NCBI GenBank assembly: GCA_013792135.1
Contig: VMSP01000171.1
Location: forward strand, 1 to 64,000
DNA from: Desulfocapsa sp.
GTDB lineage: Bacteria > Desulfobacterota > Desulfobulbia > Desulfobulbales > Desulfocapsaceae
Reading direction: 5' to 3'
Length of the DNA: 64,000 bases
Part shown: positions 1 through 64,000 of the stretch, piece after piece
Position numbering within the stretch: the first letter of the stretch is position 1
Layout of the letters: each line of letters begins with the position of its first letter
Made by a program: the position numbers and the translations under genes
Notes under the pieces: generated by a model
What the model saw: the letters and a program-made list of their open reading frames with translations, nothing else
Databases searched by the model: none
What the model was told of the DNA's origin: nothing

Positions 1-2
1 AA

Positions 3-128
3 AGCAAGGGGGCACGGAATGTTGCCCAGGCAATGCGTAAGCTGTCATTTAACGTGGGCTCTGTTCTTGGCTGCCTGAATATTACCGGAAAGAATCACAG
101 CCCTTCAATGCATGTAGGGTTAGCATAA
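3..128 (+). CDS. C-terminal tail of an unidentified protein (partial)
   Basis: An open frame enters the window from the left and stops at TAA 126-128, giving about 41 residues that include RNVAQAMRKLSFNVGSVLG. The composition looks protein-like, but no motif is recognisable and the start lies outside the window. It is on the same strand as the downstream aminopeptidase, 291 bases away, so the two need not be co-transcribed. It could be a chance open frame; I can assign no function. Confidence 0.35.
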   Translation, partial: SKGARNVAQAMRKLSFNVGSVLGCLNITGKNHSPSMHVGLA

Positions 129-419
129 ATTTACCGTGGGTAGGTATGATACTTCTTTGCCAAGAGGCAACTTAACGTTATATAAGTACATATATACTCT
201 TTAATGAGTCAAACTTTCAATTGGAAAGAGTTTGGATAGCAGAATTTACTCTTTCTTCAGTGGTGAAAGAAATAAAGAAGTGAAATGTCGACAGGAATCG
301 AATAATCAGGAGTATCTGGGCAGGATGATGAATTCTGGATTGGAGATTTCTTAATGGTTAGGTTGCCGTTAGGCCCAGAAACAAATTTAAAAGAAAATAA
401 TATGACAAGAGGATGAAGA
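129..419. other. intergenic region upstream of the aminopeptidase gene
   Basis: No gene is seen here. The stretch is AT-rich and probably holds the promoter of the downstream aminopeptidase gene, but no convincing -35/-10 pair stands out. An imperfect inverted repeat lies near 208-235 (CAAACTTTC facing GAAAGAGTTTG). It has no T-run, so it is not a classic terminator. Confidence 0.4.
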
Positions 420-1952
420 GTGGAATCGACGAAACTGATTGTAACTGAGAAAAAACCTGAACAGTTCAGTGGCGACTTACTGATTTATTTTATAGAGCTG
501 GCTAAAAAAGGTGTCTTTAAGTGTGATAATACCACAGTGCAGAGTTGGTTGGAACAGAGCGGGACACTGGGAGAATTCAGCGCCAAGCCAGGAGAATGTT
601 TGCTGTTTTATCCCCAGGCAGATAAGAAGAATAGTATTTTTTCTGCCAAACGTATCCTTGTAGTGGGTTTGGGAAAGTTTGAGGGAAAGGAGACCCCTGA
701 TGAACTTCGGGAAAGATGCCGTTTGAGTGGCGGAACCATAGCTCAGCAAGCGGCCAAGGTAAAGGCGAAGAAAATCATGATCTGTCTGCCTGAAATCATG
801 AATATACGCCCAAAAGAGGTTGCCGAATGCATAAGTGAAGGGGTGTTGCTTGGTGATTATCATTTTTTGAAATATAAGAAGAATGACCCTGATGAAGAGT
901 CCTTCACAGGGCTTGAGGAGGTTCGTCTCTTTGTCCAGTCCAGCACGGATGCCCTGCAAAAAGGGATGCGCGCGGGACAGATTGCGGCTCTGGCAGCCCG
1001 TGAGGCCAGAAATATGGCCAATGAACCCGGAAATAGTTGGACCCCTTCCCATTTTGCTGCCCATGGTCGTATGCTTGCCAAAAAATATTCATTGAAGTGT
1101 ACGGTGCTTGATAAAGATGATATGAAGCGTCTGGGGATGGGTGGCATCCTGGCTGTAAATCAAGGTTCACCGGAACCGCCCAAGATGGTTATCCTGGAAT
1201 ATCGGCCAATTCATAAATCACAGACCTTGCTTCTTGTGGGTAAGGGGCTTACCTTCGATTCAGGTGGGGTCAGCCTCAAGCCGGCAGCTGGGATGGAGGA
1301 TATGAAATATGATATGTGCGGCGGGGCGGCGGTTATGGCTCTGATGCAGGCAGTGGGAGAAGAACGGCCTGATCTGGGAGTGATTGCCATAGTACCGTCG
1401 ACGGATAATATGGCTGGGGGGGCTGCTCTGAAACCGGGAGACATTATCACTCATTATAATGGTTTGACTTCAGAAATTGTTAATACTGACGCCGAGGGGC
1501 GTTTGATCCTGGCAGATGCCCTGGCTTATGGTCTGGAGAAATTCAAACCTGATTGTGTGATTGATCTTGCCACCTTGACCGGGGCCGCGATTGTTGGTCT
1601 TGGGCATCATCGCACCGCTTTGCTTGGTAATAATGACGAGCTGGTTGCTCGTCTGCTGGCCGCTGGTGACCGCAGTGGTGAGCCTCTGTGGCGACTGCCC
1701 CTTGGAAAGGAGTACACAAAACAGATTGAATCTCTGGTGGCTGATATGAAAAACACCGGTGGAAAGTCGGCAGGGACCATTACCGCGGCGGCCTATCTGG
1801 AAAAATTTGTTGGTGATACTCCGTGGGCCCATCTGGATATTGCCGGTACTGCCTGGGAATTTACGGAAAAATCATATGTTCCTAAAGGGCCGTCAGGCAT
1901 AGGTCTAAGGACCCTTCTGGAACTTGTGCGGAAATGGAAGAAAGAAGAATAA
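420..1952 (+). CDS. pepA: leucyl aminopeptidase (M17 family)
   Basis: Cytosolic dimetal aminopeptidase that removes N-terminal residues from peptides during protein turnover. The 510-aa length is typical of PepA. The C-terminal catalytic half shows the M17 signatures: VGKGLTFDSGG near residue 272 (catalytic Lys and metal Asp), MKYDMCGG, and NTDAEGRL near residue 354, with the metal-binding Asp/Glu and catalytic Arg. The N-terminal 170 residues correspond to the less conserved M17 N domain. The start is GTG at 420, preceded by AGAGGA at 408-413; the nearby ATGs at 402 and 413 are in frames that do not continue into the gene. It is monocistronic as far as can be seen, with a hairpin after the stop. 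Family assignment is secure. Confidence 0.95.
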   Translation: MESTKLIVTEKKPEQFSGDLLIYFIELAKKGVFKCDNTTVQSWLEQSGTLGEFSAKPGECLLFYPQADKKNSIFSAKRILVVGLGKFEGKETPDELRERCRLSGGTIAQQAAKVKAKKIMICLPEIMNIRPKEVAECISEGVLLGDYHFLKYKKNDPDEESFTGLEEVRLFVQSSTDALQKGMRAGQIAALAAREARNMANEPGNSWTPSHFAAHGRMLAKKYSLKCTVLDKDDMKRLGMGGILAVNQGSPEPPKMVILEYRPIHKSQTLLLVGKGLTFDSGGVSLKPAAGMEDMKYDMCGGAAVMALMQAVGEERPDLGVIAIVPSTDNMAGGAALKPGDIITHYNGLTSEIVNTDAEGRLILADALAYGLEKFKPDCVIDLATLTGAAIVGLGHHRTALLGNNDELVARLLAAGDRSGEPLWRLPLGKEYTKQIESLVADMKNTGGKSAGTITAAAYLEKFVGDTPWAHLDIAGTAWEFTEKSYVPKGPSGIGLRTLLELVRKWKKEE

Positions 1953-1974
1953 ACACTTAGCATATAGTGCCCAG

Positions 1975-2012
1975 TTATATCATTCCCATGTCCTACAGAG
2001 GGATGATATAAT
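1975..2012. other. hairpin between pepA and fbp
   Basis: An inverted repeat pairs TTATATCATTCCC (1975-1987) with GGGATGATATAA (2000-2011), with one bulged T. There is no T-run after the stem, so it is either a weak terminator or an mRNA-stabilising hairpin between the aminopeptidase stop and the fructose-bisphosphatase start. Confidence 0.4.
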
Positions 2013-2056
2013 TGTACTGAATAGTGACGATACCTTTAATTCAATCAGGAGAAAAG

Positions 2057-3070
2057 ATGAAACGACCAGTGGGAATAACCGTCCATCGGAAGATTATGGA
2101 TAGTCAGCATATGCACCGAGAGGCAACAGGGGATCTGTCAGGTCTGCTGACCGAATTGATTGTTGCCGGCAAAATTATCTCAGCCGAGGCCAACATGGCA
2201 GGATTGGCGGATATCATAGGGGTCTCTGGCAAGACTAATATCCAGGGAGAAGAGGTGCAGAAGCTGGATGAGTTTGCCAATAATACTATCAAGCGTAGAA
2301 TGGCCAGAAGCGGTTATATCTGTGTTATGGCCTCGGAAGAAGAAGATGAGATCATCCCGACTCAGGAAGGATATGAGGGCAAATATACCCTGGCCTTTGA
2401 TCCTCTGGATGGATCATCCAATATAGATGTTAATGTCAGCATTGGCACCATCTTTTCCATCCATCGCCGTCAGAGTGAAGGCAAACAGGGAACCCTGCAG
2501 GATGTCCTTCAGCCTGGAAACAGTCTTGTTGCCGCAGGATATATTATCTATGGATCTTCAACCATGATGGTCTATTCCACAGGGGAGGGGGTGCATGGTT
2601 TTACATTGGATCCCAGTGTCGGCGAGTTTTTTCTCTCTCATGAGAATATCCAGATTCCGGAAAAGAGTAAATATTTCTCAGTGAATGAAGGGAACTATCA
2701 TTACTGGACCCCAGAGATGCGGGAGTATGTGAATTATCTGAAAGAGATTGATGGGGATTCAGGACGTCCCTACAGCTCCCGCTATATCGGATCACTGGTG
2801 GCAGATTTTCATCGTAATCTAATTACCGGCGGTATTTTTCTCTACCCCAGTGATTGCCGCAATCCGGACAAGCCCAAGGGGAAACTGCGTCTGCTTTATG
2901 AGGCATCGCCTCTGGCCTATCTGGTGGAGCAGGCTGGTGGTCGTGCCATCACTGATGAAGGGCAAAGGATTCTTGATATTCAACCCACGGAGCTCCATCA
3001 GCGGATCTCACTGATCATCGGCAGCAAGAAGGAAGTGGATGAGGTGGAGGGATTTCTGGACAGGAAATAA
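2057..3070 (+). CDS. fbp: fructose-1,6-bisphosphatase, class I
   Basis: Hydrolyses fructose-1,6-bisphosphate to fructose-6-phosphate in gluconeogenesis. The metal-binding motif DPLDGSSNIDVNVSIGT lies at about residue 114, preceded by an acidic SEEEDE segment, as in class I FBPases. From ATG 2057 the protein is 337 aa, close to the E. coli length of about 332. I chose this start because AGGAGA at 2047-2052 sits correctly before it. The longer frame from GTG 2024 adds 11 residues and lacks its own ribosome-binding site. It converges with the GH17-GT2 gene on the other strand, whose stop is 76 bases beyond. Confidence 0.96.
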   Translation: MKRPVGITVHRKIMDSQHMHREATGDLSGLLTELIVAGKIISAEANMAGLADIIGVSGKTNIQGEEVQKLDEFANNTIKRRMARSGYICVMASEEEDEIIPTQEGYEGKYTLAFDPLDGSSNIDVNVSIGTIFSIHRRQSEGKQGTLQDVLQPGNSLVAAGYIIYGSSTMMVYSTGEGVHGFTLDPSVGEFFLSHENIQIPEKSKYFSVNEGNYHYWTPEMREYVNYLKEIDGDSGRPYSSRYIGSLVADFHRNLITGGIFLYPSDCRNPDKPKGKLRLLYEASPLAYLVEQAGGRAITDEGQRILDIQPTELHQRISLIIGSKKEVDEVEGFLDRK

Positions 3071-3145
3071 AGGAGGGCGCAGGCTGGTAATGGTGAGCAG
3101 AGAAAAGGTATGCAGGTGCTGGAAGAGTAGTGCTTACCGCAGGGA

Positions 3146-5782
3146 TCAACTATTTTTTTCTTCAGGGGATCCTTCTTTCTTCTTTGTTTGCTGTCTCTTT
3201 TTTTTGGAGGAGATCAGTCCACTGGGCAAGTGGCTGAAACCGCTGATCAGAGAGACCAGTACGGATGCCAGATAGGGAATGGAAAGGATACATAGAACCA
3301 TAACCCAGACCATGATATCCGAGCTGCCAGTTCCTTGTTTTACCGTTACCCCATATGCTGAAAGCCACAGTGCCAGCATGATCAGCCCTTCTTCACGGGC
3401 AGAGAGCAGGGCGCGGCGCAGGGCATGAGCCTGTTCCATCTTCGGGGTTCTGAAGAAGGGTTTGCTCTTGGTAAAGACTCCTTGCAGGATGGCCATGGAG
3501 ATGGTGTGGGAAAGAGAGAGACCAGCCAGGGCTGAGGCCGCTGTCTCGGTGATGGAGGCCCCGACTCTGGTCCGGTATAAATAAATCATTTTCGCCATCT
3601 TGAAAGAAAAAAGCATTAGTGGCATGGAAGAGAGGATCACCAGTGGCGGGTCAAATTTGAGCGGAGCATATATCATGGCACTTGACCAGCCGATGGCGGC
3701 CAGGGTGAATAACAGGTTCAGGCTGTCGGCCATCCAGGGAAGCCAACCGGCAATAAAGTGGTAACGCTGACCGGCGGTTAGTTTAGTCTTGCCGCGCCCA
3801 AAAAAGAGGATACCAAAGTGGTGCCGCATGACCTGCACGGCCCCATAGGCCCAACGAAAACGCTGCTTTTTGAAGTCAATAAAGGTGTCCGGCATGACTC
3901 CTTGGCCGTAACTTTTGGCAATGTAGGTTGCTTCATACCCCTTTTCAAAGATCTTTAATCCCAGTTCGGCATCTTCGGTGATGCACCATTCAGACCAGCC
4001 ACCCACTTCCTCGAGTGCTGATTTGCGGACCATGGTCATGGTTCCGTGCTGGATAATGGCATTCCGTTCATTCCGGGTTTGCATCCCGATATAAAAAAAT
4101 CCCTGATACTCGGCGTAGCACATGGCCTTGAACAGGTTTTCCTTGTCATCACGATAATCCTGGGGGGCCTGGACAATGGCCACCTCTGGTCGTGAAAATT
4201 GGGGGGTCAGGTCGCGCAGCCAGAGCGGAGATACTTGGTAGTCACTGTCGATGGCGGCAATTACTGCTGCCTCCGGCGCGGTCTGAGTCAGGGCGAAATT
4301 GAGGGCGCCGGCTTTAAATCCCGGCAGGGGATCTCGATGAAAAAAACGAAAACGGGAACCAAGGGTGGCGCAATGGGACTCAACAGGTTGCCAGATAGCG
4401 GGATCCTTGGTGTTGTTGTCAATGACAATGACCTCGAAGTGAGGATAATCGAGGGCTGCCAAGGCATTAAGCGTCTCGATCATCATCTCCGGCGGTTCGT
4501 TGTAGGCCGGGACATGCACCGATACAATGGGTAGATCCTCCTCGGCCAGTTGGATGGGGGTAAATGGGCGTCGCCATTTTTTTACCCAGATGGCTTCGGC
4601 CCATTCATGGGCCTCGGTCAAGAGAACCAGAGCGACGCCAATGATCCCGATGATCATGAGTATGCCGACAATGATGGCCGATGTTGTCAGGTATTGGTGA
4701 TAATAGGTGTAAATAATCCATACTGCAGCGGAGGCGGCAAAAAAAGCAATAATGGCAAGAAAACTGCGTCCTCGATTCAGCAGACTCTTGCTGTCAATGA
4801 GCAGCATGGCGAAGGTGAGAATGCCGATAGCAATTGAGATACCTGCCAGAAGACGCCATTCTGGAATTTCGACAATGGGGGCGGTAAAGGCAAATTTGGG
4901 TTGGCGGGAAGCGTCATAGACCCCCCAGTAGGCACCAACAGCACCTTCGCTTATTCGTTTCCACGGCTGGTCAAAGGCCTCCATGATATAGTAGACGTAT
5001 TTTTTTTGTTCCGCCTGTAGCAGGAAACGGCGCAGGAAGGTCGCCTGGTTGGCAGGCGATGCAACTGCTCCTTTATAGGTGCGGGCATTGCTGGGCCAGC
5101 CCACCTCGCCAATAATGACCTCTTTGTCAGGGAATTTACTCTTTAATTTGTTCATCGTGACGACCACATGGTCAACGGCCTGGTCCAATTCAACCCCATC
5201 CCAGTAGGGAAGAATATGGACAGCGACATAGTCACAATGATCGGCCAGTTCCGGATGAGCCAGCCACACATCCCAGGTTTCGGCTGTGCTCACCGGAACC
5301 GTCACGGCCGCCCGTACCTGATCTAGATATTTGCCAAGTTGCTCGACTTTCAGCTCACCGCGTAGAATAGACTCGTTGCCGACCACAACCCGCACCACGT
5401 TACGATAGTTTTCCCGGGTCGTTTTTATAAGTTTTTTGATCTCGAGATCATTGGCTTTAGGGTCTGCATTCAACCAGGCGCCGAGGGTGACATTCAGGTT
5501 ATATTTCTGGGCCATGGCAGGTATCTTGACCATGTCACCCTCAAGCATATAGGTGCGTACCGCATGGGTAGTGTTGGCCAGCAAAGCCAGGTCCTGATCA
5601 ATTTCTTCGGCGGTTGGCAGGATATGTTTGATGGGATTATGCTTGTCCCGCATGGGCGAAAACGAAAATCCCTGGATCTGGGTCGGCCAGGGCGGCGCCT
5701 GTTCCGGACGGTTGAGAATAGCCCAGAAGAGGATCGAGATCATGGTGATGGCGATAGCAATGAGAAAATTCGCTCTGGTCAT
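3146..5782 (-). CDS. membrane GH17-like / GT2 fusion, beta-glucan synthase type
   Basis: Predicted inner-membrane enzyme of 878 aa. An N-terminal signal anchor (about residues 5-22) is followed by a GH17-like domain (about 35-300). Both GH17 acids are visible: Glu in VVGNE and Glu in IIGEVGWPS. A run of membrane helices (about 315-395) precedes a processive GT2 domain with NNT, AIDSDY (D,D), TEDAELGL and the QRFRW signature. More membrane helices follow to about residue 850. This architecture matches NdvC-like proteins of rhizobia that make and remodel beta-1,3/1,6-glucans, so a periplasmic or exported glucan is likely, though the product is inference. The Lys-rich C-terminus is probably cytoplasmic. 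It stands alone on its strand, 27 bases downstream of repeat copy A. Confidence 0.88.
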   Translation of the reverse strand: MTRANFLIAIAITMISILFWAILNRPEQAPPWPTQIQGFSFSPMRDKHNPIKHILPTAEEIDQDLALLANTTHAVRTYMLEGDMVKIPAMAQKYNLNVTLGAWLNADPKANDLEIKKLIKTTRENYRNVVRVVVGNESILRGELKVEQLGKYLDQVRAAVTVPVSTAETWDVWLAHPELADHCDYVAVHILPYWDGVELDQAVDHVVVTMNKLKSKFPDKEVIIGEVGWPSNARTYKGAVASPANQATFLRRFLLQAEQKKYVYYIMEAFDQPWKRISEGAVGAYWGVYDASRQPKFAFTAPIVEIPEWRLLAGISIAIGILTFAMLLIDSKSLLNRGRSFLAIIAFFAASAAVWIIYTYYHQYLTTSAIIVGILMIIGIIGVALVLLTEAHEWAEAIWVKKWRRPFTPIQLAEEDLPIVSVHVPAYNEPPEMMIETLNALAALDYPHFEVIVIDNNTKDPAIWQPVESHCATLGSRFRFFHRDPLPGFKAGALNFALTQTAPEAAVIAAIDSDYQVSPLWLRDLTPQFSRPEVAIVQAPQDYRDDKENLFKAMCYAEYQGFFYIGMQTRNERNAIIQHGTMTMVRKSALEEVGGWSEWCITEDAELGLKIFEKGYEATYIAKSYGQGVMPDTFIDFKKQRFRWAYGAVQVMRHHFGILFFGRGKTKLTAGQRYHFIAGWLPWMADSLNLLFTLAAIGWSSAMIYAPLKFDPPLVILSSMPLMLFSFKMAKMIYLYRTRVGASITETAASALAGLSLSHTISMAILQGVFTKSKPFFRTPKMEQAHALRRALLSAREEGLIMLALWLSAYGVTVKQGTGSSDIMVWVMVLCILSIPYLASVLVSLISGFSHLPSGLISSKKKRQQTKKKEGSPEEKNS

Positions 5783-5808
5783 GTTAGCTTGATAGACTGT
5801 AGATGTTT

Positions 5809-5897
5809 AGGTGCCGTTATGAAATGAGCAGTGTTTCTTTACGGCACCTTATGCCGTTAGGGTAATGCAATGTTTCAGTTATTTTTAGACAACGGCT
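5809..5897 (+). repeat. bipartite hairpin repeat, copy A
   Basis: Hairpin 1 pairs AGGTGCCGT (5809-5817) with ACGGCACCT (5841-5849), extended inward by GAAA/TTTC. Hairpin 2 begins with TTATGCCGTT and closes with ACGGCTTTG near 5889-5897. The same two-part layout recurs at five other places in this window. This copy lies between the leuD stop and the start of the GH17-GT2 gene, with hairpin 1 only 27 bases from that start codon. Confidence 0.75.
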
Positions 5898-5965
5898 TTG
5901 ACTAAATTTTGTTGGTGTCTTGCCATGAGATTTAACAGTAATAGATTCTTCAATCGATGCGAGGT

Positions 5966-6502
5966 CTAAAATTTCGTATCGGCATAGGCGAGCCAACCAC
6001 CAGCCGCGACAAGATCCCGGTCAAAGGGATTCAACTTAAAAGAGCAGGTAAGGGGAGCCTGGGCGGGATCGTTTGAGCTGGCGGTCATCTCTGTTTTGTC
6101 CAGGTCAACCTGGATGGTGAGTTCACCCTGCATCTTGAAGAGTTGTTCGATATCCGCCGCCGGTAGCTCAATGGCAAGGATACCGCAGTTGAACATGTTC
6201 TGTCTGAAGATCCTGGCAAAACTCTCGGCAATAACGATATTGATATCGTTAACTTCAAAAGCCCAGACTGCATGTTCTCTTGATGACCCACAACCGAAAT
6301 TAGCTCGGGTAATCACAACTCTTGCCTGCTGCATGGCTGGAGAGTGGACGTCAAAGGGGCGGCCATCCAGCAGTAGATCCTCCAGAAGATGGGGCTTCAT
6401 CGCAGTTTTGGTGATTTCAGTGAGATACTTGGCCGGGATGATTTCATCGGTATTAATATCGCTTCTGTCCAGCAATATGGCCGGACCGCCAAATGTTTTC
6501 AT
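5966..6502 (-). CDS. leuD: 3-isopropylmalate dehydratase, small subunit
   Basis: Swivel-domain subunit that pairs with LeuC to isomerise 2- to 3-isopropylmalate in leucine biosynthesis. At 178 aa it is of the short, archaeal/deltaproteobacterial homoaconitase-like type rather than the roughly 200-aa enterobacterial one. DRSDINTDEIIPAKY near the N-terminus and the substrate-binding loop GCGSSREHA at about residue 72 are intact. AGAGGA lies just upstream of the ATG. It follows leuC by 40 bases on the same strand, consistent with a leuCD operon. Homoaconitase activity on a longer substrate cannot be excluded from sequence. Confidence 0.93.
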   Translation of the reverse strand: MKTFGGPAILLDRSDINTDEIIPAKYLTEITKTAMKPHLLEDLLLDGRPFDVHSPAMQQARVVITRANFGCGSSREHAVWAFEVNDINIVIAESFARIFRQNMFNCGILAIELPAADIEQLFKMQGELTIQVDLDKTEMTASSNDPAQAPLTCSFKLNPFDRDLVAAGGWLAYADTKF

Positions 6503-6542
6503 GGATATTCCTCTTGTAACAAATTAAAATTATTTATGAATT

Positions 6543-7829
6543 CTAGCTCAGAAATTTTCTGGGATCAGTAATCGTTCCAGTGACGGCAGCTGCAGCTGCA
6601 GAGTAGGGACTCATGAGGTGAACCATGCCGCCTTTGCCCATACGGCCATTGAAGTTTCGGTTGGTGGTTGAGGCGCAGACCTCGCCCGCGGCAAGCACAC
6701 CGGAACTCATTCCCAGGCAGGCTCCACAGGTTGGATTGAGGACACAGAAGCCAGCATCCATGAAGATCTTGATAATCCCTTCTTCAAGAGCCTGTGAGTA
6801 GATAGCAGGCGTGGCTGGGGTGACAACCCCTCGCACTCCATCTGCCAGCGTTCTCCCCCGCAGAATTTCGGCGGCATCTCTGAGATCCTCAATGCGGCCA
6901 TTAGTACAGGAGCCGATGTAGATCTGATCAACAGGTGTGCCTTCCAGCTCGCTGATATCTTTGACCTGATCCGGTTTAAAATTAAAGGTTACCTGGGGCA
7001 CCAGGGTGGAGACATCAATTGTAAGGGTCTCCACATATTCGGCATCAGGATCGGAATGCCATTTGCTGAAATCCTGGACCGCTGCTTCAATTGAGGAATA
7101 TTGGTCCTTGATGAAGGGCCAGAGATATTCGGCAGTTACCCTGTCAGGCAGGCAGAGACCGCTGGTGGCTCCGGCCTCGACGGCCATGTTGCATAGGGTC
7201 ATGCGGGCAGCCATGGTCATGGCATCAACCACCGGGCCGACAAATTCAATGACCCGGTCAGTGGCTCCATTAACCGTGAGTTTTTTGATCACGGCCAGGA
7301 TCACATCTTTGGCCGTGACTCCGGATGTGAGTTTGCCGGTCAGGGTGATGCGCATGGTCTCCGGGGCCCGGAAGGAGCAGACGCCTTTTAATATGCCGAC
7401 TTCCAGATCTGTGGTGCCGACGCCGGCGGCAAAGGCACCAAAGGCACCATGAGTACAGGTGTGTGAATCGCCCATGATAACCGTGTAGCCGGGACGGATA
7501 AAACCTTTTTCCGGAAAGAGGGCATGACAGACGCCGTTGGCTCCGATATCAAAGAAATCCTTGATCTGGTGCCGCTTCGCCCAGTCGCGCATGATCTTGC
7601 CCTGGGTGGCGGTTTTGGAGTCTTTGGCCGGGGTCACATGGTCAATTACCGCTTTGATCTTTGTGGGATCAAAGACCCTGTCCATTCCTTTTTCCATCAG
7701 GTCCATAATGGCGATGGGGGTGGTGATCTCGTGGCACATGACCACGTCAATATTAAGAATCATATTCCCCGGGGTGGGGTTATCACGCAGATGCGCGTCA
7801 AATATTTTACTGGCTATGGTTTTTCCCAT
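6543..7829 (-). CDS. leuC: 3-isopropylmalate dehydratase, large subunit
   Basis: Fe-S aconitase-family catalytic subunit of isopropylmalate isomerase. The three cluster cysteines are visible in IGSCTNGR and NPTCGACLGM, and the early GDSHTCTHGAFG motif is typical. I chose ATG 7829 (MGKTIASKIFD, 428 aa), which has TGGAG nine bases upstream. A longer frame from TTG 7850 adds seven residues without support. It lies 40 bases upstream of leuD in the same direction. The shorter length is the homoaconitase-like LeuC type. Confidence 0.94.
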   Translation of the reverse strand: MGKTIASKIFDAHLRDNPTPGNMILNIDVVMCHEITTPIAIMDLMEKGMDRVFDPTKIKAVIDHVTPAKDSKTATQGKIMRDWAKRHQIKDFFDIGANGVCHALFPEKGFIRPGYTVIMGDSHTCTHGAFGAFAAGVGTTDLEVGILKGVCSFRAPETMRITLTGKLTSGVTAKDVILAVIKKLTVNGATDRVIEFVGPVVDAMTMAARMTLCNMAVEAGATSGLCLPDRVTAEYLWPFIKDQYSSIEAAVQDFSKWHSDPDAEYVETLTIDVSTLVPQVTFNFKPDQVKDISELEGTPVDQIYIGSCTNGRIEDLRDAAEILRGRTLADGVRGVVTPATPAIYSQALEEGIIKIFMDAGFCVLNPTCGACLGMSSGVLAAGEVCASTTNRNFNGRMGKGGMVHLMSPYSAAAAAVTGTITDPRKFLS

Positions 7830-8021
7830 CAGTATGCTCCAGATTGGCAAATATATGTATCAATTATATAAATAACTTCACATCTAGAAAAGTGAAGACC
7901 TAAGAATGGCTGACATATTAGTCGAAAAAGGGTACTATTGCCATAGCATACTTAATACTCTTTCAGCCGTCAACTTTCAGGGCTCAGCTGGAGTCATTAT
8001 CCCTTAAAGGATTGTTCTCTT

Positions 8022-9836
8022 ATGTTCCGTATCTTCTGCTCTTTTTTTGTGGGCTTGTTCATTTGTTGCGTCACGTCACCCTTGCTTGCTGCCCATGGAA
8101 TCTCCATTGACGGGAAATTGAAATATCCGTCTGGCTTTCAGCAGTTTGACTATGCTTCGACCCAAGCGGTAAAAGGCGGCCATCTTGTTCTTCACGATCT
8201 GGGCAGTTTTGATAAGATGAATCCCTTTACCCTGAAAGGCACGCCGCCCCTTGGTCTGGAAAGCTTTGTCTTTGAAACGCTGGCCGTTGCCAGTCTCGAT
8301 GAACCCTTTGCCGAATATGGTCTTATTGCCAAAGACATTGAGGTGGCGAAGGATAAACTGTCGGTGGTTTTTACCTTGAACGAAGCTGCCCGTTTTTCCG
8401 ATAATAGTCCCATAACCCCTGAGGATGTGAAATATTCTCTTGAAATCTTGAAAAGCGATCAGGCTCATCCTGCCTATTCCTATTATTATCACGATATTGT
8501 GAAGGCAGAAATTCTGGATCCGCAGCGGATTCGTTTTGTCTTTGCTAAGCCCAACAGAGAGTTGCATATGATCGCGGCACAGATCCCGATCATGTCTGCA
8601 AAATTTTATCAAAAGCATGGTTTTCAACAAAAAGATGGAGAGGCAGCACTTCTACCTCCTGTTGGTTCTGGAGCTTATGTGGTGACCTCTGTTAAACAGG
8701 GAAAATCCATTACCTATAAAAGAAATCCGAATTATTGGGCCACAGCCCATCCGGTCAGAAAAGGGCTTTTTAATTTTGATACTATTACGGTTAATTATTA
8801 TAAGGATCAGATTGTCGCGGTTGAAGCCTTCAAAGCAGGTGAATTTGATTTTATGTTGGTGAATATCGCTAAGCAATGGGCACGTGACATGGAGGGTGGT
8901 CGTTTTGCTGATGGAACGCTGATGAAAAAGGTTTTTCCTCACAAAAATAATGCCGGAATGCAAGGCTTTTTGATGAATACCCGGAGGCCTGTTTTTAAAG
9001 ACGCAAAAGTCAGGGAGGCAATGGGGCTGGCGTTGGATTTTGAGTGGACCAATAAATCTCTTTTTTTTAATCAATATACCAGGGCTAATTCCTTCTTCAG
9101 CAATTCACCTCTGGCTGCAACTGGTTTGCCGGTCGGTCTGGAGTTGGAATATCTGGAGCCGTTTCGCAAGCAACTGCCCGTGGATGTCTTTCAGAAACCG
9201 TTAACCCCGCCTGTGGTGACTGGAAAAGATGGGCTGCGAATAAATCTGCGCAAGGCCGCCGGATTGCTGCGTGAGGCGGGTTGGACGATTCAGGATGGTG
9301 TTTTAAAAGATAAAGCGGGCGCACCTTTTACCTTTGAGATTCTTTTGGTCTCTCCCTCGTTTGAACGAGTGATGGCTCCGTATGTCAACAATCTGAAAAA
9401 GTTGGGGATTCATGCCGAGTATCGCACCATTGATCCGGCCCTCTATACTGACCGGGAACAGAAATTTGATTTTGACATGATTGTCCATGTCTATGGCCAG
9501 TCTATGTCGCCGGGCAATGAGCAGCGTACTTTCTGGCATTCAACATCTGCATATATCCCGGGATCAAAAAATCTGGCTGGGGTAAAAGATAAGGCGGTTG
9601 ATGCCATGGTTGATAAGATTATCTATGCTCAGACCCAGGAGGAATTGATTGCCGCCTGCAAGGCCATTGATCGCATTCTTTGGTATGGTTATTATCTGGT
9701 GCCGAACTGGTTTATGGATGGACACCGCTTGGCCTATCGTAATATTTTCAAGCAGCCGGAAACTCTGCCTTTGTATTATGATTATATGCAGTTGTTGATG
9801 AGCTGGTGGATGAAAGATACCACTTTGATTCACTGA
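8022..9836 (+). CDS. YejA-like extracellular solute-binding protein (family 5)
   Basis: Predicted periplasmic binding protein for peptides or similar compounds. A signal peptide (about 24 residues, ending LLAAHG) precedes the mature family-5 SBP fold. The opening KYPSGFQQFDYASTQAVKGG resembles the YejA/oligopeptide group, and SFDKMNPFTLKG, DVKYSLE and a NPNYW segment are characteristic. It is 604 aa, a normal length. No permease or ATPase gene is nearby, so it either serves a transporter encoded elsewhere or acts alone. Its last bases overlap an upstream extension of tsaE, but the likely tsaE start follows the stop. Confidence 0.9.
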   Translation: MFRIFCSFFVGLFICCVTSPLLAAHGISIDGKLKYPSGFQQFDYASTQAVKGGHLVLHDLGSFDKMNPFTLKGTPPLGLESFVFETLAVASLDEPFAEYGLIAKDIEVAKDKLSVVFTLNEAARFSDNSPITPEDVKYSLEILKSDQAHPAYSYYYHDIVKAEILDPQRIRFVFAKPNRELHMIAAQIPIMSAKFYQKHGFQQKDGEAALLPPVGSGAYVVTSVKQGKSITYKRNPNYWATAHPVRKGLFNFDTITVNYYKDQIVAVEAFKAGEFDFMLVNIAKQWARDMEGGRFADGTLMKKVFPHKNNAGMQGFLMNTRRPVFKDAKVREAMGLALDFEWTNKSLFFNQYTRANSFFSNSPLAATGLPVGLELEYLEPFRKQLPVDVFQKPLTPPVVTGKDGLRINLRKAAGLLREAGWTIQDGVLKDKAGAPFTFEILLVSPSFERVMAPYVNNLKKLGIHAEYRTIDPALYTDREQKFDFDMIVHVYGQSMSPGNEQRTFWHSTSAYIPGSKNLAGVKDKAVDAMVDKIIYAQTQEELIAACKAIDRILWYGYYLVPNWFMDGHRLAYRNIFKQPETLPLYYDYMQLLMSWWMKDTTLIH

Positions 9837-9847
9837 TTCAAGTGCAA

Positions 9848-10318
9848 ATGAAGACAATTCTGTTAAAAACTCTTGCTGATACCCTTGCTTTTGGTCGTCT
9901 TCTTGGACAAGTCGCCCAGCCTGGAGATGTGATCTGTCTTGACGGTGATTTGGGCGCTGGCAAGACCACTTTGACCCAGGCCATCGCTCAAGGGCTGGAG
10001 GTTCCTGAAAATGAGTATGTAACCAGCCCCAGCTTTGCCTTTTTTCATGAGTATCAGGGCCGGTTGCCATTGTATCATATGGATTTCTACCGCTTATCCG
10101 ATGCAGCTGATGTGCAGGATTTGGGGTTGGATGAATATTTTTCTCTTGCTGGCCTTGCTGTGTTAGAATGGTGTGAGCGAGCAGAGGATCTGGTACCGGC
10201 AACCCGCCTTAAGATAAACATGACCATGGAGCTCGATGAATCCAGGCTGTTGATCTGTGATCTTGGCGTCGGTGCTTGGCAGGAGAGGTTGGAGATTTTT
10301 AACGTGATAAATCGGTAA
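9848..10318 (+). CDS. tsaE: tRNA threonylcarbamoyladenosine biosynthesis ATPase TsaE
   Basis: P-loop ATPase that cycles the TsaBD complex when it installs t6A at position 37 of ANN-decoding tRNAs. The Walker A motif GDLGAGKTT is near residue 32, followed by the family-typical TSPSFAFFHEY and YHMDFYRL segments and the GLDEYF/VLEWCERA region. From ATG 9848 it is 156 aa, the usual size. GTG 9806 would overlap the upstream gene and is unlikely; GTG 9842 is a close alternative. The ribosome-binding site is weak, so the start is not firm. It lies 11 bases after the SBP stop and may be read through from it. Confidence 0.93.
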   Translation: MKTILLKTLADTLAFGRLLGQVAQPGDVICLDGDLGAGKTTLTQAIAQGLEVPENEYVTSPSFAFFHEYQGRLPLYHMDFYRLSDAADVQDLGLDEYFSLAGLAVLEWCERAEDLVPATRLKINMTMELDESRLLICDLGVGAWQERLEIFNVINR

Positions 10319-10351
10319 TATCTATAGAATAAATTACTAGCGGTGTAATAT

Positions 10352-11551
10352 ATGGATGTTTTTGTAGCTCGTCAGCCGATTTTCAATCAACACAAAAAAA
10401 TTTTTGCCTATGAACTCCTGTTCAGGACCGGGATGTCTAATGCCTTTCCCGGAGTTGATGGGGATGAGGCTACCTCCAGTTTGCTCTCCTCTTCGTTCTT
10501 TACGGTCGGTATTGAGCAGATAGCAAGCGGGCATAAGGCCTTTGTCAACTTCACCGAAGATATGCTGGTTCGCGGCGTTCCAACAATGTTTTCCAAGGAT
10601 TCTGTCGTGGTGGAGGTTTTGGAAGATGTGCAGCCATCCGAAGAGGTTATCGGTGCTTGTCGCGAATTGGTGGCTAAAGGCTATACCCTGGCCCTTGATG
10701 ACTTCGTTTATGCTGACAATCTTATTCCGCTTATAGAAATTGCCAAGATCATCAAGGTGGATTTCCGTCTCACCCCCATTGAGCAGATCAAAGAGATGGT
10801 GGAAACCCTTAAAAAATATTCTTGCAAATTACTGGCCGAAAAAATTGAAACGTATGCAGAGTTTACCCTTGCCAGAGATATGGGCTTTGTTTATTTCCAG
10901 GGCTACTTTTTTTCCAAACCGGAAGTCTTGAAAAATAAGGATATCGCTTCATCTCAGTTGTCCTTGATGCAGTTGATTGTGGAGGTGAACAGGGCTGAGT
11001 TTGAGGTGAAGGATATTGAAAAGCTGGTGAATCAGGATATCTCCATCTCATTTAAATTGCTTAAATATCTTAACTCGGCCTATTATTCACGGTTGCAGCC
11101 AATCTCCTCCATCCGTCAGGCCATTGCATATCTGGGAGAGAGGGGGACACGTCTTTTTGTGTCATTGATTGCCACCAGTAAACTCTCTGAGCACAAACCG
11201 GATGAATTGATTCGCACGTCCTGTATTCGGGCTCGGTTTCTGGAGCGTATCGGGCAGAATTGCAAGCTGGACAAAGGTGATTTGTTCATGTTAGGTCTTT
11301 TTTCCCTCCTTGACGCTATGCTCGATGCCTCTATGGAGGTTTTGATGACACAGCTCCCTATCTCTGAAGAGATCACCCAGGCACTGGTCCATAAAAGCGG
11401 AAGTCTTTTCCCTTATCTTCAGCTTATTCAGTTATATGAGGCTGGAGAGTGGGTTAAATTGGATAGGTTAATGGGGACGCTGAATCTTGACGAACATAAA
11501 ATAATGGACTCTTATCTTGATGCGGTGCATTGGGCGGATAATTTTATCTGA
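10352..11551 (+). CDS. EAL-like/HDOD signalling protein (YuxH family), first tandem copy
   Basis: Cytoplasmic two-domain protein of 399 aa. The N-terminal half is a degenerate EAL domain: YELLFR stands where EALLR is found in active enzymes, and LALDDF, IKVDF and FQGYFFSKP are recognisable. The C-terminal half (from about residue 200) is an HDOD domain with FKLLKYLNSAYYSR and SSIRQAIAYLG. Family members usually bind c-di-GMP or partner proteins rather than hydrolyse c-di-GMP. It is followed 17 bases later by a close paralogue of identical length. No clear Shine-Dalgarno is seen before ATG 10352. Confidence 0.9.
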   Translation: MDVFVARQPIFNQHKKIFAYELLFRTGMSNAFPGVDGDEATSSLLSSSFFTVGIEQIASGHKAFVNFTEDMLVRGVPTMFSKDSVVVEVLEDVQPSEEVIGACRELVAKGYTLALDDFVYADNLIPLIEIAKIIKVDFRLTPIEQIKEMVETLKKYSCKLLAEKIETYAEFTLARDMGFVYFQGYFFSKPEVLKNKDIASSQLSLMQLIVEVNRAEFEVKDIEKLVNQDISISFKLLKYLNSAYYSRLQPISSIRQAIAYLGERGTRLFVSLIATSKLSEHKPDELIRTSCIRARFLERIGQNCKLDKGDLFMLGLFSLLDAMLDASMEVLMTQLPISEEITQALVHKSGSLFPYLQLIQLYEAGEWVKLDRLMGTLNLDEHKIMDSYLDAVHWADNFI

Positions 11552-11568
11552 GTGTAATGTTATAAAGA

Positions 11569-12768
11569 ATGGACGTTTTTGTGGCGAGGCAGCCAATCTT
11601 TAATCGCCATCGGCGTATTTTTGCTTATGAGCTTTTGTTCAGGGATGGGAATTCTAATGCCTTTCCCGGAATCGATGGAGACGAGGCTACCTCAAGTCTG
11701 CTTTCGTCTTCCTTTTTTACGGTCGGGATCGAACAGATAGCAAGCGGGCACAGGGCCTTTATTAATTTTACGGAAGAGATGCTGCTCCGTGGAGTTCCCT
11801 CTATGTTTCCTGCCCGCTCTATCGTGGTGGAGATCCTTGAAGATGTGGCGCCAAGCGAAGAGGTGATTGCCGCGTGTAGTACCTTGGTGAGCAAGGGGTA
11901 CATGTTGGCCCTCGATGATTTTATCTATAGCAGAGATCGCATTCCGTTGCTGGAACTTGTTAAGATCATTAAAGTTGATTTTATGCAAAGCTCTAATGAG
12001 CAGATTCTTGAGTCGATTGCAATTTCCAAAGAATACAATTGTAAATTGCTGGCTGAAAAAATAGAGACCTATGAAGAATATGACCGGGCTAGCAGAATGG
12101 GCTTTGTTTATTTTCAGGGCTATTTTTTTGCTAAACCAGAAGTGTTGAAGAATAAAGAAATTTCTTCCTCACAAATGTTTTATATGCAGTTGCTCGTAGA
12201 GGTAAACCGGGCTGAATTTGAAATAAAAAAACTTGAATCCCTCATTAAACAGGATGTCGCGATCTCGTATAAGTTGATCAAGTATCTTAACTCGGCTTAT
12301 TATTCGCGGCTGCAACCGCTCTCTTCCATCCGTCAGGCCATCGCCTTTTTGGGAGAGCAGGGAATAAAAATGTTTGTCTCTCTGATCGCCACCAGTAAGC
12401 TCGCAGAGAACAAACCGGATGAACTCATTCGTACTTCTTGTATTCGGGCTCGTTTCTTAGAGCTTCTTGGTAAAGAGCTGCAACAAGATCAGGGGCTTTT
12501 CTTCATGCTCGGGCTTTTTTCTCTACTTGATGCTATTCTTGATGCCCCCATGGAATCTTTGATGAGGCAGCTCCCTGTCTCTGAGGGTATTATGGAGGCT
12601 CTGGTGTATAAAACAGGTCCTCTTTTTCCTTATCTTCAGCTTATTCAGCTGTATGAGTCAGGTCAATGGAGTGAGTTGGATCAAATTATGACGCACCTGG
12701 ATCTGGAGAACACAAATATAATGGATTTTTATCTGGATGCAGTGTGCTGGTCTGGATATCTTCTTTAG
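11569..12768 (+). CDS. EAL-like/HDOD signalling protein (YuxH family), second tandem copy
   Basis: A 399-aa paralogue of the preceding gene with the same domain order and near-identical blocks such as DGDEATSSLLSSSFFTVG and LIRTSCIRARFLE. The degenerate EAL half again has YELLFR and LALDDF; the HDOD half has YKLIKYLNSAYYSR. Divergence is concentrated in the linker and the last 60 residues. The pair most simply reflects tandem duplication followed by divergence. The final G of its TAG stop is the first base of repeat copy B. No clear Shine-Dalgarno precedes ATG 11569, so translation may depend on the upstream gene. Confidence 0.9.
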   Translation: MDVFVARQPIFNRHRRIFAYELLFRDGNSNAFPGIDGDEATSSLLSSSFFTVGIEQIASGHRAFINFTEEMLLRGVPSMFPARSIVVEILEDVAPSEEVIAACSTLVSKGYMLALDDFIYSRDRIPLLELVKIIKVDFMQSSNEQILESIAISKEYNCKLLAEKIETYEEYDRASRMGFVYFQGYFFAKPEVLKNKEISSSQMFYMQLLVEVNRAEFEIKKLESLIKQDVAISYKLIKYLNSAYYSRLQPLSSIRQAIAFLGEQGIKMFVSLIATSKLAENKPDELIRTSCIRARFLELLGKELQQDQGLFFMLGLFSLLDAILDAPMESLMRQLPVSEGIMEALVYKTGPLFPYLQLIQLYESGQWSELDQIMTHLDLENTNIMDFYLDAVCWSGYLL

Positions 12769-12870
12769 GGGCCGTTAAGAAATAACCTTTACTTTTTATC
12801 CATTTCTTTACGGCCTCTTATGCCGTTAATGATATTGGATTGTATGAGTTATTTTTGAACGACGGCTTAA
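12768..12870 (+). repeat. bipartite hairpin repeat, copy B
   Basis: Hairpin 1 runs from GGGGCCGTTAAGAAAT (from 12768) to ATTTCTTTACGGCCTC (ending 12817). It is followed directly by TTATGCCGTT and hairpin 2, which ends GACGGCTTAA at 12870. It starts at the last base of the second EAL-like/HDOD stop codon and ends 63 bases before the YcaO gene start. It is one of the clearest full-length copies of the family. Confidence 0.8.
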
Positions 12871-12933
12871 TTGATAAAAACTATGGAACGTTTTTTATAC
12901 GTATCTAAATAATTATAAAAATTGCAAGGAATT

Positions 12934-14682
12934 ATGCAAAAAAAAACTATTCGGTTTCAGGATTGTCTAAAGACCTATACTACCGATCAGGATAAGGCCA
13001 TTCTGCCTGAAGATACCGTTGCCCGTTTTAAGGAAAGGTTGGAGCATCTTGATATCCAGATCCTGAAGGAAGTGAAACGAATTGATAATGGCAGACTGGA
13101 TATTCCGGTTTTTTTCAGTGTCTGTGGAGAAGATGCCCAAGCCCTGACCGGCACAAAAAAACAGATGGGTAAAGGCTCATCACCCATACAGGCTGAGGCC
13201 TCGGCTTGTATGGAGCTTGCTGAGAGGTTTTCTTTTTTTGCCTTCAAAAATAATGAAGACAATTTCATTACTGGTGATTATCAGCAGATGCGGGATGCCG
13301 GATATCCGGTGCTTGACCCATCCCGTCTGCTCCAGTCGGTGCATGATACCCGCCATGATGTGGCCTTTTTGGAGGAGTTGCTCCAGGATATCCCTATGCA
13401 GTGGACATGGGCCACTAGCCTGACTTCCGGCCTTGACACCTTGATTCCTTTTTCCTGGTTTTTTGCCATCAACGAGTTTAATGGCCCATCAGCCGGAAAC
13501 ACCTATGAAGAAGCGGCTCTGCAGGGTATCTCCGAGGTGGTGGAGCGTCATGTCTGTGCCCTGATCAACCATGAAAAGATACAAACACCGATCATAGATC
13601 CCGCTTCGGTCCAGGATCCGGTGGCCAGAGAGCTGCTTGAAAAATTTGCCAGAAACAACATAGAACTCTATCTCAATGACTTTAGTCTTAATACCGGTAT
13701 CAGCACAGTAGCGGCGCTGGCTATTGACAGGAATTCTTTTCCTGAAACAAGTGAGATCGTCTTTACCGCCGGCACCACCCCTGATCCTGAAAAGGCCCTG
13801 ATCCGGGCAGTAACTGAGGTGGCGCAACTCGCAGGAGACTTTAACAGTGGCTCAAATTATGTGGCTTCTGGTCTGCCCAAGCCCCTGTCCATGGAGGATG
13901 TTCGTTATGTGACTGATTCCGGACTCCGAACCACCATAAAGCAGATGCCTTCCCTGGCCGACCATAATATTAAAACAGAGGTGGACAACTGTGTTGCCAC
14001 CCTGTCCAAGCTCGACATGGAGGTCTTCATGCTGGATGCCACCCATCCGCAATTGCAGATTCCAGCTATTTATACCATTATTCCCGGTGCCCATTTCCGT
14101 GAACGCTCCATGATCCAGGATGTGGGACTCTTTGCCGCCAAGCTTCTGGTAGAACTGGTTGATGATACCAATCACCTTGAACAAAAGCTGGCACGCATGG
14201 AGCAGTTGATCCCGGATGTCTATTACCTGGCCTTTTATCGAGGACGTAATCTTTATAATAATGGCCAGTCAGAATCTGCTCTTGATGCTTTTGATCGGGC
14301 TCTGGCTTTATTCCCTGAGCAGGAGGATATTCCCTATATCTATTCCTACAAGGGGCATTGTCTGAAAGATCTGAGCCGCTATGATGAGGCCATAAAGACT
14401 CTGGAGCAAGGCAGGGTAGTAGATGATGAGCGACCGGATCTGCACAATATGCTCGGTGTCTGTTACTATAAAATAGAAGACTTTAACCAGGCCATTATCC
14501 ATTTCCATCGGGCGGTTGAGCTGGATCCTGCCTCGGCCATGGATTACGCAAATTTAGGCGTCAATTATCGTAAAATCGGTAAGCGGGATGAGGCGATTCA
14601 TTTTTTCAACTTGGCCCTTTCTCTCGATGCTTCCATTGATTTTGCTAAGTCGCAACTTGCTGAGTTGATTGTTCAAGGATAA
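12934..14682 (+). CDS. YcaO-domain protein with C-terminal TPR repeats
   Basis: The YcaO domain (about residues 60-400) is an ATP-dependent backbone-amide phosphorylating module. All three ATP/Mg-binding signatures are visible: IQAEASACMELAERFSFF, EEAALQGISEVVERHV and RAVTEVAQ. The C-terminal 150 residues form tetratricopeptide repeats, for example FYRGRNLYNNGQSESALDAF and NLGVNYRKIGKRDEAI, suggesting a partner-binding platform. E. coli YcaO assists RimO-dependent modification of ribosomal protein S12; others make azolines or thioamides. No peptide precursor or partner is adjacent, so the substrate is unknown. ATG 12934 was chosen because AAGGA precedes it; the TTG at 12922 adds four residues. 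Confidence 0.9.
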   Translation: MQKKTIRFQDCLKTYTTDQDKAILPEDTVARFKERLEHLDIQILKEVKRIDNGRLDIPVFFSVCGEDAQALTGTKKQMGKGSSPIQAEASACMELAERFSFFAFKNNEDNFITGDYQQMRDAGYPVLDPSRLLQSVHDTRHDVAFLEELLQDIPMQWTWATSLTSGLDTLIPFSWFFAINEFNGPSAGNTYEEAALQGISEVVERHVCALINHEKIQTPIIDPASVQDPVARELLEKFARNNIELYLNDFSLNTGISTVAALAIDRNSFPETSEIVFTAGTTPDPEKALIRAVTEVAQLAGDFNSGSNYVASGLPKPLSMEDVRYVTDSGLRTTIKQMPSLADHNIKTEVDNCVATLSKLDMEVFMLDATHPQLQIPAIYTIIPGAHFRERSMIQDVGLFAAKLLVELVDDTNHLEQKLARMEQLIPDVYYLAFYRGRNLYNNGQSESALDAFDRALALFPEQEDIPYIYSYKGHCLKDLSRYDEAIKTLEQGRVVDDERPDLHNMLGVCYYKIEDFNQAIIHFHRAVELDPASAMDYANLGVNYRKIGKRDEAIHFFNLALSLDASIDFAKSQLAELIVQG

Positions 14683-14720
14683 AGCAGATTGATTTTAAAA
14701 GTTTTTTTTGTGAGGTTTTT

Positions 14721-15908
14721 TTGGCAGCACCAGTGACATTTAAACAGATGAATCCGGCAAAAATCCTGATCCGCTCCACTAACTGGATAGGGGACGCGGT
14801 CATGACTACGCCGGCCGTCCATACCATCAGGGAAAATTTTCCCAATGCGGAAATCACCATGCTGGCCATGCCCTGGGTGGCGGACATCTTTCGACTGAGT
14901 CCGGATGTGGACAAGGTTCTGGTCTACGACAAAAATGATCTCTATCCAGGCAGGATAAAAGGGGTGCTGAAGCTGGCCAATGATTTGAAGCAGTATCGGT
15001 TTGATGCTGCAATCTTGCTGCAGAATGCCTTTGAGGCCGCCTTTCTTGTGTGGATGGCTGGAATTCCCTTGCGAGCTGGTTACAAACGTGATGGCCGAGG
15101 ATTGCTCCTGACCCATGGGGTTGAGCTGACTCCGGAAATTCGTGCCAGACATCAGGTGCATTATTACCAGATGATCTTAGCGGGATTGGGACTTGATCTA
15201 GGGCCGGACAAATTGCGTCTTCCCTTGTCGGATGAATTGACTGGCTGGGCCAGGGGGTATATCGAATGTTTAAAGGGTCAGGGGCCATTTTCCACTCAAG
15301 ACGGGAAGACTCACCCTGAGAGGATATCTCCTGCTGAAAACAGGGACACGAGCGAGACAGCTATCCCGGTGATCGGTTTTAATCCAGGCGCTGCCTATGG
15401 CCCGGCCAAACGCTGGCCGGCTGAGAAATTTGGACAATTGGCCGCACTCATTGCCCATCATTATGGGGAGCGAGGTTGTCTTATCCTGGTCTTTGGCACC
15501 AAGGACGATACGGATGCCGCGCGTGCCATAAAAGAGTTTTCGGTGCGAACCCCATATCATGTCATTGATATGACAGCCAAGACCACCCTGCAACAAGTCA
15601 TGGCCTTAATCCAATGCTGCAACGCCTTTGTGACCAATGACTCAGGGTTGATGCATGTGGCCGCCGGCCTTGAGACCCCCACCATCGCCATCTTCGGTTC
15701 AACCGATCATGTCGCCACCGGCCCATTTTCAGAGCGTGCCGTGGTGATTCGCAAAGAGATGGACTGCAGCCCCTGTCTGCAATCAGAGTGTCCCAGAAAA
15801 CATCTTCATTGCCTGGAGGAGATCAGCAGCCAGGAGGTTTATACGGAAGTTGCCAAGGCCCTTTCCGATTGTTCGGGAAATTTCCTGCCACAAGGGGAGG
15901 GGATTTGA
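14721..15908 (+). CDS. waaF: ADP-heptose:LPS heptosyltransferase II (GT9)
   Basis: Transfers the second L-glycero-D-manno-heptose to the LPS inner core at the cytoplasmic face of the inner membrane. GT9 features include LIRSTNWIGDAVMTTPAV near the N-terminus, FNPGAAYGPAKRWPAEKF in the middle and TNDSGLMHVAAGL in the nucleotide-sugar site. At 395 aa it is slightly longer than E. coli WaaF, partly because of an insertion around residues 190-215. TTG 14721 follows GAGGT at suitable spacing; ATG 14748 is the alternative and lacks a ribosome-binding site. Its TGA shares a base with the gmhB ATG, so the two are translationally coupled. Confidence 0.92.
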   Translation: MAAPVTFKQMNPAKILIRSTNWIGDAVMTTPAVHTIRENFPNAEITMLAMPWVADIFRLSPDVDKVLVYDKNDLYPGRIKGVLKLANDLKQYRFDAAILLQNAFEAAFLVWMAGIPLRAGYKRDGRGLLLTHGVELTPEIRARHQVHYYQMILAGLGLDLGPDKLRLPLSDELTGWARGYIECLKGQGPFSTQDGKTHPERISPAENRDTSETAIPVIGFNPGAAYGPAKRWPAEKFGQLAALIAHHYGERGCLILVFGTKDDTDAARAIKEFSVRTPYHVIDMTAKTTLQQVMALIQCCNAFVTNDSGLMHVAAGLETPTIAIFGSTDHVATGPFSERAVVIRKEMDCSPCLQSECPRKHLHCLEEISSQEVYTEVAKALSDCSGNFLPQGEGI

Positions 15909-16543
15909 TGGCCAAACTTGTACCATTATCCACAACAGCATCTCGGCCTGCCGTGTTTCTTGATCGTGACGGCACCATCAATGAACAGATGGGGTATATC
16001 AATCACCTCAGCCGCTTTCAGATACTTCCAGGCGTTGCCGAGGCCATCAGGAAACTCAATGAGGCCAGGATTCCGGTGGTGGTGGTGACCAATCAGTCGG
16101 GTCTGGCACGTGGTTATTTCCCTCCTGATTTGCTGGTGCTGGTCCATGATAAAATGGTGTCACTGTTGGCGGAACACGGTGCACATGTGGATGGAATCTA
16201 TATCTGCCCCCATCATCCTGAGGCCAAGAGGGAGGAGTATCGCTTGGCCTGCAATTGTCGAAAACCTAAACCTGGCCTGGTCTTGCAGGCGGCGGAAGAG
16301 CTGGGCCTTGATCTTACTCAATCATTTGTTGTTGGAGATCGCTGGTCGGATCTGAAGACAGCGGTGAACTGTGGCGCAACGCCTGTGCTCGTGCTTACAG
16401 GGTATGGCCGTGGAGATGCCCAATATATCGGGCCGACCCAGGAGGTTCAGCCTTCTTTTGTCGGGGATGATCTGGCTGGGGTGGTGCAATGGATTCTGGG
16501 GAAAATGAAGGCTCGAGAAGAGATGAAAGGAAAGGAGATATAA
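15908..16543 (+). CDS. gmhB: D-glycero-D-manno-heptose-1,7-bisphosphate 7-phosphatase
   Basis: HAD phosphatase of the ADP-heptose pathway that supplies the donor for the adjacent heptosyltransferase. FLDRDGTINEQMGYI carries the DxDGT nucleophile. ICPHHPEAKREEYRLACNCR supplies the Cys/His zinc loop characteristic of GmhB, and GDRWSDLKTAVNCGA is the late Asp motif. I start it at ATG 15908 (211 aa) because of the strong AGGGGAGGGG just upstream and the one-base overlap with the previous stop. The frame extends upstream inside the heptosyltransferase gene, but that part is not homologous to the family. Confidence 0.93.
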   Translation: MAKLVPLSTTASRPAVFLDRDGTINEQMGYINHLSRFQILPGVAEAIRKLNEARIPVVVVTNQSGLARGYFPPDLLVLVHDKMVSLLAEHGAHVDGIYICPHHPEAKREEYRLACNCRKPKPGLVLQAAEELGLDLTQSFVVGDRWSDLKTAVNCGATPVLVLTGYGRGDAQYIGPTQEVQPSFVGDDLAGVVQWILGKMKAREEMKGKEI

Positions 16544-18310
16544 ATGAAGAAGATAGGGATCATCCTTGGGGCAGTTTGCATTCTGGTAGTTGTTTACTTT
16601 CTGGTTACAACAAGGATGGGCAAGGGTACAGCCGCTGATTTTTTACCGGCTGAGGCTCTGGTCTGTATTGAACAGCGGGATCTCGGGCAGTTGCTCGACG
16701 AGTTCAAGGTGTCACGCCTTGGTCGTGCAGTGACAGGTATTGATTATGTGAAGATTGCCGAAGGTCTTGGTCTTCCCCTTGAGGAGGTCAACAGGATCAG
16801 GGATATGAGAAAACAGCTGGATGAATTTTCGAACAGTCCTGTCTTTAAAGAATTTTTTGGCCAGGAGTTTACGCTCGGCCTTTTGCCGGTTCCTGATGAC
16901 TCACTGGATATCCCTGAAAAAACAATGAGAGCCAGTCTTCTTTTGATAGCAAAACCGAGACATAATACTGATATCATAGAACTGTTAACTTCTCTTTTTT
17001 CCGGAAAATTGGAACAGACAAGCACCCAGTATGGGAAATACAGCCTCAAGCAATATCTCATTGACGAGAACAATACCTTGACTACGGCCATCATTGATGG
17101 CTATGTGATTGCCGCCTTTGATGATCGACTTGTTAAGGAGAGCTTGGACCGGTATGACAGCAAGCAGGGAAGCCTGGCGCAGAAGAAGGAATATCTCCGT
17201 CTACGTCACGATTTTATTAAGGCCAAACTCTTTACCTATGTCTCCATGCCGGCGCTCCATAGTCAGCTCAACAGGTTGAGCGAAACTCTTGACCCTGGGC
17301 AAAAGGAGGAACTGCAGAAGGTCACTGATCAGTGGAAAGGTTGGGAAGGGCTTGCCTTTGGGGCTTGGAAAGAAAAGGGGATACAGCGGGACAAGGTTGT
17401 TATCTTGTTCAAAAAAGAGTTGCTGGATCCTCTTGTGGGCAAGATGTTTACTATTCAACCAGTGGACAATAAAACACTGGCCATGATCCCTGCCGGTATC
17501 CTTGGCTATTACTGGACTAATACCTTGGATATGAACGTGTTCTGGGAGATGTTCACCCTGGAGATGAAAGATAGCGCGGAGCAACTCAAGGCCATGGAAC
17601 AGGATGTAAAAACGGTCACTGGTGTGGAGTTGCCGCATCTCCTCTCTATGTTTGGTTCTGAGGCCGTTGTCCTGTTGAGAAAAATTGCCACCGATGGGTT
17701 TATCCCTTTGCCTGATGGGGCCATCTTTCTGAAGATAGAGAAGGAAGATGATTTTATGAAGATGTTAAAGCCACTGCTTGCAAAAAACAATATCCCAACC
17801 AAGACCGAGGAATATAAAGGGGTCAACCTCACCACTCTGGAGGTCTCATTCCATCCCAGTCTGCAACCTGTGTACGCCCTGCATCAAGGGTATCTGATCC
17901 TAGCAAGTACTGTGGATCTGGTAAAAAATATTGTTGATAGTACAGCTGGTGACGGTAAAGGCCGGTCTAATGTTGCGAAAAGCAAGGATGGCGTGAGTGG
18001 TGCTCTGATCAGTGAGGATAGTTTTAAGCAGGTTAATCAAGGATTGGATCACGGGATGACCAAGAAAAATAACTCTGTGAGCTTTATCCGGTTTTCATCT
18101 CTGTTGCATGTGGTAAAGGAACTGGCAAGCTGGGGCGGAACCATGCTTTCCATGCAGGATCGTGAGGCAGCGCAGAGATCTAAGGTAATGATTGAACAAC
18201 TGATCTTTCCTCTTCTCGATGGACTGGCCATGTATGAGGTGATTGGTTCACGCAGCCACATTCAGGATGACGCCCTTATCCTGGAATCGACCACAATACT
18301 GGCTCAGTAG
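16544..18310 (+). CDS. membrane-anchored DUF3352-like protein of unknown function
   Basis: A 588-aa protein with one N-terminal membrane segment (about residues 4-22: IGIILGAVCILVVVYFLV), so probably a periplasmic domain tethered to the inner membrane. ADFLPAEALVCIEQRDL just after the anchor resembles the start of DUF3352 proteins, which are built of repeated beta-rich modules with no known activity. The start codon follows the gmhB stop directly, with AAGGAGA overlapping that stop, so it is in the same operon. Repeat copy C follows four bases after its stop. A role in envelope biogenesis is suggested only by its neighbours. Confidence 0.75.
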   Translation: MKKIGIILGAVCILVVVYFLVTTRMGKGTAADFLPAEALVCIEQRDLGQLLDEFKVSRLGRAVTGIDYVKIAEGLGLPLEEVNRIRDMRKQLDEFSNSPVFKEFFGQEFTLGLLPVPDDSLDIPEKTMRASLLLIAKPRHNTDIIELLTSLFSGKLEQTSTQYGKYSLKQYLIDENNTLTTAIIDGYVIAAFDDRLVKESLDRYDSKQGSLAQKKEYLRLRHDFIKAKLFTYVSMPALHSQLNRLSETLDPGQKEELQKVTDQWKGWEGLAFGAWKEKGIQRDKVVILFKKELLDPLVGKMFTIQPVDNKTLAMIPAGILGYYWTNTLDMNVFWEMFTLEMKDSAEQLKAMEQDVKTVTGVELPHLLSMFGSEAVVLLRKIATDGFIPLPDGAIFLKIEKEDDFMKMLKPLLAKNNIPTKTEEYKGVNLTTLEVSFHPSLQPVYALHQGYLILASTVDLVKNIVDSTAGDGKGRSNVAKSKDGVSGALISEDSFKQVNQGLDHGMTKKNNSVSFIRFSSLLHVVKELASWGGTMLSMQDREAAQRSKVMIEQLIFPLLDGLAMYEVIGSRSHIQDDALILESTTILAQ

Positions 18311-18313
18311 TCA

Positions 18314-18370
18314 AGAGGTGCCGTAAAGAAATAGATGGACATGTCATAGTTATTTCTGTGCGGCATCTAA
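18314..18370 (+). repeat. hairpin repeat, copy C (hairpin 1 only)
   Basis: AGGTGCCGTAAAGAAATA (from 18316) faces TATTTCTGTGCGGCATCT (ending 18368). Only the first hairpin of the two-part family is present; the TTATGCCGTT part is missing. It lies four bases after the DUF3352-like stop and 19 bases before the next start codon, so the operon transcript would contain it. Confidence 0.7.
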
Positions 18371-18388
18371 ATTTAAGAGCATTATGAT

Positions 18389-18805
18389 ATGGAAAAATTA
18401 ATTGCAGAATTAAAACAGATGGTCCGGTTCAAGGATAGTACCGATATTGGTGATCTGGTCTTGATTGTAGCTAAAGAACCACAGATATCGGCCTTATATG
18501 CCTTGGTCACCGATATTGAGCGGGACAGCAGCCGCAAGAATGAATGGTGGCATGTCAGTTTGACCCTGTTATCCATTCCTCCACAAGAGACGATCTGGAC
18601 CCTGCGCACGCCTCAGTTGACAGGTATGGAGGTCTTCACCATGGGTGGGGAGGAACGTTTTGTCAAGGCTGTTGAGTTTGGCACGATTTCTCTGCAGCCA
18701 GCGGCTATTGATGGTCTAACTCGGGCACCAAAGACAACGCAGGAGCAATCTGGACCATTACCTCAGGAAGAGAAAAAGAGATCTTTTCTTAAACGGGTAA
18801 AATAA
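18389..18805 (+). CDS. conserved-looking small protein of unknown function
   Basis: Soluble 138-aa protein with no signal peptide or membrane segment. The first 110 residues have a mixed alpha/beta pattern (EWWHVSLTLLSIPPQETIW, GEERFVKAVEF), and the tail is charged and proline/glutamine-rich, ending KKRSFLKRVK. I do not recognise the family. Its stop overlaps the thiL start by one base (TAATG), which indicates translational coupling. Because both the coding pattern and the coupling are good, I regard it as real. Confidence 0.75.
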   Translation: MEKLIAELKQMVRFKDSTDIGDLVLIVAKEPQISALYALVTDIERDSSRKNEWWHVSLTLLSIPPQETIWTLRTPQLTGMEVFTMGGEERFVKAVEFGTISLQPAAIDGLTRAPKTTQEQSGPLPQEEKKRSFLKRVK

Positions 18806-19809
18806 TGGCCATATTGTCCGAACGGGCGCTGATTCGTTTAATCAGAGAAAGAAGTGCTGCCTCGGCCCCAGGCCTTATCCAGGGAATTGGCGATGATTGT
18901 GCTGTTTTTGGAAGTCCAGAGGCGGGGCAATGGCTGATAACAACCGATACCCTGGTGGATCATGTTCATTTTGACCGGTACTGGCATCCCCCTGAGTTGC
19001 TTGGACGTAAGAGCATTGCGGTGAATCTTAGTGACATAGCGGCCATGGGCGGACGTCCACGCTTTGTCCTGCTTTCTCTCTGTCTGCCTCCCTCTCTTGC
19101 CTCCGACTGGCTGCAATGCTGGTTGTCCGGGGTTTCTGCTATCCTGGCTGAGTATGGATGTGTCTTGATTGGTGGTGATACCGTGCGCGGCCGCGAGCTG
19201 GTGATTTCGGTCACAGTGATTGGGGAGGCTACTTGCAATCATATCCTCTATCGCACTGGTGCCCGTCCCGGAGATATCGTCTATGTGAGTGGCCCGCTTG
19301 GTTCCGCCGCAGCCGGTTTGGCTTTGTTTCAGAGAGCGAAAAAGGAAGGGACATCTTGGGAACAATGGCCCCAGTGGCAGGCCCTGCTTGATGCTCACTT
19401 AAATCCGGCACCGCGTATTGAACTGGGCCAGCAGCTCGGACTAAGTGGCTGCGTGACCTCCATGCAGGATATCTCAGATGGCCTGGCCACAGATCTGGCC
19501 CATATCTGCCACGAAAGTGGGACCGGCAGTGTCCTCTATGCAGAAAGGCTGCCGTCTTTACCATCCCTTGACAGTGCGGCTCTTTTCCTTGCTCAGGAGA
19601 AGCTGGACCTGCTGCTCAAAGGAGGAGAAGACTATCAACTACTCTTTACTGTGCCACCCGATAGGGAAAAAGAGCTGGAGATGCAATTGCTGAGCACCCC
19701 TTATCACCAGATTTATCCAGTTGGAATCATTGTAGAAGGTCAAGGTGTTCTCCTGGAAAAAAACAATGGAACCCCCTGTGACATCACCTTCCAGGGCTAC
19801 GAACATTAA
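18805..19809 (+). CDS. thiL: thiamine-monophosphate kinase
   Basis: Phosphorylates thiamine monophosphate to thiamine pyrophosphate. The AIRS/PurM-like fold is shown by the N-terminal GIGDDCAVFG, TTDTLVDHVHFD (metal/ATP site), SDIAAMGGRP, IGGDTVRG and the C-terminal GGEDYQLLF. The 334-aa length is standard. It is the last gene of the LPS/DUF3352 group, coupled to the small unknown protein by a one-base overlap, and converges with the dCMP deaminase gene, whose stop is two bases away. No TPP riboswitch was seen upstream, in keeping with its position late in an operon. Confidence 0.95.
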   Translation: MAILSERALIRLIRERSAASAPGLIQGIGDDCAVFGSPEAGQWLITTDTLVDHVHFDRYWHPPELLGRKSIAVNLSDIAAMGGRPRFVLLSLCLPPSLASDWLQCWLSGVSAILAEYGCVLIGGDTVRGRELVISVTVIGEATCNHILYRTGARPGDIVYVSGPLGSAAAGLALFQRAKKEGTSWEQWPQWQALLDAHLNPAPRIELGQQLGLSGCVTSMQDISDGLATDLAHICHESGTGSVLYAERLPSLPSLDSAALFLAQEKLDLLLKGGEDYQLLFTVPPDREKELEMQLLSTPYHQIYPVGIIVEGQGVLLEKNNGTPCDITFQGYEH

Positions 19810-19811
19810 TA

Positions 19812-20330
19812 TTACTCAGAGAGCAGCGATAAGTGGGCCAGATCAAGGCAGATCGATTTTCTTTTAGTCTCAAACTGTCGGTAAGCGATGCCGGCATGGT
19901 CAAACATCATCTTTGAGGCCCGGACTGTATCTGTATCCTTGTATTTGTCTGACATATAGATAATCTCCTTGATTCCTGCCTGGATAATCACCTTGGTGCA
20001 TTCGTTGCACGGGAATAAACCCACATAGATGCGGCAATTGTTGAGGTTATAGGTGATGGAGTTGAGTACGGCATTGACCTCCGCGTGACAGACATAGGGG
20101 TATTTTGTATCAAGAAATGCCCCCTCCCGTGCCCAAGGGAGTACATCATCGGAGCAGCCCCAGGGAAAACCATTATATCCGACCCCCACGATCTTGTTCT
20201 GTTCATTGGCTACACAGGCTCCCACCTGGGTGTTCGGATCTTTACTGCGCTGGGCAGAGAGGAGAGCGACTGCCATAAAGTACTCATCCCAGGAAAGATA
20301 GTCTTTCCGCTTTTCTTCTTTCTTCTTCAT
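19812..20330 (-). CDS. deoxycytidylate (dCMP) deaminase family protein
   Basis: Zinc deaminase expected to convert dCMP to dUMP for thymidylate synthesis. The zinc site is complete: HAEVNAV supplies His and the catalytic Glu, and PCNEC supplies two Cys. [26 protein letters not shown] is the ComE/dCMP-deaminase type opening (the motif runs just past the early strand). I prefer ATG 20330 (172 aa), because GGAAGAAG lies upstream at proper spacing; ATG 20366 would overlap the upstream gene. It follows the binding lipoprotein by 17 bases on the same strand. A cytidine deaminase of related type is less likely. Confidence 0.88.
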
Positions 20331-20347
20331 AAAATCTTCTTCCACGA

Positions 20348-21238
20348 TTACAGGTTTGGAATCCATTGTTTGATAATTTTTTGTAAGCTGCCATCAGCCT
20401 TGCTCTGCTGGATAAAATGATTGGCCTGTTGCCTCAGCTTCTCATCATCATTTCTCATCTCCCATCCCAGATATTCTTCCGTCACCAAGGTAAGTATCGG
20501 GCTAAGTCCGGCAGATTTGTTGAGCGCGGCATAGTAACAGATTGTTGGTGCGTCATGGAGAAAGAGATCTATTCTTTTGCGTTTTAAGGCCTGAATTGCC
20601 GTTTCAACAGTCTTGAAACGCATGATCCTGACGCCCCGAATAGTCCTGGTGAGAAACAGATCGCCTCCGCTTTCTTCGATGACCCCAAGGGTAAACCCGG
20701 AATCTTCCAGGCTGTAGATCCCGGTGGAAAAAAGGGTCATATCGCGGGATCTGACCAGAAAGATCTGTCCAGCCCGCAGGTACGGGTCACTGAAAGTTAT
20801 AGCCTGATTTTCCAAACTGTTGATTTTCAGGCCGGACATAATGATATCAATATGCCCTTTGAGCAGCGCTTCTTTTGTCTTACTCTTCGGTACTGTGATA
20901 AATTTTACCGTCCTGCCTGAAGATAGTCCTAACTGCTGGGCAAGGTCTGCTTCAAGTCCCTGAACTTTTTTTTCTTGCCGATAAATGAAGGGGGGAACGT
21001 CATGGGAGACACCCACGCGCAATATGTCGGGAGCAGCTGCTATCTCAGGGTCTGCCAGAGGTTCTGGCGGGATTGGTTTTGGTGGGATGACTAGAGGATT
21101 GACTATTATTTGCTGATGCTGGGACATTTTTTTGGTGGGCAAGACATATTCAGGCATATCTGGCCCACAGGCACTGAGGCTGAAGAAAAAGAGCAAGGTC
21201 AGCGCTGTCAGTAGGAGTTGAATGATATCGTTGCGCAT
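20348..21238 (-). CDS. SBP family-3 amino-acid-binding lipoprotein
   Basis: A 296-aa lipoprotein with a signal peptide and lipobox LSAC near residue 24, then a Pro-rich linker to about residue 70. The rest is a periplasmic family-3 solute-binding domain: [28 protein letters not shown] and DIIMSGLKI resemble polar amino-acid ABC binding proteins. No permease or ATPase is adjacent, so it may be a stand-alone sensor-type SBP or serve a remote transporter. The start ATG 21238 has only a weak ribosome-binding site. Confidence 0.85.
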
Positions 21239-21319
21239 ACGTGTTTACATGAAAAAGGTGATTATGAATTGCGTAAGATGAGTTTCCTGCAGCCTGACAT
21301 TGCCCAAAAACGTTCCTGC

Positions 21320-22138
21320 TTATTTTGCTGCTTTTCGTCTTCGGCGCCAGGATGAAGCACCGGTAATCTTGTCAATAAACCCTTTGATGGCTTGAAAATA
21401 GAGCTTCCCTGCCACCGCTAATATAGAGTTATGATCTGCCCCGGGGACAACCTGGAATTCTTTGCTTTTGGCCCCGCAAAATGATTGCAGTTTCTCCGCC
21501 TCAACCGCAGGAATCAGCTCATCTCTTGCACCATGGAGGATAAAGGTTGGTTTCGTGACCTGCGTAATCTTGGCACTGTTATTAAAGCAATCTTCTTCCG
21601 CAATATTCAAATCGTTAAGATCTATTCCCAGTGACTGCGCCAGGGGAAGGGTATCGGCAAAGCCGCTTTCAATGATCAATCCTTTGATATCATCTGAAAA
21701 TTTTTCGGCAAGATCTATGGCGCAGGCGGACCCCAGAGAGCGGCCCATCAGGAAAAGGGCACCGGTATATCCATTATCGCTCAACCACCTTCGGCTTTCC
21801 TTCAACAGAATTTCTCCATCGCTGAACATCGTTGCGACGCTGGGATGACCGCTGCTCCAGCCATAACCGCGATAATCTGTCACCAGCAAGTTGATGCCTA
21901 CCTCATTATATTGCGGGCCTATGGTGTCATGGTCGCTGACCGTCTCTCCGTTGCCGTGAAAGTAGAGAATAGAGGGGGCGTCGCAATCAGTGAGATAGAA
22001 GCGGCAACCGATATGCACCCCAGGCTCCATCTCGATATTGATATCTTTGGCCCCGGGCGGCAAAGGACTAACTGCCTCCGCTTGCGGATAAAATATATGC
22101 GCGAGGATCTCGGGACAATCTAACTTTGAATATGACAT
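21320..22138 (-). CDS. alpha/beta-fold hydrolase
   Basis: A 272-aa cytoplasmic alpha/beta hydrolase with no signal peptide. The oxyanion-type ILYFHGNGE segment, the nucleophile elbow MGRSLGSACA (Ser near residue 135), the late Asp in HGARDELIP and the His in GADHNSI form a plausible catalytic triad. It resembles the YfhR/Bem46-like serine peptidase/esterase group. Substrate is unknown. The tail is basic (SWRRRRKAAK). Neighbours on the same strand are functionally unrelated, so context gives little help. Confidence 0.85.
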   Translation of the reverse strand: MSYSKLDCPEILAHIFYPQAEAVSPLPPGAKDINIEMEPGVHIGCRFYLTDCDAPSILYFHGNGETVSDHDTIGPQYNEVGINLLVTDYRGYGWSSGHPSVATMFSDGEILLKESRRWLSDNGYTGALFLMGRSLGSACAIDLAEKFSDDIKGLIIESGFADTLPLAQSLGIDLNDLNIAEEDCFNNSAKITQVTKPTFILHGARDELIPAVEAEKLQSFCGAKSKEFQVVPGADHNSILAVAGKLYFQAIKGFIDKITGASSWRRRRKAAK

Positions 22139-22194
22139 AGTCTAAACCTGTATTGTATTAAGGTATGTACGATTTCGCGCAGAGGCGAAATGAA

Positions 22195-23031
22195 TTATTC
22201 TTTCTTTTTGACGTGTAACTGGATCTTTTTTTTGACCATTAATTCCTGGGCAACCTGAGTTGCCGTCTCTTCAATAGACCTGCCATCAGACATGATAAAC
22301 GGAATCTTGTATTTCAGGAAAATCTGATGAGCCTGATTGATTTCGTTGACGCAGGTGGAAAGTTTGGCGTATGAACTATCCTTATAGCGTTTTTCCCTGA
22401 TATGATGCAGGATCTCCGGAGTGGTGGAGAGACCGATAACTCGTTTTTTGTTCCTGATGATATCTGCAGGCAGACGATAGACGTTTAAGTCGTCACAGAC
22501 CAGGGGGTAATTGGCGGTCTTGATCCCCATCTGGGTGGCCAGATAGACTGAAACCGGGGTCTTACCTGAACGGGAGACACCGAGCAGGATAACCTCTGCC
22601 TCATCGTAATCATTGGTGGAGGTGCCATCGTCATGGGAAATACAATACTGGATGGCAGAAACACGCTTAGCCATGGTGGTGTCATCAAGATGTCTTGAAA
22701 ATCCAGATTCCCGCAGGGGCCTGGCCTCCAAGAGTTCTTCCAGTCGAGTAAGATACGTGTCACAGATGTTGAAAATTTCAATACCAGGCGCATCTAGAAT
22801 CTGGATCAATTCAGGGTTCATGATGGTGGAGAACACCAGAGGATGGCGGCCTGATGATTGTTTAAGGATATGCTCACGGGCATTCCAGGCATCCTGTTCT
22901 GTCCTGATGAAAGGGATTTTCTCCTCATTGAAGCTGATCTCCGGGAACTGGCAGAGCAGCGACTTGCCCAGATCCTCGGCAAGAATACCGGTGCTGCCGG
23001 AAAGAAAATAGACATCTTTAGATTTCCACAT
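22195..23031 (-). CDS. PEP synthase / PPDK regulatory protein (DUF299 bifunctional kinase-pyrophosphorylase)
   Basis: Regulates pyruvate phosphate dikinase or PEP synthetase by ADP-dependent phosphorylation and Pi-dependent dephosphorylation of a Thr next to the catalytic His. The family hallmarks are present: VYFLSGSTGILAEDLGKSLL at the N-terminus and the P-loop-like ILLGVSRSGKTPVSVYLA near residue 150, followed by KTANYPLV. The 278-aa length is normal. AAGGGAACACC precedes ATG 23031. The start lies inside the last 14 bases of the upstream GGDEF gene, implying coupling. Which target it controls (PPDK or PpsA) cannot be read from this window. Confidence 0.92.
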   Translation of the reverse strand: MWKSKDVYFLSGSTGILAEDLGKSLLCQFPEISFNEEKIPFIRTEQDAWNAREHILKQSSGRHPLVFSTIMNPELIQILDAPGIEIFNICDTYLTRLEELLEARPLRESGFSRHLDDTTMAKRVSAIQYCISHDDGTSTNDYDEAEVILLGVSRSGKTPVSVYLATQMGIKTANYPLVCDDLNVYRLPADIIRNKKRVIGLSTTPEILHHIREKRYKDSSYAKLSTCVNEINQAHQIFLKYKIPFIMSDGRSIEETATQVAQELMVKKKIQLHVKKKE

Positions 23032-25432
23032 GGTGTTCCCTTTTCAGTTGGCTGTCAGCTTCGCAGACATCGGTATAGGACCTCCAGCAATTACGGCCGG
23101 CGTCCTTGGCCAGATACATGGCACGATCAGCATTTTTCAGCAGGGTAGTGACATCACTTCCATCATTCGGGCAAATGGTGACACCAATACTGGCTGAAAC
23201 GGATACGATCTCTTTGTTAAGATGGAATGGTTTTGCCAGGGTCGTAAGAATTTTACCCGCAACCTTGGCAATGCCCACATCCGGTTTAATAGTAGTGAGC
23301 AGCAGGACAAATTCATCACCGCCGAAACGAGATACGATATCGGTATCACGAACACATTCCTGAATTCGTCGTGCTGCCTCAATCAGCAGGATATCCCCCT
23401 GGTCATGCCCCAAGGTATCATTGACCTCTTTAAAATGATCCAGATCAAGAAACATCAGGACGAAAGATGACTTCTCTCTCATGGCTTGGTGGATGGCATT
23501 TTTCAAACGATTGTAGAATAATCTGCGGTTGCAAAGCTGGGTCAGGGGATCGAAATTGGCCTGACGCCAGATGACCTCTTCCGATTGTTTTTTGGCAGTG
23601 ATATCCTCCTTGATGGCCATATAATGGGTGATTTTACCGTTCTGGCTGAATATGGGAGAAATCACCGCGTGCTCAATAAACTCTTCGCCATTTTTTTTCT
23701 GGTTACAAAATTCACCTTCCCAGACCTTGCCTGAGGTGATGGTCTGCCAGAGTTGCGTATAAGTTTCAGGATGATTTTTGTCGGTTTTAAGGATACGTGG
23801 ATTTTTTCCTTGAGCCTCTTCCAGGGTGTAGCCGGTGAACTTGGTAAATGCTGGATTGACGAATTCAATATTACCTTCAGTATCGGTAATGACAATAGAG
23901 ACAGGACTTTGTTCCACCGCTACAGAGAGTTTTCGGATACTTTCCTCACTCTTTTTTCTGGCAGTAATATCGTGGCCGATAATAACTAAAGATTTACGTC
24001 CACCGTCTGAATCAAAGAGAGGTGTTTTTGTTACTTCAAAGATTCTACATTCTTTGCCGGGGATACAGATCGTCTCTTCTAATGTCAGCATGGAGCCATG
24101 TTCCCAAGCCTTTTCATCTGTCAGCCCACAGGTCTGAATAGCATCATGACAAGGAGGGTTGGACAAGGCGGCAAGTTCTGAATTTTTTTTCCCCTGATAT
24201 TTTACATCTGTCAGTTGAAAAAGTGTCAGGACAGCCTTGTTGGCAAGCAGCCAGCGTCCATGGGCATCCTTGAAACAGATGATATCTGGCGAGGCATTGA
24301 GCAGGGTGCGTTGTAATTCTTCATTGGATTGCAGTCTGGCCTGACTCTTTTGTATCCTGGTAAGCATCTGGTTAAAGATAGTGGAGATATGGATTACTTC
24401 CGGGCCGCCTTCCTGATTAAAAGGAACTCCATTTGCCCCGTATTCTTCCATATGGGTGATAAATCGAGAGAGTGGAGTCATAAAACGGAAAAGGGCCCAC
24501 CAACTGCAGAGAAGCACGCCAAGACCGCAAATAATGATGGTCAGGATGATCAGTCGCTGAGAGGCGTAAAAAGGCTGCATGACCTCTTGCATGGGGAGAT
24601 TGGCAGCCAAAATCCAGGGCGCTGTCTTCAGATGTTGAAAAGAGGCCATGAGATGCAGTCCCCTGGAATTGAAAGTCTCTCCGCTGCCTTCAAATCCTTG
24701 CAGTGCCATATCAAAAAGGCGATTTGCTCCAAGGGGAACATCTTTCTGCATCATGCGAGTGGTATCATGGTGGATAAGGATGGTTCTATCTTGTGAATAG
24801 ACATAAAAATATCCATTGTCACCAACCTTGCGTCTGGCGATATTGCCCAGCACATTATCTCCATTAAGGGTAAGGTTACCACATAAATAGCCTAAAACTT
24901 TCCCCTGGGCGTCATGAATTGGGGCCATAAATGCAATAATGGGACGCTGATTGGGTTTGACGGAGAGAAAGGGCTCGGAAATAACCGGCCGTAAAGCTTT
25001 TTGCGCCTGTTGAAAGAATGGATATGACGAATAATCATTATCTTCTCTTTCCGTGGAAAGAACAGGCAGCTCAGCCAGGAGCTTTCCCTCTGCCGACAGG
25101 ATCATCAGGCCATCATCAAAGAGAGAGAGAATCCCGGTTTGATAGGAGAGAAATTTTTGGGCAGAAGAGGATGTAAGAGGGGTCTCTGCAGGCACGATAT
25201 CAGCTACCACTGATATCGCTTTCTGTTTGCTTGACAGATCGTCATCAAGATATGTGGCAAAGGCCTGCACTGTTGTGAAAAGTTGATTTCCAAAAGTGGT
25301 GAGATGTTCTTTTTTGAGAAAGGTGGCAGCCCCTATTACAATGACAAGAATGCTGGTTGTAATTCCAATGGATATGACTGTGCCAATTCGGGCGGTGATA
25401 GTCCATTTATTTAAGAATCTACTGTTGAACAT
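23018..25432 (-). CDS. membrane sensor diguanylate cyclase (Cache-HAMP-PAS-PAS-GGDEF)
   Basis: An 804-aa signalling protein. A first membrane helix (about residues 18-38) and a second (about 295-317) bracket a periplasmic Cache-type sensor. These are followed by a HAMP-like linker, a PAS domain with a modified sequence around 385-500, and a second PAS with the IVITDTEGNIEFVNPAFTKF pattern. The C-terminal GGDEF domain carries RFGGDEFVLLL, so it should make c-di-GMP. Its final 14 bases overlap the start of the PPDK-regulator gene. The sensed ligand is unknown. No clear ribosome-binding site precedes ATG 25432. Confidence 0.9.
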   Translation of the reverse strand: MFNSRFLNKWTITARIGTVISIGITTSILVIVIGAATFLKKEHLTTFGNQLFTTVQAFATYLDDDLSSKQKAISVVADIVPAETPLTSSSAQKFLSYQTGILSLFDDGLMILSAEGKLLAELPVLSTEREDNDYSSYPFFQQAQKALRPVISEPFLSVKPNQRPIIAFMAPIHDAQGKVLGYLCGNLTLNGDNVLGNIARRKVGDNGYFYVYSQDRTILIHHDTTRMMQKDVPLGANRLFDMALQGFEGSGETFNSRGLHLMASFQHLKTAPWILAANLPMQEVMQPFYASQRLIILTIIICGLGVLLCSWWALFRFMTPLSRFITHMEEYGANGVPFNQEGGPEVIHISTIFNQMLTRIQKSQARLQSNEELQRTLLNASPDIICFKDAHGRWLLANKAVLTLFQLTDVKYQGKKNSELAALSNPPCHDAIQTCGLTDEKAWEHGSMLTLEETICIPGKECRIFEVTKTPLFDSDGGRKSLVIIGHDITARKKSEESIRKLSVAVEQSPVSIVITDTEGNIEFVNPAFTKFTGYTLEEAQGKNPRILKTDKNHPETYTQLWQTITSGKVWEGEFCNQKKNGEEFIEHAVISPIFSQNGKITHYMAIKEDITAKKQSEEVIWRQANFDPLTQLCNRRLFYNRLKNAIHQAMREKSSFVLMFLDLDHFKEVNDTLGHDQGDILLIEAARRIQECVRDTDIVSRFGGDEFVLLLTTIKPDVGIAKVAGKILTTLAKPFHLNKEIVSVSASIGVTICPNDGSDVTTLLKNADRAMYLAKDAGRNCWRSYTDVCEADSQLKREHHVEI

Positions 25433-25474
25433 GGTAATTACAATGTTGTAAAAAATTGTGAAAAGATACTTTTT

Positions 25475-28400
25475 TTATTTGCCCCATTTTCTGCGGGAAG
25501 GAGCAATGAGTGGTTTTTTCTTGAAAGACAGGGCCGGATAACCGAGAATTTCCTCTGTTTTTTTAGAAAATTCATAACATGGCCTGATGGTGAGGTCCTT
25601 GAGAATCTCAACGTCTACCTCACCGCGCCCTGGGAAATGCAGGGTGATCAGCAGGGGACACGTTCCATGGAACTGGTAGCAGATTTTTTTCAGTGCCTCC
25701 ATTCGTTGTCTGGTAATGATCGCGGCCTTTAATTCCATCTTGATGGATTCAGTATATTTCTCCCGGGCCTCGGGGAGCAGGTCGATGGACTCCGCGATGA
25801 TCTTGGCACCTCTTTCATCTTTTTGCACCGTCCCTTGGATGATCACCGCTTCTGTTGAGGATAACAGGGTGTGGGTGCGGGAATAGGTCTCCGGGAAAAC
25901 CACCACCTCCACTGAATCCAGGACATCTTCAAGAGTGATGAAGGCCATGGAATCGCCTTTTTTGCTCTTCAGCAGCTTACAGGTACGAATAAGGCCGCCA
26001 ACACGGACAGGTTGCTCATCTCCCCACTCGGCCAGCTTGCCGATATCGGTGTCAACAACAGTTCTGATCTCATGAATAGCATCATCCAGTGGATGACCGG
26101 TGATGTAAAAACCCACGGTCTCCTTTTCAAAGGCCAGTCTTTCCAGTTCACTCCACTCTGGAATATCAGGGAGAGGAATGGCAATGATCTCTTTTTGAGT
26201 GGTACAGGGTGTAAGATCAAAAAGAGACATCTGGCCGCTCTGGCGATCTCGCTGTGCCGCCTTGGCCTGTTCCATTGCCTGGGGGAGAATGGTGTAGAGT
26301 TGAGAACGTCTGCATCCAAGTGAATCAAAAGAGCCCGCCTTAATCAGGCTTTCTATAACTCTGGAGTTGACCCGTCGGGAATCAATCCGGTTACAGAAAT
26401 CTTCCAGGGAGGTGTATTTCCCACCTTCCGCTCTCTCTTGAATGATCGATTCCAGGGCTGCCCCGCCGACATTTTTGACCGCGGCCAGGCCAAAGCGGAT
26501 GCGATCATCGGTCACATTGAAGTCATAGAGTGATTCATTTATATCGGGTGGCAGTACCTCGATTTGATGTTCCCGGCACTCGTTGATATAAAGGACGATT
26601 TTGTCGGTGTTGTTCATGTCGCAGGAAAGAAGGGCGGCCATGAACTGAGCTGGGTGATGGGCCTTGAGATAAGCGGTCTGATAGCAGATCAGGGCATAGG
26701 CGGCAGAATGAGATTTATTGAAGCCATATCCTGCAAATTTAGCCATCAGGTCAAAGACATATTCGGCCTTGTCTTCCGGGATACTATTTTTCTTGGCCCC
26801 AGTCATGAATTTGACTTTCTCCTTGTCCATGACCTCGGCAATTTTTTTACCCATGGCCCGCCGCAGGTTGTCGGCATCTCCTAAGGAGTAACTGGCCAGG
26901 ATATTGGAGATCTGCATGACCTGTTCCTGATAGACAATAACTCCATAGGTCTCCTTCAGGACTGATTTAAGCTGAGGCAGGGGATAATTGGCAGTGGCGC
27001 GACCGTGCTTGGTCTCCACAAAATCATCCACCATTCCCGAGTCAAGAGGGCCGGGACGATAGAGGGCAACGAGGGCAATCAGGTCAGTGAACTGTTCGGG
27101 GGCCATCTTGACCAGCAGTTCCCGCATGCCGGAGCTCTCCAGTTGAAAGACTCCCAAAGCATCTCCCTTGCAGAGGAGAGCATAAGTCTTGAGGTCATCC
27201 ATGGGAATGGCATCGATGTCAAGATCCGTGCCGATGTCCGCCTTGATATGTTTGAGTGCCTTGTCAATAACGGTAAGGGTCTTGAGGCCGAGAAAATCAA
27301 ACTTGATCAGTCCTGTCATCTCGGTATGCTTCATGTCATACTGGGTCAGGGTCTCACCCTCTTTTCCCTTACAGGTGGGTAGAAATTCCACCATGGGCTG
27401 GGGAGAGACGACAACACCAGCCGCGTGTGTTGATGTGTGCCGGGCAAGCCCCTCCAGAGATTGGGCCACGCGCAGCAGTTCGGCAATCTGGGGATTTTTG
27501 TTGGCTGCATCCTGAAGGCGCGGTTCCTCGGCAAAGGCCTTCTTGAGAGTCATCTTCAACTGTTCAGGGACGAGCTTGGCGATTTTGTCCACTTCACCAA
27601 AGGGGATATCCATGGCGCGGCCCACGTCGCGGATTACTCCGCGTGCCTTCATGGTGCCGTAGGTAAGGATCTGGGCGACATGATCGGCACCCCCATACTT
27701 GCTCTGTACGTATTTGATAACCTCCCCACGCCGCTCCTGACAGAAATCCACGTCAAAGTCGGGCATTCCTTTTCGCTCGATATTCAAAAAGCGCTCAAAG
27801 AGAAGGCCGTAGGGGATGGGGTCGATATTGGTGATCCGCATGCAGTAGGCGGCAAGACTGCCAGCTCCCGATCCACGGCCTGGTCCTACTGGAATACCCT
27901 GATCTTTGGCCCAGTTGATGAAATCAGCAACGATGAGAAAATAACCGGGAAAGCCCATGGTGTTGATGACATTAATTTCCGTGGTCAACCGATCTTTATA
28001 CTGTTTTTCGGTCCCAGGATTAAATGTCCCGATCTTGCGCATGGCCGCGAAGCGATCTTTCAATCCTTCCCAGCAGGCTGTGGCGAACATGGACTCAAGG
28101 GTCTCGCCTTCCACTACTGGAAAAATAGGGAAGAAGTAGTCACCAAAACCAATTTCAAGATTACAGCGCTCGGCAATCTCGATGGTTGTGGCAATGGCCT
28201 CCGGAGTATGCTTGAAATTATTTTTCATCTCCTCTGGAGATTTAAAATAAAATTCGTCAGTGGAAAATTTAAAACGTTTGGAGTTCGTTATGGTGTTATT
28301 GGTCTGGATGCAGAGAAGTACGTCATGGGCATGGGCTTCATCTTTGTTCAGATAATGACAGTCATTGGTGGCCACTGTCTTGATCAGAAGTTCTGCTGCC

Positions 28401-28966
28401 AGTTTTTTCATCCCGTTATTGACCGGGGTCTGCTCAGGGATACCGTTTTCCTGGAGTTCGAAGTAAAGACGGTCGCCAAAGATATTCTGAAATTCTTTGG
28501 CTTTTTCCCGGGCCCCTTCCATGTCGTTCTGGCCAATGAGCCAGGGAACCTGGCCATGGAGGCAGGCTGTGAGTGCTATAAGGCCTTCGTTATGGGCAGC
28601 CAGGGTCTCCATGTCGATGCGAGGTTTGTAATAAAACCCCTCAAACTGGGCAATGGCAGCCAGTTTCATAAGGTTCTTGTAGCCGGCAAAATTCATGGCC
28701 AGAAGCACGATATGAAAATGACCCTTTTCCTGATCTGTCCTGTTGCCGGGAGCCATGTAGAACTCGCAGCCGATGATTGGCTTTATCCCCGCCTTTTTGG
28801 CCTTGACATAGAATTCGAGGGCGCCGTACATGGCCCCGTGATCGGTGATGGCCACGCTGTCCATTCCATATTCCTTGCACTTGTGCAGAAGGTCAGGAAT
28901 ACGGATGGCCCCATCCAGCAAGCTGTACTGGGTATGGACGTGGAGATGAACAAATCCGGCACTCAT
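25475..28966 (-). CDS. dnaE: DNA polymerase III subunit alpha
   Basis: Replicative polymerase of 1163 aa, the normal DnaE size. The N-terminal PHP domain begins with FVHLHVHTQYSLLDGAIRI. The polymerase palm contains PDFDVDFCQERRGEV with the catalytic acids and GPGRGSGAGSLAAYC upstream. A helix-hairpin-helix/beta-binding segment and an OB fold (VRVGGLIRTCK) close the protein. No internal lesion was seen. It starts two bases after the stop of the pentapeptide lipoprotein gene on the same strand, an unusual partner, suggesting joint transcription. Confidence 0.97.
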   Translation of the reverse strand: MSAGFVHLHVHTQYSLLDGAIRIPDLLHKCKEYGMDSVAITDHGAMYGALEFYVKAKKAGIKPIIGCEFYMAPGNRTDQEKGHFHIVLLAMNFAGYKNLMKLAAIAQFEGFYYKPRIDMETLAAHNEGLIALTACLHGQVPWLIGQNDMEGAREKAKEFQNIFGDRLYFELQENGIPEQTPVNNGMKKLAAELLIKTVATNDCHYLNKDEAHAHDVLLCIQTNNTITNSKRFKFSTDEFYFKSPEEMKNNFKHTPEAIATTIEIAERCNLEIGFGDYFFPIFPVVEGETLESMFATACWEGLKDRFAAMRKIGTFNPGTEKQYKDRLTTEINVINTMGFPGYFLIVADFINWAKDQGIPVGPGRGSGAGSLAAYCMRITNIDPIPYGLLFERFLNIERKGMPDFDVDFCQERRGEVIKYVQSKYGGADHVAQILTYGTMKARGVIRDVGRAMDIPFGEVDKIAKLVPEQLKMTLKKAFAEEPRLQDAANKNPQIAELLRVAQSLEGLARHTSTHAAGVVVSPQPMVEFLPTCKGKEGETLTQYDMKHTEMTGLIKFDFLGLKTLTVIDKALKHIKADIGTDLDIDAIPMDDLKTYALLCKGDALGVFQLESSGMRELLVKMAPEQFTDLIALVALYRPGPLDSGMVDDFVETKHGRATANYPLPQLKSVLKETYGVIVYQEQVMQISNILASYSLGDADNLRRAMGKKIAEVMDKEKVKFMTGAKKNSIPEDKAEYVFDLMAKFAGYGFNKSHSAAYALICYQTAYLKAHHPAQFMAALLSCDMNNTDKIVLYINECREHQIEVLPPDINESLYDFNVTDDRIRFGLAAVKNVGGAALESIIQERAEGGKYTSLEDFCNRIDSRRVNSRVIESLIKAGSFDSLGCRRSQLYTILPQAMEQAKAAQRDRQSGQMSLFDLTPCTTQKEIIAIPLPDIPEWSELERLAFEKETVGFYITGHPLDDAIHEIRTVVDTDIGKLAEWGDEQPVRVGGLIRTCKLLKSKKGDSMAFITLEDVLDSVEVVVFPETYSRTHTLLSSTEAVIIQGTVQKDERGAKIIAESIDLLPEAREKYTESIKMELKAAIITRQRMEALKKICYQFHGTCPLLITLHFPGRGEVDVEILKDLTIRPCYEFSKKTEEILGYPALSFKKKPLIAPSRRKWGK

Positions 28967-28968
28967 CT

Positions 28969-29982
28969 TTATTTCAGACCTTTCACGCCCTCGAGAAGGG
29001 CATTGTTCAAGATCATGTTTTCGGTCTTGGCACCGGTGAAATCAGCCTTGATCAAGTTGGCCCCGCTGAGATCGGCATCTGTGAGATTGGCACCCTTCAG
29101 ATTGGCGCCAGGCAGATTAGAATTTAACAAAGTGGCTCCTTTCAGATTGGCATCTTCAAGGTTTGCGCGGCGTAAATTGGCACGACTCAGGTCGGCTCCT
29201 TGGAGATCGGCCCCTTTCAGATTAGCGCCCACAAGGTCTGCCTGTCGCAGATCGCTTTTTTCCAGATTGCATCCCGGGCAGTTCTTGGCCATGGATTTTA
29301 CGGTGTGCTCCACTTCTTCATCGGAGACCACTGGCATTGCTTCCTCGCTCTGCACAGGAGAAGCGGACAGTGCTGAATCTTGCGGGGAAGAAAAATCCTG
29401 TCCTGCGGCCAGAGATTCCCGAAGGTAGGTGGTTGTTTTGGGTGGCTCAGTAGGTTGCTGGGAAGGAGAAGGTTGTACTGGTGATATAGATGTTTGTCCT
29501 GTAGCTAGAGATTCGCGGAGATATGTGTCTTTCTGGGGTGATTTGGGCGGCTTGTACAGATGCGCTGAATCTCCAGTGAAAGATTTTGCGGAGTAGGCGA
29601 GGGCACCGTTATCTTGAAAGAGTGCAAAGTTGTTTTTTCCTGCATCTGGATAAACGGCATAACATCGCATCTCGCCATAATACCAGACCTTGAATTTGAG
29701 ACAAAGCTGATTCTCACCATTAATATCCCATCCTCCTTTATCGGTATCGTCTCCAGTAATGGATTCTGCATGGGCGGAGACAGTACCGTCGGGTTGGAAA
29801 TACATATGAGCATTGAAGCTCATGGCTTCCATATATAAGGTGTTACCGGAAACCAGAGCAAATATCTGTTTCGCTGTGAGTGGGGTGCTGCCCTTGGTAG
29901 CCATCTGATTTTGGGTAACTGGAGCACAACCTGCAAGCAAGAGAGTACAGAGAAGAACGGATGGGAAAAGTCGTGAGAACAC
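28969..29982 (-). CDS. pentapeptide-repeat lipoprotein
   Basis: A 337-aa outer- or inner-membrane lipoprotein: signal peptide with lipobox LLAGC at about residues 15-19. A central domain (about 35-150) has unknown fold, a Ser/Pro/Gln-rich linker contains two similar TYLRESLA segments, and the C-terminal 110 residues are A(D/N)LxG pentapeptide repeats such as ADLQGADLSRANLRRANL, forming a right-handed beta-helix. The start is GTG 29982 with an excellent AAGGAGG six bases upstream. It lies directly upstream of dnaE. Function is unknown; the repeats suggest binding rather than catalysis. Confidence 0.88.
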   Translation of the reverse strand: MFSRLFPSVLLCTLLLAGCAPVTQNQMATKGSTPLTAKQIFALVSGNTLYMEAMSFNAHMYFQPDGTVSAHAESITGDDTDKGGWDINGENQLCLKFKVWYYGEMRCYAVYPDAGKNNFALFQDNGALAYSAKSFTGDSAHLYKPPKSPQKDTYLRESLATGQTSISPVQPSPSQQPTEPPKTTTYLRESLAAGQDFSSPQDSALSASPVQSEEAMPVVSDEEVEHTVKSMAKNCPGCNLEKSDLRQADLVGANLKGADLQGADLSRANLRRANLEDANLKGATLLNSNLPGANLKGANLTDADLSGANLIKADFTGAKTENMILNNALLEGVKGLK

Positions 29983-30224
29983 AGCGAACCTCCTTATATG
30001 ACAACATGTTGAAATGAGATAAAAATATCAATAAGTTGACAAATATACCATAAAGGAAATTGCTTTGCACTTTATAAACAGAATGAGCAATTTTTTGAAT
30101 TCCTAAATGGCGAAAAATGTACTTGCAAAGGACTCTTGGGGCAACCCCGATAATGACAAAAAATAATAATTTGTAGCGTTTTCGATGTTATTCCATTTTT
30201 GTAGTGTGGTTATCTCGATATGGA

Positions 30225-31118
30225 TCATTTTTCCTCTAAGCTCAGCGCTTCAAAGCCGGATATGACGTCGAACAGCTCCTCGTCAATGCCACTCTGACGC
30301 AAACGATGGAATGTCCTGTTGAAATCCTCCAGTAATTCGCCAATGTTTTTGTCGGCACGCTGCATCGCCGCCAGGCGGCTTGCATTCTCGCTGGCCAGGG
30401 ATTCAGCGCAGGCCCGGAAGAGCGAGACGAAAAGATATTCGCGGATGAGTACCCGCAAGGTCGTCGTGCCGCCCCCGATAACCTCGGGCAGGTTTTGCGT
30501 CGGCCAGGGAAGTTCGACCAGCTGGCGTTGCCATTTTTCATCCAGCGGCAGCAGTCGTTGACTGACGGGGACATAAACCGCCCCGGACTTGGGACGGTTA
30601 TAGAAAAGGTGGAGTTCAATGACTTCACCCTGGCTGTGGTCCGTCTCGCTCTCCACGAGAATCTGCCCGACGAGCGGGGTGATGGCCTTGACGGAGTTCG
30701 GCACGGCAAAAAGTCCCCTCAGCGGTAGACCCGCAGCGACCAGGCGCGCATGAACGCGTTCACCGACGGCCCAGACTTGGGGTTTGGCCGGAAGGGCCGC
30801 CAGCTTCTTGACCGCATAATCGGACACCACATCATTAAACTGGCCCACCAACCCCTGATCGGAGCCGAAGACAACTGCACCGATCACACCCGCATCCGTC
30901 TCTCTTTTCTGTTCTCCCATCAACGAAGCCGCCCCGCATTCCCGGAAGCATGCCCCCAATCCCAGCTCCACCGTACGATAGTAATCGGCTAACGAGCGCA
31001 CCGAGTTCTCGTATTGTCCGATGCTCGAGGCGGCCATGGCCTTCATCGTCCGGACAACGGATTGAAGATCCCCGGCTCCACCGATCTTTCGGCGCAGACT
31101 CGCCGTGGTCTCGCTCAT
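30225..31118 (-). CDS. atpG: N-type F-ATPase subunit gamma
   Basis: Central-shaft subunit of the N-ATPase, 297 aa. The N-terminal [20 protein letters not shown] and the C-terminal [15 protein letters not shown] coiled-coil ends are the expected gamma signatures, and [12 protein letters not shown] is the conserved middle strand. Its ATG overlaps the alpha stop by four bases (ATGA), as in a coupled operon. It is the last gene of atpDCQRBEFAG. The coding frame is intact, unlike atpB and atpD in the same operon. Confidence 0.93.
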
Positions 31119-32692
31119 AATTTCTCATCAGGTTCAGGATTGGAATCAGCTTTGGCTTTACGTTGAGGCTGGAAGGGAGCAAGCGCCTGGCGGGCGATCT
31201 GGATAATCATGTTTCGATCCTTATCGCTCATTTTTTCAGAGGTAGCCAATCGCTCGCCCACCTCTACCTGGATATCTACCGCCGCCTCACTCAGGGCGTG
31301 CTCGGCAACTGTCATCTGGTCAAGCGGTACACGGTCAAAGAGTTCTGCGGTCAACGCCAGCAGCACGGCAATCTGTGCGGGCACAGACACCGGCGTGAAT
31401 TCCGACTGTTTCAGGCAGGCGCGAATTCGCTGTCCGTGCTCAATGATCTTGCGGGTGTCTTCATCCAGACGGGCACCGAACCGGGCAAAGGTTTCGAGTT
31501 CCTCGAACTGGGCGTAGGCGAGTTTGAGGTCACCTGCCACCGCACGGTAGGCCGCCCGTTGCGCCTTACCGCCGACCCGCGACACGGATTTACCGACATC
31601 GACCGCCGGCAGAACGCCCAATTCAAAAAGTGACGGGGAGAGGTAGATCTGCCCATCCGTGATAGAAATCAGGTTGGTCGGGATATAGGCGGAGATATCC
31701 TGTGCTTCGGTCTCGATAATGGGCAGAGCGGTGAGGGAGCCGCCACCGAGTTCCCGGCGCAAGTGCGTCGCCCGCTCGAGCAGCCGCGAATGGATGTAAA
31801 AGATGTCGCCGGGGAAGGCTTCGCGACCAGGCGGACGGCGCAGCAGAAGAGAGAGTTCGCGGTAGGCGCGGGCGTGATGGGTGAGGTCGTCGTAAACGAT
31901 CAGCACGTCGCGGCCTTGCTCCATGAAATACTCCGCGATGCTGGTCGCGGCGTAAGGAGCGATGTAAGCGAGACCCGGCGGGTCGTTGCCCTCGGTCACG
32001 ACCACGACGGTGTAATCCATCGCTCCCTTTTCCCGCAGAGTGGCCACGGCCTTGGCAACCGAGGAGGCGCGCTGACCGATGGCGCAATAGACGCACAGGA
32101 CATTCTGGCCGCGCTGGTTGAGGATAGTATCAATCGCGATGGCGGTCTTACCGGTCTGGCGGTCGCCGAGAATCAACTCGCGCTGGCCGCGCCCGATGGG
32201 AACAAGGGCATCGATGACCTTGATGCCGGTCTGGAGAGGCACCGTCACCGGCGCGCGGTCCATGATATGCGGGGCGACCCGTTCGACGGGCAGACGCCTG
32301 CCTCCAGTCACCGACCCGTTGCCATAGAGCGGCCGACCGAGCGGGTCGATGACGCGCCCCAGTACTCCATCGCCCACGACCACGTCCATGACCCGGCCCG
32401 TGCGCCTGACTTCATCTCCCGCGTGCAGATGCCAGTATTCGCCGAGCCGCACGACGCCGATTTCATCTGGGTCCAAGTTGAAGGCAATGCCGAGCACATC
32501 GCCGGGAAAGACCACCAGTTCGTCAAAGCCCACTCCGGGGAGACCCGACACCTTGGCAATGCCGGTGGCAACACTGATGATCGTGCCCACTTCCCGTGGC
32601 GTTAATTTCGGCGTGAATGCTTGCCGCGCCTGGCTTATTCCGGCAAACGCGCCATCAAAAAACTTTTTGAGGCTCTCAGGTTCCTTGTTCAT
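31115..32692 (-). CDS. atpA: N-type F-ATPase subunit alpha
   Basis: Non-catalytic nucleotide-binding subunit of 525 aa. Walker [36 protein letters not shown] and the [11 protein letters not shown] region are intact. The N-terminus is of the N-ATPase type, lacking the usual membrane-proximal delta-binding extension, which fits the absence of a delta gene. ATG 32692 overlaps the atpF stop by four bases, and its own stop overlaps the gamma start by four. No lesion was found in this subunit. Confidence 0.94.
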
Positions 32693-33510
32693 TGGTTTTC
32701 TGTCTCGGTCTGAGGTTCTTCAGCTTGAGGTGCGGCCTTGGCTGCAGGCCTGTCCTTCTCCTGCAGAAGTTCGCCGACGCTCTGCTCCAGAGACGCCAGA
32801 TAATCAACGATGCTCCATGCCACCTTGAGTCCGTTCGTGCTGAGTTCAATGCCGCCGATCAGCTCCGGCGCGGTCTCGAAGCGGACGCGGATTTCAGCCG
32901 AAAAAGTTTCGTTGAGCGCATTTTGTATCGCCGCCCGTTGTTCCGGTGGCAGGTCAAAGGCACTGCGTACCAGCGCAGGGCCTGACTTTGTCTTCAGGGC
33001 CTCGGCAAGGCCTGCCTTCGTCTCTCCATCCATCTCCTGCAAGCGGCGAGTAAATACCTCGCTCACCCGTTCTTCCAGACTGGTCGCGGCAAGATCCGTT
33101 AACACCTTGAGGCTGATGGCGAATACCTCCTGCTGGGCCCGGTGACTGATGGCTTTATTCAGGTTGTGGACATCGTTTTTCAGCGTTTCCTGCCGTTTGG
33201 CACTCAGAGCATCGGCCGCCTGCCGCGCTTCATCGAAGAGCCGCTGACGTTCGGCCTGCGCCTCGTCCGTCGCCTGGCGCAAAAGTGCGGCGCGCTGCTG
33301 GTCAAACTCCTTGTTCTTCTGCTGGAACTCGTCGCGTTCCTTTTGGGCTTCTGTCTGTTTCGCCTCGGCGTGCGCCAGTTCCGTGGCGATCCGCTTCTCC
33401 CGAGCATCAAGGGCATGGAGGATGGGCTGGTAAAGAAAGCGCTTCATCAACCACACCAGGATGATAAAGTTGAGCGTCTGTGCTCCGACCGTGAACCAAT
33501 CGATTAACAT
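32689..33510 (-). CDS. atpF: N-type F-ATPase subunit b (b/delta-like)
   Basis: Peripheral stalk subunit of 273 aa. One N-terminal membrane helix (about residues 8-25, [18 protein letters not shown]) is followed by a long charged coiled coil to about residue 150. The C-terminal 110 residues ([20 protein letters not shown]) resemble delta-subunit C-termini, as expected in N-ATPases, which lack a separate delta gene. It sits four bases after atpE, and its stop overlaps the alpha start. Frame intact. Confidence 0.92.
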
Positions 33511-33514
33511 GGGC

Positions 33515-33796
33515 TTATTTTCCTGTGGCCTGGGCGATGACGTGGTTCCAGAACGGGTTAGTGAATATGAGAATCATCGACACCACGAAGCAGTAGATGG
33601 CTGTTGATTCGATCATCGCCAGACCCACGAACAAGGTCCGGGTAATGGTAGTGGAGGCATCAGGCTGCTGGGCCAGCGAGGTCAGCGCCGTCGCCACCGC
33701 CCTTCCTTCTGCCAGCGCCGGCCCCATCGTGCCGAAACCGGTTGTGATACCGGCGATGACAATTGATGCCACCGCGATATAGGTCATGCTGTCCAT
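33515..33796 (-). CDS. atpE: N-type F-ATPase subunit c
   Basis: Proteolipid of the membrane ring, 93 aa with two long hydrophobic helices. Helix 1 has GPALAEGRAVATAL with a glutamate, and helix 2 has GLAMIESTAIYCFVV with the ion-binding Glu-Ser-Thr. Two carboxylates plus the EST motif match the Na+-type c subunits reported for N-ATPases, so Na+ rather than H+ was probably the coupling ion; this is inference from motif. It is placed between atpB and atpF in the standard order. Confidence 0.93.
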   Translation of the reverse strand: MDSMTYIAVASIVIAGITTGFGTMGPALAEGRAVATALTSLAQQPDASTTITRTLFVGLAMIESTAIYCFVVSMILIFTNPFWNHVIAQATGK

Positions 33797-33820
33797 AGGT
33801 TCTCCTTTTGTTGTGGTCGT

Positions 33821-34525
33821 TCAGGCTTCAATGTTTTGGGCCTTGGGTTCAGGTTTTGATTTACGGACACGTGTAGCTGCCGCGATGTAAACCGCTGCCA
33901 GGATACCGAAGATGTAGGCCTGCACCATTCCGGTGAGCAGGCCGAGCAGCGTCATGACGATCGGGAAGATGAAGGGCGTGATGCTGAGCAGAATAGCGAT
34001 GATCATTGCTCCGCTCATCATGTTGCCGAACAGACGGACGGCCAGGGCCAGTGTCCGTGAGATCTCGCTGATGAGGTTAAACGGCAGCATGATGAATGTC
34101 GGTTCCATATAGGACTTGAGGTAGTTGCCCACCCCTTGCTCCTCTATACCGAAAAGCGGTACGGCCACAAAGACGCACAAGGCGAGGGCAGCCGTGGTCG
34201 AAAGCGAGCCGGTCGGCGGTTCGTAGCCAGGAAGAACAGTACAGAGGCTGGCTGCGGCGACAAACAGAAAAAGCGTGCCCAGAAAACCGAGATATTTACG
34301 TGGCTGACTCAGGCCTACTTCTTCAATTTGGGTCTCGATCACGGTGACAACGATTTCCACAAGGTTTTGCCAGCGGGATCGTTTCAGCCCCGTGGAAAAA
34401 TTGCGCGTGATCAGCTTGGCACCCACAGCCAGCACGAACATCAGCCCCTAGGTAAAGACAATGGTGGCGTTCAGTTTGAACAACCCATATTGCCAGAAAA
34501 TAATCTCGTCGGGACTAAGGCACAT
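33821..34525 (-). pseudogene. atpB: N-type F-ATPase subunit a, interrupted by an in-frame amber codon
   Basis: Ion-channel subunit a. The full frame from ATG 34525 would give 234 residues, but codon 26 is TAG at 34448-34450, between VFT and GLMF, where a Trp would fit the family context (TAG for TGG). Downstream the frame is open from ATG 34441, only three codons later, giving a 206-aa product that lacks the N-terminal segment but keeps SEISRTLALAVRLFGNMMSG with the essential Arg. Options are a true nonsense mutation, restart at ATG 34441, readthrough, or a sequence error. Its start overlaps the atpR stop by 11 bases (34515-34525). Confidence 0.8.
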
Positions 34526-34835
34526 GGCTGGCCTCCGGTGTCAGGTCGACTGGTTTTTCAGCTGCCCGGGTGAGCCGTGTCACAACGAGACGGGCGATGA
34601 CAAAGCCAAGGAGACACAGCAGCAGCCGCTGCCAATGACCATGGGCAATAAAATAAAATCCAGGCAGGACAATGCTCATCCGCAGCAGCATGCTGCCGAA
34701 AAACCAGAGTGCCGGTCGCTCAGACGAAAGGCCCTTGCGAACCGTCCACCAGAGGCCGCCGAAATAAATCACCCCGAGCACTCCCCCCGCCAACAACGCC
34801 AGGAGCAGTATCAACCTTTCATTCATCATTATCAT
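34515..34835 (-). CDS. atpR: N-type ATPase AtpR subunit
   Basis: Small membrane protein of about 106 aa with three hydrophobic helices, specific to N-ATPase operons and proposed to form a complex with AtpQ that aids c-ring assembly. LLALLAGGVLGVIYFGGLWWTV at the N-terminus and the Arg in FFGSMLLRMS are typical. I start it at ATG 34835, preceded by GGAGG six bases upstream and overlapping the end of atpQ by 17 bases. The longer frame from 34895 lies within atpQ and is not credible. Confidence 0.88.
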   Translation of the reverse strand: MIMMNERLILLLALLAGGVLGVIYFGGLWWTVRKGLSSERPALWFFGSMLLRMSIVLPGFYFIAHGHWQRLLLCLLGFVIARLVVTRLTRAAEKPVDLTPEASHVP

Positions 34836-35158
34836 CGTTATCCTCCTTTTCCTCCCGCATTGCCTTGTCTTCTTTGGCGACCCAATGCCAGGCATTGAAA
34901 CAGCCGAGCGTGAGTCCGGCTGCCATTAACGCCAGCGTCCAGGGATGTGTTCCCGGATGGTGCTTGTCCAACCAGATACCGAGCGCCGCTCCGAGAAGCG
35001 TCGGGACCACCACCGACCAGCCGATCAGTCCCATCATGCCCAAGCCAAACCAGACGCCGGGCGTGGGGTGACGCCGCGCCTTGAGCTTGCGAGTTGCCTG
35101 CAGGCCGACCTCCCGGCTGAAGTCAGGCCGCTCTTTCTCATCCTTGCTCTCCGGTTTT

Positions 35159-35166
<8 letters not shown>
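34819..35166 (-). CDS. atpQ: N-type ATPase AtpQ subunit (AtpI-like)
   Basis: A 115-aa protein with two membrane helices (about residues 40-63 and 75-95) and charged ends, related to AtpI. SREVGLQATRKLKARR before the first helix and GIWLDKHHPGTHPWTLALM between the helices match N-ATPase AtpQ. Its start overlaps the atpC stop by eight bases, and its tail overlaps atpR by 17 bases. Frame intact. Confidence 0.9.
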
Positions 35167-36980
<1,814 letters not shown>

Positions 36981-36984
<4 letters not shown>

Positions 36985-37130
36985 ATTGGCTCCCGCTGAT
37001 CTCCCGTAAGTTTACATTCACACACGTCTTCTGCTCCAGCGGTTTGCAGCAAACAGTTGCTGATCGAACCGACATTAGTCGCCAGGATCAGCAGCGAGTC
37101 GTAAAAACGGTAGGTCGATTGTTTATTCAT
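36981..37130 (-). CDS. small ORF of unknown nature upstream of atpD
   Basis: An ORF of 49 residues begins at ATG 37130 (MNKQSTYRFYDSLLILAT) and its stop overlaps the atpD ATG (ATGA), which resembles translational coupling. The segment DSLLILATNVGSISNCLL vaguely recalls the last strand and helix of universal stress proteins, so it could be a gene remnant. The evidence is weak; it may equally be leader sequence. Confidence 0.25.
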
Positions 37131-37190
37131 GCAATCGGATTTCCCTTTTTGCCAGCCGGTAACTGCCCTCAATCATTGCCGCCAAGGCGA

Positions 37191-39737
37191 TCAGCGCTGC
37201 CACAGGATTCGTGCATCTTCCAATGGAATAGCCACGCCGTCGCAGTGCGGTATCACTCGTGCCGTATAGTCTGCAGCTGGGCGGGCCGCAGAAACAGACA
37301 CGCTGTAGAGATAGCCTCCTGACGCGCCGACCAGCGGGCGAACATACGTCATCTCCTGGTGTATCGCTGCGCCGCCACTTATTCCATCGGCATAAAGCTC
37401 TACCCGTATTGCCTGAGGAGCAAGCTCATTGAGATAGACCTGAACCTCAAAGAGGAGCTGGTCGTCCTTGGTCTCCACCTTCTGTTCGCCGAAGCGCAGA
37501 TTCGGCCAGTTCTGGGCAATGGCCCGCTGCCAATTTACTACTTCTGTGCCTTTTGCCCCTTTGTCTAAAGCGCGCTTACGATAGGCGTCTGCAGCCGGGA
37601 GGTAATGTTGCTCCGTGTATTCACGCACCGCACGATCGGCAGAGAATTGTGGTGTCAACCGCGCCATGCTTTCCCGCATCCGCGCCACCCAGGCCGTGGG
37701 AATGCCGCGCTCGTCACGGGTATAAAACTCCGGGATTACCTCCTTCTCAAGCAGGGTGTAGAGTGCCTCGGCTTCCACAGCGTCCCAGGCCGGATCATGG
37801 TCATGCTCCTGCCCATCCCCCAAGGCCCATCCCACTTCAGGCGTGTAGGCTTCCGCCCACCAGCCGTCCAATTCCGAGAGGTTGATGCCACCATTGACAA
37901 GCACCTTCATGCCGCTCGTTCCACACGCCTCCCAGGGTCGCCGCGGCGTATTGATCCAGACATCCACTCCCTGCACCAGATGTTCTGTAATCAACATATC
38001 ATAGTCGCTCAGGAAAATAATGTGCGCGCGGGTCTTCGCCTGACGGATGAAATCTATCCATTCATGAATCAGAGCCTGCCCTGCCAGGTCTGCTGGATGG
38101 GCCTTGCCGGCAAGGATGAGTTGCACTGGTCGTTGCGGGTTGCTTAACAGACCAAGCAGTCGTTCAGGATCGTGCAGCAGCAGGTTCGGTCTCTTGTAGG
38201 CCGCAAAGCGGCGGGCAAAGCCCAGTGTCAACGTGTTGGGATCAAAGAGATATTTTGCCGCCTCAATCGCCTCGGGGGACGCGCCGGAGATAGCCAGTTG
38301 CCGGGACAATCTCTCACGAGCAAACTCAACAAGAGACTTACTGGCAGCGATGCGAAATTGCCACAGGGTGACATCGGAGACGCAACGGATATCATGCTCA
38401 AGGGTTTTTGTCATCCCCAGCCAGCGATCCTGTCCACAGGCTTCCGCCCACAGGTCATCGGCCGGGGCCGAATCCCAACTCCGCATGTGGACTCCGTTGG
38501 TCACGTGCCCTATGGGCACTTCATCCTGAGGCCAGTGCGGAAAAAGAAGCTGAAAGATGTCCCGGCTGACTTTCCCATGCAGTTGGCTCACGCCATTAAC
38601 AGCCCCGCTGCCGCGGATCGCCAGATAGGCCATGTTGAAACTCTCCGCCGGATCGTTTGGGTTTCGACGGCCAAGGGCCAGCAGGTCGTGGAGTGGTATA
38701 CCGAGCTTCTGTTCGGCATACCACCCGAGGTATTGTTCAATGAGGGCCGGAGAAAAACGGTCAAAGCCGGCAGTCACTGCCGTATGGGTGGTGAAGAGGT
38801 TTCCGGCTCTGGTTGCGGCCAGCGCGACTTCGAAGGGCTGCCCGGTCTCTTGCATGAAACTGCGGGCGCGTTCCAGCACGGCAAAGGCCGCGTGTCCTTC
38901 ATTCAGATGACAGACTTCCGGCTGGATGCCAAGCGCACGAAGCAGCCGCCAGCCGCCGATGCCAAGGAGCATTTCCTGTTTGATGCGCAGCTCCGGCCCG
39001 CCGCCATACAGCTCGCTGGTAATGCCGCGATGAGCCGGGAAGTTCGCCGCGTCATTGCTGTCCAGCAGGTAAAGCTTGACCCGACCGACCTGGACCTGCC
39101 AGGCACGCAGCCAGACCGAATAACCAGGTAAATCGATCTCCAGCCGCAACCACTCGCCGTTCCCCTGGCGCAAAGGGGTTATCGGCAACTGTCCGGGATC
39201 GTTATAGGGGAAGAGGGCCTGTTGCATCCCATCCTTGTCGATCACCTGGCGGAAATAACCTTGCTGGTACAGCAACCCCACGCCAACCACCGGCACCCCC
39301 ATATCGCTGGCGGCTTTGAGCTGATCACCAGCTACATTGCCAAGCCCGCCAGAGTAGATGGGCAAGGCTTCACTTAACATGAATTCCATGCTGAAATAGG
39401 CGATGCAGGTCAGGGAACTCTGCGGATGATTCTGCTGAAACCACGCAGGCGTCCCTGTCACTTCGCGTATGGACTGCACCAGGCCGTCAACGTTTTTACG
39501 AAAAACGGGATCGGCCAGCACGTGTTCGATCCGATCGCGCGAGACCGTCTGCAGAACAACCCAAGGGTTATGCGTGATCTCCCACAGCTTAGGATCAAGC
39601 TGCCGCCATACTTCATCGGTAGCATGATTCCACGACCAGTGCATATCCAGAGCCAGCTCGGCAAGGGAATTAAAGCCTTCAATTTCCGTGGGGAGAAGAT
39701 TGTAGAGGGGATGGCTGACACGGGTTTGATCTGTCAT
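37191..39737 (-). CDS. alpha-glucan (glycogen) phosphorylase, GT35
   Basis: Releases glucose-1-phosphate from glycogen or maltodextrin with a PLP cofactor. The 848-aa protein is of the bacterial/archaeal alpha-glucan phosphorylase type: SMEFMLSEALPIYSGGLGNV near residue 117, VCHLNEGHAAF, and the PLP-binding region RPWEACGTSGMKVLVNGG with the Schiff-base Lys. It ends with an extra C-terminal domain of about 100 residues (from LRFGEQKVETKDDQL), as in that subgroup. It lies directly upstream of the ATPase operon on the same strand and shares its GC-rich composition. No other glycogen gene is present in the window. Confidence 0.94.
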   Translation of the reverse strand: MTDQTRVSHPLYNLLPTEIEGFNSLAELALDMHWSWNHATDEVWRQLDPKLWEITHNPWVVLQTVSRDRIEHVLADPVFRKNVDGLVQSIREVTGTPAWFQQNHPQSSLTCIAYFSMEFMLSEALPIYSGGLGNVAGDQLKAASDMGVPVVGVGLLYQQGYFRQVIDKDGMQQALFPYNDPGQLPITPLRQGNGEWLRLEIDLPGYSVWLRAWQVQVGRVKLYLLDSNDAANFPAHRGITSELYGGGPELRIKQEMLLGIGGWRLLRALGIQPEVCHLNEGHAAFAVLERARSFMQETGQPFEVALAATRAGNLFTTHTAVTAGFDRFSPALIEQYLGWYAEQKLGIPLHDLLALGRRNPNDPAESFNMAYLAIRGSGAVNGVSQLHGKVSRDIFQLLFPHWPQDEVPIGHVTNGVHMRSWDSAPADDLWAEACGQDRWLGMTKTLEHDIRCVSDVTLWQFRIAASKSLVEFARERLSRQLAISGASPEAIEAAKYLFDPNTLTLGFARRFAAYKRPNLLLHDPERLLGLLSNPQRPVQLILAGKAHPADLAGQALIHEWIDFIRQAKTRAHIIFLSDYDMLITEHLVQGVDVWINTPRRPWEACGTSGMKVLVNGGINLSELDGWWAEAYTPEVGWALGDGQEHDHDPAWDAVEAEALYTLLEKEVIPEFYTRDERGIPTAWVARMRESMARLTPQFSADRAVREYTEQHYLPAADAYRKRALDKGAKGTEVVNWQRAIAQNWPNLRFGEQKVETKDDQLLFEVQVYLNELAPQAIRVELYADGISGGAAIHQEMTYVRPLVGASGGYLYSVSVSAARPAADYTARVIPHCDGVAIPLEDARILWQR

Positions 39738-40294
39738 AGTTGCCTCAGTTTCAGTTGTCTAGAAATTGAGATCACAATGCCTCCTCAATAGGAGACATTG
39801 TGATAGGTCTCAAGAGACTTAATTTTCCCGCTTCTGAAGAATATCCAGCGCGAGTATCACTGATAAGTCCGTTCTTCTATGATCGGTTTGCTCCTTGATC
39901 ATCAACCGGGAAATAAAGCCATTCAAACTATATCGGCCCTTCTAGTCGCTCGGTAGACGGAATTTTAAATAATATGGATTGCGGCGCTCTTGTTACTGTA
40001 ACAAGGAAAGTAACAAGGAAATACTCTCAGAGAGTATTTCCTTAAAGTCTGTGATAACCAGTGTCACGCCACCATACAATGCGCCTGTAATAGCTGATCA
40101 GAGCGACTTCAAGCAGGTGTCGGAGGTTTTTTTTGATCAGAAATAATAATGTGTTCAGCTTATCTGTTTTTATTCTATTTCTGTAGTATAGGCAAGGCCT
40201 GACGAATATAGTTTATTAGACCAGTTCTTGGGCAGAGTATGAACTGTCAATTGCTCACTGAGTAACTTGTTTGTTGGTAAGGTAGCCACCATAT
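39738..40294. other. 557-base intergenic region upstream of the phosphorylase gene
   Basis: No gene is seen. It is AT-rich compared with the phosphorylase/ATPase block, so the compositional boundary falls near here. A cluster of symmetric motifs at 39989-40043 is listed separately. A weak inverted repeat (CAGTTC facing GAACTG) lies near 40221-40248. The region also forms the 3' flank of the DUF3786 gene. Confidence 0.4.
39989..40043. promoter_or_regulatory. cluster of palindromes and a 12-bp direct repeat
   Basis: CTTGTTAC-T-GTAACAAG (39989-40005) is a perfect 8-bp inverted repeat. GTAACAAGGAAA then occurs twice in tandem (39998-40009 and 40010-40021). A perfect 13-bp inverted repeat follows, AAGGAAATACTCT (40015-40027) with AGAGTATTTCCTT (40031-40043). 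Possible roles are operator sites for the phosphorylase promoter or a terminator-like hairpin; there is no T-run. No regulator is identified. Confidence 0.45.
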
Positions 40295-41113
40295 TCAAAA
40301 CAACTTTCCCTCTCTGCTGTGTGAGACGATAAGCTGACGAAACATTTCGACAATACCGCGGGAAAGCAGGGTGATGGAGTGGGCATTGATATTCTGTGCG
40401 GCAGAACGGTCGACCAGGATATTTAACTCTGAGGGAAAGCCTTCTTCTGCTTGCCAGTAATTAATCAGAAAAGGAACTTTGGGCAGGGGCATAATCAACA
40501 GGGAATGATCCGCACCGCCAGTTGCGGTCATTACTTGTGCGCCAAAAAGAAAAAACATCTCAAAAACCAGTTCACTGTGGGCGTCTGTCAGTTGTCGAAG
40601 CGACTCTTCGCAACGATGAGTAAAATATTGACTCCATTCAGCGGCACCGGGAAGTTCGCCAAAGGGAACCCAATCATTTTTCGGTTCTATGCCCTGACAT
40701 TCCAGAACATAGTGCAGTATGGGTACATAGAGCCAGTGATTGACGTGGCAGCTGGAGGTCATTTCCCCGATGGGGCTAATAAAAAAGTGCCTTCCCAGGC
40801 AGTTGATGGCCAGGTTTCCGTTTGTTAACTGGGCACCAATGCGTGGGGCAACATGGTTAAAATTAAGGTGGCGCACTTCCTGTTGTAGTTTGTTGATTAC
40901 TTCTTTGTGTTCATCGTCCATGGAACGTCGTCTGACAATCCTGGAGCTTAATTGTTCGACAATATTCTTATCCAGATAGGGACATCCCGTCAGGTTTTTC
41001 ATGCCCTGAATTACCGATGCGGCAAAGGCTATGCATGAAGGGACACCACAGTGACCGCAGTTTGTTTTGGGTAGTGCCTTGTAGATCTCCAAGGGGTTTT
41101 TTATGTTAGTCAT
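40295..41113 (-). CDS. Fe-S domain + DUF3786 protein
   Basis: About 272 aa. The N-terminal 50 residues hold Cys19, Cys22, Cys27 and Cys44 (CGHCGVPSC ... GC), the Cx2Cx4Cx16C spacing of the 4Fe-4S domain found in RnfB and corrinoid/Fe-S proteins. The rest is a DUF3786 domain of unknown function (HFFISPIGEMTSSCHVNHWL, PLPKVPFLINYW). It is probably cytoplasmic. I start at ATG 41113, eight bases inside the motA end; GTG 41119 is also possible. The overlap says it is co-translated with the motor genes, an unusual partner. Confidence 0.83.
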   Translation of the reverse strand: MTNIKNPLEIYKALPKTNCGHCGVPSCIAFAASVIQGMKNLTGCPYLDKNIVEQLSSRIVRRRSMDDEHKEVINKLQQEVRHLNFNHVAPRIGAQLTNGNLAINCLGRHFFISPIGEMTSSCHVNHWLYVPILHYVLECQGIEPKNDWVPFGELPGAAEWSQYFTHRCEESLRQLTDAHSELVFEMFFLFGAQVMTATGGADHSLLIMPLPKVPFLINYWQAEEGFPSELNILVDRSAAQNINAHSITLLSRGIVEMFRQLIVSHSREGKLF

Positions 41114-41939
41114 GAACACGTGGCCCTTCTTCTGTCTCTTCCCGAATGTTGAAACGCTCCTTGATTTTTCGATACGACACCAGCTTCTCGACTCTTTCAG
41201 AGGGGGTGAGGAAGGATTCCAGTTTGGTCTTGAGAATGACAGAGTTCATCTCCGAATCAATGGCGATGACGCCTTCCATGATGATTTTCTGCAGGAGCAG
41301 TTCATGGTTGGTTCGCTCCCGCAGATTTGCAGCAAAAGGAAGAAAAAAATAATTGGAAAAAAGGATGCCGTAAAGAGTGGAGGTCAGGGCCACGGGGATG
41401 GCCTTCAGGATAATGGAGGTGTCACCAATGCCACCAAGCATGGAAACAAGGCCGATTACTGAACCAATAATGCCAAAGGCCGGAAAGAAATCGGCAATGG
41501 TGCGCAGGATGCGTTCTGAATCCTCACGCCGCAGTTTAAAAAAATACATCTCAGTACTTAAAATGTCACGGATTTGGCTGCTGTGAAAGCCATCTACCAG
41601 ACAACCAAGGGCACGGCGGAGAAAAAGAATGGATGTCTCGTTCTCTTTTTCCTGCAGGGATAGAATACCTTCTATCCTCGACTTGATTGAAAGGTCGATG
41701 AGGATCTCGATGATTTCTGTTTCTTTCTTTATCTCTGTGGTGTATGCGGTCCGCATCACTTTGGCCACAATTTTCAGTTGTTCCATTCGAAAACTGATCA
41801 GGGTTGAGGCGAAGGTCCCGCCAAAGACGATAAGTAGTCCTGAAACATTAAAATAGAGGCTTATATTGCCATTGATGGAGAAACCCAGAATGAAAAGGGC
41901 AGTGCAGAGAAACAAGCCGATAAGGTTTTTATTTTTCAT
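41106..41939 (-). CDS. motA: flagellar motor stator protein MotA
   Basis: Inner-membrane stator subunit, 277 aa with four predicted helices (about residues 7-22, 28-48, 150-170 and 185-205). FPAFGIIGSVIGLVSMLGG and IPVALTSTLYGILFSNYFFLP carry the two conserved prolines of ion-channel function, and the large loop between helices 2 and 3 contains basic residues for FliG contact. It follows motB (reverse of the usual motA-motB order) after 151 bases containing repeat copy D. Its end overlaps the DUF3786 gene. Confidence 0.92.
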   Translation of the reverse strand: MKNKNLIGLFLCTALFILGFSINGNISLYFNVSGLLIVFGGTFASTLISFRMEQLKIVAKVMRTAYTTEIKKETEIIEILIDLSIKSRIEGILSLQEKENETSILFLRRALGCLVDGFHSSQIRDILSTEMYFFKLRREDSERILRTIADFFPAFGIIGSVIGLVSMLGGIGDTSIILKAIPVALTSTLYGILFSNYFFLPFAANLRERTNHELLLQKIIMEGVIAIDSEMNSVILKTKLESFLTPSERVEKLVSYRKIKERFNIREETEEGPRVHD

Positions 41940-42004
41940 TGACCGGAACTCATTATGTAAAAGATATTCAGAGTTGAACGCTGATTTATGGCTCTACAGG
42001 CCAT

Positions 42005-42112
42005 TTAAGGCGTTGTGAAAAAATAACATGGCCAATTGAAGAGTCGGAACGGCATAAGGGTCCGTAAAGAAATGTGGATAAAAGGTCAAGTTATTTCTTG
42101 ACGGCCTCTAAG
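42005..42112 (-). repeat. bipartite hairpin repeat, copy D
   Basis: Read on the minus strand, hairpin 1 runs from GAGGCCGTCAAGAAATAAC to ATTTCTTTACGGACCC, then TTATGCCGTT, and hairpin 2 ends GTTATTTTTTCACAACGCC. Its first arm encodes the last residues of MotB (EAVKK and the stop), so it lies partly inside the coding region. It separates motB from motA. Confidence 0.78.
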
Positions 42113-43230
42113 TCTTCAGAACTGGCCTGTGCTGCTGGTGGCAGCTTTTTTGAAATAATAATTTCAACTCGACGGTTGCTGGCCCTGTTTTCCGCATTAG
42201 TATTTGGTTTTACCGGACGAAACGAAGAATAGCCACTGACCACAAATTGATTGGGATTCATGTTTGTTTCTTCAATGAGAAAACGGGCAACCCTGCTGGC
42301 TCTGGCCACTGAGAGTTCCCAATTGGTGTTGAAACGTTCTGAATGCATTGGAAGATTGTCGGTGTGGCCAATAACATTAATCATGTAAGGGGTCTGCTTA
42401 ATAGCGGTTGCGATTTTTTGCAGAGACTCTTTGGCTGCCTGTGAAAGGTCAGCCTTGCCGGTATTAAAAAGGAGATCACCGGTCAGGATGATACGCATGG
42501 TGTTATCAGGGATAAGATCAATAGAAGCAAATTTTTTGAGATTGTTTTCACTCAATGCCTGTTGGCTGAGGTCGTAGATGGCGTCAAGGGGGGCCGCAGG
42601 TGTCTGCGTATTTGTCATATCAGGGTCTTGGAGTGAAACCTTGTCCGGCGGCATGACAGGTTTGGATTCCGATGTCGAAACTTGGCTGTCATGAATGTCG
42701 ATTTTTGTGTGAGTCTCTGTCTTCGCAACCTTACCAAGGACGTCAGATCTGGAAAGTCTCTTTTCTTCTTCCGGGGTCATGGCCTCCCCGGTCACTGCTT
42801 CCACTCTTTTTATGGTTCCGGCAGTAATAAAGGGAATCCCTTGATTGATGGGTGGAAATGGCAGAGACGCATTGTTGCCAAGGCTGTTGATATCTATAGC
42901 GTCGGTGGTTGATCCACCAACAATTTCAGGCTTTTTTTTGACCAGAAAATTTTCATGGGCCGATTGATAGACAAACATAGTGAGAAAAAGGATGAACATG
43001 GTCATCATCAGATCTGACCAGGCAATGGACCAGTGAACTGCCTTGGGGCTCCTTGAACGATAAAAGGTGTCATCAACCAGAAAATCCATATCTCGAAACC
43101 TGTTGTCGAGAGGAGGGGTGGGGGAGGATATGCTCGTGGATTTTGAATCCACAGGGCTTAAAGGCGATTGCTTTTCCTGTTCCGGAACAACTGTTTGGTC
43201 AGATCCTTCAGAGGGGAGGTCTTCAGTCAT
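42091..43230 (-). CDS. motB: flagellar motor stator protein MotB (OmpA-family)
   Basis: A 379-aa stator subunit. One membrane helix near residues 66-90 contains the proton/ion-carrying Asp in IAWSDLMMTMFILFLTMF. A long periplasmic linker leads to a C-terminal OmpA-like peptidoglycan-binding domain (from about residue 245), with INVIGHTDNLPMH, NWELSVARASRVARFL and NRRVEIII. The 65 cytoplasmic N-terminal residues are longer than usual and Ser/Pro-rich. Gene order is motB then motA. The last five codons and stop fall in repeat copy D. Confidence 0.92.
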   Translation of the reverse strand: MTEDLPSEGSDQTVVPEQEKQSPLSPVDSKSTSISSPTPPLDNRFRDMDFLVDDTFYRSRSPKAVHWSIAWSDLMMTMFILFLTMFVYQSAHENFLVKKKPEIVGGSTTDAIDINSLGNNASLPFPPINQGIPFITAGTIKRVEAVTGEAMTPEEEKRLSRSDVLGKVAKTETHTKIDIHDSQVSTSESKPVMPPDKVSLQDPDMTNTQTPAAPLDAIYDLSQQALSENNLKKFASIDLIPDNTMRIILTGDLLFNTGKADLSQAAKESLQKIATAIKQTPYMINVIGHTDNLPMHSERFNTNWELSVARASRVARFLIEETNMNPNQFVVSGYSSFRPVKPNTNAENRASNRRVEIIISKKLPPAAQASSEDLEAVKK

Positions 43231-43356
43231 GTTTATACGAGCTGTATTTAATTGTAGTTTTGGCCGCTGGTAAAGGATTGTTTTTTCTCTTTGTCATATC
43301 GGAAATCATGGTGAAGAACAAAAGAAAAATGTCCAATGTCTGTAATGGTAGAGGTT

Positions 43357-43520
43357 TTGGGGCCAGTTAAGAAATAACCTGGCCTTTTTATGATTATTTT
43401 TTTTACGCAGGCCAGGGGATGGCCCAGTGTCGAAGGCACCATGTGGACGGCGCAGTAGCGACTGGCCCCCGATGCCGCTCTGGTAATTTAGTTGGTCATA
43501 TTTTTTTACAGCGGCTAAAT
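43357..43520 (+). repeat. bipartite hairpin repeat, copy E (expanded middle)
   Basis: GGGGCCAGTTAAGAAATAACC (43359-43379) and the downstream TTTTTTTTACGCAGGCC segment form the first hairpin. A GATGCCGCT ... TTTTTTTACAGCGGCTAAAT unit ending at 43520 forms the second. About 55 additional GC-rich bases lie between them, making this copy longer than the others. It fills most of the 302-base gap between motB and the isomerase gene; no gene is seen in that gap. Confidence 0.6.
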
Positions 43521-43532
43521 GATTAATCCAAT

Positions 43533-44339
43533 TCAAATCCCAGTAAAGAGTTCAGTCTCTTCCAGATAGGCAAAGGCCTGCCATAGGTCTTCCCGGCTGT
43601 GGGGTTCCAGGGTAATGAGTGGATGAAGGTCATGGTGACGCAGGAACTGGAAAAGACCGAGGAAATCAAACTTTCCACGTCCTGGCGCCAGATGCTGGTC
43701 ACGCTCGCCATGATTGTCGTGTAGATGTAGTTGACCCAACCAGGGTGAGAGAGTTGGCAGCCACTCCTGCCAGGAAGAGTGGGAAAAACTTAACAGATGG
43801 CCGACATCAAGACAGAATCCGGCATAGGGTGAGTTGAGCTGTGTCAGAATAGCCTTATGGGTGGCGGGCGATTTCTCATAGGTATTTTCAAGCATGATCG
43901 GCACGTTATGTTTGGTGGCCGTTTGCAAAACTTCTTGCCAGGTGGCAAGGGCGGTAGTTGTCCACTCTCCTGATTTGTATCCTTGTTTATTTTCCTCAAA
44001 CTGGAGATGACAGACAATAGAGCGCGGTCGAAAGACTTCAAGAAGCCTGAAGGCACGCCGTAATTTTTCGCGACTGGCTGCCAGGATATAAGGGTCCAAG
44101 GCACCGGGAGCCAGATCAAAAAATGGGGCATGGAGGGTACAATCAAGTTTGTGTTTTTGGAGAATTTCGGCGATACGCCTGAATTCGTTTGGATCTTCAT
44201 CGTAAAGGCAGGTGCCTTCCAGGCCAATTTCAGGTTGGATTCTGTGTTCAATAAAGAAATCCAGGTATTCTGTTTTCAGTGTCTGCCAAGGGGCGTTGAC
44301 AAAACATCTTTGAGTGATTTCTTTATTTAGAGGCTTCAT
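43533..44339 (-). CDS. sugar phosphate isomerase/epimerase-like TIM-barrel protein
   Basis: A 268-aa protein of the xylose-isomerase-like (AP endonuclease 2) superfamily. Metal-site elements include HAPFFDLAPGALD, CHLQFEE, MLENTYE, CLDVGHLL and LHLHDNHGERDQHL, with acids and histidines in the expected barrel strands. The substrate is unknown. The start ATG overlaps the preceding lipoprotein stop by four bases (ATGA), so it is the last member of the Mla/Pqi-like operon. A link to lipid transport is not established. Confidence 0.85.
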   Translation of the reverse strand: MKPLNKEITQRCFVNAPWQTLKTEYLDFFIEHRIQPEIGLEGTCLYDEDPNEFRRIAEILQKHKLDCTLHAPFFDLAPGALDPYILAASREKLRRAFRLLEVFRPRSIVCHLQFEENKQGYKSGEWTTTALATWQEVLQTATKHNVPIMLENTYEKSPATHKAILTQLNSPYAGFCLDVGHLLSFSHSSWQEWLPTLSPWLGQLHLHDNHGERDQHLAPGRGKFDFLGLFQFLRHHDLHPLITLEPHSREDLWQAFAYLEETELFTGI

Positions 44340-44968
44340 TTTTTTGTCCGGGGATCTTCTGTCTTGTTCATTTTTTCTGAGGAGATGGCTGCTTCTGCAA
44401 TCTCCTGGCTAAGGAGGGTGAGGCCCTGACTCAAGGCCGTTGCCAGAGACTCATAGCTGTCATCGGCAAGCGGCACATGGAGCAGGGATGAATGCGCCTT
44501 TATAATTGATTTATCCTGCAGGTCAAAGAGGAGCCAGCGAGCTTCAATGGTGGCGGTCTTATCTTCTGAGCCCTCAAATCTGAGAATGTCAATGGCTGCC
44601 CTTCTTCCCTCAATGCCAGCTATTGTTACAGGATAAGGATAGACCGGAGAGGGCTTGAGCAGACTTCCCACATCAGCCACCAGTTGATTGCTGATCATCT
44701 CTGTCAGATCTCCCGCCCATTCCCGGCCGGGAATCGTGTCAATACGAGTTGCTCCATACCGTTTGACCATCCTTGGCTGGTCAAGATAGCTTGCCACCTT
44801 CACTGGTCCGATCAAGATAGTCATGGGTCTAACCTGTTGAGGCAGGGCTTGGATGGATGGCGCTGAACTCAGGGTGTATTGTTGCACAGATTTTGCCTGA
44901 AAACAGCCGCTCAAGGTCCCGAGGAGGCTGCAGGTCAGGAAGATGGATAGAAAAGGATTTGTTTTCAT
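44336..44968 (-). CDS. ABC-type transport auxiliary lipoprotein (PqiC family)
   Basis: A 210-aa lipoprotein with lipobox TLSGC at about residues 18-22. The mature part has the PqiC/DUF330 pattern (YTLSS near the start, ILIGPVKVASYLDQPRMVKR, and a long Ala/Leu-rich C-terminal helix). It is probably anchored in the outer membrane and works with the adjacent MCE protein in lipid transport between membranes. Four-base overlaps exist at both ends, showing tight coupling. Confidence 0.88.
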   Translation of the reverse strand: MKTNPFLSIFLTCSLLGTLSGCFQAKSVQQYTLSSAPSIQALPQQVRPMTILIGPVKVASYLDQPRMVKRYGATRIDTIPGREWAGDLTEMISNQLVADVGSLLKPSPVYPYPVTIAGIEGRRAAIDILRFEGSEDKTATIEARWLLFDLQDKSIIKAHSSLLHVPLADDSYESLATALSQGLTLLSQEIAEAAISSEKMNKTEDPRTKK

Positions 44969-46008
44969 TTGGAAGATTCTTCCCCTTGTTCTGTTCCAAA
45001 GAGAAGCCTTTGGGGGTTGCGATCGAGAGATTCCGTCAAGAGGCGAATAGACTTTGCAGCTTTGCCCAGTTCAATGATACTCTCGGTCAGTTGATAATGG
45101 AGTGGGGAGTCGATCCCGGTGGATTGTTCCAGATTAGTCATGAGTGTCTCGATAGCCTGCATGGCTACGCCGACATCCCCTGTGGTAGAGTTCATCGTGG
45201 TGAAAAATGGTTCAACCTGACCGTCAATATGTCCAATCATCTGATTGGAACTGTCTGAGAGTTGGGAAAACTTGTCAAGGCTGGTGTCGAGTTTGTTTAT
45301 TACTGGTAACAGATTTTCGTCAACTTTGGCGAGGATGGAATGAAAACGGTCCAGGCTGGTAAAAAAGAGAGCAAGCTTTTCTTGGGAGGTTTTCGAGTTC
45401 AAGGCCTGCTCCAGGCTGGTACTCATCTTTTCCAGGGCATCCATAGTGCTTGAGAATTTAACTGCCAGCTCTTGAAAATTAAGGGATTGCATTGCCTGGG
45501 TCATCTGCTGCATTTCGGAAGGGACCGTTGGAATCTCCAGGTACTTTCCACCCTTGTCATGATAGATCGCCTTGCTGTCTTCTTGAATCGACAAATCAAT
45601 ATAAAGCTTGCCGGTGAGCAGACTTTGTGATTTCAGAGAAGCTCTCAGGCCACGGTCGCACATTGTTTTTAGAAAGGTATTGATATCATGGTTTGTCTCT
45701 TTTTTGTCTTTTCCTTCAACCTTGATAATATTGGTGGGATTAAGGCTGATCAGTACCGGTACTATGATCTGGAAGGTGTCAGCGTTGATATCAATTTGGA
45801 TCTCCTTTACCTCGCCAATGGTAATGCCCCGATAAGCGACAGGGGCGCCGACGTTCAGCCCCTGCAAAGAACCTTCAAAGTAGACGATGGCTGTATTTTT
45901 GTTGCTGAAAAATTTACCACCGCCAAAAACTACGATTCCAGTTACCAGAAGCAGAAATGATAAGACGACAAAGGCACCAATTCGGGTGGAATTTGCTTTT
46001 TTGCTCAT
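44965..46008 (-). CDS. MCE-domain lipid-transport protein (MlaD/PqiB-like)
   Basis: A 347-aa periplasmic protein with one N-terminal membrane helix (about residues 10-30). A single MCE domain follows (about 38-120: VYFEGSLQGLNVGAPVAYRGI), then a long helical region (from about 170) expected to form a hexameric tunnel as in PqiB/LetB-type proteins. It should shuttle phospholipids across the periplasm. It overlaps both its upstream ATPase gene and downstream lipoprotein gene by four bases. Confidence 0.9.
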   Translation of the reverse strand: MSKKANSTRIGAFVVLSFLLLVTGIVVFGGGKFFSNKNTAIVYFEGSLQGLNVGAPVAYRGITIGEVKEIQIDINADTFQIIVPVLISLNPTNIIKVEGKDKKETNHDINTFLKTMCDRGLRASLKSQSLLTGKLYIDLSIQEDSKAIYHDKGGKYLEIPTVPSEMQQMTQAMQSLNFQELAVKFSSTMDALEKMSTSLEQALNSKTSQEKLALFFTSLDRFHSILAKVDENLLPVINKLDTSLDKFSQLSDSSNQMIGHIDGQVEPFFTTMNSTTGDVGVAMQAIETLMTNLEQSTGIDSPLHYQLTESIIELGKAAKSIRLLTESLDRNPQRLLFGTEQGEESSK

Positions 46009-46823
46009 GAAATATGTGTATCCTTCGCATGTTTTTTTAAGGCGGGAACAGGGATGACGGTTGATCCCTGCTCACTGCCACCTCGAGTCAGGAATTGTTT
46101 AACTTTTCGGTTAGTCGTTGATTCGATCAGGCTGTGTGGATTACCCTGAGCAATCATGGTGTGTGAATCAGCATCAAGGAAGACTGAATCGTTACCGATG
46201 GCAAAAATAGAGGCCAGTTCATGGGTGACAATCACAACCGTGGCTCCCAGGCTGTCACGAATCTCAAGGATCAAATCATCCAGCAGTTTGGCACTGATAG
46301 GGTCAAGACCCGCCGAGGGCTCATCAAAAAAAAGGATTTCCGGGTCGAGGGCGATGGCTCTTGCAAGCCCTGCCCTTTTTTTCATGCCGCCGCTGATTTC
46401 TGAAGGATAGAAATGATCAAATCCGGCAAGGCCAACCAGGCGTAGTTTCAACGAGACGAGATCAGCAATCTCATCCTGAGCCAAGGTCGTATGCTGGCGC
46501 AGGGGAAGGGAAACATTTTCGGCCAGGGTCATTGAACTGAGCAGGGCACTGCTCTGATACAAAATGCCGCATTTTCGCATGATCTGGTTTCTATGCTTTT
46601 CAGAAACTTCCCAGAAATTAGTGTCACGAAAATGGATTGTCCCAACGGCCGGTTCTTTCAGACCGATCATATGTCTGAGCAGGGTGGACTTTCCACATCC
46701 TGAATCTCCCATGATCACGAAGATATCGCCTTGCCGGATGGTGAAGGTCAGATCCCGTTGGAGGACAAATGAGCCGTAAGCCATGGTCAGATTTGTAACA
46801 GTGATTAAAGGTTGCGGCTGCAT
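46005..46823 (-). CDS. lipid-transport ABC ATPase (MlaF-like)
   Basis: A 272-aa ABC ATPase with Walker A GDSGCGKST, the signature EISGGMKKR and Walker B ILFFDEPSAGLD, the last two having the MlaF-specific spelling. It powers the permease encoded just upstream. The C-terminus (NRKVKQFLTRGG) is the region that contacts the permease in MlaF proteins. The gene overlaps the MCE gene by four bases. Confidence 0.93.
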   Translation of the reverse strand: MQPQPLITVTNLTMAYGSFVLQRDLTFTIRQGDIFVIMGDSGCGKSTLLRHMIGLKEPAVGTIHFRDTNFWEVSEKHRNQIMRKCGILYQSSALLSSMTLAENVSLPLRQHTTLAQDEIADLVSLKLRLVGLAGFDHFYPSEISGGMKKRAGLARAIALDPEILFFDEPSAGLDPISAKLLDDLILEIRDSLGATVVIVTHELASIFAIGNDSVFLDADSHTMIAQGNPHSLIESTTNRKVKQFLTRGGSEQGSTVIPVPALKKHAKDTHIS

Positions 46824-46862
46824 ATTTTCTAGGCAATGTTGCTTTTATGGTGCTGAGATGGA

Positions 46863-48050
46863 TTATATGCCGAGAATGTTGAAAATAATCGTCATAACCG
46901 CATCAGATACCACGATTAAGACAATGGCTGTAACTACAGCTGATGTGGCCGCTGCCCCTACGGCGGATGCGCTGCGTCCGCACTGAATTCCTCTGAGGCA
47001 GCCGGAGAAGGCGACAAGATAGCCAAAAATAATTGCCTTGAACAGACCGACACCAAAGTGTCTGAGGGTGACGGCGCCGATGGTCTGATTATAATATTCA
47101 ATCATACTGATATCGAGAGTAAACCAGGCAATCAGAAAGCCACCACCTATACCCAGCAGATCGGCCCAGAGAGCCAGTAAGGGCATCATCAGCAACAGGG
47201 CTGACATGCGCGGTAGGACCAGAAAATCTATCGGGTCAATTCCCATGGTTTGAAGAGCATCAATCTCTTCGTTGACCTGCATGGTGCCAAGTTGAGCGGC
47301 GAAGGCGGCACCGGTCCTGCCGGCCATAATAATAGCGGCCATCATCGCCCCCATTTCCCTGGTCATGCCAAGGCCAACCAGATTGGCAATATAGATCTCT
47401 GCCCCGAATAACTGTAATTGCACTGCTCCCACAAAAGCAAGAATGACGCCAACCAGTACAGATATAAGTGACACAATGGGCAGCGCCGCCGGTCCACATT
47501 CCTCAAGAAAACCAAGGAAGTCAGACTTGAGAAACTGGGCCTTCCCCGAAAAAAGCCGGAGGTAACTCAGGGCGATCGTACCGGTAAAGAAGAGGAATTC
47601 ACTGCAGTCCTGAATCAGATGGGATGTCTTGTCGCCAACGGTTTCAAGGAAAGATTGGTCTCTCACTTCTGGTTTGAAGGGAGCCTTCTCCGGAGATGCA
47701 GAGGCCAGGGCCAGAAGGCGTTGCACTCCAGATGGCAGATTCTTGACAATAAAGAGGATGTTGTTCAGATTTGCATACTCTTTGATATCATTTAAAATGA
47801 TAAGAAAGCGACTGTCCCAGGCCTGCAGCTCTTCAGTATTAAAAGAGATAGAGCTTATTTTATTGGTAAAAAAAGACTTGATTTCAACAAAGGAAGGAAA
47901 GACACTGTGGATTGTCCATTGACCTTTGAAAGAAAGATGAAGGTCAGTTCCTTTCGTCTCTGTCTCGACAGTGCCTTCTGTTCTCAAATTGTCAGCTCTT
48001 TCCTGTAATTTATCTGATTCCATGTAACCCTGATTTTTATTATTCTTCAT
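46863..48050 (-). CDS. lipid-transport permease (MlaE-like) with N-terminal STAS domain
   Basis: A 395-aa protein. The first 120 residues resemble a STAS-type domain (LHLSFKGQWTIHSV, ISFNTEELQAWDSRFL); in canonical systems this is a separate protein, MlaB. The rest is the MlaE permease with about five helices, including EMGAMMAAIIMAGRTGAAFA and DALQTMGIDPIDFLVLPR. It starts the five-gene operon. ATG 48050 has no clear ribosome-binding site; ATG 48023, preceded by CAGGG, is an alternative that shortens it by nine residues. Confidence 0.9.
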   Translation of the reverse strand: MKNNKNQGYMESDKLQERADNLRTEGTVETETKGTDLHLSFKGQWTIHSVFPSFVEIKSFFTNKISSISFNTEELQAWDSRFLIILNDIKEYANLNNILFIVKNLPSGVQRLLALASASPEKAPFKPEVRDQSFLETVGDKTSHLIQDCSEFLFFTGTIALSYLRLFSGKAQFLKSDFLGFLEECGPAALPIVSLISVLVGVILAFVGAVQLQLFGAEIYIANLVGLGMTREMGAMMAAIIMAGRTGAAFAAQLGTMQVNEEIDALQTMGIDPIDFLVLPRMSALLLMMPLLALWADLLGIGGGFLIAWFTLDISMIEYYNQTIGAVTLRHFGVGLFKAIIFGYLVAFSGCLRGIQCGRSASAVGAAATSAVVTAIVLIVVSDAVMTIIFNILGI

Positions 48051-48240
48051 GAAAAATGATAATTTTTATATTATAAATGTTTTTCTGGAAAGTGCCCTTT
48101 ATTTAATCTTCTTCCCTGTAAGCATATTGAACTAATAGGGAAAAAAAGATTGACATCTGCTGAAAAAAAGAGTCTTCTGTATTGTTTCTCGTAGTTGTGA
48201 AAGGTGGTATATCCAGGTTTTTTCCAAAGAGGGATCTATA

Positions 48241-48552
48241 ATGTATGCAATAGTACGTACCGGTGGAAAGCAGTATCAGGTAGCTTGTGGAGATCAGCTG
48301 CGGGTAGAAAAAATAAATGGGAATGTTGGGGATGTCATTGAATTAAGTGATGTCTTGATGGTGGTTGATGGAGAAAGTGCTCAGGTTGGCCGTCCGGTTC
48401 TGGAGAATGCCAAGGTTGTAGCCCGAATCGCCGAGCAGGGAAAGGCTAAAAAGATTCTTGTCTTCAAGAAGAAAAAACGTCAGGGCTATAAAGTGAAAAA
48501 TGGCCATCGCCAGCTTTATACCGCTCTGCAGATTCAGGAAATCAACGCATAA
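48241..48552 (+). CDS. rplU: 50S ribosomal protein L21
   Basis: A 103-aa large-subunit protein, normal length. MYAIVRTGGKQYQVACGD at the N-terminus and KKKKRQGYKVKNGHRQLYT near the C-terminus are L21 signatures. It is followed by rpmA after 78 bases and then obgE, the classic L21-L27-Obg order. It is divergent from the MlaE-like gene, so its promoter lies in 48051-48240; a TTGACA at 48150 is seen, but no well-spaced -10. Confidence 0.97.
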   Translation: MYAIVRTGGKQYQVACGDQLRVEKINGNVGDVIELSDVLMVVDGESAQVGRPVLENAKVVARIAEQGKAKKILVFKKKKRQGYKVKNGHRQLYTALQIQEINA

Positions 48553-48630
48553 GAATTTTACACCATCTTATATACAAAACGAAAAGTACATACCCGGTTA
48601 AGGATGTAACCTGGTAAAAGGGAGTAGATC

Positions 48631-48888
48631 ATGGCACATAAAAAGGCGGGCGGCAGTTCCAGAAACGGTCGCGACAGTGCAGGGCAGAGACGGGGAGTAA
48701 AAAGATTCGGTGGACAGAATGTCACGGCTGGAAGCATTCTGGTTCGACAGGTTGGTACCAAAATCCATCCTGGAACCAATGTAGGCTGTGGTCGAGACTA
48801 TACCCTGTTTGCCAAAGTTGATGGTATTGTGACATTTGAAGATTTCGGTCGCAAGAAAAAGCGGGTCAGTATTTATCCCGCAGTTTGA
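48631..48888 (+). CDS. rpmA: 50S ribosomal protein L27
   Basis: An 85-aa protein near the peptidyl-transferase centre. [20 protein letters not shown] is the canonical start without an N-terminal processed extension, followed by [23 protein letters not shown] 48631 follows AAAGGGAG. Two hairpins, the second a terminator, lie between it and obgE. Confidence 0.97.
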
Positions 48889-48909
48889 TTATTGCTCTAG
48901 TTCCCCTTC

Positions 48910-48939
48910 TTGGAGCCATCTCAAGTTGCATGGCTCCAA
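48910..48939 (+). other. 10-bp hairpin between rpmA and obgE
   Basis: TTGGAGCCAT (48910-48919) is exactly complementary to ATGGCTCCAA (48930-48939). No T-run follows directly. It lies 12 bases before a second, terminator-like hairpin; together they may form an attenuator pair. Confidence 0.55.
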
Positions 48940-48950
48940 AACAGGTTTAG

Positions 48951-48993
48951 GCTCGACTTCAATGATCCTTATTGATTGTCGAGCTTTTTTTTT
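48951..48993 (+). terminator. rho-independent terminator between rpmA and obgE
   Basis: GCTCGAC (48951-48957) pairs with GTCGAGC (48978-48984); an inner TCAAT/ATTGA pairing adds stability. Nine T residues follow (48985-48993). It would limit read-through from the L21-L27 genes into obgE, whose start is 31 bases downstream. Confidence 0.85.
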
Positions 48994-49017
48994 AATGTTC
49001 TTTCAGAAGGGGTTTGA

Positions 49018-50082
<1,065 letters not shown>

Positions 50083-50147
50083 CTTTTACAACATGTATCC
50101 TGTATAATATATTGGGTACTCTATGACAGATTGGGTTTTATTTGATC

Positions 50148-51305
50148 ATGACCACTCAGATCAGCAGAGAGGATGGCCTCTATTATCGTCAGACCCTCTT
50201 TGACAAGGCCAAACGCATTGTCGTCAAGGTTGGCAGCGCCGTTCTCACTACCGAGTCCGGCATCAATCAGAATGTCGTAGATAACATTGCTCGAGACTTG
50301 TCTTTTCTCAAGGACACTGGACGTGAGGTTATTCTCGTTACCTCAGGAGCCGTTGCCGCCGGCCGAAAAAAAATTATCCTCAGTGATACCCTTAAAGTCG
50401 GTCTCAAGGAAAAGCAGGCCTTGGCTGCTATAGGTCAGTCCTGTTTGATGCAGACCTATGACGATGCTTTTCAACGACACGGTAAGATCATCAGTCAGCT
50501 CCTGCTGACTCACGCAGATCTCGCAAGTCGTGACAGATATCTCAACGTCCGCAATACCATTCTCACCCTGTTTCGTTTCGGTGCTATTCCCATTATCAAT
50601 GAAAATGATCCTGTGTCAGGCGATGAGCTGCGTTTTGGGGATAATGATACCTTAGGGGCCCTGATCACCAATCTTATTGAGGCCGATATGTTTATCTGTC
50701 TCACTGATGTCGATTGTCTTTACACCGGAAACCCGCTCTCTGACCCTTTAGCCCGCCCTGTTTATACAGTTTCCCGGGTCACTCCAGAAATTGAGGCCAT
50801 GGCCGGTAATACAAAAAGCGCCCTTGGTACCGGCGGCATGCAGTCCAAGATTCGTGCTGCCAAGATGGTGTCAGCAGGTGGGGGCAGTTCTTTTATAGGG
50901 CCTGGCCGTCAGGACGCAATTCTGCAGAAATTATTCAGCGGGGAAATGATCGGAACCTTTTTTCTCCCGGCCGAGGACAAAATCCATCGTCGTAAACACT
51001 GGATTGCCTATGTGTTACGACCCAAAGGATATCTGGTCCTTGATGATGGCGCCTGTGCTGCTCTCAGTCGACATGGAAAGAGCCTTCTTTCTTCCGGGAT
51101 TCTTGAGGTGCGGGGTGAGTTCGGGGTAGGGGATGCCGTCCATTGTCTTGATATTAACAATAAACTTATAGCTGCAGGATTGGTTAATTACAGTTCTCTT
51201 AACCTTGATCTCATCAAGAAGCATCATTCTGATGAGATTGAGTCCTTGCTTGGATTTAAGGATTGCGATGAGGTTATCCATCGAGATAACTTAGTTCTAT
51301 TATAG
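50148..51305 (+). CDS. proB: glutamate 5-kinase
   Basis: First enzyme of proline synthesis, making gamma-glutamyl phosphate. The amino-acid kinase domain has VVKVGSAVLTTESG, VTSGAVAAGRKK, INENDPVS and GTGGMQSKIRAAK. The C-terminal roughly 100 residues are a PUA domain. ATG 50148 (385 aa) is preferred; TTG 50142 adds two residues. Upstream of proA on the same strand, with 14 bases between them. Confidence 0.95.
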   Translation: MTTQISREDGLYYRQTLFDKAKRIVVKVGSAVLTTESGINQNVVDNIARDLSFLKDTGREVILVTSGAVAAGRKKIILSDTLKVGLKEKQALAAIGQSCLMQTYDDAFQRHGKIISQLLLTHADLASRDRYLNVRNTILTLFRFGAIPIINENDPVSGDELRFGDNDTLGALITNLIEADMFICLTDVDCLYTGNPLSDPLARPVYTVSRVTPEIEAMAGNTKSALGTGGMQSKIRAAKMVSAGGGSSFIGPGRQDAILQKLFSGEMIGTFFLPAEDKIHRRKHWIAYVLRPKGYLVLDDGACAALSRHGKSLLSSGILEVRGEFGVGDAVHCLDINNKLIAAGLVNYSSLNLDLIKKHHSDEIESLLGFKDCDEVIHRDNLVLL

Positions 51306-51319
51306 GAGTAGGAATCAAA

Positions 51320-52588
51320 ATGTCACAAAATAAAGAAATTGATGAGAGCATTCAGCTGATGGCCCAGAAGGCAAAAAAGGCGGCCAGAACCCTGATTTCT
51401 TTATCCACTGAAACCAAAAATAATCTTCTCCGGCAGATGGCTGAGGCACTTGAGGAAAAACGGCCGTTTATCCAGCAACAAAATCAGAAAGATTTGCTGG
51501 CTGGACAAAAAAAAGGATTATCTGCGGCCATGCTGGACCGTCTGGAACTCTCAGATAAGGTCATGGCCTCCATGATTAGCGGCCTGTTGGAGGTTGCCGC
51601 CCTGCCGGATCCCGTGGGTGAGGTTTTAAATCTTAGCAAAAGACCCAATGGCTTAATGGTGGGGAGAATGCGGATACCCCTGGGTGTGATCGGGATGATT
51701 TATGAGTCCCGTCCCAATGTGACTGTGGATGCTGCGGCTCTTTGCTTGAAGGCCGGTAACGCCATTATTTTAAGAGGGGGGTCAGAGGCTATTCATTCCA
51801 ATCTCGCCCTGGCAGAAGTACTGCAGGGAGTCCTTGCTGCGCGTAACATTGATCCTGCGGCCATCCAGGTTATTCCGGTAACTGATCGTGCGGCAGTGAC
51901 AACACTTCTGGCTCAGGAAAAGTTCATTGATCTGATCATTCCGCGCGGAGGTGAAGGCCTGATCCGCTTTGTGTCGGAGACGTCACGTATTCCGGTTTTA
52001 AAACACTACAAAGGGGTGTGCCATATCTTTGTCGACAGCAGTGCCGACCTTTTAAAGGCCTCCCCGGTTATCATGAATTCAAAAACTCAGCGTCCTGGTG
52101 TCTGCAATGCCCTCGAAGGACTGCTCATTCATCGTGATATCGCTGCAAGTTATCTCCCTGTCATTGCCGAAGAACTCCGATTGGCCGGTGTTGAGCTTCG
52201 TGGCTGTGCTGAGAGCGTTGCCTTGGCCTCCACAATCAAGCTCGCTTCCGCAGCTGACTGGGGGACTGAATTTCTTGACCTGGTTCTCTGCATGAAGGTT
52301 ATCGGTTCCCTTGATGAAGCCATGACGTATATGGCTGAATACGGATCTCAACACACCGAGGTCATTATTACCGAGGATTACAGTAATGCCCAGCGTTTTC
52401 TGGCCGAGGTTGATGCCTCGGCAGTCATGGTCAATGCCTCTACCAGGTTCAACGATGGTGGACAGCTTGGCCTGGGAGCGGAGATCGGAATCAGCACCAC
52501 GAAATTGCACGCCTACGGTCCCATGGGACTATCCGAGCTTACCACCAAGAAATTTATCATCTATGGTGCGGGGCAGGTACGGAGTTGA
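51320..52588 (+). CDS. proA: gamma-glutamyl phosphate reductase
   Basis: NADPH-dependent aldehyde-dehydrogenase-fold enzyme of 422 aa that makes glutamate-5-semialdehyde. The catalytic Cys lies in QRPGVCNALEGLL, with PLGVIGMIYESRPNVT and ILRGGSEAIHSN being conserved ProA segments. AGGAGTAGGA precedes ATG 51320. The stop overlaps the nadD TTG start by four bases, indicating coupling of proline and NAD synthesis genes. Confidence 0.96.
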   Translation: MSQNKEIDESIQLMAQKAKKAARTLISLSTETKNNLLRQMAEALEEKRPFIQQQNQKDLLAGQKKGLSAAMLDRLELSDKVMASMISGLLEVAALPDPVGEVLNLSKRPNGLMVGRMRIPLGVIGMIYESRPNVTVDAAALCLKAGNAIILRGGSEAIHSNLALAEVLQGVLAARNIDPAAIQVIPVTDRAAVTTLLAQEKFIDLIIPRGGEGLIRFVSETSRIPVLKHYKGVCHIFVDSSADLLKASPVIMNSKTQRPGVCNALEGLLIHRDIAASYLPVIAEELRLAGVELRGCAESVALASTIKLASAADWGTEFLDLVLCMKVIGSLDEAMTYMAEYGSQHTEVIITEDYSNAQRFLAEVDASAVMVNASTRFNDGGQLGLGAEIGISTTKLHAYGPMGLSELTTKKFIIYGAGQVRS

Positions 52589-53238
52589 ATCAACGTGTAG
52601 GGCTCCTCGGAGGTACCTTTGATCCTATTCATAATGGTCATTTGCAGATTGCCGAGATTGCAAAGAACTTTTGCGATCTGCGGGAGGTCATGTTTATTCC
52701 CGCAGCTGTACCCCCCCATAAGAATGGTAAAGCGGTTGCCAGTTTTAACCATCGGGCCAATATGATTCAACTGGCTTTGGACGGCAGGCCTGAATTAAAG
52801 CTGTCCACCATAGAAGCGAGTCTGCCCGAGCCGTCGTATACTATCGATACTTTAAGATATCTTGACAGCCATACAACTGTTGCCACCGATTTTTTTTTCA
52901 TTATCGGCGCGGATGCATTTCTTGAGATCACTACCTGGAAGTTATACAAACAGGTTCTTGAGTCTACGCATTTTGTGGTACTTGCCAGGACGGGGAGCGC
53001 CTCCTGCAAAGTGAAAGATCTTATAAAAACACTTGGCTATGAACCGGATGATTCTTTGCAGATCTGGGCTCATCCTTTATTACAGAAAAAAATTTTCTTC
53101 CCTCGTGTTCCTTTAACTCCGTTTGCTAACCTTTCTTCCTCCCAAATCCGTCAAGATCTCAAAGATACTATGCCAGTTGAAGGAATTGTGCCTGCTGTCG
53201 TCTTGAACTATATCCAGGCGCAAGGTCTTTATGTATGA
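52585..53238 (+). CDS. nadD: nicotinate-nucleotide adenylyltransferase
   Basis: Converts nicotinate mononucleotide to deamido-NAD, 217 aa. LLGGTFDPIHNGHL is the nucleotidyltransferase HxGH-type motif, FIIGADAFLEITTWK is typical of NadD, and SSSQIRQDL is the ISSTxIR equivalent. The start is TTG 52585, within the last four bases of proA; no other in-frame start fits the conserved N-terminus. The last gene of the obgE-proBA-nadD series; no rsfS gene follows, although it often does in other bacteria. Confidence 0.94.
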   Translation: MNQRVGLLGGTFDPIHNGHLQIAEIAKNFCDLREVMFIPAAVPPHKNGKAVASFNHRANMIQLALDGRPELKLSTIEASLPEPSYTIDTLRYLDSHTTVATDFFFIIGADAFLEITTWKLYKQVLESTHFVVLARTGSASCKVKDLIKTLGYEPDDSLQIWAHPLLQKKIFFPRVPLTPFANLSSSQIRQDLKDTMPVEGIVPAVVLNYIQAQGLYV

Positions 53239-53297
53239 CATCATATGAGCCTTATCAGGTGTTTGTTATATTTTTATTGATGGTGATTGTCGCCTCC

Positions 53298-53328
53298 TTG
53301 ACAGTAACCCTTTCTTTCATGTTATAAT
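53298..53328 (+). promoter_or_regulatory. sigma-70-like promoter downstream of nadD
   Basis: TTGACA (53298-53303) and TATAAT (53323-53328) match both consensus hexamers with a 19-base spacer; reading GTTATA at 53321 as -10 gives 17. A start near 53335 would transcribe the MITE-like element and then the CheB-like gene. Confidence 0.6.
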
Positions 53329-53406
53329 GATAATGTTTTTATAAGAGATGAGAATGAACTCGATAAGAGTGGAATAGCTTTTTTGATTATTCCATTGATG
53401 TCAAAT

Positions 53407-53559
53407 CTAGGAGTCTGTCGGATTTTGGTGATTCGGTTTTCGTAACTTGCTGATATTTAAAGAAATACCTGAAATGTTACGCAACTTGCAACTTGTATTA
53501 TATGTAGCAATATCAATATGTTATCTTTTTTAAATTCGGACAATCCGACAGACTCCTAG
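53407..53559. mobile_element. 153-bp MITE-like element with perfect 18-bp inverted ends
   Basis: CTAGGAGTCTGTCGGATT (53407-53424) is exactly complementary to AATCCGACAGACTCCTAG (53542-53559). The outer CTAG can be read as a 4-bp target duplication with 14-bp terminal repeats, or TA as a 2-bp duplication with 15-bp repeats. The 117-bp interior is AT-rich and has no ORF, so the element would need a transposase in trans. It lies between a sigma-70-like promoter and the CheB-like gene. Confidence 0.75.
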
Positions 53560-53616
53560 TTTATTTTTTTCTACAGATGGTCTATCGATGAAAAATTTTT
53601 ATAAGGGATGTGATTC

Positions 53617-54837
53617 TTGACACAGAGAACTACCCAAACAACTACGCCATCTTTTCCAATCAAAGTTCTTATTGCTGATGATTCCTGGGTCTTCCGCAGG
53701 ATATTGCGGGATATCTTTAAAAGGATGCAGCATATTCAGGTACTAGATGATGCGGCAAACGGTATAGAGGCCCTTGAACAGATTATTAAGTTTCACCCTG
53801 ATGTTTTGATCCTGGATATGGAAATGCCGATCATGGATGGGCTAACAACCTTGCAACATCTGATGATTCATACCCCTACCCCGACTATTATTTTTTCCAG
53901 CTTAAGCCAGGATGGCACCGCCAGATCTTTTGACGCGCTCAAGTATGGTGCCGTTGATTTTGTGGCCAAGTCATCTTTCTTCAAGGGAAGTGATATGGCC
54001 GCCGACAATGAACTTATAATAAAGAAAGTGATTCAGGCAGCAACCATTACAGTAAAATCTATTGATCCAATGCAGTCTGTACTTGGTAAAGCAGAGATCG
54101 GCAATGCCCCGCATCTTGTTTTTTGTGAAGATTGCGGAACCAGGAATGTGGTAGATGCGCAGGTACTTTCAATGAGCGATAGTGCGCATTGCAGCCACTG
54201 TGGCGATGAAATTAAATTAAGTGCAGATGAGAAGTTTCGCCGTCTTTCCTATGCCGTAGTAATGGGTGCGGGTGAGGGGGGGTATGTTAATCTGCTGCAA
54301 ATCATTCCTTCTCTTTCTCCCGAAATGGGTGGGGCCGTGGTTGTGGTTATCCATGACGAACCGGAAAAGGTTTCTTCTTTTGTTGAATATCTTGGTTCAA
54401 TCAGTGGCATGAAAGTGGTGCGCGGTCAGGATGGTCTGACCATGGAAGGTGGGTCTTGTTATATCTTCTCCGGTACTGAGCGAGTGACTTTTTCGCCTTA
54501 TAGTGGTCATTATGTCCTGCGGGTAACGAGTGATCCAGGTTTTGTGAAACAAGGGGCGATTAATACGTCGTTGATGTCGCTGGCGCCACTCTTAAAGGAA
54601 CGAGTTGTGGGAATAGTGCTTTCCGGGTCTGAAAATGATGGTGTGAAAGGGATGGATGCTATTGGAAAGCATAACGGCACAGTTATTAGTTTGGATCTCT
54701 CTCGATGTCTTTGTAAAGATATGAGTGAAAAAATTATCCGTAAATTCCCAGAGACATTGATTGCTGATGAACAGGGGATTGTGGAGTTGATTGCCAAGTT
54801 GGATCGCCAAAACCGGCAGCAGGTTGTAATGGCATAG
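53617..54837 (+). CDS. CheB-like response regulator with inserted zinc ribbon
   Basis: A 406-aa protein. The N-terminal receiver domain (about 15-135) has the acidic pair in LIADDSW, phospho-acceptor Asp in LILDMEMPIMDG, and Ser/Lys in IIFSSLS and FVAKSS. A four-Cys zinc ribbon follows (Cys170, Cys173, Cys192, Cys195). The C-terminal half resembles the CheB methylesterase domain (VVVVIHDEPE, LSGSENDGVKGMDAI) but has MGAGEGG where CheB has GASTGG, so the catalytic Ser is absent. It probably acts as a signalling or binding protein, not an esterase. Start TTG 53617 follows AAGGGA. No chemotaxis gene is adjacent. Confidence 0.85.
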   Translation: MTQRTTQTTTPSFPIKVLIADDSWVFRRILRDIFKRMQHIQVLDDAANGIEALEQIIKFHPDVLILDMEMPIMDGLTTLQHLMIHTPTPTIIFSSLSQDGTARSFDALKYGAVDFVAKSSFFKGSDMAADNELIIKKVIQAATITVKSIDPMQSVLGKAEIGNAPHLVFCEDCGTRNVVDAQVLSMSDSAHCSHCGDEIKLSADEKFRRLSYAVVMGAGEGGYVNLLQIIPSLSPEMGGAVVVVIHDEPEKVSSFVEYLGSISGMKVVRGQDGLTMEGGSCYIFSGTERVTFSPYSGHYVLRVTSDPGFVKQGAINTSLMSLAPLLKERVVGIVLSGSENDGVKGMDAIGKHNGTVISLDLSRCLCKDMSEKIIRKFPETLIADEQGIVELIAKLDRQNRQQVVMA

Positions 54838-54904
54838 TAGTTGTTCGTTGTCCCACGTACACTCGTGACAACAAAATTGATATTTTTTTAACGAAAGGAT
54901 TTTT

Positions 54905-55264
54905 ATGGAAAATGAAAATTTTTCTGAACGGAGAAAACACCCCCGAATCCCACTTGATCTGGAAGTTGATGTGAATCTAATCCCGTCAGATAACGCACAG
55001 CCTTTGGGGGATATTGTTTGTTGCAAGTGTCGGGATATTAGTGGTGGTGGGATTTCCTTTTATTCGATGGACTCTTATCCTCTTCAATCTGTATTGAGGC
55101 TTGATATTGCCCTTGATGAACTCAATATCAAGGTGATAGGAAAGGTGCTATGGGCCCAAAAATTTTCCACAGCTCCTTTTTGTTTAACTGGCGTTCAATT
55201 TCTCAATATATATGAACAGGATTTTAAAGAACTTTGCTCTTATATTGACACAAAGTGCTTATAG
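54905..55264 (+). CDS. PilZ-domain protein (c-di-GMP receptor)
   Basis: A 119-aa single-domain protein. RRKHPRIPLD carries the RxxxR c-di-GMP binding motif and CRDISGGGISFYS the D/NxSxxG motif. It is expected to bind c-di-GMP and act on a partner. AACGAAAGGA precedes ATG 54905. It follows the CheB-like gene by 67 bases on the same strand, so the two may be co-expressed. Confidence 0.92.
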   Translation: MENENFSERRKHPRIPLDLEVDVNLIPSDNAQPLGDIVCCKCRDISGGGISFYSMDSYPLQSVLRLDIALDELNIKVIGKVLWAQKFSTAPFCLTGVQFLNIYEQDFKELCSYIDTKCL

Positions 55265-55338
55265 AATTGATGTGTGAGGATCTGTATGGCATGTAAGCTA
55301 TACCTGCCCAAGAGTGGTATAGCTTTTTTGAGATAACG

Positions 55339-56634
55339 ATGCGTTTTATTGCTGACCTTCATATCCATTCACCCTATTCCAGAGCCACCAGTAATAAATC
55401 TAATATTCGTTCCCTGGCAGCTTGGTCTCAGATTAAAGGGGTTCATCTCCTTGGAACAGGGGATTTCACCCATCCCTTATGGTTCCGTGAACTGCAAGAG
55501 GCACTTGAGCCTGCTGAACCGGGATTCTTTCAATTAAAAAGATCACTCTCTCCCGATTTTTCCTTACCCTTTTCTTTTACGCCCTCACCAGAGTCACTTC
55601 CTGCCCGATTTGTTCTTAGCGCTGAGATAAGTTGTATCTATAAACGTCATGGTAAAGTCAGGAAGGTGCATAATCTGATTTATGTTCCCGATTTTGCCTC
55701 GGTAGAACGTATCAATAAGACTCTGGCTACCATTGGTAATCTTGCGACGGATGGCAGACCAATCCTCGGACTTGATTCACGGGACCTTCTGGAAATAGTA
55801 ATGGGCAAGGCTTCTGGTGGTTTTCTTGTCCCGGCCCACATCTGGACTCCCTGGTTTTCCATGTTTGGTTCAAGGTCGGGATTTGACTCCGTTGAAGAAT
55901 GTTTTGGCGATCTTGCGGCTCATGTCTTTTCCCTGGAAACTGGGCTTTCTTCTGATCCGGCAATGAATCGGCTTGTTTCAGCTCTTGACCAATACACCCT
56001 TATCTCAAACTCTGATTGTCACTCTCCAGGGAAATTGTGCCGGGAAGCCAATGTCTTTGATACCTCGTTTGACTTTTTTGCCATGAAGGCCGCTTTGCAG
56101 GCTCCATGTGATGTAAGCGGCCATCGCCATCTGGCAGCGACCATTGAATTTTTTCCGGAAGAGGGGAAGTATCATCATGACGGCCATCGTAATTGTGGCT
56201 TCTGTTGTGATCCATATCAAAGCCGCGAGTTGCACGGACTCTGTCCGGTCTGCGGTAACCCAATGACCATAGGCGTCCTTTCCAGAGTCCTTGATCTTGC
56301 TGACAGACAGTCTCCGGTTTTTCCCTCTGGAGCTCCTGATGTTTTCAGTCTGATACCGCTTCAAGAGATTCTTGCTGAACTTTTGGGGGTGGGGGCAGGG
56401 ACAAAAACGGTTATGGCGAAGTATCTGCAACTCATTCAAAAATTTGGCTCCGAGTTGACAATCCTGACTGAGACCCCGGTTACCGAGTTATTGTCTGCGG
56501 ATTTACCCTTGTTGGGTGAGGCTATTAGTCGGGTCAGACAGAATCAGGTCCAACGGAAAGCAGGTTTTGATGGCGAATTTGGCACAATTAAGGTTTATAA
56601 AGAGGGTAAAGGCAAGTTGAAGAGTAAAAAGTGA
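55339..56634 (+). CDS. endonuclease Q-like PHP-domain DNA repair nuclease
   Basis: A 431-aa protein of the EndoQ type, known from Thermococcales and some bacteria for nicking 5' of deaminated bases and abasic sites. The PHP domain opens with FIADLHIHSPYSRATS and has LLGTGDFTHP, VLSAEISCIY, VPAHIWTPWFS and SNSDCHSP with the metal-binding His/Asp/Glu residues. A zinc finger (CGFCCDPYQSRELHGLCPVC) and a C-terminal helical segment with LLGVGAGTKTV complete the architecture. It lies downstream of PilZ by 74 bases. Activity on uracil or hypoxanthine is known for the family but inferred here. Confidence 0.87.
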   Translation: MRFIADLHIHSPYSRATSNKSNIRSLAAWSQIKGVHLLGTGDFTHPLWFRELQEALEPAEPGFFQLKRSLSPDFSLPFSFTPSPESLPARFVLSAEISCIYKRHGKVRKVHNLIYVPDFASVERINKTLATIGNLATDGRPILGLDSRDLLEIVMGKASGGFLVPAHIWTPWFSMFGSRSGFDSVEECFGDLAAHVFSLETGLSSDPAMNRLVSALDQYTLISNSDCHSPGKLCREANVFDTSFDFFAMKAALQAPCDVSGHRHLAATIEFFPEEGKYHHDGHRNCGFCCDPYQSRELHGLCPVCGNPMTIGVLSRVLDLADRQSPVFPSGAPDVFSLIPLQEILAELLGVGAGTKTVMAKYLQLIQKFGSELTILTETPVTELLSADLPLLGEAISRVRQNQVQRKAGFDGEFGTIKVYKEGKGKLKSKK

Positions 56635-56715
56635 GAGTCACACTCACCGTGTAGAATGCTTTCAGCTGATCCCTGGTACATATTTCGATAATTCTATTAT
56701 AGCGAGGAAGGCATT

Positions 56716-56883
56716 ATGCATTTATTTGAGACAGAAGAGGGTGACAAGTGGGTCTGTGTCAGTTGTGGTCAGGAGCAGGCCGAGCTGATCGATGAGAAAA
56801 AGTGGGAGTTTATCTTTGATAAGGATAACCCTATGTTACGTTGCAGTATCTGTGGACAGGGGGATTATGAGATAGAAGATTAA
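56716..56883 (+). CDS. 55-residue zinc-ribbon protein
   Basis: A small ORF starting MHLFETEEGDKWVCVSCGQE, with two CxxC pairs (CVSC and CSIC) about 28 residues apart, a zinc-ribbon arrangement. AGGAAGG lies at the correct distance before ATG 56716 and a strong terminator follows, which supports a real gene. The function is unknown; such mini-ribbons often bind nucleic acid or a protein partner. It may be read together with the EndoQ-like gene 81 bases upstream. Confidence 0.8.
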   Translation: MHLFETEEGDKWVCVSCGQEQAELIDEKKWEFIFDKDNPMLRCSICGQGDYEIED

Positions 56884-56894
56884 GTATAGATACA

Positions 56895-56946
56895 AACGCC
56901 CCGTCTTTCTGGTGAAAAACAGAGAAGGACGGGGCGTTTTTTTTTT
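56895..56946. terminator. strong rho-independent terminator
   Basis: AACGCCCCGTC (56895-56905) pairs with GACGGGGCGTT (56928-56938), extended inward by TTTCT/AGAAG pairs, and is followed by a run of T to 56946. It serves the plus-strand zinc-ribbon gene. The A residues before the left arm may also let it end the minus-strand peptidase transcript. Confidence 0.9.
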
Positions 56947-58333
56947 AGTTGAATTTTGATCCTGCCACGGGACCATCAATAGTGACCGCAATCCAGTGCG
57001 GATCCCACCATTCTACAGGATTGACAAAGATGCCGTTTATCAGCATGGAAAAGTGCAAGTGGTCGCCTCCGGCCATGCCAGTGGTTCCGGTCAGGCCAAG
57101 AACGGTATTCTGATCCACTTGGGTGTCCATGGTAACATTGATCTGACTGAGATGGGAATAGAGGCTGAAAACCCCCTGGCCATGATCCAACATCACCATC
57201 TCGCCATAAATCCCGTTATATCCTGTAAAGACAACCTTGCCGGCCTCGGCTGCTCTGACATCAGCTCTTTGGGTGGAGGCGATATCAACCCCCAGATGAA
57301 CCTGTTCGTCAATGGGCTGCCCGTTATAAAAATAGGTGCGATGATCGGCAAAACCTGCACGTGGACTGCCGGGCATGCGCAGGAAAGTCCCCTTCCATAA
57401 TCGTTCAGGGCTTGGTTTTTTACAAAGATCATGAATTTTTTTATTATTTATATCACGAAGATCCCGGTTGGTGTAGAGGTATTTTTCTATCATGTCCCCC
57501 TTCATCTCCGGGTAATGCTCTTCAAACTCAGGGATTTTTGCAGAAAGAAAGCCATCGCTGATGTTAATGTCGTCATGTTTCTGGTTTGCTTTTTTATAAG
57601 TGCTGGAAAAACCGATAGCGGCCTTATTCCCTGCAAGGTCTTCAGCAGTTATCTTGGCATCAACAATGGCCGTAGCATCGTAGGGCAGGGCTATAAAGGC
57701 TATATAGGTGTGTTCGCGCCCATCATTTAGCGGAAATCCAGGATGGAAATTCCCGTTAATCTGAACTCCATGCTGCAGGGCGTCCTCCGTTGTCTGATAA
57801 ATGACAATACCTGCGCCTCCTTGTCTCAAATAGCGGGTGGCATGGAGGAGATTAATTTTTGGCGCCTTGGTATCAATAGTGATATTCTTGGCAATACGTG
57901 TCAGATTTCCCTGAAATAATCCCCACAATGAGTAATCACGCACTTCAAAAACGATTTCTGCAGGGCCATCTTTCAGCCCAAGTTTTTTGATATCAATCAG
58001 TTGTTTTTCTTTGATCTCTGCCGGACCGACTTTTCCCATATATCCCTGGCGGGGATAGTCGGTATGTAAAACTTCTTTTTTCTGAGTTCCCTGGTTGATG
58101 GTCATATAGATATTGCGAATCCCGCTTTTGGTATCTGTTATGGTCAGATCCAGGGTGGTGTTTGCTCCGATATATTCGGGAATCTCATCCATGGTAATGA
58201 CTGGTGTTCCTCTTTCAAAGAGGGTCAGTGACCCGAAACCTGCAGCTGCCAGTAATGCTACAATGAGTAGAAGAAGAAATGGTTGCAACAGGTTTCTCTT
58301 TTTTCCATGTTTTTTAAACCGTTGTTCTGCCAT
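56945..58333 (-). CDS. membrane-anchored M23 peptidase
   Basis: A 462-aa cell-wall peptidase with one N-terminal membrane helix (about residues 14-34) and a long periplasmic region of beta-rich repeats (about 45-300), then a LytM/M23 domain. HLGVDIAS and HLHFSMLI supply the zinc ligands (HxxxD and HxH), so it should be catalytically active. It may cut peptide cross-links in peptidoglycan. The stop falls in the tail of the terminator. It begins after a 173-base gap containing repeat copy F. Confidence 0.9.
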   Translation of the reverse strand: MAEQRFKKHGKKRNLLQPFLLLLIVALLAAAGFGSLTLFERGTPVITMDEIPEYIGANTTLDLTITDTKSGIRNIYMTINQGTQKKEVLHTDYPRQGYMGKVGPAEIKEKQLIDIKKLGLKDGPAEIVFEVRDYSLWGLFQGNLTRIAKNITIDTKAPKINLLHATRYLRQGGAGIVIYQTTEDALQHGVQINGNFHPGFPLNDGREHTYIAFIALPYDATAIVDAKITAEDLAGNKAAIGFSSTYKKANQKHDDINISDGFLSAKIPEFEEHYPEMKGDMIEKYLYTNRDLRDINNKKIHDLCKKPSPERLWKGTFLRMPGSPRAGFADHRTYFYNGQPIDEQVHLGVDIASTQRADVRAAEAGKVVFTGYNGIYGEMVMLDHGQGVFSLYSHLSQINVTMDTQVDQNTVLGLTGTTGMAGGDHLHFSMLINGIFVNPVEWWDPHWIAVTIDGPVAGSKFN

Positions 58334-58401
58334 GAGGCTTTGTGCTCCTTTTTTCGCCTGGTTGATCTTGTTTAATATTTTGTTACCGGAACAGTCATTT
58401 G

Positions 58402-58509
58402 CTTACGACGTCGTTCAAAAATAATCATATTATTGAAATAGTGTGACCGGTAAAAGGGTCCGTAAAAAAAACAGTCAGAAAAATAATTGTTATTTTGTAA
58501 CGGTTCCTA
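58402..58509 (-). repeat. bipartite hairpin repeat, copy F
   Basis: Read on the minus strand, AGGAACCGTTACAAAATAAC faces TTTTTTTTACGGACCC (hairpin 1), then TTTTACCGGT and a second hairpin ending TTATTTTTGAACGACG. Hairpin 1 begins at the TAG stop of the RNase G gene, as copies B and D do at theirs. It is more diverged than copies A, B and D. Confidence 0.65.
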
Positions 58510-60042
58510 ATTCTTCCAAGAGATCTCATATTTTTCAATATGCAAATTATTATCAGGGATGATGGTCAGTAGTTTTCTGGTATTGCGTTCGAGTTCCAGG
58601 GTAACATGTTCTTCCTCTTTCAACAACATATCAGCAATCCGGGGATGGACTTTGAGGGTGAGTGTGTTCCCCTTATGTCTCAAGGTCTCTCTGGAAATCT
58701 TCCGGAAGATTTCATAGCAGATAGTCCGGCGGGATTTTAGAGTTCCCTCACCGGCACAATAATGACACGGCTCGCAAAGGAGTTGCTTCAAGTTTTCACA
58801 ACTGCGTTTTCGTGTCATCTGAACCAGGCCGAATTCTGTAAGCTTGAGGATATTGATCCTGCTTTTATCTTTCTTAACGGCTTCCTTAAATGAGGTGAAC
58901 AGCTCTTCGCGGTGCAGTTCATCATCCATATCAATAAAATCAATAATGATGATTCCGCCAATATTACGTAGTCGTAGTTGATAGGCAATCTCTTTGACCG
59001 CCTCCATATTGGTCTTGAATATGGTCTCTTCAAGATCATTTTTACCCACAAAACGTCCGGTATTGACATCAATAACCGTGAGGGCTTCTGTCGTTTCGAT
59101 AATAATGTACCCTCCCGAGCGGAGCCAAACCTTCTTTTCAATGACCCGGCTGATCTCTATCTCGATACCATGGGCCTCAAAAAGTGGTGCTATCTCCTGG
59201 TAAAAAACGATCTGATGCTGTAGATCGGGGGCAAAAATTTTAATAAAATTCAACAGGTTTTCATAGGTTTCCTTATCGTCAACCACCAGGGTGTTCACAT
59301 CGGCGGTAAAGAGATCACGTACTGAACGAAAGGTGATGTCAAGGTCTTCATAGACAAGGGAAGGGGCAGAAGAGCTTGAATTGATGTCCTGAATCTCATC
59401 CCACAGGTGAAGTAGAAATTCCATATCTGCTTCCAGTTCTTCCATGTCCGCATATTCGGCAACAGTACGGACAATGAAGCCGGTGCCGGCAGGGCGAAGT
59501 TTTTCGATACGTTCCCGCAAGGTCTGACGGAGGGTTTCGTCTTCAATCTTCCTGGAGATACCAATGTGATCAGTAAGTGGCATGAAAACAAGATTGCGGC
59601 AGGGTAGGGTGATGTGGCAGGTGAGACGGGCCCCTTTGGTGCCAATGGGATCTTTGCCAACTTGGACGGTGACGTCCTGTCCTTCACGCAAAAGATCCTC
59701 AATATTCATTCCGGAAATACGGCGAATCTCGTTGTCGGAGACGGAGGATGTAAAATTGTACTTCCCGCATGGTTGTTGCTCCTGGCCTAGCAGCCTCTGT
59801 TCAAGCTCAGTCATGGAGATATAGACATCATCGACATACAAAAATCCTGTTCTGTCCAAGCCGATATTAACGAATGCCGCCTGCATTCCGGGCAATACCC
59901 GTACTACCCGACCTTTATAGATATTGCCGACCAGTCCTTTTTCCGAGGGTCGTTGGATATGTAACTCAACAAGATGATCGTTTTCGACAAGAGCTATTCG
60001 TGTTTCGTAACTTGTCGCATTTATAAGTATGTCAGTGCTCAT
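58507..60042 (-). CDS. rng: ribonuclease G
   Basis: Endoribonuclease of the RNase E/G family (511 aa), acting in 16S rRNA 5' maturation and mRNA decay. The S1 RNA-binding domain (GNIYKGRVVRVLPGMQAAFV) is near residues 38-57. The catalytic Asp-bearing VIDVNTGRFVGKNDLEETI and IIIDFIDMD segments are intact, and CEPCHYCAGEG is the zinc-link region. No long C-terminal scaffold follows, which separates it from RNase E. Its stop codon abuts repeat copy F. Confidence 0.94.
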   Translation of the reverse strand: MSTDILINATSYETRIALVENDHLVELHIQRPSEKGLVGNIYKGRVVRVLPGMQAAFVNIGLDRTGFLYVDDVYISMTELEQRLLGQEQQPCGKYNFTSSVSDNEIRRISGMNIEDLLREGQDVTVQVGKDPIGTKGARLTCHITLPCRNLVFMPLTDHIGISRKIEDETLRQTLRERIEKLRPAGTGFIVRTVAEYADMEELEADMEFLLHLWDEIQDINSSSSAPSLVYEDLDITFRSVRDLFTADVNTLVVDDKETYENLLNFIKIFAPDLQHQIVFYQEIAPLFEAHGIEIEISRVIEKKVWLRSGGYIIIETTEALTVIDVNTGRFVGKNDLEETIFKTNMEAVKEIAYQLRLRNIGGIIIIDFIDMDDELHREELFTSFKEAVKKDKSRINILKLTEFGLVQMTRKRSCENLKQLLCEPCHYCAGEGTLKSRRTICYEIFRKISRETLRHKGNTLTLKVHPRIADMLLKEEEHVTLELERNTRKLLTIIPDNNLHIEKYEISWKN

Positions 60043-60212
60043 TATAGGGGGGCAGGGAAGAGATTAAAGTCATGATTCCAAACTTCTGGAATGTGAGAAT
60101 GGTTGATAAAATTTAAATTATACAGTATTTCAGATGAAAAAAGCCACTTCCTTTTATTCCTTTTACGTTGTCTTCAGCTTCGCTTCCCTTTAACGAACGG
60201 CTATGTACTGAA

Positions 60213-61049
60213 ATGACAGCAATTTCTGTTATTATCCCAACCTACAATAGAGAAAAATTTTTAGGACGCGCCATACGTTCTGTTCTGTGTCAGACAATTG
60301 CCTGTTCTGAAATTCTGGTGATCGATGACGGATCTACGGACCAGACTGTCGCGCTTGTCGCTTCACTGCGTGAACACAGTGCCATTCCCATTTATTTTTT
60401 TTATCAAGAGAACATGGGGCCCGCTGCCGCCAGGAATCTTGGCATTCTTCGGGCTCAATCTGAGCTGGTCGCTTTTCTTGATTCTGATGATCATTGGCGA
60501 AAAGACAAATTAGCACAGCAACAAAAGGCCATGGAGGAAAATCCAGGTTATCTGATATCTCACACCAGGGAACAATGGCTGCGAGGAGGTGTGCATTTGA
60601 ATCAGAAAAAAAAGCACCTGCCGCGTCATGGTGATATCTTCGATCACTGCCTGCAACTTTGTACTGTGGGGATGTCAACAGTCATGGTAAGAAAAGAATT
60701 GTTTACGGCAATAGGAGTTTTTTCGCCAATGCTTCCCTGCTGCGAAGATTACGACTTCTGGTTGCGCGCAAGCAGCAGGTATCCTTTTCTTCTAGTAGAC
60801 AGACCACTTACTATTAAAGAAGGGGGAAGGGAAGATCAGGTCTCTTGTCAATACCGTATCGGTATGGATAAATTACGCATTCATAGCATTATGCGTCTTC
60901 TGGAGAATGTAAGTCTGAACCAAGAACAGCACGATCTTGCCTTTCGAGAGTTGCAGCAGAAGTGCCTGGTCTATAGTCGTGGCTGTATCAAGCATGGTAA
61001 AGGCGACGAAGGTGCAGTGTACTTGGATATATACAAAAAATATCAATAA
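60213..61049 (+). CDS. glycosyltransferase family 2
   Basis: A 278-aa (from ATG 60213) soluble GT2 protein. ISVIIPTYNREKFLGRAI, ILVIDDGSTDQT, GPAAARNLGI and AFLDSDDHW give a complete nucleotide-sugar/metal site. No membrane helix is present. The upstream extension from TTG 60168 (15 residues) is not supported by the family start. The ribosome-binding site is weak. It probably elongates a surface glycan; no partner glycosyltransferase is nearby. Confidence 0.86.
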   Translation: MTAISVIIPTYNREKFLGRAIRSVLCQTIACSEILVIDDGSTDQTVALVASLREHSAIPIYFFYQENMGPAAARNLGILRAQSELVAFLDSDDHWRKDKLAQQQKAMEENPGYLISHTREQWLRGGVHLNQKKKHLPRHGDIFDHCLQLCTVGMSTVMVRKELFTAIGVFSPMLPCCEDYDFWLRASSRYPFLLVDRPLTIKEGGREDQVSCQYRIGMDKLRIHSIMRLLENVSLNQEQHDLAFRELQQKCLVYSRGCIKHGKGDEGAVYLDIYKKYQ

Positions 61050-61120
61050 TTCTGTTTCAAAATTCTTTTTTGATTGAGAAATGGAATGAGGAGGCCAGGC
61101 CTTGTCTGGTAGGAATGCGA

Positions 61121-62242
61121 ATGTCACAAATACAATCATGGGCCGATCCATCGCTCTTTGTTAAAGAGATTCATGTTGAAGACTCCTGCCTGAATCTTCC
61201 TTATACCCGAGAAATTCTTGCTAGAGTCAAACTGCCCTATACGGTTATTCCTGATTATCAGGATCTGGAGGCAATTTCTGGTCATTATCCCGAGAATCTT
61301 ACTGTCGGTAAACAGCATCTGTTGCTGTGCCGCAACAGAGGCCATTTTTTCAAGCCCTGTCCCGCCACCCGGGAGTATCGCTGCTGTGAATATCAGGTCT
61401 TGAATATCGGTATGAACTGTCCCATGGACTGTGTTTACTGTATACTGCAGGCCTATCTGAACAAACCATGGCTCACTTTTTTTGTTAATGTTGATGACCT
61501 GATAGGTGAGATGACTACCGCCTTTACGGCGGAGCCCAATCGTTTTTTTCGGATAGGTACAGGTGAATTCACCGATTCCCTGGCCCTCGACCGATTTACC
61601 AATCTCAGCCGGACCCTGGTGAGCTTTATGGCCAGCCAGCAAAAGGCCGTGCTGGAGCTTAAAACCAAGAGCGCGGTTATCCATAATCTGGAAGGGCTCG
61701 AACATAAGGGACGCACAGTTGTTGCCTGGTCTCTGAACAGCACCCCCATCATGGCCAGGGAAGAGATTCGGACCGCGACCCTTGAGCAGAGACTTGCTGC
61801 TGCCCGGCAGTGTGCTCAATGGGGATATAAGCTGGCCTTTCATTTCGATCCCATCATTGAACATCCTGGATGGGAGCAAGGCTACGCAGAGACCATTACC
61901 CGTCTCTTTGATACGGTGCCGGCTCAGAACATCGCCTGGATCTCAATGGGGGCGTTGCGTTACCTGCCGGCGCTCAAGAAAATTGGAACAGGGCGCTTCC
62001 CCCAGTCGCGGATCTATTATCAGGAATTCATCGAAGGGCTTGATGGTAAAAGCCGCTACTTTCGCCCCCATCGGGTGAAATTGTATCAGCACATCTATAA
62101 GTTTTTGAAAAGCAGGGCACATCCCAAGACCTGCATCTATTTTTGTATGGAAAGTGACGAGATCTGGCAGGAGGTAATGGGCTATACTCCCGGAGAAAGA
62201 GGGGGGATTCCGCAGATGCTGGACCGGACGGTTCAGGGATGA
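61121..62242 (+). CDS. spore photoproduct lyase-family radical SAM protein
   Basis: A 373-aa protein from ATG 61121, chosen because GTAGGA at 61109-61114 precedes it. The radical SAM cluster motif Cx3Cx2C is in GMNCPMDCVYCILQ; FFKPCPATREYRCCEYQVLN before it and RIGTGEFTDSLALD after it are typical of SplB-like proteins. Family members repair spore photoproduct or act on other DNA lesions, but the same fold occurs in non-sporulating deltaproteobacteria with unknown substrates. Its N-terminus (SFxxRWAD-like WADPSLFVKEIHVED) differs from Bacillus SPL. Confidence 0.85.
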   Translation: MSQIQSWADPSLFVKEIHVEDSCLNLPYTREILARVKLPYTVIPDYQDLEAISGHYPENLTVGKQHLLLCRNRGHFFKPCPATREYRCCEYQVLNIGMNCPMDCVYCILQAYLNKPWLTFFVNVDDLIGEMTTAFTAEPNRFFRIGTGEFTDSLALDRFTNLSRTLVSFMASQQKAVLELKTKSAVIHNLEGLEHKGRTVVAWSLNSTPIMAREEIRTATLEQRLAAARQCAQWGYKLAFHFDPIIEHPGWEQGYAETITRLFDTVPAQNIAWISMGALRYLPALKKIGTGRFPQSRIYYQEFIEGLDGKSRYFRPHRVKLYQHIYKFLKSRAHPKTCIYFCMESDEIWQEVMGYTPGERGGIPQMLDRTVQG

Positions 62243-62244
62243 AG

Positions 62245-62640
62245 TCAGGCGCGAAACCATTCTGATTCACGTTGTTCGCCCTTGGCAGAGCGTCCTCTCT
62301 TGTATAGTTTCTTTGGTTTTAAATCAAGCTCTCTCTCAAGGATCTTGGTGAGCTTCGAGATATCAAACTTGGTCGTAAAGAGGCTTTTCCTGTGTGCACC
62401 ACATTCCGGAAGCGTTTGTGGTACTGATGAGTTACTTTCCGCATGTTTCGAGTTTCCAGGAGATGAAAGGCCCGACTGTTTATGATTTCGACAAAATAAT
62501 CTTCCCCCAGAGGGGGCAGAAAGGCATCGCAGCCGTGGAGGACGGAATTGGTATTCATGGACTGACAGGAATAGGCAGGGGTGCTAGGCAGGAATGGCCA
62601 TGAGTATCTCGACGAGTTTTGATAGTGTTTTACTCGGTGT
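62245..62640 (-). pseudogene. possible decayed ORF (transposase-like remnant)
   Basis: The 428-base gap between the SPL-family gene and the GGDEF-EAL gene holds coding-looking segments in two different minus-strand frames. One reads LGEDYFVEIINSR (near 62470-62510), the other SKLTKILERELDLKPKKLY (near 62290-62350), ending at TGA 62245-62247. The pieces vaguely recall the C-terminal part of REP-associated Y1 transposases joined by a frameshift. The match is tentative and from memory. I do not treat the plus-strand ORFs here as genes. Confidence 0.3.
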
Positions 62641-62670
62641 TTCTGGGAACAGGAACTACCACTAAGTTTG

Positions 62671-64000
62671 CTAAACGAATATCTCTTGCTCATGTGCCAA
62701 TTCGGAATGCTGAGTTTCTGGTATAGCTATTTTTTTTAAAACAGTCCAGGCAGTGGTTTCAAGCCAATCCTGGAGTTCATTGCTCGGCAGGGGGTGGCAG
62801 AGATGAAAGCCCTGGAGAATGTCGCAATCAAGTTCCTCCAGGAGCTTCAGGGTCTCCTCATCCTCAACACCTTCAGCCACCACCTTGCGGCCGATGTTAT
62901 GAACCATTTCAATGGTGGATTTGACGATCACCGTATTGTCTTCATTCTGGAGCATGCCAATGATAAAGGACTTGTCGATCTTGATCTCACGGGCTGGAAA
63001 TTTTCTCAGATAGGATATGGAGGAATAGCCGGTGCCAAAATCATCAATGGAGAGCTGCAGGCCCATTTCTTTAAGTTCGGTAACTACCTTGGCAACCCGA
63101 TCCTGATCAACGACAATGCTACTTTCAGTAATCTCCAAGAGCAGCATTGCCGGTTTAATCTGCCACTTAGTGAGGAGGGTAGCGACATCAGAGGGAAAAT
63201 CGAGGTCGTGGAGGTTTTTAAGAGACAGATTAACCGCCACAGGAATGTGGTAGCCTTCTTGCTGCCATTTACCACATTGTTCCAATGCCTTATCAATCAC
63301 CAACTTGGTGAATTGTTTGCAAAGTCCGGCCTGCTCGGCAAGGGGGATGAAATCATCTGGATTGATGACCCCCCGATCCGTGTGCTGCCAGCGAACTAAG
63401 GCCTCTACGCCTATCAAGGTCTTGTCCCGAATGGAAATTTTCGGTTGATAGCAGAGAAACATGTCTTTCTTGTTGATAGCATCACGCAGTTCACCGATCA
63501 ATACCAGACGATTAAAGGTCGTCCGGTGCTGCTCGATATTAAAGACGGCATAGATAACGTCATTACGTTTGGCATCATACATGGCGACGTCGGCCCGCTG
63601 CACCAAGGTCTCACTGTCGGAGCCATGGTCGGGGTACATGGCAATTCCGATACTAATGCCTACCTTGAGGCTATGCCCCTCAATCATAAAAGGTTGATCA
63701 ATAGCATCGGCGATCTTCATGCTGATCATCACCGCCTGCTCCAGGCTGGTGTTCGGCAGCACCAGGGAAAATTCATCGCCACCTGCTCGGGACAAAGTGT
63801 CAGATTCCCGCACCACATTCTTCATTCGAAGAGCTACTTCCTGAAGAACATAATCGCCGTAAAAATGGCCAAGAGAGTCATTGATCTCTTTGAAACGGAC
63901 AAGGTCCATGAGGACGAAGGCCAGAGGGTTGCCGTGACGTTTGGCAAACAGCAGGCCATGATCGAGTTGCTCCTCGGCCAGGATACGGTTTGGCAACTCC
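62671..64000 (-). CDS. GGDEF-EAL protein (partial, N-terminus beyond window)
   Basis: The 3' part of a bifunctional c-di-GMP enzyme. The visible frame begins at LPNR (end of the usual GLPNR motif of GGDEF domains). The GGDEF site is AGGDEFSLVLPN, so cyclase activity is possible. The EAL domain has EALVRWQHTDRG, LSIDDFGTGYSS, KIDKSF and EGVEDEETL, so phosphodiesterase residues appear complete. The start and any N-terminal sensor are outside the window; Met at 63996 is not the true start. Confidence 0.93.
   Translation of the reverse strand, partial: ELPNRILAEEQLDHGLLFAKRHGNPLAFVLMDLVRFKEINDSLGHFYGDYVLQEVALRMKNVVRESDTLSRAGGDEFSLVLPNTSLEQAVMISMKIADAIDQPFMIEGHSLKVGISIGIAMYPDHGSDSETLVQRADVAMYDAKRNDVIYAVFNIEQHRTTFNRLVLIGELRDAINKKDMFLCYQPKISIRDKTLIGVEALVRWQHTDRGVINPDDFIPLAEQAGLCKQFTKLVIDKALEQCGKWQQEGYHIPVAVNLSLKNLHDLDFPSDVATLLTKWQIKPAMLLLEITESSIVVDQDRVAKVVTELKEMGLQLSIDDFGTGYSSISYLRKFPAREIKIDKSFIIGMLQNEDNTVIVKSTIEMVHNIGRKVVAEGVEDEETLKLLEELDCDILQGFHLCHPLPSNELQDWLETTAWTVLKKIAIPETQHSELAHEQEIFV

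Follow-up and report, generated by a model that had tools for sequence, protein, structure and literature searches.

IS1182-related MITEs of a size similar to that of the element described here have already been published. Two MITEs related to ISMac2, an element of this family, were found in Methanosarcina acetivorans, where they are 160 and 169 bp long and present in 14 and 7 copies, respectively, and 4-bp direct repeats were reported for one of the two (PMC3852290). ISPsy36, another IS1182-family element, uses the palindromic 4-bp target GGCC (PMC8027508). A further member, ISAzo2, is located on plasmid 2 of Aromatoleum aromaticum EbN1; it has CTAG on both sides, and its ends CAGCCTGTCGG are close to GAGTCTGTCGG. 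Our literature search yielded nothing useful on ISAzo2 or on MITEs in Desulfobulb*.

Here we describe an ordinary example of this known kind in Desulfocapsa sp. The element is almost certainly a non-autonomous MITE, probably moved in trans by a CTAG-targeting IS1182-family transposase, and is present in 11 intergenic copies. One copy lies in the 64,000-nt stretch of DNA that was analysed (the window, to which all coordinates refer), where 18-base inverted ends CTAGGAGTCTGTCGGATT with 0 mismatches bound a stretch of 153 bp (53407-53559). In line with the preliminary description, these ends are exactly complementary and the interior is free of genes. No ORF of at least 80 aa was detected within 53407-53559, and the stretch is short (under about 500 bp), with no transposase gene. 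At the level of RNA it is predicted to fold more stably than shuffled sequences (z = -5.35). The features of the element are the following:

53407-53410, no strand: CTAG, read as the left target-site duplication on the basis of CTAG on both sides of 11 of 11 copies and of just one CTAG where two other copies are absent from a relative
53411-53555, no strand: MITE proper, 145 bp, based on 11 genome copies, with boundaries from copy-free sites in relatives
53411-53424, plus strand: left terminal inverted repeat GAGTCTGTCGGATT, common to the ends of IS1182-family insertion sequences (IS)
53542-53555, minus strand: right terminal inverted repeat, GAGTCTGTCGGATT on the minus strand, based on the sequence and on copy comparison
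53556-53559, no strand: CTAG, read as the right target-site duplication on the same basis as the left one

Like the ISMac2-related MITEs, the element has an IS1182-family partner; it differs from them, as far as their published description goes, in the domain of its host and in its inverted repeats, which are 25-26 bp long in Methanosarcina (PMC3852290).

The search of the own genome (4.2 Mb in 186 contigs) revealed 11 copies of 152-153 bp on 10 contigs, with E-values between 8.6e-83 and 1.7e-51. Together with the fold z-score, this number of copies argues that the 153-bp stretch did not arise by chance, and a unique sequence, which according to the preliminary description would have favoured a simple hairpin, is excluded. 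The ten other copies are 89-96% identical to the one in the window, and pairwise identity among all 11 ranges from 86 to 99% (mean 92%). CTAG is present on both flanks of every copy, and perfect 14-bp ends are kept in six of them. The latter lends weak support to the earlier proposal that perfect ends point to recent movement; yet divergence among the copies amounts to 1-14%. All 11 are intergenic, and when the element was removed in silico, none was found to interrupt an ORF of at least 90 aa. Matches to the MITE were obtained in 4 of 38 genomes (own genome included); the other three (G014, G008 and G015) are congeners in which the copies are few and diverged. One of the copies in G014 is flanked by directly repeated CTGG, which is not palindromic, as expected if the flanks arose by target duplication. 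In addition, we observed that the 136 bp to the left of copy L006 (G000:C104:1-136) recur at the starts of seven other contigs. They are probably the terminal part of a different multi-copy repeat or IS which breaks the assembly.

The window copy is located between two features of the host:

53298-53328, plus strand: promoter-like host sequence outside the MITE, consisting of TTGACA, a 19-nt spacer and an extended -10 region TGTTATAAT; based on the sequence, conserved in the genus
53617-54837, plus strand: CheB-like host gene with receiver and CheB methylesterase domains (Pfam PF00072 and PF01339)

TTGACA is found at 53298-53303 and TGTTATAAT at 53320-53328. Our promoter scan did not list this pair, since it was limited to spacers of 16-18 nt and the 19-nt spacer is beyond this limit. 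However, TGTTATAAT is present in four relatives (G016, G002, G011 and G014), in two of which (G016 and G002) TTGACA is also readable. This pair corresponds to the strong sigma-70-like promoter of the preliminary description. The MITE starts about 80 bp downstream of the promoter-like sequence. Since this sequence is conserved and the CheB-like gene follows downstream, the MITE probably sits in the 5' leader of this gene. With respect to the gene product, it reads GAGEGG at the position at which CheB methylesterases have a GASTGG motif with the catalytic serine, as do the corresponding proteins of seven congeners. The CheB-like protein may thus be a catalytically inactive form conserved in the genus.

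Judged from its position, the MITE could possibly affect the expression of the CheB-like gene. Its insertion would add about 149 nt to the leader, and formation of a long hairpin in the mRNA is possible. A T-rich stretch is located 3' of the right end of the element; it is already there in the copy-free relative G011, and the site scan called no terminator-like site. It is unlikely that the insertion was co-opted, i.e. that the hairpin directly upstream of the T-rich stretch acts as an attenuator or as an RNase target and alters expression of the gene in this species.

A source of the transposase was suggested by single ends on contig C17. They belong to an IS of 1.49 kb (C17:29780) with 25-bp ends, which are 88% complementary, and with a broken transposase. 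The ORF matches the IS1182 model NF033551 (E 4.6e-71, 240 bits), its score being below the full-length cut-off of 270 due to the incomplete frame. A second IS1182 fragment is present on the same contig. An intact IS1182 transposase of the matching type was not found in the own genome (a draft assembly of 186 contigs), which could be explained by an assembly gap or by loss. By searching the taxonomic family, we found full-length IS1182-family copies with intact 452-aa ORFs in sister genera (L195, L196 and L200, 1.6-1.66 kb). The L195 protein scores 365.6 as IS1182, above the cut-off of 270. The three copies resemble the MITE in their ends, which have 0-1 mismatches to the 14-bp GAGTCTGTCGGATT, and in the CTAG on both sides. 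Thus, ends and target are common to the MITE and to autonomous IS1182-family elements, and a full-length IS with the same ends, the existence of which the preliminary description had proposed to check, occurs in sister genera, while the IS copies of the own genome are decayed. The interior of the full-length elements is unrelated to that of the MITE. The sequence match is limited to the terminal 16-20 bp, and for this reason we rejected the possibility that the MITE is a simple internal deletion of one of the IS copies found. The transposase of ISAzo2 is 57% identical to that of the closest intact partner; ISAzo2 itself differs from the MITE in being autonomous and in its ends, which deviate at 3-4 of 14 bases.

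The IS1182 assignment is at variance with the preliminary description, in which a transposase of the IS5 or IS630 family was proposed to move the element. Indeed, the IS1182 transposases show a weak match to IS5 models, with E-values of 1.9e-8 and 1.4e-20 and with scores that do not reach the curated cut-offs. However, IS1182 is the best-scoring family for the transposases found within these ends, and we found no IS5 or IS630 element to which the ends are common. Moreover, IS630 duplicates TA and not CTAG, whereas the duplication here is CTAG. We therefore consider an IS5 or IS630 origin very improbable.

The boundaries of the element and the mode of its insertion were deduced from copy-free sites. 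For ten copies, flanks of up to 200 bp per side were joined and used as queries against the genus. Exactly one CTAG was found at the copy-free orthologous sites of L005 and L010, both in G002 (L223 and L255, respectively). When these two clean empty sites are compared to the filled ones, the element and one CTAG are gained and nothing is removed at the junction. At the copy-free sites of L003, L007, L011 and L004, the 4 bp are CTGG, ATAG, CTGG and CTAA, respectively. In this genus search, clean empty sites were not obtained for L002, L006 and L008, and L009 had no junction-spanning match in any relative. Insertion at CTAG with duplication of 4 bp is the simplest reading of the copy-free sites. 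The CTAG at either outer edge is thus best regarded as a target duplication separate from the inverted repeat, which implies that the element's own ends comprise 14 bp instead of 18 bp and the element proper 145 bp (53411-53555). The preliminary description correctly stated that CTAG bounds the element, but placed it inside the repeat, which is ruled out by the empty sites with one CTAG.

At the window site, the closest relative G011 lacks the element together with 11 additional bp, namely TCAAAT, CTAG and a single T. Due to this loss, which includes CTAG, we rejected G011 as a clean empty site; the absence of the window copy is evident, while its exact target before insertion is not directly visible. 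The empty CTAG site anticipated earlier was found for two other copies. The 11-bp difference, which accompanies the element at the window site, raises the question of whether the target was an inverted repeat that was replaced and not a 4-bp sequence that was duplicated. There is a precedent for this, since IS1272, which is also placed in the IS1182 family, is reported to replace target stem-loops without duplication (PMC5678879). However, such a replacement has very little probability here, because the filled counterparts of the two clean empty sites have only gained the element and one CTAG, and because CTAG flanks all copies. Finally, the idea that the stretch is not mobile but a hairpin native to this leader and transcribed with it, such as an attenuator, a terminator or a structured RNA, for which the strong fold and the T-rich stretch after the right end could be put forward, has next to no chance of being correct as the primary explanation, since it is refuted by eleven dispersed copies and by orthologous leaders without the element, and since both-side changes affect only 2 of 40 predicted pairs (covariation term -0.7), no Rfam family was matched at gathering score and the T-rich stretch is found without the element in G011; a secondary regulatory role is possible.

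The designation as a non-autonomous MITE given in the preliminary description thus holds, based on the copies, on an autonomous partner whose ends match those of the MITE and on the copy-free sites in relatives. Such an element would carry only the ends recognized by a transposase. We propose that an IS1182-family, ISAzo2-like transposase acts in trans on the 14-bp ends GAGTCTGTCGGATT and inserts the element at CTAG sites, whereby 4 bp would be duplicated. In this way the MITE could have multiplied to 11 intergenic copies in the lineage, one of which would have landed between the promoter and the start codon of the CheB-like gene.

In a scan of bacterial and archaeal genomes, MAGs of several phyla contained numerous paired GAGTCTGTCGGATT ends among the matches listed; the two ends were often separated by 140-165 bp and flanked by CTAG. 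Such elements (L051-L165, likewise among the matches listed) were found in Gammaproteobacteria, in Desulfobacterales/Desulfoprunum, in Sulfurovum and in other MAGs. Three of them, L126, L130 and L132, have 4-bp flanks that are complementary and not directly repeated (CCAG/CTGG, CGAG/CTCG and TTAG/CTAA), which is unexplained by simple target duplication. The distribution of the short elements suggests that several MITE families use the IS1182-type transposase group. The element in Desulfocapsa is unsurprising in itself, and the correction of its boundary and family is an aid to annotation. At the broader level, it would be part of a widespread set of short elements tied to one transposase group.
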